Assembly: GCA_027068365.1 (NCBI GenBank)
Contig: JAMOTQ010000014.1
Coordinates: 24,001 to 58,271, forward strand
Length of the DNA stretch: 34,271 nucleotides
Direction of reading: 5' to 3'
Source: Methanocaldococcus sp.
Lineage (GTDB): Archaea > AGJL01 > Methanococci > Methanococcales > Methanocaldococcaceae
Shown here: positions 1 through 34,271 of the stretch, in pieces
Position numbering within the stretch: the stretch's first letter is position 1
Layout: each line of letters begins with the position of its first letter
Notes under the pieces: generated by a model
Database searches by the model: none
Told to the model about the DNA's origin: nothing
Seen by the model: the letters and a program-made list of their open reading frames with translations, nothing else
Program-made: the position numbers and the translations under genes

Positions 1-465
1 GATTTAGAGAGTTTATTAGAAAAAGCTGAGGATATGGTTGATGAAAAGACGGAAGAGAGTATAGATGCTATAATGAAAGGAAAATTTACTCTAAATGAGT
101 TGATGACCCAATTAGAGGCAATTGAAAACATGGGTTCAATGAAAAAAATTCTGAGTATGATTCCTGGATTTGGTGGGGGAATGCCCAAAGAACTTTCCCA
201 TTTAACTGAGGCAAAGATAAAGAAATATAAGGTAATTATAAGCTCAATGACTAAGGAAGAGAGAGAAAATCCTAAGATTATTAAGGCATCGAGGATTAGG
301 AGGATTGCAAGGGGTTCTGGAACAACAGAAAATGAGGTTAGGGAGGTTTTGAGATACTATGAAACAACAAAAAATGCCATAGATAAGTTAAGAAAGGGTA
401 AAATGCTAAGAATTGGAGGCCCATTGGGGCAAATATTGAGGCAGTTAATGTATAAAGATATTTAA
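1..465 (+). CDS. srp54: SRP54 signal recognition particle GTPase, C-terminal M domain (5'-truncated by window)
   Basis: The frame is open from base 1, so the gene begins upstream and only its last 154 codons are here. This is the methionine-rich M domain, which binds 7S RNA and the signal peptide during co-translational targeting to the SecYEG translocon. Visible hallmarks are the [21 protein letters not shown] and IPGF segments (finger loop region), the helix-turn-helix RNA-binding segment [11 protein letters not shown], and a methionine/glycine-rich end. The internal ATG at 34 is not a real start because homology continues upstream of it. A T-rich stretch at 478-490 directly after the stop looks like an archaeal termination signal. 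The NG GTPase domain is outside the window. Confidence 0.96.
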
Positions 466-608
466 GATAGGATAATTTCTTTTTTTATTATTTATTTGGC
501 AATTTTAACTTTATATTATATAATTAAATACTTTAAAAGTTTAAAATTTTTATAGCTCTTTTTATATATTTTAGGGATTAAGCTAAAAATTTATAAGAGG
601 TTATGATT

Positions 609-2132
609 ATGAAAACAATCAAAGAAATTAATGAAAAAATAAAAAAAGGAGAGGCAGTAGTTGTAACAGCAGAAGAGATGATAAAAATCGTTGAAGAGGA
701 AGGAGTTAAAAAAGCGGCTGATTATGTTGATGTTGTTACAACTGGGACATTTGGAGCCATGTGTTCATCTGGAGTATTTATAAACTTTGGACATTCAGAC
801 CCGCCAATAAAGATGCTAAAAATATATTTAAACAATGTTGAGGCATATGGTGGATTAGCGGCTGTTGATGCCTATATAGGGGCGGCACAACCAAACGAAG
901 ACCCTGACATAGATATAGATTACGGAGGAGCTCATGTTATAGAGGATTTAGTTAGAGGAAAGGAAGTTGAGCTTTATGCTGAGGGATATACAACTGACTG
1001 CTATCCAAGAAAAGATGTTAATGTAAAAATAACATTGGATGATGTTAATCAGGCAATTATGGTTAATCCAAGGAATTGTTATCAGACCTATCCAGCGGCA
1101 ACAAACAGTAGGGATGAAAAGATATACACATACATGGGTATTTTGCTTCCAGAATATAACAATGTGCATTACTCAGGAGCTGGACAACTAAATCCATTAC
1201 AAAATGATTACAACCCAGAAACAAAATCCTTTAATACAATAGGCATTGGAACAAAGATTTTCTTAGGGGGAGGGATTGGTTATATCATAGGGGAAGGAAC
1301 ACAGCATAACCCACCATTTGGAACATTGATGGTTAAAGGGGACTTAAAGCAAATGGATGCAAGATTTATAAGAGCCGCTACAATGCCAAGATATGGAAGC
1401 ACTTTATACATTGGTTTGGGAATTCCAATTCCTATTTTAAATGAAAAGATAGCTGAGAGATGTGCTATAAAAGATGAAGATATAGAAGTGCCAATTTATG
1501 ATTATGGAACTCCAAGAAGGGATAAGCCATTAATTGCTAAGACAAACTATAAAGTGTTAAGAAGTGGAAAGATAACATTAAATGTAAATATAGATGGGAA
1601 GGATGTTGAAAAGACCGTAAAAACTGGTTCCGTATCAAGTTATAAGATGGCGAGGGAGGTTGCTGAAACACTTAAACAGTGGATTTTGGATGGGAAGTTT
1701 TTACTAACTGAGAGAGTTGGTAAATTAGGAAGAGCTGAAAACAAGCCAATGAAGTCACCAATAACTTTGGTTAAGGATATTTTAAGCAAACCACCAATAA
1801 CCGCCCCAAGTAATATTACAATTATGGAAGCCGCTAAGATTTTGATAAAGCATAATATAAATCATCTTCCAATTGTTGATGAATTTGGGAAATTAATTGG
1901 GATTATTACATCGTGGGATATAGCCAAAGCTCTTGCACAAAACAAGAAGACCATTGAAGAGATTATGACAAGAAATGTTATAACTGCACATGAAGATGAA
2001 CCCGCTGACCATGTTGCAAGAAAGATGAGCAAATATAATATTTCTGGTATTCCTGTGGTTGATGATTATAAGAGAGTTGTTGGAGTTGTAACTTCTGAGG
2101 ACATTTCAAGATTATTCGGAGGGAAAAAATGA
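609..2132 (+). CDS. L-aspartate semialdehyde sulfurtransferase (homocysteine biosynthesis, DUF39 with two CBS domains)
   Basis: The protein has 507 residues: an N-terminal DUF39/HcyS domain (about 1-370) followed by a CBS pair (about 385-505). Family knowledge from Methanosarcina is that this protein, with the NIL-ferredoxin encoded next, converts aspartate semialdehyde to homocysteine using a sulfide-derived persulfide. Two candidate catalytic cysteines are visible: Cys52 in GAMCSSG and Cys131 in TTDCYPR. The CBS motifs [20 protein letters not shown] and [20 protein letters not shown] suggest regulation by an adenosyl ligand, possibly SAM or AMP (inference). I chose ATG 609 over ATG 603 because GAGG at 597-600 touches the first ATG but sits 8 nt before the second. 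The stop overlaps the next start by 4 bp (ATGA), so the two are translationally coupled. Confidence 0.93.
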
Positions 2133-2524
2133 GGAAGAGAATATACTACTGGACAGATTCAAAGCATATAAATAAGCCAGTTATCTCCGATACAATATTA
2201 AATACAGGAGTTAAGATAAACATATTAAAGGCCAAGGTAGAGCCACAAGAGGCATTTTTAATATTGGAATTGTTTGGTAGCAAAGAAACAATAGAAAAAG
2301 CTTTAAATTATTTATCAAAATTTGGTGAAGTTGAAGAAATCTCCAAAGTTATAAAAAGGGATTTGGAAAAGTGTGTGCATTGTGGTTGTTGTATAACCCA
2401 ATGCCCAATAAATGCAATATATATGGATGAAGATTATAGCGTGATATTTAAAGAAGAGGAATGTGTTGGATGCAAAAATTGTGTAAAGGCATGTCCATTT
2501 AAAGCAATTGAGATTATTGAATAA
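2129..2524 (+). CDS. NIL-domain ferredoxin partner of the homocysteine-forming sulfurtransferase
   Basis: The protein has 131 residues: an N-terminal ACT-like NIL domain (about 1-80) and a C-terminal dicluster ferredoxin. The two cluster motifs are [11 protein letters not shown] and [11 protein letters not shown], each followed by a proline or shortly before one, as in 2[4Fe-4S] ferredoxins. It overlaps the upstream gene by ATGA. Known archaeal counterparts are needed together with the DUF39-CBS protein for homocysteine synthesis, presumably supplying electrons to reduce a persulfide or disulfide intermediate. A NIL domain is also found on methionine importer ATPases, where it senses methionine, so feedback sensing is possible (inference). 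No other gene follows before the CRISPR leader. Confidence 0.92.
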
Positions 2525-2915
2525 TTTAATACCTCAGTTACTTTATAATTAAATCTTGTGGAAAGGGTTTTATTACAAATTTAAAGATTTTTAATCTTTT
2601 ATTTTTTAATTTTAAGGTTTTTTATCAAATTTCTAAGGGTAGGGTATTTTAATGATTTTATTTATTTGGATGTATTAAATTAATGAGATTTTTAAAGAAT
2701 TTTAGTTAATTATTTTTAGTTTGAGATTTCCACAACAATTAATTTCTATTTTGAAAATTAGAGGTTTTAAAGTTCTTTTTATAATTGTAGGGAAAAGTTT
2801 AAATATTAGTGAGGGTATATAAATAAAGGTAGTTATCTACCCTTCGACAAAAATGGTATAGAAAAGCTTAAATATTAGGAGTGAATAAAATAGTTATATC
2901 TCGAATGATTGCCCT
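2525..2915 (+). promoter_or_regulatory. CRISPR leader region
   Basis: This is 391 bp of very AT-rich, T-run-rich sequence with no credible gene between the ferredoxin stop and the first CRISPR repeat. It lies at the end of the array opposite the degenerate repeat, which is where a leader belongs. TATA-like stretches occur at 2816-2826 (TATATAAATAA). The last 130 bp contain an imperfect direct repeat (2792-2809 and 2861-2878). The transcription start of pre-crRNA is inferred, not seen. Confidence 0.75.
2792..2878. repeat. Imperfect direct repeat within the CRISPR leader (18 bp, period 69)
   Basis: GAAAAGTTTAAATATTAG at 2792-2809 recurs as GAAAAGCTTAAATATTAG at 2861-2878 with one mismatch. Both copies are followed by GAG- and TATA-rich sequence and a GTTAT motif (2832 and 2892), so the likeness continues loosely for about 45 bp. 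It may be a duplicated leader segment or two binding sites for adaptation proteins or a regulator (inference). Confidence 0.8.
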
Positions 2916-4207
2916 GTTAAAATCAGACCGTTTCGGTATGGAAATATTCTTCCCAAGTAGGCAACTTTCTAAACACTTTAAATGTTAAAATCAGACCGTT
3001 TCGGTATGGAAATTTCATACTGGATTGATAAACACGTAGCTATGTGGCTGAAAATAGTTAAAATCAGACCGTTTCGGTATGGAAATTACTGTTTATATAA
3101 CTGGTCATCTTTTAACAGTTTTTCAATTTCAGTTAAAATCAGACCGTTTCGGTATGGAAATTACTGTTTATATAACTGGTCATCTTTTAACAGTTTTTCA
3201 ATTTCAGTTAAAATCAGACCGTTTCGGTATGGAAATTTAAGTTTTTTATTTAAGAAAAAAGTAGTGGCGGTTTTGTTAAAATCAGACCGTTTCGGTATGG
3301 AAATCATCTTCACTATCGCAATACATTGCAGGACCGGAGTATTCTAGTTAAAATCAGACCGTTTCGGTATGGAAATCTTGTTTATCTTTATCTAAAGAGA
3401 ATCTCAGAAAATACTGTTAAAATCAGACCGTTTCGGTATGGAAATATAAGCTTAAAAAGTTGAAAAAAAAGCTTTTATGTAAATTGTTAAAATCAGACCG
3501 TTTCGGTATGGAAATATAGTAATTGGAAAAGTAAATAATCAATCAAGGGAGGGTTAAAATCAGACCGTTTCGGTATGGAAATGAGTGTAAAAATTGTTTA
3601 GATAGGTTAAGAAATGATACGGGTTAAAATCAGACCGTTTCGGTATGGAAATATTTTTCAAAATCCAAGTAATTATGACCCAAATGAAGGTTAAAATCAG
3701 ACCGTTTCGGTATGGAAATAAGAAACGTCAGACTATTGGAAGATATACATATACACAGTTAAAATCAGACCGTTTCGGTATGGAAATTCTTATTTTGTAA
3801 TACAACGCTTTTAAAATCTCGTTGTTAAAATCAGACCGTTTCGGTATGGAAATTCTTATTTTGTAATACAACGCTTTTAAAATCTCGTTGTTAAAATCAG
3901 ACCGTTTCGGTATGGAAATTTATTTCTACTAACTTTACCATTTTTATCACCCGTTTTTTTGTTAAAATCAGACCGTTTCGGTATGGAAATATTATCTTTA
4001 TTCCTCCAAACAAACCTATTATATTTACTTCGTGTTAAAATCAGACCGTTTCGGTATGGAAATATATCGTGTAACTTGAATAATATATCTATTAACTCGT
4101 GTTAAAATCAGACCGTTTCGGTATGGAAATGGGAAAGCTTGTGCGGCGATAATGCTCCCAATAATGAGAGCATTATCGTTAAAATCAGACCGTTTCGGTA
4201 TGAAAAT
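2916..4207 (+). CRISPR. CRISPR array: 19 repeats of 30 nt, 18 spacers
   Basis: Repeats start at 2916, 2984, 3057, 3132, 3207, 3275, 3347, 3416, 3486, 3553, 3623, 3690, 3758, 3824, 3890, 3961, 4034, 4101 and 4178. Eighteen are identical; the last carries G to A at repeat position 26 (GTATGGAAAT becomes GTATGAAAAT), marking the leader-distal end. The repeat begins GTTAAAATCAGACC, contains the short hairpin ACCG-TTT-CGGT and ends ATGGAAAT, which would be the crRNA 5' tag after Cas6-type cleavage. Spacers are 36-47 nt. Spacers 3 and 4 (3087-3131, 3162-3206) are identical, as are spacers 13 and 14 (3788-3823, 3854-3889). There are no cas genes nearby, so processing must depend on proteins encoded elsewhere. 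The repeat closely resembles those I remember from M. jannaschii. Confidence 0.99.
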
Positions 4208-4244
4208 CTTCTAAGTTTTCTAATGTCTTTAAAAAAGTTAAATC

Positions 4245-4261
4245 AAACCTCTTAGAGGTTT
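4245..4261. terminator. Perfect inverted repeat between CRISPR array and antiporter gene, candidate bidirectional terminator
   Basis: AAACCTCT at 4245-4252 and AGAGGTTT at 4254-4261 form perfect 8-bp arms around a single T. The site sits 37 bp after the last repeat and 31 bp before the convergent antiporter stop, so it could end both transcripts or protect 3' ends. Archaeal termination mostly uses T-runs rather than hairpins, so function is inferred. A loop of one base means it could equally be a dyad protein-binding site. Confidence 0.5.
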
Positions 4262-4292
4262 AAATTTGGCACTAATATAAAATAAAATTGTA

Positions 4293-5456
4293 TTAATTAA
4301 CTTTTTTATCATATTTTGCAACAAATATGTGTTTTATTGCTATTGGAGTTATTGTAGCAGTAATTACAGAGAGGGCTACAATTGTTACAAATATCTCATT
4401 CCCTATTAAACCAAGTTCTCTCCCAATTGATGCCGCTACCAACGAAGCTGAAATTTTTGGAACAGTTAATAATCCTCCGATAATATTTTTCATCCTATCA
4501 AAACCTAAAACTCTTAAAGCCATGGAGCCAGAGATGAATTTCAATGCCACTGCTGAAATTAATGTAATCAAAAAAAGTTCTAAATTACTTAAATCAAATA
4601 TAACCCTTATATTTGTCTCCATTCCTAAAACTAAAAAGAATATTGGTATAAAGAAACCATAGCCAATTGCATTTAAATTTTTGTTTAAAAGTTCATCATG
4701 CTCTTTCTTAGTTAATGCCTCACTAACAGCAACACCACAGATAAAAGCTCCAACTATTGGATGAATTCCAATAGCTTCCCCAACTATTATGGTAATAAAG
4801 ATGATAAACAAAACGTAGTGTATTCTTTGGGCATGAAGCTTTTCAAATAATTTAAGTATGTATTTTGATAAAAATGGAATAGATACCAGCAATATAATTA
4901 TATACATTAATGACTCTAATAAAAACATTCCAATATCGTCCCCACCAGTTCCTAATTTTATAACAACTGACAATAAAAGGAGTGTAAGTAAATCAACTAT
5001 AATTGTGCCACTTAAAATTATAGTCCCTAACCTTGTTTTAACCATTTTTAACTCATCTAATATGGCATATACAATAGCAACTGAGTGAGATGCAAAGATT
5101 ACAGCATACAACAAACTCCCAATAAATCCCAAGCCCAAATACTGCCCAATTAGATAACCACCAAATCCAGGAATCAACAATGAAAACAAGCTCAAAATTA
5201 GAGAGTTTTTAAACTCTTGCTTTAAAGTTTCATTATCTACTTCTAAACCAGCTAAAAACATTAACATAATTGCCCCAAAATCCGCAAGCACTTTTAATGT
5301 CTCATCTACCTGCAATATATTTAACCCATAAGGTCCTATAATAATCCCTGCAATCATAATGGATGTTATGGCAGGGATGTTAAATTTCTTTAATAGATTT
5401 GGCACAATGAAGATTATTGATAATACTATAAAAAACACATAATAATAACTTTCCAT
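4293..5456 (-). CDS. Na+/H+ antiporter, CPA2 (KefB/NapA) family
   Basis: This 387-residue, highly hydrophobic protein has about 12 membrane segments and no cytosolic TrkA-N domain, so it is the transporter core only. The pattern PAITSIMIAGIIIGPYGLNIL near residue 30, MLMFLAGLEVD near 65 and the IHPIVGAFICGVAVSE segment near 230 are typical of CPA2 exchangers. The likely role is sodium expulsion or pH homeostasis in the cytoplasmic membrane of a marine hyperthermophile. GGTGGGGT precedes the ATG. The gene is convergent with the CRISPR array and divergent from diphthine synthase. It corresponds, from memory, to the second of three such antiporters in M. jannaschii; ion specificity cannot be read from sequence. 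Confidence 0.9.
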   Translation of the reverse strand: MESYYYVFFIVLSIIFIVPNLLKKFNIPAITSIMIAGIIIGPYGLNILQVDETLKVLADFGAIMLMFLAGLEVDNETLKQEFKNSLILSLFSLLIPGFGGYLIGQYLGLGFIGSLLYAVIFASHSVAIVYAILDELKMVKTRLGTIILSGTIIVDLLTLLLLSVVIKLGTGGDDIGMFLLESLMYIIILLVSIPFLSKYILKLFEKLHAQRIHYVLFIIFITIIVGEAIGIHPIVGAFICGVAVSEALTKKEHDELLNKNLNAIGYGFFIPIFFLVLGMETNIRVIFDLSNLELFLITLISAVALKFISGSMALRVLGFDRMKNIIGGLLTVPKISASLVAASIGRELGLIGNEIFVTIVALSVITATITPIAIKHIFVAKYDKKVN

Positions 5457-5502
5457 TACCCCACCATTAAAATTTTGATTGTTAGGTTAGGGAATTATTT
5501 AG

Positions 5503-5510
5503 TATATAAT
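5503..5510 (+). promoter_or_regulatory. TATA box for diphthine synthase gene
   Basis: TATATAAT lies about 34 bp before the ATG at 5541 in the 84-bp divergent gap with the antiporter gene. Transcription from it would start near 5527-5532, giving a very short leader that may just include the GGTGAT ribosome binding site at 5531-5536. Confidence 0.55.
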
Positions 5511-5540
5511 CCTTTTGCTAATTAAAAAATGGTGATATAC

Positions 5541-6314
5541 ATGCTAATCTTGGCTGGTTTGGGACTTTATGATGAGAATGATATAACACTAAAAACCTTA
5601 AAATTTGCCAAAAAAGCAGATAAAATTTATGCTGAGTTTTACACCGCAGTTTTAACTGGAACTACAATTGAAAAGATAGAAGAGGTTTTAGGTAAAAAGA
5701 TTCATGTTTTAAGTAGAAAAGATGTTGAATATGAAGGATATAAGTTGATAGAAGAGGCAAAAGATAAAAACATAATGTTTCTAACTGCTGGTGACCCAAT
5801 GGTTGCCACAACACACGTAGATTTAGCAATAGAGGCAAAAAAGAAAGGGATTGAAGTTTTAATTATAAATGCTCCATCAATTTACTCAGCTGTTGGAATT
5901 ACTGGATTACAGTTATATAAATTTGGTAGGACTGCATCAATTGTATTTCCAGAAGAAAACTACTTTCCAGAAACTCCATACAATGTAATAAAGGAAAACT
6001 TGGAGAGAGGGTTACATACTCTCTGCTTGTTAGACATTAGAGTTGATGAAGATGAAAAAAGGTTTATGACGGCAAATGAGGGCTTAAAAATATTATTGGA
6101 ATTGGAAAATAGGAAGAAAGAGGGAATTATAAATGAGGATACAAAAGCTGTTGTAGTTGCAAGAGCTGGAAGTTTAAAACCAAAACTTGTTTATGGAAAA
6201 ATAAAAGATTTAATTAATTATGATTTTGGAAAGCCATTACATTGTATAATAATCCCAGGAAAACTCCATTTTATGGAAAAAGATGCGTTAAAATACCTAT
6301 GTGAAAATATTTAA
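5541..6314 (+). CDS. dphB: Diphthine synthase (S-adenosylmethionine-dependent)
   Basis: The enzyme methylates the modified histidine of elongation factor 2 several times during diphthamide synthesis. The protein has 257 residues, the usual family length, and begins MLILAGLGLYDENDIT, the typical N-terminus of the tetrapyrrole-methylase fold. The glycine-rich loop LTAGDPMVATTH (about residues 83-94) and NAPSIYSAVGITGLQLYKFGR are characteristic. I chose the ATG at 5541 because GGTGAT ends 4 nt before it; an in-frame ATG at 5529 has no ribosome site and would add four residues (MVIY). The gene is convergent with the polyamine synthase gene, with only 8 bp between stops, filled by a T-run. Confidence 0.96.
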   Translation: MLILAGLGLYDENDITLKTLKFAKKADKIYAEFYTAVLTGTTIEKIEEVLGKKIHVLSRKDVEYEGYKLIEEAKDKNIMFLTAGDPMVATTHVDLAIEAKKKGIEVLIINAPSIYSAVGITGLQLYKFGRTASIVFPEENYFPETPYNVIKENLERGLHTLCLLDIRVDEDEKRFMTANEGLKILLELENRKKEGIINEDTKAVVVARAGSLKPKLVYGKIKDLINYDFGKPLHCIIIPGKLHFMEKDALKYLCENI

Positions 6315-6322
6315 AAATTTTT

Positions 6323-7381
6323 TTATGTTGTTGAACTTTCAGCATCGTTGTATAACTCATCTCCAACATCTACCTCTTCCTCAAACCCTCTGCTATCTTT
6401 CAATGTCTCTATTCTGAACATATATGACTTATACCAAATATCTTCTGGTTTTTTCTTTATTGGAGCTAATTTCCAAGCTCTTGTTTCCTCTTCATAACCC
6501 CAATTTACGTAGTGGTTGAAATTCCTTATTATGTCAGTTATAACCACATTGAAGTCATTTATCAATGTTCTTTGAATCTCTCTCCACTTATCCAATGAAC
6601 TTTCTCTCCTTGTAATTCCAAAGTAACCAGCTCTTCTCTCTCCTTTTAATGCTGATATTCCTCTCCCAATGAATGTTTTTACAGCATAGACGGTTTCTGG
6701 TGGGTCAGTTATAAAGGTATCAAACGCTCTGCTGTATTTCTCTGGAAGTGGCTTTCTTAAATCTAATGTTATAACCTCTATGTTTTTATAGTTTAATTGT
6801 TCAGCAACCTCTTTTATGAAGTTGATTAATCTATCATCAATATCAACAACAACGATTTTTCTTGGAAGATTTGAGAGCATTAAGGCAATGCTTGTTAAAT
6901 CGTCATCTCCTAAGACCAAAACATCCTTATTGAATAAATCTCCCCTTGAATTCATCAATGCAATTCTTGAAATTGTGCATTCAGCAGTTACAAAACCCTG
7001 GTCGTATTCGTGTTTTGGCATTGGTCTATTTTTAACAATCTCTTTAAATCTCTCCAATAAATCTTTGTAGTTCTTTAAAGAAACTCCTCTTCCTTCACAA
7101 CACTCGCAAACACTATCGTCTTTTTTACCAATTCCATAATTTTTTATAAATTCATTTCCTTTTTCAGTAAATTCTATTCCTTCATTAGTTATTTTTACTA
7201 AACCTTCTCCCTCTAAAACTCTTATAATGTCAGCAACCAATGGTAGTGGCTCTTCACTCAAATCAACAATCTTCCAAAAATCGCTGGTTGTTAAAATAGC
7301 TGATAAAACACTCTCAACTGATTTATCATATACTGGAATTTCTGATTTCGCTTTAACCTTCTCTAAGATTCTCTCCATCAT
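6323..7381 (-). CDS. bpsA: N4-bis(aminopropyl)spermidine synthase (branched-chain polyamine synthase)
   Basis: The 352-residue protein has an N-terminal winged-helix-like domain (about 1-85), a cysteine cluster VCECCEGRG (Cys92, 94, 95) and a C-terminal Rossmann aminopropyltransferase domain. The family's GDDD (158-161) and DPPE (226-229) catalytic motifs are present. Known homologues make branched quaternary polyamines that stabilise nucleic acids at high temperature, using decarboxylated SAM as donor. The start overlaps the QueD stop as ATGA, and AGGTGA lies directly upstream; a second ATG one codon later is equally possible. The acidic C-terminal tail (EEEVDVGDELYNDAESS) is typical of BpsA. 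Confidence 0.93.
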   Translation of the reverse strand: MMERILEKVKAKSEIPVYDKSVESVLSAILTTSDFWKIVDLSEEPLPLVADIIRVLEGEGLVKITNEGIEFTEKGNEFIKNYGIGKKDDSVCECCEGRGVSLKNYKDLLERFKEIVKNRPMPKHEYDQGFVTAECTISRIALMNSRGDLFNKDVLVLGDDDLTSIALMLSNLPRKIVVVDIDDRLINFIKEVAEQLNYKNIEVITLDLRKPLPEKYSRAFDTFITDPPETVYAVKTFIGRGISALKGERRAGYFGITRRESSLDKWREIQRTLINDFNVVITDIIRNFNHYVNWGYEEETRAWKLAPIKKKPEDIWYKSYMFRIETLKDSRGFEEEVDVGDELYNDAESSTT

Positions 7382-7869
7382 TTCACCTCTAAATATTTTC
7401 TATAACAAGCTCCCTGACCTATCCCTTCATTGATAGATACCTCTATCCAGTTTATATTAGAAAAACCGAGGTTTTTTAATCTATCTGCTATTTCATTAGC
7501 AAAATACACTGCCAAATCTTCGGCAGTAGTTGAGGGAATAGGTAATAAAATGATATCTTCAACAGGAATACAGTATTCTTTATTCTCATATTTAAAGTAT
7601 AATGTTTTATCCCTTAACTCATAATAAACTTTTTCATGATTTTTTGGAAGTATTAACTTGTGGTCTAACTTATCACAAATCTCTTTTACAATCTTTTTAA
7701 TTATTTTAAAATCACAGACAAACTTGAACTTTCCAGCCCTCTCTCCATAAAGTTTTACATCCACATAATAAGAATGCCCATGTATAACCCCACAAGTTGG
7801 ATGACCAAATACAATATGGGCTGATGAAAACCTCAAACCTGCATGCAATCCATTCAACTCCAACATCAT
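7378..7869 (-). CDS. queD: 6-pyruvoyl-tetrahydropterin synthase family protein, QueD-like
   Basis: The 163-residue protein has zinc-binding histidines His18 (SSAH), His30 and His32 (IHGH), and the CxxxHGH motif (Cys26-His32) that marks 6-carboxytetrahydropterin synthase. A TAED segment and a C-terminal INEGIGQGACYRK complete the PTPS pattern. In archaea this activity feeds 7-deazaguanine synthesis for archaeosine in tRNA. A role in folate-type pterin synthesis cannot be excluded. It lies between the homoaconitase small subunit gene and bpsA on the same strand, overlapping bpsA by 4 bp, so it is probably co-translated with it; the functional link may only be thermostable RNA maintenance (inference). 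Confidence 0.85.
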   Translation of the reverse strand: MMLELNGLHAGLRFSSAHIVFGHPTCGVIHGHSYYVDVKLYGERAGKFKFVCDFKIIKKIVKEICDKLDHKLILPKNHEKVYYELRDKTLYFKYENKEYCIPVEDIILLPIPSTTAEDLAVYFANEIADRLKNLGFSNINWIEVSINEGIGQGACYRKYLEVK

Positions 7870-7884
7870 GCTTTTACACCCAAA

Positions 7885-8394
7885 TTAATTATTTTTAATC
7901 TTATTCTGCCCCTCAGTTTTTCTTTTTAGATAATTAACTAAGCCACCAGCAGATAATATTTCCCTTTCTAAACCTTTTGGTGTCTCACATTCTATTGTCT
8001 TATTTTTGTTGATTATTTTAATCTCTTCCTTATCTAAATCAATCTCAACTATATCCCCATCCTCAATCTCATCGGTATTTGCTATTATTGGAATTAAACC
8101 AACATTAATGGCATTCCTGTAAAATATCCTTGCAAAACTCTTTGCTATCACTGCCTTAATTCCACAGTATTTTATTGCTATAACTGCCTGTTCTCTACTT
8201 GAACCACATCCAAAGTTCTCCCCAGCAACAATAACATCTCCTTCTTTAACCTTCTTTGGGAAATTTTCATCTATTCCAGCCATACAGTGTGAAGCCAATT
8301 CATAAGGGTCAGTAGTTCTTAAATAAGGTCCTGGAATTATTGCATCTGTGTCTACATCATCTCCAAATTTGTGGGCTCTTCCTTTAATAATCAT
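7885..8394 (-). CDS. hacB: Homoaconitase small subunit (methanogen HACN)
   Basis: The 169-residue swivelling-domain protein belongs to the LeuD/HacB group. [13 protein letters not shown] carries the conserved CGSSRE substrate-binding motif. The specificity loop reads PYLRT (residues 23-27); in characterised Methanocaldococcus proteins YLRT marks homoaconitase, whereas isopropylmalate isomerase has YLVM. It would pair with a large subunit encoded elsewhere and act in 2-oxosuberate synthesis for coenzyme B. I chose the ATG at 8394: GGTGAT ends 5 nt before it and [17 protein letters not shown] is the family N-terminus. A longer frame to 8457 adds a non-conserved hydrophobic stretch. It is followed 15 bp later by queD. 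Confidence 0.9.
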
Positions 8395-8527
8395 TTTTAT
8401 CACCAAAAACATTATTTTAATTTGTTTTAATGTGATTTTAAATTTTAAAAGAGACAATATTTACCAAATTAAAATTTCTTTTGGAAAAATAAATAAAACA
8501 GCTTTGCTATAAAAAGTTTATTATTTA

Positions 8528-9568
8528 TTATTTATTACTGATTTCCATTATTTTCTTTTTCATTGGTGGCGTTATAATTGGCTTTTCGGGGATTAAACCA
8601 GATGGCTTGTAATATAGGATGAGAAGCATTAAAACTCCAAATAGCATATAAGACAGCCAAACTGGCTCAAATGGAATATTTAAAGTATATTTTAGGTTGT
8701 ATTTATAAACATCTAATAATACTTTAACTACAACATAACATAAAACTCCTAAGGCAACACCTTTATTATTCCCCTTTCCTCCTAACAAAACCATTAAAAA
8801 TGGGAAGAATGTCCATTCCACTCTTGTAAATGCATTGGCAATAATATTTACCGTATATAATGAATATAAAGCCCCTGCAATTGCCCCAATAGCTGAACCA
8901 ATAGCCATTGTTTTTATTCTTAACATCATTATATCTCTACCAAATGCCTTAACTGTGTCTTCATTCTCTCTCATAGCCCTCAATACTCTACCAAATGGAG
9001 TATTTAGCAATCTCTCAAAGAACAAATAAACTAAAAATGCAATAAATAAAACAATTCCAGTAAATGCCCAGCCCCTATACTCCCCAGGGACAAATGCCAA
9101 TATATCAGGGGTTGAGATTCCATAATACCCTCCAATTATGTTTAAATTATACATGCAAATTAAAAATACTGCCTCACTTATAGCCAACAATGTAACTCCT
9201 AAATAGTCCTCTTTTAACTTAGCACTTGGTAGGATAAAGATTGCTCCAACAATAAACCCAAGAATTGAAGCTAATATTATAGCTAAAATTAAAATTCCAA
9301 TCCCAACTATTGGATTTGAAGCAATTAAATCATTAAGCATAGAGGTTGCATAAGTAGTTCCAGTGATAAAATCTCCTCCAACACCAAAATATAGTATTAA
9401 CAACCTATCCAAAATCCCTCCAACTGCAATAGCTCCAACTAAAACTGATAATGCCTTACCAAAGTTTGGAATTCCCGCATAGCCAAATTCCATATTTAAT
9501 GATAAAGAGACAATGTAATAAATTCCAAACCACAGCAATATTAAAGAGATAATTTCAATAATCATCAT
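8528..9568 (-). CDS. livM: Branched-chain amino acid ABC transporter permease LivM
   Basis: The 346-residue membrane protein has about nine hydrophobic segments. The cytoplasmic coupling loop LLNTPFGRVLRAMRENEDTVKAFGRD near residues 190-215 is the EAA-like loop of LivM. GGKGNNKGVALG and the C-terminal LMLLILYYKPSGLIPEK are also typical. It would form the membrane pore with LivH. GAGGTG precedes a double ATG (9568 or 9565). It is the last gene of a five-gene unit on this strand in the order lipoprotein, livG, livF, livH, livM. A 133-bp gap separates it from the homoaconitase gene. Confidence 0.93.
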   Translation of the reverse strand: MMIIEIISLILLWFGIYYIVSLSLNMEFGYAGIPNFGKALSVLVGAIAVGGILDRLLILYFGVGGDFITGTTYATSMLNDLIASNPIVGIGILILAIILASILGFIVGAIFILPSAKLKEDYLGVTLLAISEAVFLICMYNLNIIGGYYGISTPDILAFVPGEYRGWAFTGIVLFIAFLVYLFFERLLNTPFGRVLRAMRENEDTVKAFGRDIMMLRIKTMAIGSAIGAIAGALYSLYTVNIIANAFTRVEWTFFPFLMVLLGGKGNNKGVALGVLCYVVVKVLLDVYKYNLKYTLNIPFEPVWLSYMLFGVLMLLILYYKPSGLIPEKPIITPPMKKKIMEISNK

Positions 9569-9586
9569 TTCACCTCAAAAAATAAA

Positions 9587-10498
9587 TTATGAAGTAAAAA
9601 GCATTTTCTTAACTTTCCTCCAATCAACACCAGTAATTCCATAAGGGGCAATTAATAGCGTTAATATCATTATAATTAAGGAAATAACCTTCCCATAAAC
9701 TAAAAATCCAGTTCCAAATGCTTGTGATAGGTAGTAGGTTATTAAACTCTCAGACAGTCCAATGATGTAACCCCCAATTAAAGCTCCACTTATATGCCTC
9801 AACCCTCCCACAATACTTGCGGCAAAGATTGAGATGATGATTAAATCCCCAGTGGATGGAACAATTTCCTGCATAAATGGCAGTAAGCCCCCAGCCACAC
9901 AAGCCAAAGCCCCAGAGAGAATCCAAGAGAACAATCTTGTTTTTTCTACATCAATACCCATTGTTTGAGCTAATGAAGGATTTTCCATTGATGCTCTTAA
10001 AGCAATTCCAAACTTTGTTTTATACAGCAAAAGATAAAGCCCAATTAACAACAGTATAATAACAAACGTTGAAACAAATAAAATTCCTTTAAATCCAAAC
10101 AATGTAAAGTCCAAATTTGCAAAAACAAACTTTGCCTGAGTAGAGCCAACAATTTGGCTTAATATCTCAGAATAAGCCCCAATAGCCCCTAACAATATTA
10201 AATCAATTGCTAATGTTGCAATCATCAAAATCTCTACCGAAGCCCCTCTTTTTAGTAATGGCTTTAAAGCCAAATATGTGATTAAACCAACAACTGCCCC
10301 AACAACAAATAAAACTGGTAGAGACAGATAAGGGTTTATATCAAACAACTTTAATAATGTTAAAGCAACATAACTCCCAACTATTGCATAACTTCCCTGA
10401 GCGAAGTTTGGGACGTTTGTCGTTATATAAGTTAAAGTTAATCCCAAAGCCAACAAAACTAAAAGGTTAGAGTAAATAATAGCTCCTTCTAAAATCAT
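9587..10498 (-). CDS. livH: Branched-chain amino acid ABC transporter permease LivH
   Basis: The 303-residue membrane permease has about eight segments. FAQGSYAIVGSYVALTLL near residue 35 and the coupling loop KTKFGIALRASMENPSLAQTMGID near 165 are the LivH signatures. The start is the ATG at 10498, 4 nt after GGGTGAG; a GTG three codons upstream lies inside that ribosome site and is rejected. The gene is 18 bp from livM, consistent with one transcript. Substrate is assigned by family only; leucine, isoleucine and valine are likely but other amino acids or amides are transported by relatives. Confidence 0.93.
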   Translation of the reverse strand: MILEGAIIYSNLLVLLALGLTLTYITTNVPNFAQGSYAIVGSYVALTLLKLFDINPYLSLPVLFVVGAVVGLITYLALKPLLKRGASVEILMIATLAIDLILLGAIGAYSEILSQIVGSTQAKFVFANLDFTLFGFKGILFVSTFVIILLLIGLYLLLYKTKFGIALRASMENPSLAQTMGIDVEKTRLFSWILSGALACVAGGLLPFMQEIVPSTGDLIIISIFAASIVGGLRHISGALIGGYIIGLSESLITYYLSQAFGTGFLVYGKVISLIIMILTLLIAPYGITGVDWRKVKKMLFTS

Positions 10499-10537
10499 AC
10501 TTCTCACCCAATCTTTTAGTAAAAAACTACAATCTTA

Positions 10538-11251
10538 TTAAATAGCGGTTATTCCTAATGAGTATTCCTTAAATTTCTCATGGTTTAATAATTCCTCAGC
10601 AGTTCCTTCAAATGCCACCCTTCCACTAACAAACATATAGCCGTTGTCACTAATCTCCAAAGCTCTTTTAGCATTCTGCTCAACCAATAATATAGTTAAT
10701 CCAAACTCGTCCCTCATCTCAATAATCTTCTCAAAAATCACTTCTGCAAGTTTTGGTGATAATTGAGCGGTTGGCTCGTCCAACATTAAAACCTCTGCAT
10801 CCCTAACCAAAGCCATACCCATTGCTAAAAACTGCCTTTGTCCTCCACTTAACGTCCCTGCTTTTCTCTTCAAAACGTCTTTAAGCTCTGGAAATACATT
10901 TAAAGCAATTTCTATTCTCTCTTTAACTTTATCTTTATCTAATACATAGCCAGCAATCTTTAAGTTTTCCTCTACAGTTAAATTTGCAAATACGTTATTT
11001 GTTTGGGGTAAATAGGCAATTTTCATTCTTGCTTTTTGATGTGGTGGGACTTTTGCTATATTTTTATCTTTAAATATAATCTCCCCAGAGTATATCTTTG
11101 TTAATCCAAATAATGTCTTTAAAAATGTAGATTTTCCACTACCATTTGGACCAACAACAGTTGTTATCTTTCCTTTTTCTATTTTTGCATTCACATCAAA
11201 TAAAATCTGTAATTTTCCATAACCAGCGTTTAGGTTTTTTACTTTAATCAT
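10538..11251 (-). CDS. livF: Branched-chain amino acid ABC transporter ATPase LivF
   Basis: The 237-residue ATPase has Walker A GPNGSGKS near residue 35, the signature LSGGQ near 134, Walker B VLMLDEP near 155 and the H-loop replaced by the usual [11 protein letters not shown] segment of LivF (short-type, no LivG insert). It begins [12 protein letters not shown], typical of LivF. The GTG at 11260 lies within the GGTGGTGAG ribosome site, so the ATG at 11251 is preferred. It would dimerise with LivG to drive import. Confidence 0.95.
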
Positions 11252-11296
11252 GCTCACCACCTAATAATATAAAATAATTTAATTTATAAATTATTG

Positions 11297-12058
11297 TTAC
11301 TCTCCAATGTAAATTTCAACAACTTTTGGGTCTGATAAAACCTTTTTAATTTCCTCTTCTCCTCTCCCCTCAGCAATAATCTGCCCATTAAACATAACAT
11401 ATAAATGGTCTATATATCTTAAAACAATGTCTAACCTATGTTCAACAATTAAGAAAGTTATTCCTTTCTCTTTTAATTCAAGAACATGGTTGAATATATC
11501 ATGAGCTAAACCTGGAGCTACCCCAGCTATTGGCTCGTCCATAACAATCATTTTTGGATTTGTCATCAAAGCCCTTCCAATCTCAACAAGTTTCATCTGC
11601 CCTCCACTAAGTTCTCCTGCCTTTCTATCATACAGATGAGATAATTTTAAAAATTCCAATATTTTAAATGCCTTTTCAACCATTTCCTCCTCTTTTGGAA
11701 TCCATTTTTTATAAAATAGAGCGTTTAAAGGGCGTTCTCCTGGGTTAATCTCTCCTATTAACAAATTTTCTAAAACTGTCATCTCTTTTAAAGGTTGTGG
11801 TGTTTGGAAAGTCCTGACGATTCCATGATGGTAGAGTTCACTCGGCTCTTTATTTGTTATATCTTTATTTTCAAAATAAACTTTTCCCTCATCTGCCTTT
11901 AAAAAGCCAGTAATAACATTAATTAGTGTAGATTTTCCACTACCATTAGGCCCAATAATTAAAGTAACATCTCCTTTATTTACACTTATAGAAACCCCAT
12001 CCAATGCCTTAAAATCTCCAAAATACTTTACAATATTCTCTGTCCTTAAAATCTCCAT
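11297..12058 (-). CDS. livG: Branched-chain amino acid ABC transporter ATPase LivG
   Basis: The 253-residue ATPase has Walker A GPNGSGKS, an insertion with the Q-loop FQTPQPLKEMTVLENLL, the signature LSGGQ, Walker B MIVMDEP and the LivG-specific VEHRLDIVL switch segment with its histidine. GAGGGAT lies 3 nt before the ATG at 12058; an in-frame TTG at 12070 overlaps that site and is rejected. The 100-bp gap to the lipoprotein gene upstream could hold an internal promoter or a processing site that lets the abundant binding protein be made in excess (inference). Confidence 0.94.
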   Translation of the reverse strand: MEILRTENIVKYFGDFKALDGVSISVNKGDVTLIIGPNGSGKSTLINVITGFLKADEGKVYFENKDITNKEPSELYHHGIVRTFQTPQPLKEMTVLENLLIGEINPGERPLNALFYKKWIPKEEEMVEKAFKILEFLKLSHLYDRKAGELSGGQMKLVEIGRALMTNPKMIVMDEPIAGVAPGLAHDIFNHVLELKEKGITFLIVEHRLDIVLRYIDHLYVMFNGQIIAEGRGEEEIKKVLSDPKVVEIYIGE

Positions 12059-12158
12059 TGTATCCCTCAAAAAATGATAAAAGTTTAAATGATAAAATCC
12101 ACAACCTATACAACTATATTCAAATTTTAAAAAAGAGTATTTAAAGTTTTAGGGTAGA

Positions 12159-13400
12159 TTATTCTAACCACTTAATTTTTCCAGTTGTTGAGTCCCATAT
12201 TCCAACCAACTTCCATCCATCCTCTGTTACTGCAAAGATACCATAATTACCGCTTGCCCTATCATTCCACTCATTTAACTTAATATATCCAGTTACTGAT
12301 TCAACACCAAACTGCCCCTCTGAGTATTTGACGGTATTTTCTTTTATCTTCTTAGCCAATAAATTGGCATCATATTTTCCATTTGTCTCATTCAACATCT
12401 CAGCGTATGAAATAGCTCCAACCCAAAATGCATCATAAACATTTAGTGCATACTGGTCTGGTTCTCCATAGTCCCTCTTTTTAAACTCTTCTTTTATCTT
12501 TTTAGCTTCATCCGTCTCTGACTGGAACATTGTTGAATACAATTTAATTTTTACTGCCTTATCTTTAACCTCCTCTAAGACCTTTTTACTGTTTGCTGTT
12601 CCATCACATCCAATCCAAACATGTTTTAATAATGGTGAGTTCTCATCAATCTGTGATAATAATGTTGCTACCTCCTCATATCCAATAAACACTATTCCAG
12701 TATCGTTACCTTTTCCTTTAATTTTATTGGTTACGGTTTGAATTATTGGGCTCCAATCCCCAATGTTAGGGTCATAAGGAATTTCATCAACAACGTTTAT
12801 TCCATTTGCCTTTAATTTTTTAACTGTTGCCTTTTCTAATCCATCTCCCCAAGCGTCTTTCCTATAAATAACAACTACATTCTTCAAACCAACATCCTTA
12901 GCAACATCTCCAATTGCATTTCCTTGGAAATTATCTGTTGGGACAAATCTAAATACATACTTTTTCTCATCTGGGGACTTAAATCCAATCATCTGTGGTG
13001 GAGCAGTTGAACTTGGAGATATTATAACAATGTTATTTGAATTCACAAATCCTTTTATATTTTTGACTTCTCCACTTGCCATTGGTCCCAAGAACAGGTT
13101 TATTCCCTGTGTGTGAAGAGCTTGAACCTTTTGCAAGCATACATTAGGGTCTGCCTTTGTATCTTCAACATAAAGTTTTACTTTATAAGGAATTCCCTTC
13201 TCTTCAAAGTATTTATTTATCTTTTCCTCAGCAATTTCACAGATATGCTTTTCATTATTTCCATAAGTTGCTAAACTCCCAGACAAATCAACCAATAGCC
13301 CAACTTTAATAACATTCTCTTCCTCCTTCTGAGTGCATCCTGCTAAAAATACACTTCCTATCAATATAGCCCCCAACAGAATGGCTACTATCTTTTTAAT
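12159..13400 (-). CDS. livJ: Branched-chain amino acid type substrate-binding lipoprotein (LivJ-like), probable ATT start
   Basis: This periplasmic-binding protein of the leucine/isoleucine/valine class captures the substrate outside the membrane for LivHMGF. Its body starts VIKVGLLVDLSGSLATYG and contains the paired VVVIYRKDAWGDGL and MFQSETDEAKK folds of family type I. The signal peptide is KKIVAILLGAILIGSVFLAGC with an FLAGC lipobox. No ATG, GTG or credible TTG lies before the KK: the first TTG (13376) would delete the positive end. The codon in the right place is ATT at 13400 (or 13403), just after GAGGTGG. I therefore extend the gene to 13400 (413 residues). Either AUU initiates, or a point change from ATG has occurred. 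Confidence 0.88.
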   Translation of the reverse strand: MKKIVAILLGAILIGSVFLAGCTQKEEENVIKVGLLVDLSGSLATYGNNEKHICEIAEEKINKYFEEKGIPYKVKLYVEDTKADPNVCLQKVQALHTQGINLFLGPMASGEVKNIKGFVNSNNIVIISPSSTAPPQMIGFKSPDEKKYVFRFVPTDNFQGNAIGDVAKDVGLKNVVVIYRKDAWGDGLEKATVKKLKANGINVVDEIPYDPNIGDWSPIIQTVTNKIKGKGNDTGIVFIGYEEVATLLSQIDENSPLLKHVWIGCDGTANSKKVLEEVKDKAVKIKLYSTMFQSETDEAKKIKEEFKKRDYGEPDQYALNVYDAFWVGAISYAEMLNETNGKYDANLLAKKIKENTVKYSEGQFGVESVTGYIKLNEWNDRASGNYGIFAVTEDGWKLVGIWDSTTGKIKWLE

Positions 13401-13448
13401 AATCCCACCTCACAAAAAATTATGACAATTCACTTTTTATGAATAGAC

Positions 13449-13459
13449 AATATTTAAGT
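13449..13459 (-). promoter_or_regulatory. Probable promoter of the liv operon
   Basis: On the minus strand CTTAAATATTG forms a TATA-like box preceded by a purine-rich stretch, about 50 bp before the lipoprotein start. An inverted ATTCA/TGAAT pair (13428-13432, 13440-13444) lies near the expected transcription start and could be an operator, but is short. Confidence 0.45.
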
Positions 13460-13577
13460 TTTTCGAGATGGATTTAATTAATAAATTTATTACCATTTTT
13501 AATGACACATCATCAAAATTTTTAAAGTATAGGCATCTAAAATATTATTCTTTGTTAAAATTAAAAATGTGATACCT

Positions 13578-14000
13578 ATGAAAGAAAGGACCTTCGTAGC
13601 TTTAAAGCCGGATGCTGTAAGAAGAAAATTGATAGGAAAAATAATTGAAAGATTTGAAAATAAGGGCTTAGAAATTATAGCTATGAAGATGGTTAAATTA
13701 GATAGAGAGATGGCAGAGAAATATTATGAAGAGCATAAAGGAAAAGAATTTTATGAAAGATTAATTAATTTTATGACCTCTGGAAGAATTGTAGTTATGG
13801 TTATTGAGGGGGAAAACGCCATATCAGTTGTAAGAAAGATGATAGGAAAAACAAATCCAGCTGAGGCAGAGCCGGGAACTATAAGGGGGGACTTTGCTTT
13901 AACAACTCCTGACAATGTAATTCACGCATCTGACTCAAAGGAAAGTGCTGAAAGAGAGATAAAGCTATTTTTTAAAGAGGATGAAATATTTAGTGAATAA
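13578..14000 (+). CDS. ndk: Nucleoside diphosphate kinase
   Basis: The 140-residue enzyme exchanges phosphate between NTPs and NDPs through a phosphohistidine. ERTFVALKPDAVRRKLIG is the standard N-terminus, and the active-site His116 sits in NVIHASDS. RGDFAL (about residues 103-108) is conserved. I chose the ATG at 13578 after GTGATACC; the GTG at 13569 is part of the ribosome site. Its promoter would lie in the 177-bp divergent gap with the liv genes, where AATTTTTAAAGTATA occurs near 13517-13531. PurL follows 80 bp later, so the two may be one purine-related transcript. Confidence 0.97.
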   Translation: MKERTFVALKPDAVRRKLIGKIIERFENKGLEIIAMKMVKLDREMAEKYYEEHKGKEFYERLINFMTSGRIVVMVIEGENAISVVRKMIGKTNPAEAEPGTIRGDFALTTPDNVIHASDSKESAEREIKLFFKEDEIFSE

Positions 14001-14080
14001 GCATAAAGGTTTAATAACACATCTTTCATTTTTTATACCTGCTAATATTTTATCAACTTATCAACCAACAAGGTGTAATT

Positions 14081-16282
14081 ATGGATGAAAATGATTTAAA
14101 ATATATAGAGAAAGTTTTAGGAAGAAAGCCAAATCATGTAGAGTTAGCGATGTTTGAAAACTTATGGAGTGAGCACTGTGCTTACAGAACCTCAAAAAAA
14201 CTATTAAGAATGTTTGCCAAAACAGTTAATGAAAAAACAAACAAAAACATCGTTGTTGGGATTGGTGATGACGCCGCTGTAATTAGGTTGAAAGATGATA
14301 TATGTTTAGCAATAGCCATGGAAAGCCACAACCACCCATCATACATAGACCCATATAATGGAGCGGCAACAGGAGTTGGTGGAATTGTTAGGGATGTTTT
14401 ATCAATGGGAGCTAAGCCAATTGCATTATTAGACCCATTAAGGTTTGGAGATATATTTGGAAAGGAAGGAGATAAAGTTAGATGGTTAATTGAAGGGGTT
14501 GTTAAAGGCATTGGGGATTATGGGAATAGAATAGGAGTCCCAACAGTTGGAGGAGAGTGTGAATTTGATAGCTCTTTTGATTACAACAACTTGGTTAATG
14601 TCGTTTGTGTCGGTTTAGTTAAGGAGAATGAAATCATTACAGGTAAGGCAAAAGAGGCAGGTTTATCATTAATATTGGTTGGCTCTACTGGAAGGGATGG
14701 AATAGGGGGAGCTTCATTTGCGTCAAAGGATTTAACTGAGGAGAGTGAAGAGGAAAGACCAAGCGTCCAAGTTGGAGATGCATTTTCTGAAAAATGTTTA
14801 ATTGACGCTGTCTTAGAGGCAGTCAAAACTGGAAAAGTTAAAGCAATGAAGGATTTGGGAGCGGCGGGGCTTTCAGGGGCTTCATCTGAGATGTGCTACG
14901 GTGGAGGAGTTGGCTGTGAGCTTTACTTAGAGAATGTAATATTGAGAGAGCCATTAACTCCTTATGAGATTATGGTTTCTGAGAGTCAAGAGAGGATGTT
15001 ATTAGCTGTTGAGCCAGGTAGTGAAGATGAGATAATTGAAATATTTAAAAAGTATGAATTACCTGCATCAGTTATTGGAAAAACAATTGAAGAAAAGAGA
15101 ATTATTGCCAAATACAAGGGAGAGGTTGTTGTTGATTTACCATTGGACTTGTTATGTGAAGCCCCTCTATATGATAGAGAGGCAAAAGAGGACTTAAAAG
15201 AAAAAGAGGACGACAAAGAAAAAATAAAGATGCCAGATGATTTAAATGCTGTGTTATTAAAATTGCTTGAAAGTCCAAACATTTGCTCAAAAGAATGGAT
15301 TTATCAACAGTATGATTATGAAGTTCAAATAAGAACTGTTGTAAAGCCAGGAAAGGACGCCGCTGTTTTGAGAATAAATGAAGTTTATCCTGTTGGTATT
15401 GCCCTAACAACTGACTGCAATTCAAGATACTGCAAACTAAACCCTTATGTGGGGGCAGTAAATGCAGTCGCTGAGGCAGTGAGGAATTTGGCAGCAGTTG
15501 GAGCTGAACCAATAGCTATGCTCGACAACTTAAACTTTGGAAATCCTGAAAGACCAGAGAGATTTTGGCAGTTGGCAGAGTGTATTAAAGGTTTAGCGGA
15601 TGCCGCTGAATTCTTTGAAATCCCAGTTGTTGGAGGAAATGTAAGTTTATATAATGAGACGGTTATTGAAGGTAAGGAGTTTCCAATAAATCCAACTCCT
15701 GCAATATTTGTTTTGGGTAAAGTGGAAGATGTTGAAAAAGTTCCAGGAGTTTTAGACAACAAGATTAAGGAAGGGGATGTATTAATAATTACAAATGAGA
15801 CAAAGGATGAAATGGGAGGAAGTGAGTATTATAAAGTTATACATAATACAGAGGATGGAAAAGTCCCAAGAGTTGATTTAGAGAAAGAGAAGAATATCTA
15901 TGAGGAAGTTAGAGAGGTTGTAAAAGAGGGTTTAGCTACTGAGGCAGTTGATTGTTCAAGAGGCGGTTTAGCTGTGGCTTTGGCTAAGATGGCTATATTA
16001 AACAACATTGGTTTAGAGGTTGATTTAACCTCCTACAATAAAAACAATTTGAGGGAAGATGTTTTATTATTCTCAGAGACATCTGGAAGAATAATATTGG
16101 CAGTTAGAGAAGAAAACAAAGATAAAGTTTTAAGTAAATTAACCTCTGCTTATATTATTGGAAAGGTGGGAGGAAACAAGTTAAAAATAAAGATTAATGG
16201 AAAGGATATTGTTAATTTGGATGTAAAAGAGATGAAAAAGAGATATTATGAAGCATTTCCAAAAATGATGGGAGAGATTTAA
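14081..16282 (+). CDS. purL: Phosphoribosylformylglycinamidine synthase subunit PurL
   Basis: PurL is the ATP-using subunit that forms FGAM from FGAR in purine synthesis, with PurS and the glutaminase PurQ encoded elsewhere. The protein has 733 residues, the length of small-type Pur[18 protein letters not shown] (27-43) holds the catalytic histidine; [27 protein letters not shown] is the nucleotide loop. Two AIRS-type halves follow: one around GGECEFD and one starting near [21 protein letters not shown] precedes the ATG. It is convergent with metG, 24 bp apart, with a T-run at the end. Confidence 0.97.
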
Positions 16283-16306
16283 AATCTATTTTTTTATTTT
16301 TTTGGT

Positions 16307-18259
16307 TTATCTAACTTTACTACCTGCTTTTATATCCTTATCAACAGTTAATAAGGCAAGATTTCCTTCATCATCCTCAGCCGCTAAAATCATCCCTTCG
16401 GATAAAACCCCACACAATTTAGCTGGTTTTAAATTGCAAACAACTATAACCTTTTTTCCAACTAAATCCTCTGGTTTGTAATAGCCCTTAATTCCTGAAA
16501 CTATCTGCCTCTTCTCATCTCCCAAATCAACAATTAGTTTTAAAAGTTTCTTTGATTTTGGTATGTCTTCTGCCTCTATAACCTCTCCAACTCTTAAATC
16601 AATCTTTTCTAAGTAGCTTATATCAATTTGCTCCATTTCTTTCCCTCCTTTTTCTTCTTTTCTGTTTTCATAAAGCTTTTTCTTCATTTCCTCTATTTTT
16701 TTGTCATCTATCTTTTTAAATATAATCTTTGGTTTTTTCAGTTCATTCCCTCTTAAATTTAAATCAAGTTCTTCATTCATTAACTCCAATAATGCAAGAG
16801 ATTTTTTAGGCATGTATGGATAAAGTAAATAGATGAGAGTTTTTACTGTCTTACAGCAGGTATATAATATTTCCTTCAATCTCTCTTCATCTTTAACTGC
16901 CCACGGCTCCATCTTTTGGAAGTAGCTGTTTCCTTCAATGGCAAGATGCAATATATTAACTAAGGCATCCCTAAACTTAAAGCTCCTTATATTTTTATCT
17001 ACTGCTTTAATGGTCTCTTCGCATTTTTTCAATAACTCTTTGTCTTCCTCTTTTAATCTACCTTCATCAACTATTGGGACTTTCTTAAACTTCCTGTGTG
17101 TGAATGTTAAAACCCTATGGGTGAAGTTTCCAATTATATTAATTAGCTCATTATTTATCTTATTTTTGAAATCATCAAAGGAAAAGTCACAATCCTTAAA
17201 GAGAGGAGCTGACATAACTAAATAGTATCTTAAATAGTCAGCATCAAAGTTCTTAACAAAATCCTTAACCCAAACAACCCATTTTTTACTTGTGCTCATC
17301 TTTCTTCCTTCTAAGGTTAAATATCCACCACTAATCACTGCTGTTGGTAAGTTAAAGGAACCATGAGCGATTAACATTCCTGGCCAAAAGACAGCGTGAT
17401 GGACAGTTATATCTTTACCTATAAAGTGGTAAATCTTTGTATCTTTCTCTAACCAATATTTCTTCCAAACATCTCCCAACATCTTTGTAAATGAGATATA
17501 TCCAATAGGTGCCTCTAACCAAACATACATAACCTGATTAGTTCCAGGGATAGGGACTCCCCAGCTTATATCCCTTGAAATATCCCAGTCATGCAACTCT
17601 TTAATCCAATTTAATGCCATATTTTTTACATGCTCGGGCATTTCCTCTGCGTTTTTTATATACTCCTCTAACTCATCTTTTAAAGCACTCAACTTAAAGA
17701 AGTAATGTTTTGTCTTTCTAATCTCTGGCTTTCCCTTGCAGATTACACAGTATGGCTCTTTTAGCTCAAACGGCTCTAAGTGTCTTCCACAAACTTCACA
17801 GTGGTCTCCTCTTGCCTCTCCTCCACAGTATGGGCAAATTCCCTCAACATACCTATCTGGCAAGAATTTTTTACAGTTTGGACAGTAAAATTGCTCTATC
17901 TCTTTTTCATAGATATATCCGTTCTCTTTTAGCTTTAAATAAAACTCCTGGGCTGTTTCAATATGTATTTGGCTATGTGTCTTACCAAAGGCATCAAACT
18001 CTACCCCTAACAAATCTAAGTCCTCTTTAATTTCATTGTGGTATTTTTCAACTATCTCCTCTGGATTTTTTCCTTCTTTTTCTGCTGTTAAGGTTATTGG
18101 AACTCCGTGGTTATCAGTTCCTCCAACGTGAATAACTTCCTCCCCTCTCAACTTTAAGTATTTATACATAATATCTGCTGGAATGTAAGTGCTTCTTGCA
18201 TGTCCTAAGTGTAAAGGTCCATTAGTGTATGCTAAGGCAGTTGTTATTAAGTATCTCAT
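16307..18259 (-). CDS. metG: Methionyl-tRNA synthetase with C-terminal tRNA-binding domain
   Basis: The 650-residue enzyme charges tRNA-Met. Its class I motifs are HLGH (17-20) and [11 protein letters not shown]. The connective domain carries two zinc knuckles: CPNCKKFLP...CPYC and CEVCGRHL...CVIC. The last 110 residues, from [21 protein letters not shown] to the end, are an EMAP-II/Trbp111-like tRNA-binding domain preceded by a charged linker ([14 protein letters not shown]-type). I chose the ATG at 18259, just after GAGGGAG and matching the family start [20 protein letters not shown]; a longer frame runs 20 residues into the end of the neighbouring gene. It lies 10 bp behind the NurA-domain gene. 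Confidence 0.97.
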
Positions 18260-18269
18260 TTTCTCCCTC

Positions 18270-19355
18270 TTAGAATTTCTTTTTCTTTCCCAATATATGC
18301 CTTGCAATTGGGTCGTCAATATTGAGCATTTTAGCTATTGATTGCAGTTTTTTATTGGTTATCTCAACGGTCTCATGGGCTTTTTTTAATATGTATGGGT
18401 AGCCATTAATGGATATTTGTTTTAATGATGATAAAACTTTTTTATCTATTTTGTTGAAGCTTGTTAATCCAACAACTCCACAGTTATCTTCTAATCTAAC
18501 AAACTGGATGTATGCAGTATCAATATTGCCACCGTATCCTTTTATAAAATTTATTCCTTTTATTACACTACTCAATTGTTTGTGTTTTTCTCTTTTTTCT
18601 TCTGGTCCAATTTTATTAACAAAGTCAATTGGTTCTGAATACCCTGCTTTATCTGTATATTTTGTAAAAACTGCAATATCTGGCATATTTTTGTCAAAAT
18701 AAATATTTATTTTTGAAGTTTTAGATATGCCAATAATTCTATCCTTAAATTCATTTATGAGTTTTGTTAAAGTTAAAATGTATTCAACATGTTCAATAAG
18801 CATCTTTTTATCAAGTTCTAAATCTAAATCCTTTGATATTATTCTAATCTTCCCAGATTTTATTTCTTCATCAATTTTTTTATTAAATTCTTTTTCATAT
18901 TCTTTATAAAGGTCTTCCAACTCTTTTTCATAAATCTCCATACCTTTTTTTGTGAATATCAACAAAGAAAATAATGAGCCATCAAAAATGTAATAATCAA
19001 TATCATAATTTTTAAGAACATACAGGGCTGTTTTTAATTCCAAAATTAACATATATCTTCTTATCCTATCATCAATATCTAAGGGATGGGCTATATCAAA
19101 TATATACTCTTCCTTGGCTTTTTTTATCTTCTCCCCAATGTTGTGGATAAAGCTAACTGCCCCAACTCCATAGAACGAAAATGATATATAATCCAACTTA
19201 TTACAACTCCCATCTCCTCCTGCAAATTTCATAGATTTTGGATTTTCAAAACTATCTGAAATCCATTTTTCTTCAACTTCTTTACGGTTAATATCGTTAA
19301 GTTTTTCCATTTTTTTAATAATTTGTTCCTTGTTTTTTAAAAGATATTCAATCAT
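18270..19355 (-). CDS. NurA-domain nuclease-like protein
   Basis: The 361-residue protein contains a NurA domain: [24 protein letters not shown] (Asp48 in GGDGS) and a second acidic strand [10 protein letters not shown], both expected metal-binding aspartates of this RNase H-like fold. NurA proteins resect DNA ends 5'-3' with the HerA helicase after Mre11-Rad50, but no herA is in this window. Neighbours are metG and eIF2-gamma, so context gives no repair link. I chose the ATG at 19355, behind GAGGGATT; the frame continues 38 codons further, but that part is only a translated copy of the eIF2-gamma 3' end. Nuclease activity is inferred. Confidence 0.82.
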
Positions 19356-19424
19356 TAACAATCCCTCAATTTTTAAGGATTTAATGAGCAGAATAATAAT
19401 TGTAATGTGCAAAAAAATATTAAA

Positions 19425-19562
19425 ATTAAAATTATCCCTCAATAGTTCCACTAACCATAGGGCTACCACCCTATTGGTATACCCCCTAACACCTCTCCTC
19501 GCTTATGCTCGGAGGTGTAAATTTGATAGTCATATTATTAAAATTATCCCTCAATAGTTCCA
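19425..19562. repeat. 26-bp perfect direct repeats flanking an 86-bp GC-rich insert; one copy is the 3' end of the eIF2-gamma gene
   Basis: Bases 19425-19450 and 19537-19562 are identical over 26 bp, and similarity continues for about 8 bp with one inserted base. The second copy includes the last codons and stop of eIF2-gamma (TATTGAGGGATAA on the minus strand). The first copy lies 112 bp away, in the gap before the NurA-domain gene. The arrangement looks like a gene 3' end regenerated by integration of a small element, or a 112-bp duplication later replaced. Confidence 0.9.
19454..19518 (-). ncRNA. GC-rich two-hairpin element downstream of eIF2-gamma (candidate ncRNA or mobile-element relic)
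   Basis: On the minus strand, 19518-19489 folds as ACACCTC/GAGGTGT (7 bp) around CGAGCATAAGCGAGGA, in which GAGC/GCGA could form tandem G-A pairs. Then 19478-19454 folds as ACC-(A)-ATAGGG / CCCTAT-GGT, nine pairs with one bulge and a six-base loop. The segment is far richer in G and C than the rest of the intergenic DNA, a known mark of structured RNAs in AT-rich hyperthermophiles. A T-rich stretch (TTTTAATTTTAATATTTTTTT on the minus strand, near 19411-19432) follows. No independent promoter is obvious, so it may be read as part of the eIF2-gamma 3' UTR. Confidence 0.45.
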
Positions 19563-20779
19563 TAACCAATTAACCTCCATCTTGAACCAATCCTTCTGCT
19601 TATAGCTACTCTATCTCCAATCTCAGCACATATTGGAAGTTTTAATTTTATATCTGCAATGTCCCCCCTTGCTGATGTTATAACCCCTGCGGTTGTAGCG
19701 GTTCCAATGTTTAGCATTAAAACCTCTCCCGTTCTCAGTGGTTCAATCTTCAACTCTTCCTTAGTTCCTACAACTCTATCCAACAAATTGGCTTTTATTG
19801 TTATCTTTTCTCTTATAGGAGGGAGAGTTCCTGGCAATCCCACAACACTTCCAGTTAAAGCATCTGATTTCGTTAAATATGGGTCTAATGTCGTCCCGAC
19901 TCCAATCAAACCCCCTGGATGGGCTTTCCTAATTATTGTGTTTCCAGCGGCTAATGAAACAATTTTTGTAGTTAATGGCTTCCAAAATGTTTTATTTCCT
20001 TCAGTTACTTTAATTCCTGGTCTTATCTCAATCTCATCTCCAACTTTAAACACTCCTTGAATAATTGCCCCTCCTAAAACCCCTCCTTTTAAGTCCTTAA
20101 TTTTAGTTCCTGGCTTGTTTATGTCAAAACTTCTTGCAACATACATTCTTGGAGTGGCATTAGGGTCTCTCTTAGGTGTTGGAATAAAGTCCTGTATTGC
20201 CTTTAACAAAACATCGATATTTGCTTCGTGGTGAGCTGAGATTGGAATTATTGGAGCATTTTCTGCAATAGTTCCCTTAACAAATTCTTTTATTTGCTCG
20301 TAGTTTTCTTCTGCCTGCTTTTCATCTACCAAATCAATTTTGTTTTGGACAATTATAATTTTATCAATTCCCAAAATCTCCAAAGCCATTAAATGTTCTT
20401 TTGTCTGTGGTTGAGGGCAGGGCTCATTAGCGGCTATAACCAAAATTGCCCCATCCATCAAAGAAGCCCCAGAGAGCATAGTAGCCATTAATGTTTCATG
20501 CCCTGGGGAATCAACAAAAGAGACCTTTCTCAAAAATTCTGTTTCAGCCAAACAGTTTGGACATCTTGGTTTTGTCGTGTAAGTTCCACACTGTGGGCAT
20601 TTTCTTATCTCACAGTCGGCATAACCCAATCTAATTGAAATACCTCTCCTCAACTCTTCACTATGCCTGTCAGTCCAAACTCCTGTTAATGCCTTTGTTA
20701 AACTTGTTTTTCCATGGTCAACGTGTCCAACCATTCCAATATTTACCTCTGCCTGCTTAGCTTGTTTTTTCTTTGCCAT
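19544..20779 (-). CDS. eif2g: Translation initiation factor aIF2 subunit gamma
   Basis: The 411-residue GTPase delivers initiator Met-tRNA to the small ribosomal subunit as part of the aIF2 trimer. G-motifs are [14 protein letters not shown] (18-31), DSPGHE and NKIDLV. A zinc knuckle [16 protein letters not shown] lies between the switches, as in the family. Domain II and III beta barrels follow ([33 protein letters not shown]). The start at 20779 follows AAGGGGAT. Its 3' end is duplicated 112 bp downstream. S6e lies 168 bp upstream on the same strand. Confidence 0.98.
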
Positions 20780-20947
20780 AATTATCCCCTTTATAAATTT
20801 CTTATTTTATCTGTAAAATAGTATTTTCACATTTTTATAATTTTAGCTCACAAAGTTATTCATCAGCATCAAAATAGTCAAAAAACTACAAAAGCAAATT
20901 TTAAACAGATAAATAAAATAAAAATAAATTAAGGATTATATTTTATT

Positions 20948-21343
20948 TTATTGTTCTTGATTTTCTCCTCCCTCCAAGCCCAACAATTCTGGAATTGATT
21001 TCTCTCCATACTCAACAACTTTAACATTAATTTGGACAATGTCTGGAGCTATTGTGTTTCCTCTAACTGTTTTTCTTCTTCTTTCTCCTTTTCTTTTTGG
21101 TCTGAATCCTGGAGGTGAGCTCAATAAAACTTTAACTTTTCTACTTCCGTGGATGTCAGGTCTCATTGGGAAACCACTTGAATCAGTTCCCCCTCTTATT
21201 TGTAATTTATAGCCATCTAAGCCCAAAATTTTACCATCAAATACTTCTCCTATTCTTTTACCAACTAATGGTGTATTATCTGCCTCAATTTGATAACATT
21301 TTCCAGTTTTTGGGTCTGCAACTACGAATTTTGCTGTTGGCAT
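20948..21343 (-). CDS. rps6e: 30S ribosomal protein S6e
   Basis: The 131-residue protein begins [20 protein letters not shown] and has GRKVGEVFDG-like and [20 protein letters not shown] segments, which are diagnostic of S6e; the basic [21 protein letters not shown] segment contacts rRNA. It ends with an acidic tail [11 protein letters not shown]. The ATG follows AGGAGGGAG. It precedes eIF2-gamma, a common archaeal arrangement. A GC-rich structured region at about 21450-21580 lies 110 bp upstream and might be its leader or a separate RNA. Confidence 0.97.
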
Positions 21344-21451
21344 TTTCTCCCTCCTAATTTATTTTTATTGTTTATTTTTAGTTTTAAAATTTTTAAATTA
21401 ACTTTTAAATTTGACAAAACAGATTTTTATTTTTAGTTTATTTTTGATTTC

Positions 21452-21580
21452 ACCCTATGCCTCCCCAGCTTCATCATTTCACAACCCCTTTGGGGTTAAA
21501 GGGGAAGGAACTCCACTGGGTCATTGACATATGTCCCAACTCCTTTTGGAGTCAGGACAATAGCAGAGTAATAGTGGGAC
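21452..21580 (-). ncRNA. GC-rich structured region upstream of S6e (candidate ncRNA or structured leader)
   Basis: Between the small zinc protein gene and S6e lies about 130 bp of unusually GC-rich sequence without an open frame of interest. Hairpins: AACCCC-TTT-GGGGTT (21483-21497), TGGG.CAT / ATG.CCCA (21517-21538), ACTCC-TTTT-GGAGT (21539-21552). CCCA at 21535-21538 can also pair with TGGG at 21575-21578, as part of GTCCCA/TGGGAC enclosing the third hairpin, so two folds compete. On the minus strand the loops become A-rich, a TATA-like CTATTTAAGTA precedes (about 21586-21596), and ATGATGA, a box C sequence, occurs near 21471-21477. I therefore favour the minus strand, but direction is uncertain. 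Confidence 0.5.
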
Positions 21581-21603
21581 ACAAATACTTAAATAGTTTT
21601 TGG

Positions 21604-21798
21604 TTATATCTTCAAAGCTATTGTGATAATATAATAGAGAAGTATAAGCCCTGCAATAGCTAAAAACATGTATTGGGTTCTTAACATCCTTTTCCTTCTT
21701 TGCATATACTCAATTCTACACTTTTCTGAACAAAAAACTTGGTCTGGGGGAATTGAGATACCACAATTTAAACAGTGTCTATGCTTTGGAATTTCCAT
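21604..21798 (-). CDS. Small zinc-ribbon plus single transmembrane protein (DUF2116-like)
   Basis: This 64-residue protein has an N-terminal zinc knuckle HCLNCGISIPPDQVFCSEKC (C9, C12, C24, C28 approximately), a basic stretch RRKRMLR and one C-terminal membrane helix (MFLAIAGLILLYYIITIAL). The topology suggests a membrane-anchored protein with the zinc part in the cytoplasm. It starts 2 bp after the UMP kinase stop, so it is cotranscribed with it. Similar small proteins are found across methanogens, with no known function. I recognise the type but not a role. Confidence 0.85.
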   Translation of the reverse strand: MEIPKHRHCLNCGISIPPDQVFCSEKCRIEYMQRRKRMLRTQYMFLAIAGLILLYYIITIALKI

Positions 21799-21800
21799 AC

Positions 21801-22481
21801 TTATCCCTCAATTATTGTTCCATTCACTATTCCCTTACTAACATTTAAAAGCTCCTCAGGCGTTCCTTTAACAACTGCCACTTTCAACTTAGCTCTTTCA
21901 ATAATCTTAGCCGCCAATAAATCAACAACTGATGAGGAACCTGCCTTTAATGAAGATGATAAAGCTAAATCAACAAGTTTTTTAGCAGAGATTTTATCAA
22001 ATTTTTTAGCATCTTCATATTTATTTGGGTCTTTATCATAGACGCCATCAACATTCGTTCCTATAACCAACAAATCGGCATTTATAAACTCCGCTAATGA
22101 AGCGGCAACAGCGTCTGTTGTATGCCCGGGATGAGTCCCTCCCATGACTGGGATTTTTCCCAAGTTTAATATAAACTCTGCCTCTTCAAATGATTTAGGA
22201 ACTTTTTTTATACTGTAATCTCCTAAGGCAGTGATTAAAATCATTGCATTCATTCTTGTAGCCATTATTCCAAGCTCATCACAAAAGCTCTCACTGGCTC
22301 CAAGTTCTCTCCCAATTTTTATATATTCTCTTGCCGTCTTTCCTCCTCCAACTACTATGGCTACCTCATGCCCTTCATCTTTAATTTTTTTAAAAACATT
22401 GGCATATTCTTTAATTTTTTCAGCGTTAGCTCCTTCTTTTGGCATTACAACTGAGCCACCCAAATCAAAAACAATTCTCAT
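21801..22481 (-). CDS. pyrH: Uridylate kinase (UMP kinase), archaeal type
   Basis: The 226-residue amino acid kinase-fold enzyme phosphorylates UMP to UDP. MRIVFDLGGSVVMP is the archaeal N-terminus, IVVGGGKTAREYI holds the phosphate-binding glycines, and VIGTNVDGVYDKDPNKY is the nucleotide-binding loop. GGTGAG lies just before tandem ATGs; I take the one at 22481 (MRIV), although 22484 is possible. A longer frame to 22523 has no ribosome site. It leads the unit pyrH, zinc protein, S6e, eIF2-gamma. Confidence 0.95.
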   Translation of the reverse strand: MRIVFDLGGSVVMPKEGANAEKIKEYANVFKKIKDEGHEVAIVVGGGKTAREYIKIGRELGASESFCDELGIMATRMNAMILITALGDYSIKKVPKSFEEAEFILNLGKIPVMGGTHPGHTTDAVAASLAEFINADLLVIGTNVDGVYDKDPNKYEDAKKFDKISAKKLVDLALSSSLKAGSSSVVDLLAAKIIERAKLKVAVVKGTPEELLNVSKGIVNGTIIEG

Positions 22482-22639
22482 CATCTCACCAACTCTCATA
22501 CTTAAAAGAGTTATTAATATCAAACAAAATAGCAGTATTTAATTTTATTCCATTTTACTCCAAATATTCAAATATTCTAATTAATATGCACAAAAAATAA
22601 AAAGGTGTAGTGATATTATAGATATAATGTAAGTTGAAC

Positions 22640-22843
22640 CTAACCCCTTAATGCCGCCTTAACATCTTCGACTTTTACTGTCTTTCTCTTTGCGTGCTTA
22701 GCCAAATCAACTGATTTCTTTGCAATCTCTAATGCAATTTCTTCCAATGCCTCAGCAAAGTATTTCCCAGCCGCTTCGCTAACTCTCTTAGCACCTGCCT
22801 TCTTTAAGATTCTTACACATGGTGCAACTGGAAGCTCAGCCAT
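22640..22843 (-). CDS. Archaeal histone (HMf type)
   Basis: The 67-residue single histone fold begins [24 protein letters not shown] and ends [15 protein letters not shown], which covers helix 1, the loop L1 region, the long helix 2 ([26 protein letters not shown]) and helix 3. It would dimerise and wrap DNA. There are no extensions. AGGTGG precedes the ATG. The gene stands alone with its own promoter (TATATATA at 22890-22897) and an operator-like dyad at 22900-22917. Confidence 0.98.
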
Positions 22844-22887
22844 AATACCACCTCAGAACTTTACATTTTCAATTTTTTATTATGGAA

Positions 22888-22917
22888 GTATATATATTTT
22901 TCGGAGATATTCCCGAA
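22888..22917 (-). promoter_or_regulatory. Histone gene promoter with dyad element upstream of the TATA box
   Basis: On the minus strand, AAATATATATACTT is a strong TATA box about 45-50 bp before the histone ATG. Directly upstream, at the BRE position, TTCGG and CCGAA arms (22900-22904 and 22913-22917) flank an 8-bp AT-rich centre. The placement suits a repressor or activator competing with TFB (inference). Confidence 0.55.
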
Positions 22918-22925
22918 TATTTCTG

Positions 22926-23975
22926 CTATACTTTTTTGAGTATCAATGTGAGTTCATTTTTAGTATTGGCTTTTAAATTAATTATTTTGTATATTTTTAT
23001 ATTTTTATAATGGTTTAGGATGTTTAACACCTGCTCTAAATCTTCTTTTTTAGTCGTTGATTTTCTTGCTTTTAATGTATGAATTATATATCCATTAGTT
23101 TTTAAATATTTTGCAAATTTTAGTGTTAAAAAAATGGATTCATCAGGATATAGGTTGGTGTCATTGGTTATCAAATCAATTTCCTCATTAATATCTTTTT
23201 CAAAATCTACACACTCAGCTCTTTTTTTTATATGGATTATGTTGTTAGCTTTTATTTTTAACTCTCCTGTATCTATGGCATAGACCTTTTTAGATTTTTT
23301 TGATAACATTTTCGCCCAACCGCCGGGAGATGAGCCAATATCTACAACGCAGTTTAAGTTTTTAAATATAAATGGGAATCTCTCAATTAACTCCTGCATT
23401 TTTCTCTCTGAACGGTTTAATGGTCTCTCAATGTATCTCTTTAAGTTTTTTAAGTTTTTTATATTTTCTTCAATAACAAACTCATTAAAATCATCATAAA
23501 ATATTGAAATATAACTTCTATCTTGCAAAATCTCAATATTTATTTTAAAATCCCAGTTTTTTAAATTAACTTTTAAATTTAAATCTTTAAAATTGTCTAA
23601 TACATATTTTCCAATCATCCTTTCAAGCTCTTCACTTGTAAATTCATGACTTCCCCTTCTGTTGCACCTAACTACAAAAGATTTGTTTTCTAATTTTTCT
23701 TTCTTTTCATTAATTAAAAAAGAGATTGCTTTTTTTATTTCATCAATATCTGTTTGGCATTCCATCTCTAATGGAATTACTCTCAGTAAAAATTTTAAAT
23801 TATTTTTGTTTTCTTTAACAACCTTTAAAAATTCATAAGGGTTTTGAGATAAAACTTTTAAAATTCCTCTAAATGGTGTCCATAAAATTTTCTTTTTTAT
23901 TGGTAATTTATTTAACTCCTCTTTTAATTGTGGCTCAAATCCTGGTTTTGTAGTTGTTAAAGCAACTGGCTTCAT
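22926..23975 (-). CDS. THUMP-like RNA-binding protein fused to an FtsJ-type methyltransferase domain
   Basis: The 349-residue protein has an N-terminal THUMP-like half (KPGFEPQLKEELNKL... to about 165) and a C-terminal Rossmann domain with VVDIGSSPGGWAKML (210-224), the SAM-binding motif of RlmE/RlmM/TlyA-type 2'-O-methyltransferases. A conserved acidic/aromatic segment LITNDTNLYPDES follows at the catalytic-strand position. It is likely a tRNA or rRNA modifier, but the substrate is unknown. The first ATG overlaps the CofD stop (23972-23975, ATGA), so it is co-translated with cofD, with no obvious functional link. Confidence 0.8.
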   Translation of the reverse strand: MKPVALTTTKPGFEPQLKEELNKLPIKKKILWTPFRGILKVLSQNPYEFLKVVKENKNNLKFLLRVIPLEMECQTDIDEIKKAISFLINEKKEKLENKSFVVRCNRRGSHEFTSEELERMIGKYVLDNFKDLNLKVNLKNWDFKINIEILQDRSYISIFYDDFNEFVIEENIKNLKNLKRYIERPLNRSERKMQELIERFPFIFKNLNCVVDIGSSPGGWAKMLSKKSKKVYAIDTGELKIKANNIIHIKKRAECVDFEKDINEEIDLITNDTNLYPDESIFLTLKFAKYLKTNGYIIHTLKARKSTTKKEDLEQVLNILNHYKNIKIYKIINLKANTKNELTLILKKV

Positions 23976-24901
23976 AAAGACCCACAGAACTCAACAATAT
24001 TTTTAGCCAATCTAACTTTATCATCCAATGTTTTCATAATTGTGTTTGTTATTAAAACCTCGCATGGTATTTCTTTGGCAATCTCTTTATCAGTGTTATC
24101 TATAACCAAAACATCAACTACATCTTTATAAAACTCATAAATTCCTTTAACAGAAACATCATAACCCTTAGCTCTCATTAACTTTCCAGCAGGACCTGAA
24201 ACCGCAGAATTTCCAACTATTGGAGAAACAACTATAACTTTTTTATCTTTTAATAACTCTTTAATTCCACTTAAACTTAAAATTGGACCTATGGAAGTTA
24301 TAGGATTTGAAGGACCAATAATAATAAGGTTGCTGTTTTTTATCGCCTCAACTGCCTTCTCACAAGGTTTGGCATATAATGAGTTTTCATAGATAACATC
24401 TAAGACCTCAACCTCTCCCCTCCTCTTAACCCAAAAGTCATGAAACTTTAATAAATCAACCTTATCACCAACTTTTGCTAAAATTTTTGTCTCAACTCTA
24501 TCATCAGTCATTGGGATTACTTTTGCTTTAATTCCTAAAGCTTCTCTCTCCATATCAACAACTTCTGAGAGTTTATAACCCCTTCTTAAATAATACGTCT
24601 TATGCATTTTTAAAGCCCTATCTTTATCTCCTATCCTTAAAACTTCATCAAATCCAAGATTTTTTAATTGTTCGTGAGTGTAAAAAGTGTCTCCTTTAAC
24701 CCCATACCATGTTTCCTCATTAATTAAATCCGCTAATGTATATAAAACGGTATCAACATCAGGAGATAGGTATAAATCTCCTACCCAAGTGTCTTCACCA
24801 GTATTAACAATAACAGCCAATTTTTCATTATCAACAACTCTTTTTAAACCCTGTAATAACTTTGGCGTCCCCGTTCCTCCTGAGAATACTGTTATCATCA
24901 A
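23972..24901 (-). CDS. cofD: 2-phospho-L-lactate transferase (coenzyme F420 synthesis)
   Basis: CofD joins the lactyl phosphate unit to the deazaflavin Fo to form F420-0, the hydride carrier of methanogenesis. The 309-residue protein starts MITVFSGGTGTPKLLQGLKR with the glycine-rich GGTGTPKLL loop, and has VNTGEDTWVGDLYLSPDVDTVLY and GPSNPITSIGPILSLSGI, both diagnostic. It begins MM; either methionine fits the AGGTGAT ribosome site. The gene lies 1 bp after the glycosyltransferase stop region on the same strand and overlaps the methyltransferase gene by 4 bp, so the three are one unit. Confidence 0.97.
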   Translation of the reverse strand: MMITVFSGGTGTPKLLQGLKRVVDNEKLAVIVNTGEDTWVGDLYLSPDVDTVLYTLADLINEETWYGVKGDTFYTHEQLKNLGFDEVLRIGDKDRALKMHKTYYLRRGYKLSEVVDMEREALGIKAKVIPMTDDRVETKILAKVGDKVDLLKFHDFWVKRRGEVEVLDVIYENSLYAKPCEKAVEAIKNSNLIIIGPSNPITSIGPILSLSGIKELLKDKKVIVVSPIVGNSAVSGPAGKLMRAKGYDVSVKGIYEFYKDVVDVLVIDNTDKEIAKEIPCEVLITNTIMKTLDDKVRLAKNIVEFCGSL

Positions 24902-24902
24902 A

Positions 24903-26084
24903 TCACCTAATCTTCAATTTAAGCTTATTAATTAATTTGTTAGTTATTCGGTCTGTTAAGTAGTATTTTCTTATGTTGCTTTTCCTTTCAAAGAAACCAT
25001 CTATTATTTTCTTAATATTTTTCTTTCCATTGTATTTTTTTGCAAGTTCTCTCATTTTTAAAGCATTTCTTTTATACATTTTCATGTTTCTTATATCAAA
25101 TACTGCCTCTTCTAATCTATATAACTCTTTATAAGATAAAGCTATTCCACAACCCAAATCATGGACTTTTTTAGCATTGTTTCCCTGCTCTGGATGGTCT
25201 AAATCTGGAATAACAATTAATGGTTTTCCAAACGATAGGGCTTCCATTATTGTTGAATGCCCACCATGAGATACAATAAGTTCAGCATTTTTTATAAGTT
25301 CTTCCATATTTGTTGTTATTGGAATTATTTCCACATTTTTATCTTTATAAGAGGTTAGATTTAAATCATTTTTTAGCTTTTTAGCAACTTCATAACTTCC
25401 ACATACAAGTTTAACATTCAAGTTATTATTTAGGGCAATTTTTCCAAGCTCTTCAAGGATTTTGTATCTATACTCAAAACCACCAATAACACTTAATATA
25501 TAACTGCCATCATCATCAACATTATCAACATCATATCTAATTAATGGCCCTATAAATTCCATATTTTTTATAATTTTTAGGTTGTATTCACATATGGTAT
25601 ATGGTAAAGGAAAATCTGGAACAATAAATTTCTCACATCTCTCATTTATAATGTTTAGGGCTTTCATTGTCGGATAGACAATTAAATCAGTTTTCAACTT
25701 ATATTTCGTGTAGTTTTGATTACTTATACAAATTACTGGCTTTTTTAAAAGTTTTGCGGCTACGATTGTGCTATATTTGCAGTCAGAAATTACCAAATCA
25801 GGGTTATATTCTTTTATAATGTTAATTTCTCTTTTAATAGCTTTTTTTGGGCTATATTCCTTATTGAATATACTTGAAGTTATGTCAAATTTCCCATCTT
25901 TTCCTTTAAGTTTTATCTCAGGAAATGTCTCAAAAACTTTAAATCCATGATTTTCAATAAAGTCCTTACTTTTTCCGTAGGCAATGTAAGCGATTTCATA
26001 ACTATTTTTTAGTGATTCACCAATTGCTATACATCTTGTTGTATGCCCAAAACCCTCCCCACAAACTGAAATAAGTATTTTCAT
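24903..26084 (-). CDS. MurG-like glycosyltransferase (GT-B fold, GT28 type)
   Basis: The 393-residue protein begins [25 protein letters not shown], the N-terminal glycine/histidine loop of MurG-type enzymes, and has [34 protein letters not shown] near residue 275, the donor-sugar binding motif of UDP-sugar transferases. Archaea lack murein, so it probably acts on a glycolipid, N-glycan or pseudomurein-unrelated surface precursor (inference). The ATG at 26084 follows GGGTGA; a GTG within that site is rejected. It is upstream of cofD on the same strand, 1 bp apart. Confidence 0.85.
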
Positions 26085-26113
26085 ATTTTTCACCCAAAAA
26101 ATTTTTAAATGGA

Positions 26114-27412
26114 CTATAACAATTTTTTACTCTCTTCTGTAAGAGTTAATTTATTAACCCTTCCTATTTTTTCTTTAACAATGATTTTTCTATCCTCTAA
26201 TTCAGATATAATCCTTGAAACCTTTGGTTTGCTCATTCCAGTAATTTCAACAATTTCTTTTTGGGTTATATGCCCATGCTTTTTTATCAAGTCAATTATT
26301 ATCTTCTCATCTTCGGTTAAAAAGCTCCATAATACTCCTTTTTTTTCTTCCATATATTTTTTTGCAATTTCGTTTAATTCTTTAACCTTATTTTTTAGTT
26401 CTTTATTCTCTTTCTCTAATTTTTCAATATATTCATTTAATGATTTAATTTTTTCTTTATATGTTGCATTTTCATCTGAAAGTTTTTGTATCCTACTTTC
26501 ATATTCTGAAATCCTCTCATTTAACACTCCAATAATCTCATCTTTATTTAATAAATTTTTATTAGCTTTATTTAATTCTTTCTCCAAATTTTTTATTCTT
26601 GTTGTTAAATTTTTTATTTCCTCTTCTTTTTCTTTTAATTTATTTCTTAACTCATTCAATTCATTTTTTATATTTTCAGCCCCTTCTATAATCTTCTTTT
26701 TAGAGATTCTTTCTTTAACAAACAATCCCCCAAATATTGTAGCTCCAAATATTGCAATTATTAAGAGATATTTTAAATTATTGCCAACGGCTGGCTGTTC
26801 TATGATATTTTGTGTAGGATACGATATGAAAGTATATTTTACAGTAATTGTGAAAGTTATTTCTTTATTTAAAGATAAATCCCAAATAATTATTTGATGT
26901 TTTCCGTCAGTAGTTATTTTATAGCCAGATGGTGTTACAAGTAGAGTTCCTTGAGGGGAAGATATAACCGCCCCTGGGGGAAGAACAACCTTTATAGTTG
27001 CGTTTTTTGCTGAGATTGGAAAGTTCATAATGAGTTGTTTAATATCATTTTTTGTCCATATTGCGTCAATAACTAAACATTTAAATGTTACATTTGCATA
27101 CTCATTTGGTGGAACTGGTTTTTCAAATTCTACGTCAATTTCAGTAACTCCTTCGTTATACAAAGCACTGTATCCTTTAACACCTAATGGTGTGTATATT
27201 GTGAAATTTTTAATGTTTTGAGGGATTGTGTATGATATGGATGTTAAATTTTTATTTTCGTCATTATAAATTATCATAGTTATTGTTTCGTTTATAGTAT
27301 CGTCAGGATTAACTATACATTCAATGTCCATCTTCTCAATAGTGTATGCCAAAGATACGTTTGCAAATAAAAAAAATAAAAATAAACATATCAAAAATTT
27401 TTTATGCCTAAT
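26114..27412 (-). CDS. Membrane-anchored winged-helix regulator with long coiled coil (COG2512-like)
   Basis: The domain order, numbered from the GTG at 27421, is: signal peptide ([19 protein letters not shown], about 7-25), extracytoplasmic beta-rich domain (26-210), one membrane helix ([21 protein letters not shown], 215-235), charged coiled coil (245-365) and a winged helix ([29 protein letters not shown], 368-435). It probably senses something outside and binds DNA inside. The start is unclear: GGTGAT at 27422-27417 fits a ribosome site for ATT at 27412; the alternative is GTG at 27421 inside that site. The next gene is secF, divergent. The target is unknown. Confidence 0.82.
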
Positions 27413-27507
27413 GTGTATCACCTTTCACGGGATATTGTTATTTATATAACTTTATCCCATATAAAAAAATTTGTCTTAATGACCAGCAATTTTAAGGGGT
27501 TGGAAGT

Positions 27508-28356
27508 ATGATAAAAGATTATAGAATATCAATAGCCATCCCAATAGCCCTCCTTATACTTTCAATTTTGTTAATTGGTTTTAAAGGGATTCCAAAAAGT
27601 ATAGATATAACTGGAGGGACTGAAATAACGATTAAGGTAGATAAGAATATTGATATAACTCCACTAAGAGAGGAACTTAAAGGACTTGCAGAGGTAAAAA
27701 AATTGGAATCAGCTAATGGGTATTATATAGTTATTAAATGTAAAAATGAAAATGTAGAGGTTGTAAAGCAGAAAATTAAGGAATTTTTCCATGTGGATAG
27801 CTTAGATAAGTTAAATTACTCTGAAAAAACAATTGGAGCTACTTTAAGTAAAAAATTCTTTGAAGAAGGATTTAAAGCTATTGGATTTGCATTTATCTTT
27901 ATGGCAATAGTTGTTTATCTATATTTTAGGAATCCAGTGCCAAGTGGGGCAATAATATTGTCTGCACTTTCAGACATCATTATGGCTTTGGGAGCTATGA
28001 GCTTGTTGGGAATTGAGCTATCCTCCGCAACAATAGCCGCGTTATTAATGGTTATTGGTTACAGCGTAGATTCAGACATCCTATTAACTACAAGGGTTTT
28101 AAAAAGATTAACGAAAAGTTTTGATGAGACAGTTAAAGAGGCAATGAAAACAGGTTTAACAATGACACTAACAACAATCACTGCAATGCTAATATTATTG
28201 ATTGTTGTAAAACTCTTCATTCCAATAGCGGATATATTGGCAAATATTGCAACCGTCTTAATATTGGCTTTAATTGCAGACATTTTAAACACTTGGCTAT
28301 TGAACGCTGGGATATTAAAATATTATATAACTGAATATAGGGCTAAGAAAATCTAA
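27508..28356 (+). CDS. secF: Protein-export membrane protein SecF
   Basis: The 282-residue protein has one N-terminal helix (8-25), an external P1 domain opening with GIPKSIDITGGTEITIKV (the conserved GG motif), and five further helices in the C-terminal half, with GYSVDSDILLTTRVLKR, the archaeal form of the SecF D4 motif. It works with SecD to pull proteins out of the SecYEG channel using the proton gradient. ATG follows GGTTGGAAGT. The usual partner secD is not adjacent: the next gene is convergent UPF0254, with 8 bp between stops. Confidence 0.95.
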   Translation: MIKDYRISIAIPIALLILSILLIGFKGIPKSIDITGGTEITIKVDKNIDITPLREELKGLAEVKKLESANGYYIVIKCKNENVEVVKQKIKEFFHVDSLDKLNYSEKTIGATLSKKFFEEGFKAIGFAFIFMAIVVYLYFRNPVPSGAIILSALSDIIMALGAMSLLGIELSSATIAALLMVIGYSVDSDILLTTRVLKRLTKSFDETVKEAMKTGLTMTLTTITAMLILLIVVKLFIPIADILANIATVLILALIADILNTWLLNAGILKYYITEYRAKKI

Positions 28357-28364
28357 TCCAATAT

Positions 28365-28868
28365 TTAAAAATACTCTTTTTTTAAAACCTCTAAAAACTT
28401 TTTTATTCCTTTCTCAATACCATTTTTTTGCCTCTCCTTAACATTTTCAAAAGTTATTAGATTGGCATAAACATCAGATGTAAATAAATAGCAGTTATTA
28501 TCTGTTAATATACAAATAGCCCCCCTCCCAATACCAGCAGTAGAACCAATAGCTATATTGGCATTTAATTTTTTCTTTAACCCCTCTGCCATCAACTTAG
28601 CAACCTCTAAGTCCTTCTCTTCACTATATGCCTTTGCATATTTGTAATTAAAATCTGGCTCTGGAAGCTTTATATCTAAGAGTTTTTCAGCCCCTGCAAT
28701 TGAAGGAACAAACATTGCAGTTATAACTTTAACATTTCTCATTAGCTTTAAATCCTCCTCACTAAATAAATATTTAAATTCAAAATCTTCATAACCAGCA
28801 GCTGCTTTATGTAATGTTAATCCAATATTTGCATGCGTAAAACATTCAGCAGTTGCAACAGTTATCAT
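28365..28868 (-). CDS. UPF0254 family protein
   Basis: This 167-residue conserved archaeal protein starts MITVATAECFTHANIGLTLHKAAAGYEDF and contains NIAIGSTAGIGRGAICILTD, both family signatures. No enzyme motif is recognisable, and its role is unknown; the GSTAGIGRGA loop recalls a phosphate or nucleotide binding site, but I cannot support that. GGTGAT lies 5 nt before the ATG at 28868. A GTG start three codons earlier lies in that site. The divergent methyltransferase gene starts only 18 bp away. Confidence 0.85.
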   Translation of the reverse strand: MITVATAECFTHANIGLTLHKAAAGYEDFEFKYLFSEEDLKLMRNVKVITAMFVPSIAGAEKLLDIKLPEPDFNYKYAKAYSEEKDLEVAKLMAEGLKKKLNANIAIGSTAGIGRGAICILTDNNCYLFTSDVYANLITFENVKERQKNGIEKGIKKFLEVLKKEYF

Positions 28869-28873
28869 TTTTA

Positions 28874-28882
28874 TCACCGTGA
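28874..28882. promoter_or_regulatory. Shared palindromic ribosome-site element between divergent UPF0254 and methyltransferase genes
   Basis: TCACCGTGA (TCAC-C-GTGA) holds the GGTGAT site for the minus gene and the GTGAG site for the plus gene. There are only 18 bp between the two start codons, so both promoters must lie inside the opposing coding regions or be absent of leaders. Confidence 0.65.
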
Positions 28883-28886
28883 GAAA

Positions 28887-29588
28887 ATGGGCATTAAAGA
28901 GTATTATGACAAATTAGCTAAGAGTTATGATAAATTGTATAAAAACAAGTATATGAGAGTTGTGGAGAGGGAAATTATAAAGAGAGAGGTTAAAGACGAT
29001 GACTTTATCTTAGATATTGGTTGTGGAACTGGGGAGCAGTTAAAAATTTTAAATGAAGCAGTTGGTTTAGATATATCAATAGAAATGGCTAAAATAGCAA
29101 ATAAAAAAACAAATAAACCAGTTGTTGTTGCTAATGCTGAGTTCCTCCCATTTAAAAATAAGAGTTTTGATAAGGCAATATCTTTCTTTGGAGCTTTAAA
29201 TCATTGTAATTTAAAGAGAGCTTTAAGAGAGGTTAATAGGGTTTTAAAGGATGATGGAGTTTTTATATTTACAGTGGCAAACATCTATGATATAAAATGG
29301 ATTTTAAAGAATATTTTAAGAGGGAATTTTAAAAAAGTAAGAAGTGCCATGAAAAAAAGAAAAGGGACAATAACAAAAGTAATTGATGGAGAAAAAATAA
29401 AAGTCAAAACAAGATTCTATGATTTTAAAGAAGTTGAAAATACCTTAAAAAAGGAGGGTTTTGAGATAGTTTATACTTTTGGAGCAAATATAACAAATTC
29501 ACCATTAGATAAATTTATTTACAAAACTTTTTTAAAAAATTTTGCTTCGTACATTGGATTTGTTGCTAAGAAATCAAAAAATAAATAA
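28887..29588 (+). CDS. Class I SAM-dependent methyltransferase
   Basis: The 233-residue protein starts MGIKEYYDKLAKSYDKLYK, the lead-in helix typical of UbiE/Coq5-type methyltransferases. Motif I is ILDIGCGTGEQLKIL (about residues 44-58), followed by VGLDISIEMA and an acidic motif III; ALREVNRVLKDDGVFIFTVAN is the post-III strand. The substrate is not readable from the sequence; the class covers small molecules, quinones and lipids. ATG at 28887 follows GTGAG. The longer frame to 28833 lies antisense to UPF0254 and is rejected. The gene is convergent with GGGP synthase, 5 bp apart. Confidence 0.88.
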   Translation: MGIKEYYDKLAKSYDKLYKNKYMRVVEREIIKREVKDDDFILDIGCGTGEQLKILNEAVGLDISIEMAKIANKKTNKPVVVANAEFLPFKNKSFDKAISFFGALNHCNLKRALREVNRVLKDDGVFIFTVANIYDIKWILKNILRGNFKKVRSAMKKRKGTITKVIDGEKIKVKTRFYDFKEVENTLKKEGFEIVYTFGANITNSPLDKFIYKTFLKNFASYIGFVAKKSKNK

Positions 29589-29593
29589 ATTTT

Positions 29594-30352
29594 TTATTTT
29601 TTCAATTTTTCCCTTCCAGCTTTTTTAATTGCATCATACATTAACTCAACTGCCTTAGGATTCTCTTCCAACAAATTACCAGTAACTATGGCATCAGCCC
29701 CAGCTAAAACTTTTTCATAAGCAATTTCTGGCTTTCTAATTCCCCCACCGACAATTATATTAATTCCAGAAAGCTTTTTTGATAAACTTATAGTTTCGTT
29801 ATTTACTGGGTAAGATGCCCCACTACCTGCCTCTAAATAAGCCCACCTCATCCCAAAAAACTTTGCAGACAAACAATACATTGCAGTTATTTTTGGTTTA
29901 TTTTGAGGAATCTCCCTTATCTCTCCAACATAACCAACGGCTGTTTTCTTAGCTGGCTCTATACAAAGATAAGCCATAGGAATTGGCTCTAAATTATATT
30001 TTAAGATTGTTATAGCTCCCAACGTTGGGGCTGTTACTACCCAATAAGTATTGGATGAGTTCATCAAGCTCATATAAAATACGGCATCTGCATATTTTGA
30101 AAGCCCATCAACATTTCCTGGAAATAAAATTATTGGTAATTTGGTTATCTTTTTTATCTTTTTAATTGCTTCATCTAAATTAACTACTCCTATACTTCCT
30201 CCAACCATTATGGCATCTGCATAATCTTTAACGTTTTCAGCTATCTTCTCTATATTCTCCTCCTCTGGGTCTAATAGGGTTAGATAAACAGCTCCTTCCT
30301 CTTCAATGATTTGATTTAATTTTCTTTCAACTTTTCCTATTTTTATCTCCAT
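29594..30352 (-). CDS. Geranylgeranylglyceryl phosphate synthase
   Basis: This TIM-barrel enzyme makes the first ether bond of archaeal membrane lipids from glycerol-1-phosphate and geranylgeranyl diphosphate. The 252-residue protein has YLTLLDPEEEN near the start, VGGSIGV, LFPGNVDGLS, an aromatic region AKFFGMRWAYLEAGSGASYPV and IIVGGGIRKPEIAYEKVLAGADAIVTGNLLEENP, whose two glycine-rich ends form the phosphate-binding site. The ATG at 30352 follows GGTGAA. Its neighbour, dehydroquinate synthase II, reads the same strand 96 bp upstream. Confidence 0.95.
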   Translation of the reverse strand: MEIKIGKVERKLNQIIEEEGAVYLTLLDPEEENIEKIAENVKDYADAIMVGGSIGVVNLDEAIKKIKKITKLPIILFPGNVDGLSKYADAVFYMSLMNSSNTYWVVTAPTLGAITILKYNLEPIPMAYLCIEPAKKTAVGYVGEIREIPQNKPKITAMYCLSAKFFGMRWAYLEAGSGASYPVNNETISLSKKLSGINIIVGGGIRKPEIAYEKVLAGADAIVTGNLLEENPKAVELMYDAIKKAGREKLKK

Positions 30353-30448
30353 ACTTTCACCGTAATAGAAGCTAAAAAATATGAAAATAAATAAAATAAA
30401 AAAGAATAAAGTTGCCCCAATATTTTATTAGTTAAGGATTTAAAATAG

Positions 30449-31534
30449 TCATTTTTCAATAATGGTCTCTTTTATTGCCATTCCAAAATGTCTCGCATAC
30501 TCCTCTGGCTTTATTAAAACCTTATCCCCCGGCTTTAAATCAACAACAGAAATTGGTTCTCCTTTTTCATTAACCAACCTTATTGTCTCAGCATTCTGTA
30601 AGATAGTTCTAATGGTATCTCCCTTATACTCTGCCTCAATTAAAATTAATGGTCTTTTTTCAATCTTTACTCTGCCAACAATTGCCTCCCTCGCATTTCC
30701 ATCCTTATCAACGATTAAAACCTTATCCCCTGCCTTTAACTCACTTAAATATTTTGTTTTATTTCCTGGGCATAAAATATAAGCATGAACAGGTCCTGCA
30801 TTAACTCTGAATGGTCTTGTAGCTACATAAGGGTTTTCAACCGTCTCAGAATGAACTAAAAATAAAGCCCTTGAATAAGAGCCAATTAACATCCCCTCTC
30901 CTATATTCATTAGTGAACAGGTATCTATACAAACCCTATCTCCACTACCAACTGGTTCAACCTTTGTTATTGTTGCCACATCTAAGGCAACTTTTTCCTT
31001 GTTCATCTCTTCAATCAATTTTGATAACTCCTTTATATCTTCCAAGTTTTTTGGAGTTAAGAGAACTCCATCAGTTCCTTTCTCTAAAATCTCATAGGCA
31101 ACCTTTGCCTCATCAACTGAATCAACACTTGCTATAATCTTCACATCTCTATGGAATAAATCAGCTATTAAGTTTTCCAATGGAATGATTGTCCAGTCCC
31201 TCCCCTCTAAGATGATGTTATCAACAAAACCAAACCTTGCAACCTCTGAGGCAAATTCTTCATCCTCCTTTGATTCTATTGGTATATAGACAGCTGTCTC
31301 TTTCCCCAAGTTTTTTGCTTCCTTTAAAAACTCTATGTTATCATCTTTATTTACTAAAACAATATCTGCATCTAAGCTGTGTGATGCAACCTTGATATTA
31401 CCAAGTTCTTTAATTTTTTCAATATCTTCTGGCTCAGCAACAACCACGGGAATTGATGATTCCAAAGCCATTTTTACAATCTCTTTTTTATCTTCCCAAT
31501 TGTCTCCAATAACCTTAACCCATCCAAATTTCAT
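30449..31534 (-). CDS. 3-dehydroquinate synthase, type II (AroB')
   Basis: In methanogens this NAD-dependent enzyme replaces the usual AroB: it oxidatively deaminates and cyclises 2-amino-3,7-dideoxy-hept-6-ulosonate to 3-dehydroquinate for aromatic amino acid synthesis. The 361-residue protein begins MKFGWVKVIGDNWEDKK, contains TITKVEPVGSGDRVCIDTCSLMNIGEGMLIGS and ATRPFRVNAGPVHAYILCPGNKTKYLSEL, both signatures of this family. GGTGAAA lies before the ATG. The first-step enzyme (aldolase-type) is not in this window. Confidence 0.95.
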   Translation of the reverse strand: MKFGWVKVIGDNWEDKKEIVKMALESSIPVVVAEPEDIEKIKELGNIKVASHSLDADIVLVNKDDNIEFLKEAKNLGKETAVYIPIESKEDEEFASEVARFGFVDNIILEGRDWTIIPLENLIADLFHRDVKIIASVDSVDEAKVAYEILEKGTDGVLLTPKNLEDIKELSKLIEEMNKEKVALDVATITKVEPVGSGDRVCIDTCSLMNIGEGMLIGSYSRALFLVHSETVENPYVATRPFRVNAGPVHAYILCPGNKTKYLSELKAGDKVLIVDKDGNAREAIVGRVKIEKRPLILIEAEYKGDTIRTILQNAETIRLVNEKGEPISVVDLKPGDKVLIKPEEYARHFGMAIKETIIEK

Positions 31535-31635
31535 AGTTTCACCTTTAAGCTATTATAATTTACTTACTTCTATACTCATTTTCTAATTTAATAATTTTTC
31601 TTTTTTATATTATCCATATTCTAAAAATAGGAAGG

Positions 31636-31701
31636 TTTATATACTATTAGTGATATAAACATCATAATTTATGATATAATTATAACAATATAATTATAAC
31701 A
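31636..31701 (+). promoter_or_regulatory. Promoter with palindrome and tandem repeat before the small hypothetical gene
   Basis: TTTATATAC (31636-31644) is a good TATA box. At the predicted transcription start lies a perfect palindrome ATCATAA-T-TTATGAT (31661-31675), followed by two exact tandem copies of ATATAATTATAACA (31674-31687, 31688-31701) in the leader. A repressor bound there would block initiation; the regulator is unknown. Confidence 0.65.
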
Positions 31702-31720
31702 TATAAGTGGAGGGAAGAAT

Positions 31721-32179
31721 ATGGAAGTTATAGAAAAGTTATCTGAACTTTCTGGAATTGATAAAAAGGCATTAAGAAGGATATTGATTATATTAGAGTT
31801 CTCCCTAAGAAAAAAGGACGGTTCTCCAACAAGTTTTGCTGAAAAGTTTAATATAAAATCATTTGGTGATTTATACAACTATATAAGAGATGTAAAGAAT
31901 AATTTAAAAAGAGACCATGAAATTGAAGGATTTAATGGATTGACTGAGATGTGGAAAAGTGTTGCTCCAAGAGCACAGTATTGGATTATGGAAACATTTG
32001 GGGAAGAAAATCCAAGAGATGCATTATTTTTTGCAAGTGTATTTACAATGAGAACATTTGGAATAATGTTAGACAACTTATTACTATTAAAAAAGATAAT
32101 TAAGACATTAGATGAATACCAAAAAGAAGTTACAGAATATGTTTCAGCCCAGAAATTTGGAGCTGAGGATTTGGAATAA
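31721..32179 (+). CDS. Conserved hypothetical alpha-helical protein
   Basis: This 152-residue protein has no recognisable domain. It is highly charged, without membrane segments or signal peptide, and predicted mostly helical. Its start MEVIEKLSELSGIDKKALRRILIILEF resembles a helix-turn-helix or DNA-repair helix bundle but lacks a clear motif; MWKSVAPRAQYWIMETFGEENPRDALFFASVF is the most conserved-looking part. GGAGGG precedes the ATG. The elaborate operator in front suggests that it is strongly regulated. It is convergent with hxlB, 2 bp between stops. Confidence 0.8.
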   Translation: MEVIEKLSELSGIDKKALRRILIILEFSLRKKDGSPTSFAEKFNIKSFGDLYNYIRDVKNNLKRDHEIEGFNGLTEMWKSVAPRAQYWIMETFGEENPRDALFFASVFTMRTFGIMLDNLLLLKKIIKTLDEYQKEVTEYVSAQKFGAEDLE

Positions 32180-32181
32180 AA

Positions 32182-32724
32182 TTAAAGTAAATTACAATGC
32201 CTTTTTATTATTTCACTCTCATCTAAATTCAACCTTTTCATAATCTCGGCTATGACCAAATCTAAGAATATTAAGGCAGTTTCTTCAAAAGTAGTCCCCA
32301 TTGGCAGATATTTTGACTTTTTAACTTCCAATGGAATTGTTAAGTCAGCAAACTCCACTACATTCCCACATTCGCATACAATTGCAACAATATTATTGTT
32401 TATCTTCTTTGCCTTTTTAGCTACTGTTAAAACACTCTCTGTTTTTCCACTCCCAGATATTAAAATTAATAAATCATCTTTTTCATAGGAAGGGGTTGAG
32501 GTCTCTCCAACAAAATAGGATTTAAATCCAAGATGCATTAATCTCATGGCAAAACATCTTCCGATGTATCCACTTCTTCCAACTCCAAAGACAAATATTT
32601 TTTTAGCTTTTATGATTCTATCAACTAAATAATTTAGTTTATTTCTCCATTCATCATCAGTGTTGAATTTTTTTAACAATAATACATTTTGAATTATTAT
32701 GTTAAGTTCATCCAATTTCGACAC
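32182..32724 (-). CDS. hxlB: 6-phospho-3-hexuloisomerase
   Basis: This SIS-domain isomerase interconverts hexulose-6-phosphate and fructose-6-phosphate; in archaea the reversed ribulose monophosphate route supplies ribose-5-phosphate, replacing the pentose phosphate pathway. The 180-residue protein has FVFGVGRSGYIGRCFAMRLMHLGF and LLILISGSGKTESV (sugar-phosphate binding), and EETALIFLDLVIAEIM at the end. The start is GTG 32724 as in the M. jannaschii homologue I remember; a TTG four codons later would have better spacing from AGGTG. The partner synthase gene is elsewhere. The ribosome site lies within a 16-bp inverted repeat. Confidence 0.95.
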   Translation of the reverse strand: MSKLDELNIIIQNVLLLKKFNTDDEWRNKLNYLVDRIIKAKKIFVFGVGRSGYIGRCFAMRLMHLGFKSYFVGETSTPSYEKDDLLILISGSGKTESVLTVAKKAKKINNNIVAIVCECGNVVEFADLTIPLEVKKSKYLPMGTTFEETALIFLDLVIAEIMKRLNLDESEIIKRHCNLL

Positions 32725-32732
32725 CTATCGAA
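32717..32732 (-). promoter_or_regulatory. Inverted repeat covering the hxlB ribosome site and start
   Basis: TTCGA-TAGGTG-TCGAA on the minus strand: 5-bp arms with AGGTG and the GTG start in the 6-base loop. It could hide or present the ribosome site, or bind a protein. Confidence 0.5.
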
Positions 32733-32811
32733 GTTATCTCCACAAATGTATCCAAATCTACAAATTAATTATTGAAAAATAAAACAAAAATTTTTTTATT
32801 TTAGCAAAAAA

Positions 32812-32922
32812 TGGTGGGGGTGCTGGGATTTGAACCCAGGTCCAGGGATTTCTCCTGCCGTGGTCCAGTGCCCTATAGGCAACTGGAGTCCCCGATGATA
32901 GACCTGGCTACACCACACCCCC
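32812..32922 (-). tRNA. tRNA-Trp (CCA anticodon) with a 33-nt intron after position 37
   Basis: The acceptor stem GGGGGTG (32922-32916) pairs with CACCCCC (32822-32816), followed by discriminator A and an encoded CCA (32814-32812). The T arm CCTGG-GTTCAAA-TCCCAGG-like segment is intact. The anticodon arm reads GGGGA-CT-CCA-G, interrupted by an intron at 32882-32850, then A-TCCCT. The exon-intron junctions form a strict bulge-helix-bulge: CTCC pairs with GGAG, with three-base bulges AGT and AAA and an inner helix TGCC/GGCA, so cleavage by the archaeal splicing endonuclease is expected within both bulges. At 33 nt the intron is short. Confidence 0.97.
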
Positions 32923-32956
32923 GCATCAATGTAGAAATTAGCATTAGAATGATAAA

Positions 32957-32966
32957 ATTTATATAC
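32957..32966 (-). promoter_or_regulatory. TATA box for tRNA-Trp
   Basis: GTATATAAAT on the minus strand lies about 35-44 bp before the mature tRNA 5' end, giving a short leader to be removed by RNase P. Confidence 0.6.
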
Positions 32967-33012
32967 AAATTGTGAAAGTCCTACAACGACACATATAAAA
33001 AGTAAAAAGGGA

Positions 33013-33021
33013 TATATAAAT
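33013..33021 (+). promoter_or_regulatory. TATA box for sucD
   Basis: TATATAAAT lies so that transcription would start near 33037-33045, after the upstream ATG at 33037 or on it, which supports translation from the ATG at 33055. Confidence 0.6.
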
Positions 33022-33054
33022 CTTACGGTTTAATACATGGTGTTGAGGGATAAA

Positions 33055-33921
33055 ATGATACTGTTGGATGAGAATACAAGGGCGATAGTTCAAGGAATTA
33101 CTGGAAGACAGGGAAGTTTTCACACAAAGAAAATGTTAGAATGTGGAACTAAAATTGTTGGAGGAGTTACACCAGGAAAAGGAGGGCAAGAAGTTTATGG
33201 AGTCCCTGTTTTTGATACAGTTAAAGAGGCAGTTAAAGAAACAGATGCCAACGCATCGGTAATTTTTGTTCCAGCCCCATTTGCCAAAGATGCAGTTTTT
33301 GAGGCAATAGATGCTGGAATTGATTTAATAGTTGTTATTACTGAACACATCCCAGTCCATGATACTATGGAATTTGTAAATTACGCTGAAGATGTTGGAG
33401 TTAAAATTATAGGACCAAATACACCCGGAATTGCCTCACCAAAAGTTGGTAAATTGGGGATTATACCAATGGAAGTTTTACAAGAAGGAAGTGTAGGGAT
33501 GGTTTCAAGAAGTGGAACACTCACTTATGAGATAGCTCACCAAATAAAAAAGGCGGGTTTTGGGGTTTCAACCTGTGTGGGAATTGGGGGAGACCCAATA
33601 GTTGGATTAAGGTATAAAGAGGTTTTAGATTTATTTGAGAAGGATGATGAGACAGAAGCAATTGTTATGATTGGAGAGATTGGCGGGGGAGCTGAAGAAG
33701 AAGCAAGTAAATTTATAAAAAAGATGAAAAAGCCAGTTATTGGTTATATAGCTGGGCAGTCAGCCCCAGAAGGTAAAAGAATGGGGCATGCAGGAGCCAT
33801 AGTTGAAAAAGGAAAGGGAACTGCTGAAAGTAAGATGAGAGCTTTGGAAGAGGCAGGAGCTTATATAGCTAAAAATATCTCCGATATTCCGAAGTTGTTG
33901 GCAGAGATTTTAAGTAATTGA
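33055..33921 (+). CDS. sucD: Succinyl-CoA ligase (ADP-forming) subunit alpha
   Basis: The 288-residue CoA-binding subunit has the N-terminal [22 protein letters not shown] Rossmann loop, [21 protein letters not shown] and the active-site loop [14 protein letters not shown] with its phosphorylated histidine. In methanogens it works in the incomplete reductive branch of the TCA cycle. I chose the ATG at 33055 ([13 protein letters not shown]): GAGGGA lies 6 nt before it, and the TATA box at 33013 gives too short a transcript for the ATG at 33037. The beta subunit gene is elsewhere. A T-rich repeat follows the stop. Confidence 0.95.
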
Positions 33922-33958
33922 TTGACCTATTAAAGAAATTAAATAAAAAACTTTATAT

Positions 33959-33988
33959 TTTATATTATATTTTATATTATATTTTTTT
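33959..33988 (+). terminator. T-rich tandem repeat ending the sucD transcript
   Basis: TTTATATTATAT occurs twice in tandem (33959-33970, 33971-33982) and leads into a run of T at 33982-33988, a typical archaeal termination signal. The repeat also holds TATA-like sequence that could serve the next gene. Confidence 0.5.
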
Positions 33989-34024
33989 AAGTTAAGTGTA
34001 ACTTTTCCACATAAGAGGGATATT

Positions 34025-34271
34025 ATGACTAAAAGGATTTTGTTTAAATTGTTCGTTGAAGAAAAAAATGTAGGTAAAGCAATAAATATAATGACCTTAG
34101 CTGGGATTACTGGATTTTTCTTGCATAAATATAGAGGGCTATCCCCAGACAAATTTAAAAATTTAAGTAGTGAGGAGTTAGAAGATATTGAAAAAGTTTA
34201 TAATATTATAGAAAAGGAATCTGATAGGGCAGTTATCATTGGGACAGTAGTTAAAGAGGAAAAAGCTAAAA
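34025..34271 (+). CDS. Unrecognised gene, 5' part (cut by window end)
   Basis: The frame is open from ATG 34025 to the window end (82 codons), beginning MTKRILFKLFVEEKNVGKAIN and continuing IMTLAGITGFFLHKYRGLSPDKFKNLSSEELEDIEKVYNIIEKESDRAVIIGTVVKEEKAK. GAGGGAT lies before the ATG. It reads like a small soluble alpha/beta protein; I do not recognise the family. A reverse-strand frame in the same place has no ribosome site. Confidence 0.75.
   Translation, partial: MTKRILFKLFVEEKNVGKAINIMTLAGITGFFLHKYRGLSPDKFKNLSSEELEDIEKVYNIIEKESDRAVIIGTVVKEEKAK

Follow-up and report, generated by a model that had tools for sequence, protein, structure and literature searches.

Palindromic repetitive elements of M. 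jannaschii were reportedly described by Suyama, Lathe and Bork in 2005 (FEBS Lett 579:5281), who are said to have sorted these repeats into three groups called MJRE. Judged by the published title, they resemble the family described here in being palindromic dispersed repeats. Three further systems share properties with it. The YPAL or RU-2 element of Yersinia is likewise a small, non-autonomous hairpin element with target-site duplications of variable length, which measure 3–26 bp (PMC2229807). The GC clusters of yeast mitochondria are also mobile palindromes, short and rich in GC within AT-rich DNA, and they merge and shuffle (PMC4478555). Mitochondrial repetitive hairpin-forming elements and the fungal double-hairpin elements are dispersed double hairpins, too, and sometimes lie within genes (PMC2800124). 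Casposons and CRISPR adaptation provide a parallel of another kind, namely archaeal integration at tRNA 3' ends and, for CRISPR, duplications of 25–50 bp (PMC6977970). Known small hairpin elements make short target duplications or none, whereas the element described here duplicates 25–60 bp.

Here, we analysed the gap between the eIF2-gamma gene and a NurA-domain gene in a stretch of Methanocaldococcus DNA of 34,271 nucleotides, the whole of which is called the window. We conclude that positions 19417–19568 very probably represent one copy of a mobile double hairpin that is non-autonomous and makes long target-site duplications of variable length. Genomes and loci are cited by our own G and L numbers.

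Results

The eIF2-gamma/NurA gap

The preliminary description of this DNA noted two identical 26-bp blocks 112 bp apart (19425–19450 and 19537–19562), the inner one being the real end of the eIF2-gamma gene, on either side of a GC-rich insert with two strong hairpins. Our analysis bears this out, and the stop codon lies inside the inner copy (Table 1). GC content is 45% between the repeats and 55% inside the two hairpins, versus 32% for the whole window, and the segment between the repeats folds better than shuffled sequences on both strands (z −2.8 and −2.6). The GC-rich double hairpin itself spans 64 bp (19455–19518). Since an alignment that tolerates indels extends the duplication, imperfectly, to 41 nt in the outer copy and 37 nt in the inner copy, the exact 26 bp is the perfect core of a longer repeat. 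The local alignment score of this bracket is 29; when flanks are swapped among the 29 compact copies, the 99th percentile is 12.5.

The NurA-domain frame had been suspected of running 38 codons too far upstream, and this is the case: the true start is the ATG at 19355, and the 38 surplus codons arise because the frame continues across the gap and the outer copy into the start of the element. The insertion creates the longer frame, to 19469, as an artefact and accounts for the misleading gene start. An Rfam 15 search of 19350–19650 gave nothing above the gathering score, the best weak match being due to chance. Elsewhere in the window, a 108-nt sequence at 32815–32922, probably intron-containing, was identified as a tRNA by Rfam and not by ARAGORN, which reported no tRNA over the whole window.

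Table 1. Positions in the window of the putative element, its duplicated target and the adjoining genes
Feature	Positions	Strand	Description	Remark
Outer copy of target-site duplication	19417..19457		41 nt, imperfect, exact core 19425-19450	No second copy in six empty-site congeners
Hairpin A	19455..19477		CCATAGGG...CCCTATTGG, conserved bulged T	Abuts or overlaps duplication end by <=3 nt
Linker between hairpins	19478..19488		TATACCCCCTA	
Hairpin B	19489..19518		ACACC...GGTGT, loop region TCGCTTATGCTC	
B-side tail	19519..19531		13 nt, AAATTTGATAGTC	Reaches inner repeat
Inner copy of duplication	19532..19568		37 nt, exact core 19537-19562	Functional 3' end of eIF2-gamma
eIF2-gamma gene (target, left whole)	19544..20779	minus	Pfam eIF2_C 2.7e-35, GTP_EFTU 1.3e-33	
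NurA-domain gene (downstream)	18270..19355	minus	Pfam NurA PF09376, 3.8e-39	

A dispersed family of double hairpins

BLASTN with the core recovered further copies in the source genome and across the genus: about 30 matches, partial or full, in the source genome and, at E 0.001, matches in 11 of the 14 family genomes. A search with a 65-nt consensus matched 12 of the 14 Methanocaldococcus genomes (many copies in G004, a single copy in G012, none in G003 and G009) and one of 22 genomes of other Methanococcales (G035, three weak matches). The double-hairpin element is thus MITE-like in being dispersed, multi-copy and, at 63–80 bp, too short to hold a protein gene. No autonomous partner transposon was seen among the loci read.

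The lone element of G012 (L202, G012:C1:721626-721690) is full-length and has its own bracketing repeat of about 40 nt. No other member of the family is present in that genome, which suggests that this copy either arrived recently or is the last to survive. Composite elements of 100–300 bp (L005, L007, L008, L068, L070, L109) are chains of hairpins whose modules are A, B, a GATGAAAC..GTTTCAT hairpin and a TTAATTGGGGC..GCCCCAA hairpin; these chains apparently arose by nested or adjacent insertion. One viral contig carried the hairpin-A sequence (L291), a chance match inside phage tail genes. The exact hairpin-B pattern matched no viral contig, and the scan of genome contigs with it may omit near genomes and says little on distribution.

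Pairs 1–8 of hairpin A are formed in 29/29 of the compact two-hairpin copies, and the bulged T is present in 29/29; pair 1 is C-G in 22 copies and G-C in 7, and pairs 6–8 alternate between G-C and A-T, which are compensatory changes. Hairpin B occurs in several stem versions with the outer positions paired in all. The retention of stems through compensatory changes points to the hairpin structure being maintained, although palindrome-templated correction of the hairpins during replication could be an alternative source of the covariation.

Hairpins at the element end, small size and intergenic dispersal are also what a unit of the IS200/IS605 or REP type would show, for which a Y1 (HUH) transposase would recognise the hairpin ends and act as the mobilising enzyme. 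However, the Y1_Tnp domain occurs in only 2 of the 14 genomes and in none of the copy-rich G000, G001, G002 and G004. The IS200/IS605 family is not known to make target-site duplications, which also counts against Y1 mobilisation, and we regard it as exceedingly improbable.

Bracketing repeats and element boundaries

Direct repeats scoring at least 20 bracket 71 of 151 hairpin clusters in ten genomes, versus 1.1% of swapped flanks, and 21 of the 29 compact copies, versus 0.4%; the range 0.4–1.1% is an upper estimate, since some of the swapped flanks, a few in number, come from sites that are orthologous or related. A random-position control (20/1294), unscreened for windows touching duplications, carries no weight. 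The aligned repeats of the 21 bracketed compact copies are 25–62 nt long (median 42), and no bracketing repeat was detectable in the remaining 8 or in about half of all clusters. Each bracketing repeat is a different, local sequence. Within G000, the duplications measure 31, 33, 46, 51 and 57–63 bp and are 92–97% identical.

The two ends of the element behave differently. Among compact copies, hairpin A usually lies 0–4 nt from the duplication, and the gap on the B side varies from 0 to about 33 nt. A precise A end, a loose B end and a variable duplication length are found in SINEs, and the conserved, covarying stems are RNA-like; the element might accordingly be a retroposon, whose structured RNA would be reverse transcribed from a nick in the target (target-primed), and this would be the RNA sub-case of the explanation that we favour. 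However, the RVT_1 reverse transcriptase was found in 0/14 genomes of the genus, with the control positive in Methanosarcina and others, and either a polymerase of the host or some undescribed enzyme would have to do the copying. We consider a retroposon unlikely.

The variable duplication length, the modular hairpin chains and the lack of an enzyme could also be accounted for by template switching during replication, in which a nascent strand copies a distant hairpin and returns 25–60 bases behind its exit, with no dedicated enzyme. The A-side boundary is nonetheless precise (0–4 nt in most copies) and the unit is a defined A + B element, neither of which favours such a process; template switching also predicts, as a prediction only, that deletions are equally frequent. 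This origin seems rather doubtful to us, and we retain insertion of a mobile element as the preferred reading.

Empty and filled sites

Comparison with congeners provided evidence of insertion. The single-copy, empty gap that the preliminary description had named as support for insertion is present in six of them (G001, G002, G007, G009, G011, G012), where one copy of the gene end is followed directly by the NurA region; a two-copy arrangement in every species, which it had set against insertion, is not what these genomes contain. In G004 the site is filled: the B-side junction is identical, the outer repeat has diverged and extra hairpins are lodged inside hairpin A. The insertion very probably occurred next to the stop codon in a common ancestor of the source genome and G004. 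The eIF2-gamma gap is also longer in G008 and G013, but with unrelated AT-rich DNA, and in G005, G006 and G010 eIF2-gamma has a different neighbour.

Clean empty sites were obtained at three more loci, where elements of about 64–75 bp have doubled a stretch that is single elsewhere: 48–50 bp at L141 (in most of ten matching loci, two being overlapping loci from G010), 42–44 bp at L097 (in five of six genomes) and 46–53 bp at L222 (in six genomes). At L126, three species have a single-copy stretch of 51–55 bp, and in two others it is shorter, at 38 bp. The exception among the empty-site comparisons is L099, one of the copies that lack a bracketing repeat: set against G007, it has duplicated nothing, which counts against the general pattern unless decay or a different outcome is admitted. 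The empty sites confirm that the double-hairpin element duplicates its target site, a further MITE-like property, and the duplication is about 25–60 bp and variable in length.

Sequences that are duplicated

In reconstructed empty sites, classified by a simple mechanical frame test with uncurated frames, the repeats contain an ORF stop in 20 cases, an ORF start in 12 and both in 7, lie within an ORF of 80 or more codons in 16 and belong to none of these classes in 16. Where a gene terminus falls within the duplication, it is restored on the gene side and the outer copy is left as spacer, so that the gene stays whole. The 3' ends of tRNAs are also duplicated beside the element, those of tRNA-Ile and tRNA-Arg at L082, L212, L218 and L214 and that of tRNA-Cys at L078 and L088; the tRNAs score as intact, and ARAGORN finds one gene at each. 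The degenerate second 3' ends at L082, L212, L218 and L214 lie about 130–250 bp from the intact tRNA genes. Such copies were made by element insertion, and it would be easy to take them for the att sites that integrated elements leave.

Since the repeat differs in sequence from site to site, varies in length and is also drawn from gene starts, tRNA 3' ends and CRISPR repeats, we interpret it as a target-site duplication and not as an att core. The preliminary description had proposed the relic of a small integrated element or a non-autonomous unit, and had likened it to archaeal elements that recombine into gene 3' ends. An inserted, non-autonomous hairpin unit agrees with the empty sites and the other copies; the likeness to integrative elements does not hold, as their repeat would be an att core common to site and element, and the repeat here differs per site and varies in length. 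The pair of identical 26-bp blocks where the gene ends would suit a larger element that integrated site-specifically there and left att repeats and a remnant. This is contradicted by the site-specific repeat sequences, by the short unit being intact at dozens of sites and by the duplication of gene starts, and it has next to no probability.

CRISPR repeats also serve as hosts, and several copies of the element sit between two CRISPR repeats in G000, G001, G005 and G006. In many places in G005 and G006 (L270–L274, L278–L281), the hairpin element stands between a CRISPR repeat and a degenerate CRISPR repeat in units that are nearly identical; they may derive from one insertion in a terminal CRISPR repeat that spread with arrays or array ends. 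The window has a CRISPR array of its own (2916–4207) with 30-bp repeats and spacers of about 36–45 bp, in which two pairs of neighbouring spacers are duplicated. The last repeats have diverged (GTTAAATCAAACCTCTTAGAGG at about 4237), and the array end carries no hairpin element.

These locations raise the question of a CRISPR-type Cas1-Cas2 integrase, which would mobilise hairpin DNA and duplicate a whole repeat of 25–50 bp; CRISPR duplications generally have this length (PMC6977970), near the range of the element. However, the duplication varies from about 31 to 63 bp within G000 and follows no fixed ruler, and an integrase of the ruler type is disfavoured because of this spread within one genome. 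Moreover, inserts of 63–80 bp and longer exceed the spacers in the window, and the CRISPR-flanked copies of G005 and G006, being near-identical, may have spread with their arrays. Mobilisation by Cas1-Cas2 is highly unlikely in our judgement.

Discussion

Our results argue for insertion of a mobile double hairpin at the end of the eIF2-gamma gene. In the mechanism that we propose, each strand of the target would receive a nick, the two being separated by tens of bases, hairpin DNA or an RNA copy would be joined or copied in with a precise hairpin-A end and a loose B end, and filling of the staggered gaps would yield the two repeats. We suggest that, during hyperthermophilic growth, distant nicks in AT-rich DNA may melt into long overhangs, and that survivors would be enriched at sites where the duplication restores function. 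Taken alone, the staggered-nick step has a probability that we place a little short of even. More tentatively, we propose an undescribed insertion process with one precise hairpin end, one loose end and variable duplications of 25–60 bp, carried out either by an archaeal nuclease or integrase yet to be characterised or by a host polymerase in target-primed copying, through which gene, tRNA and CRISPR termini might be entered unharmed.

The element points to an insertion reaction without a known enzyme in these hyperthermophiles. Its long duplication shows how a compact genome can take up insertions by the dozen at the ends of genes and tRNAs with function kept, and the diverged repeat pairs can be used to date insertions and to find empty sites genus-wide.

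The double-hairpin repeats are probably the palindromic elements of M. jannaschii reported in 2005. Since those repeats have been published, the repeats themselves are probably known, and we regard the long, variable duplications as the novelty; in the openly licensed literature we found no prior report of long variable duplications, empty sites, or duplication of tRNA, CRISPR or gene ends for these repeats. Casposons differ from the present element in their fixed ruler length (14–15 bp) and in encoding their own proteins, and the double-hairpin elements of Allomyces were reported without flanking duplications. Unlike our element, YPAL is 168 bp long and unrelated in sequence, with duplications shorter than almost all of those described here, and the mitochondrial GC clusters have flanking duplications of only 2–3 bp (AG or ACT). 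YPAL and the mitochondrial GC clusters are the nearest mechanistic relatives of the archaeal element.

Follow-up and report, generated by a model that had tools for sequence, protein, structure and literature searches.

A conserved double kink-turn RNA element precedes the S6e gene in Methanocaldococcus and is a candidate protein-binding mRNA leader

The gap between a DUF2116 gene and the gene for ribosomal protein S6e in Methanocaldococcus sp. is rich in GC, which raises the question of whether it encodes a structured RNA and whether that RNA has to do with S6e. To our knowledge, few structured mRNA leaders are known in archaea, and how these organisms balance the synthesis of their ribosomal proteins is little understood. 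The window (the whole 34,271-nucleotide stretch of DNA that was analysed) carries on its minus strand the DUF2116 gene (21604-21798), S6e (20948-21343; PF01092, E 7.5e-46) and aIF2-gamma (19544-20779), and the region studied here is the gap between the first two. A sequence-only reading of this DNA had drawn attention to a GC-rich island with strong hairpins directly upstream of S6e, and both are present: GC content is 50% at 21450-21549 vs 13-32% just downstream. The strand on which that reading was made is the wrong one. Since S6e and both of its neighbours are encoded by the minus strand, that is where the RNA is to be read; this strand folds better than shuffled sequences (z -3.0). The strand used in the earlier reading folds less well relative to shuffles (z -1.7), and the sense strands of the corresponding elements in relatives give folding z values of -2.0 to -6.6.

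The element found in this gap matches no catalogued RNA family. A match to the Hgc models or to other Rfam families had been raised as a possibility; none is found in the region at the gathering threshold, and a lax Rfam scan of the region returns only chance-level matches (E of at least 5). A tRNA and a CRISPR repeat array are the only Rfam matches in the whole window at the gathering threshold. The tRNA match (32815-32922, minus strand) is 108 nt long, was missed by ARAGORN and probably bears an intron; in the array (2916-4130, plus strand), the CRISPR-DR13 repeat is matched 18 times. The literature searched contained no account of an RNA in the S6e leader; its coverage is incomplete, so that this absence is not proof.

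The whole conserved element (P1, a double kink-turn stem and a tail) is 107 nt in length and occupies 21452-21558 on the minus strand, to which all coordinates of its parts refer. The window copy scores E 3.6e-38 with covariance model R1 and E 1.2e-30 with model R2. Hairpin P1 is followed by a long stem, in which a middle helix, P2, lies between two facing kink-turns. In P1, the 5' strand GUCCUGACUCC (21548-21558) pairs with the 3' strand GGAGUUGGGAC (21533-21543); the helix is 98.8% paired, two-sided changes are seen in five of its 11 pairs, and step 7 is an invariant A-U pair. A U-G pair in the middle of P1 (step 5), beside a pair that is usually G-U (UCCUGAC/GUUGGGA, 21533-21558), is nearly invariant in all species. 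These two pairs are outside the kink-turn model and may be a second recognition site.

The bulged strand of kink-turn 1 (21521-21528, from a hand alignment) consists of C-helix bases GUC, a bulge AAU and GA, and its non-bulged strand (21459-21463) of GA followed by C-helix bases GGC; C-helix 1 is thus formed by GUC (21528-21526) and GGC (21461-21459). The bulge is AAU in the window copy and GAU in most relatives, and AUGA is invariant in alignment A2. P2, the NC helix common to both kink-turns, is formed by the 5' strand CCCAGU (21515-21520) and the 3' strand GCUGGG (21464-21469), and all six of its pairs change on both sides. In kink-turn 2, the non-bulged strand (21509-21514, hand alignment) is GGA followed by C-helix bases GUU, and the bulged strand (21470-21478) comprises C-helix bases AAU, a bulge GAU and GAA, with GUU (21511-21509) and AAU (21478-21476) forming C-helix 2. 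Here GAUGA is invariant across all aligned sequences, and the flanking helices covary. The stem is capped by P3, in which CUUCCCCUUU (21498-21507) pairs with AAAGGGGUUG (21482-21491) and all 10 pairs show two-sided changes among relatives.

Read together, the two strands of the kink-turn region are GUC-AAU-GA-CCCAGU-GGA-GUU and AAU-GAU-GA-A-GCUGGG-GA-GGC: a 3-nt bulge and GA stand before each strand of P2, and GA follows on the other side. This sequence is that predicted for two standard kink-turns placed head-to-head, with P2 as their common NC helix and the bulges on opposite strands. Most of the sequences have the 3-nt bulge, tandem G:A and A:G pairs, and C and NC helices of a standard kink-turn; GAU-GA precedes both P2 strands, as in a two-k-turn unit, and the kink-turn loops are usually separated by 11 bp (2+6+1+2). 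Exceptions are kink-turn 1 of G010 (an extra nucleotide and A:A), kink-turn 2 of G002 (A:A) and the C-helix of kink-turn 2 in G005 and G009 (two mismatches). When the whole G007 chromosome was scanned for the head-to-head pattern with full helices, this locus and three others were found; the bulges of those three are unlike GAU, and only the S6e locus is convincing.

Support for this structure comes from covariation. The 16-sequence alignment, itself fitted to this structure, shows two-sided changes in 26 of 33 base pairs, with 96.1% of cells paired; none of 500 shuffles reaches any of five measures, and sliding the pairing partner by 1-3 columns lowers pairing to 34-57%. Because of this fitting, two independent views matter. 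RNAalifold applied to a plain, unfitted MAFFT alignment finds double changes in 16 of 25 pairs, and unconstrained minimum-energy folding recovers all helices in five of six single sequences, with the kink-turn bulges appearing as internal loops (in the fold of G005, C-helix 2 is redrawn). The exchanges in P2 (hand alignment) run from CCCAGU/GCUGGG to GAUGGC/GCCAUC, GGUAGU/ACUACU and CUUAAAU/AUUUAAG. The close genus set alone (A3) shows little covariation because its sequences are too alike. Conservation, which had been named as a check on function, is seen as an element kept across 16 genomes with covariation. A pseudoknot between the P3 loop (AACCCC, 21492-21497) and the tail (GGGU, 21452-21455) is suggestive only: complementarity recurs as ACCC/GGGU, CUCCC/GGGAG, CUCCU/AGGAG, CCCA/UGGG and CCAC/GUGG, but own-species combinations only marginally beat swapped ones (288-302 of 5040 permutations are as good).

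The earlier proposal of a switching leader rested on CCCA (21535-21538) pairing with TGGG at either 21517-21520 or 21575-21578. The first of these pairings (in the sense strand, UGGG of the second P1 strand with CCCA of the first P2 strand) can form in most sequences, has no double changes and has a covariation score equal to that of shuffles; its bases belong to two other helices, for which covariation is seen. The second partner lies outside the element, on its upstream side, and is not kept in relatives. As the proposed pairs do not covary, a switch by mutually exclusive pairings is unsupported.

To determine the distribution of the element, S6e upstream regions were gathered by DNA search and S6e search over 41 genomes; R1 was built from ten sequences and searched against 61 genomes, and R2 was built from all 16 sequences and searched against 36 genomes of the order. 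R1 gives one strong match per genome in 16 of the 61 genomes, every one before S6e, and R2 recovers the same 16 among its 36. The carriers, which are heat-loving methane-making archaea, are all 14 of the Methanocaldococcus-genus genomes and both genomes of a second genus (G024 and G016). R1 found no element in the remaining 20 genomes of the order or in 25 genomes outside it, and in most genera of the order S6e is present but the element is not. Methanococcus- and Methanothermococcus-like S6e leaders (names inferred) show no element by the models or by eye. Two of the Methanothermococcus-like leaders (G020 and G030; L081 and L083) have another hairpin, AAAGGUGAUAACA...UGUUAUCACC, in their last ~80 bases: its 5' strand repeats the sequence of the S6e ribosome-binding site and its 3' strand could pair with that site instead, a possible decoy switch judging from these sequences.

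No convincing copies away from S6e were found in the searched genomes. R2 gives weak matches at L207 and L208 (E 0.045-0.093), of which L207 appears to be within a protein-coding stretch, and no element is present at L109 or L110. The gene upstream of the element varies: it is DUF2116 in most genomes, glnA-like in G024 and G016, another gene in G010 and G003, and a divergent gene in G002 (names other than DUF2116 were read from sequence). With one copy per genome, always before S6e, and a variable upstream gene, the earlier suggestion of a structured and probably regulatory RNA tied to S6e is upheld. The distance from the element to the S6e AUG is 20-160 nt, except for ~400 nt in G016, which has an insertion. 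This insertion (L078, ~1095-1490) adds ~300 bases between the element and S6e, is partly flanked by the inverted repeat TTAGTTGTTTGCG / CGCAAACAACTAA, and is perhaps a small mobile element.

A promoter-like BRE/TATA sequence, ACCAAAAACTATTTAAG, was identified by eye just past the DUF2116 gene (21588-21604, minus strand), and its ACCAAAAAYTATTTAA is kept in most Methanocaldococcus sequences; the transcript start is predicted at ~21566-21572, upstream of P1. In G002, the element is only 20 nt from the S6e AUG and the neighbouring gene is divergent. This gap leaves no room for a separate S6e promoter together with a Shine-Dalgarno sequence and, given the divergent neighbour and the BRE/TATA-like sequence before P1, S6e is most likely transcribed through the element.

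Downstream of the element in the window is a U-tract, CUGUUUUGUC (21413-21422, minus strand; CTRTTTT conserved), which is a candidate termination signal. In 12 genomes CURUUUU lies 18-43 nt past the end of the element, and G016 has it at a greater distance, which makes 13 of 16 in all; G004 and G011 have the related GGUUUUA or CGUUUUUA instead. None of 5000 shuffles of representative spacers is as good, for a motif that was chosen after inspection and with simple shuffles that keep base composition only. The U-tract suggests control at the level of transcription termination, and termination within operons is common in a relative, M. maripaludis (PMC10450193); that S6e is controlled in this way is a guess to which we give somewhat less than an even chance. 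The S6e Shine-Dalgarno sequence, AGGAGGGAG (21347-21355, minus strand), is ~80-150 nt beyond the element in most species. In contrast to known L7Ae leaders, the kink-turn stem does not overlap it, and no covarying pairing was found between the Shine-Dalgarno region and the P3 loop (p 0.90) or the 5' segment (p 0.33).

Conserved structure, strand, single copy and synteny with S6e are well supported, and the element shares its 5' leader position, conserved structure and synteny with ribosomal protein leaders. From these features we infer a role in cis, binding of L7Ae, and the direction and level of control: on balance, we favour a cis-acting leader of the S6e mRNA, the double kink-turn of which would be bound by L7Ae-type proteins, altering S6e output. 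Two bends ~11 bp apart would fold the stem into a horse-shoe, and L7Ae or a relative such as L30e would bind the kink-turns. Protein binding would close kink-turn 1 with its short C-helix and thereby change S6e output, perhaps by setting termination at the downstream U-tract.

Binding of the leader by L7Ae itself appears likely from its kink-turn sequences. Every kink-turn analysed folds on L7Ae (PMC6298567), and in Sulfolobus L7Ae acts as a repressor of its own mRNA and of others (PMC5539422). According to published folding rules, a Watson-Crick 3b:3n pair blocks ion-induced folding and G at 3n allows it (PMC6298567, PMC8191799). Most sequences have A:G at 3b:3n of kink-turn 2, for which folding with ions alone is thus expected. 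In kink-turn 1, the pair is C-G in G024 and the clade of the window itself, or U:U in G005 and G009, and protein should be required there; in G004 and G011 this kink-turn has U:G and may fold with ions. This difference suggests that kink-turn 1 is the regulated joint in most species. Counting against the L7Ae model are the Shine-Dalgarno sequence, which is usually far from the element and has no conserved pairing, unlike in known L7Ae leaders, as well as the C-helix mismatches of G005 and G009 and the off-consensus kink-turn 1 of G010. A more specific version, in which the horse-shoe recruits two L7Ae-family proteins and sets read-through at a U-tract terminator, would make the element a new archaeal cis-regulatory class; we consider this rather doubtful.

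Several known RNAs resemble the S6e element in part. Euryarchaeal RNase P RNA reportedly has a double kink-turn module with tandem kink-turns and L7Ae as a partner, as Lai is said to have described in 2017; its two GAUGA-like stretches appear, from sequence, to be on one strand, whereas those of the S6e element are on opposite strands. We know of the head-to-head arrangement otherwise only from designed RNA. The unit designed by Huang and Lilley (2016; PDB 4CS1, PMC5058347) likewise has two k-turns head-to-head, with a common NC helix and loops on opposite strands, and forms a horse-shoe. It has 10 bp between its loops, compared to 11 in most species for the S6e element, and it is an engineered symmetric duplex, whereas the S6e element is natural, asymmetric and located in an mRNA leader. 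The l7ae 5' leaders (Daume 2017, PMC5539422; Huang 2019, PMC6298567) also have a GAU bulge and tandem G:A pairs (PMC6298567), but are single weak kink-turns that overlap the l7ae ribosome-binding site, in contrast to a stable 107-nt element with two kink-turns that is usually far from such a site. Among the l7ae leaders inspected here (L209, L212 and L211), two from Methanocaldococcus carry GAUGAAGGAGG at the Shine-Dalgarno site and that of G024 carries AAUGAAGGAGG. Just upstream of l7ae in G007 and G010 is a hairpin, GGGCAAU..CUCCGGAUUGCCC, followed by UUUUUU, and a similar sequence is present in G024. The Bacillus subtilis rplJL leader (PMC4538822) is likewise a ribosomal protein leader with a kink-turn, and attenuation has been shown there; it differs in having a single kink-turn, in being bound by L10(L12)4, in its bacterial terminator hairpin and in its unrelated sequence.

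Autogenous control is a common rule for ribosomal protein leaders, which speaks for S6e itself as the ligand: the leader would mimic the rRNA site of S6e, and S6e, on binding it, would repress its own synthesis. The element occurs always and only before S6e, and the rplJL kink-turn leader of Bacillus is under attenuation by its own product (PMC4538822). We nevertheless regard S6e autoregulation as unlikely: a scan of the G007 chromosome for the double kink-turn pattern found no copy at the rRNA genes, the archaeal kink-turn leaders in the papers cited are bound by L7Ae-family proteins (PMC5539422, PMC6298567), and S6e occurs without the element in most genera of the order. Because kink-turns are present, L7Ae-family proteins come first as binders, ahead of S6e. 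It is also quite improbable that the element is a separate small RNA that is transcribed from a promoter of its own, ends at a U-tract terminator, acts in trans with L7Ae and just happens to be beside S6e. The promoter-like sequence just upstream, the conserved U-tract 18-43 nt downstream and, in most species, enough space ahead of S6e for a second, AT-rich promoter would suit such an RNA. Its synteny with S6e, however, outlasts changes of the upstream gene, it is never found away from S6e, and the 20-nt gap to the AUG and divergent neighbour in G002 argue against it; together with the lack of any matching Rfam model, the situation in G002 also disfavours the Hgc-like ncRNA put forward in the sequence-only reading.

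Kink-turns help to build the ligand pockets of SAM-I or lysine riboswitches, and a double bend could form such a pocket for a small molecule. Invariant bases outside the helices and the possible loop-tail pseudoknot fit this explanation, but most of the invariant bases are accounted for by kink-turn chemistry, and the only associated gene encodes a ribosomal protein rather than a metabolic one; a riboswitch is thus very improbable. A C/D or H/ACA modification guide RNA, to which the kink-turns and a box C-like UGAUGA might point, has hardly any likelihood, given no Rfam match above threshold and no conserved unpaired guide stretch. The minus-strand ATGATGA that had been noted as a box C sequence is indeed present and conserved; rather than part of a C/D guide, it is the bulged long strand of kink-turn 2. 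As a C/D box sRNA, the element was rejected on finding GGA opposite UGAUGA in most sequences and CUGA in none, and as an H/ACA sRNA on finding that the tail is GGC-AUA-GGGU-like with no conserved ACA.

As an S6e leader held by a kink-turn protein, the element is of an already known kind, that of the kink-turn ribosomal protein leaders; as far as we know, its natural head-to-head arrangement before S6e is new. If this model is correct, the element is a natural case of an RNA shape described so far as an engineered nanostructure, and it could link the supply of L7Ae, a general kink-turn protein, to the production of a small-subunit protein. Were the element to represent a new regulatory class, a large-subunit protein would govern the gene of a small-subunit protein by transcription attenuation in an archaeon. 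Being short and single-copy in Methanocaldococcus, the element is open to direct testing with purified L7Ae and S6e.
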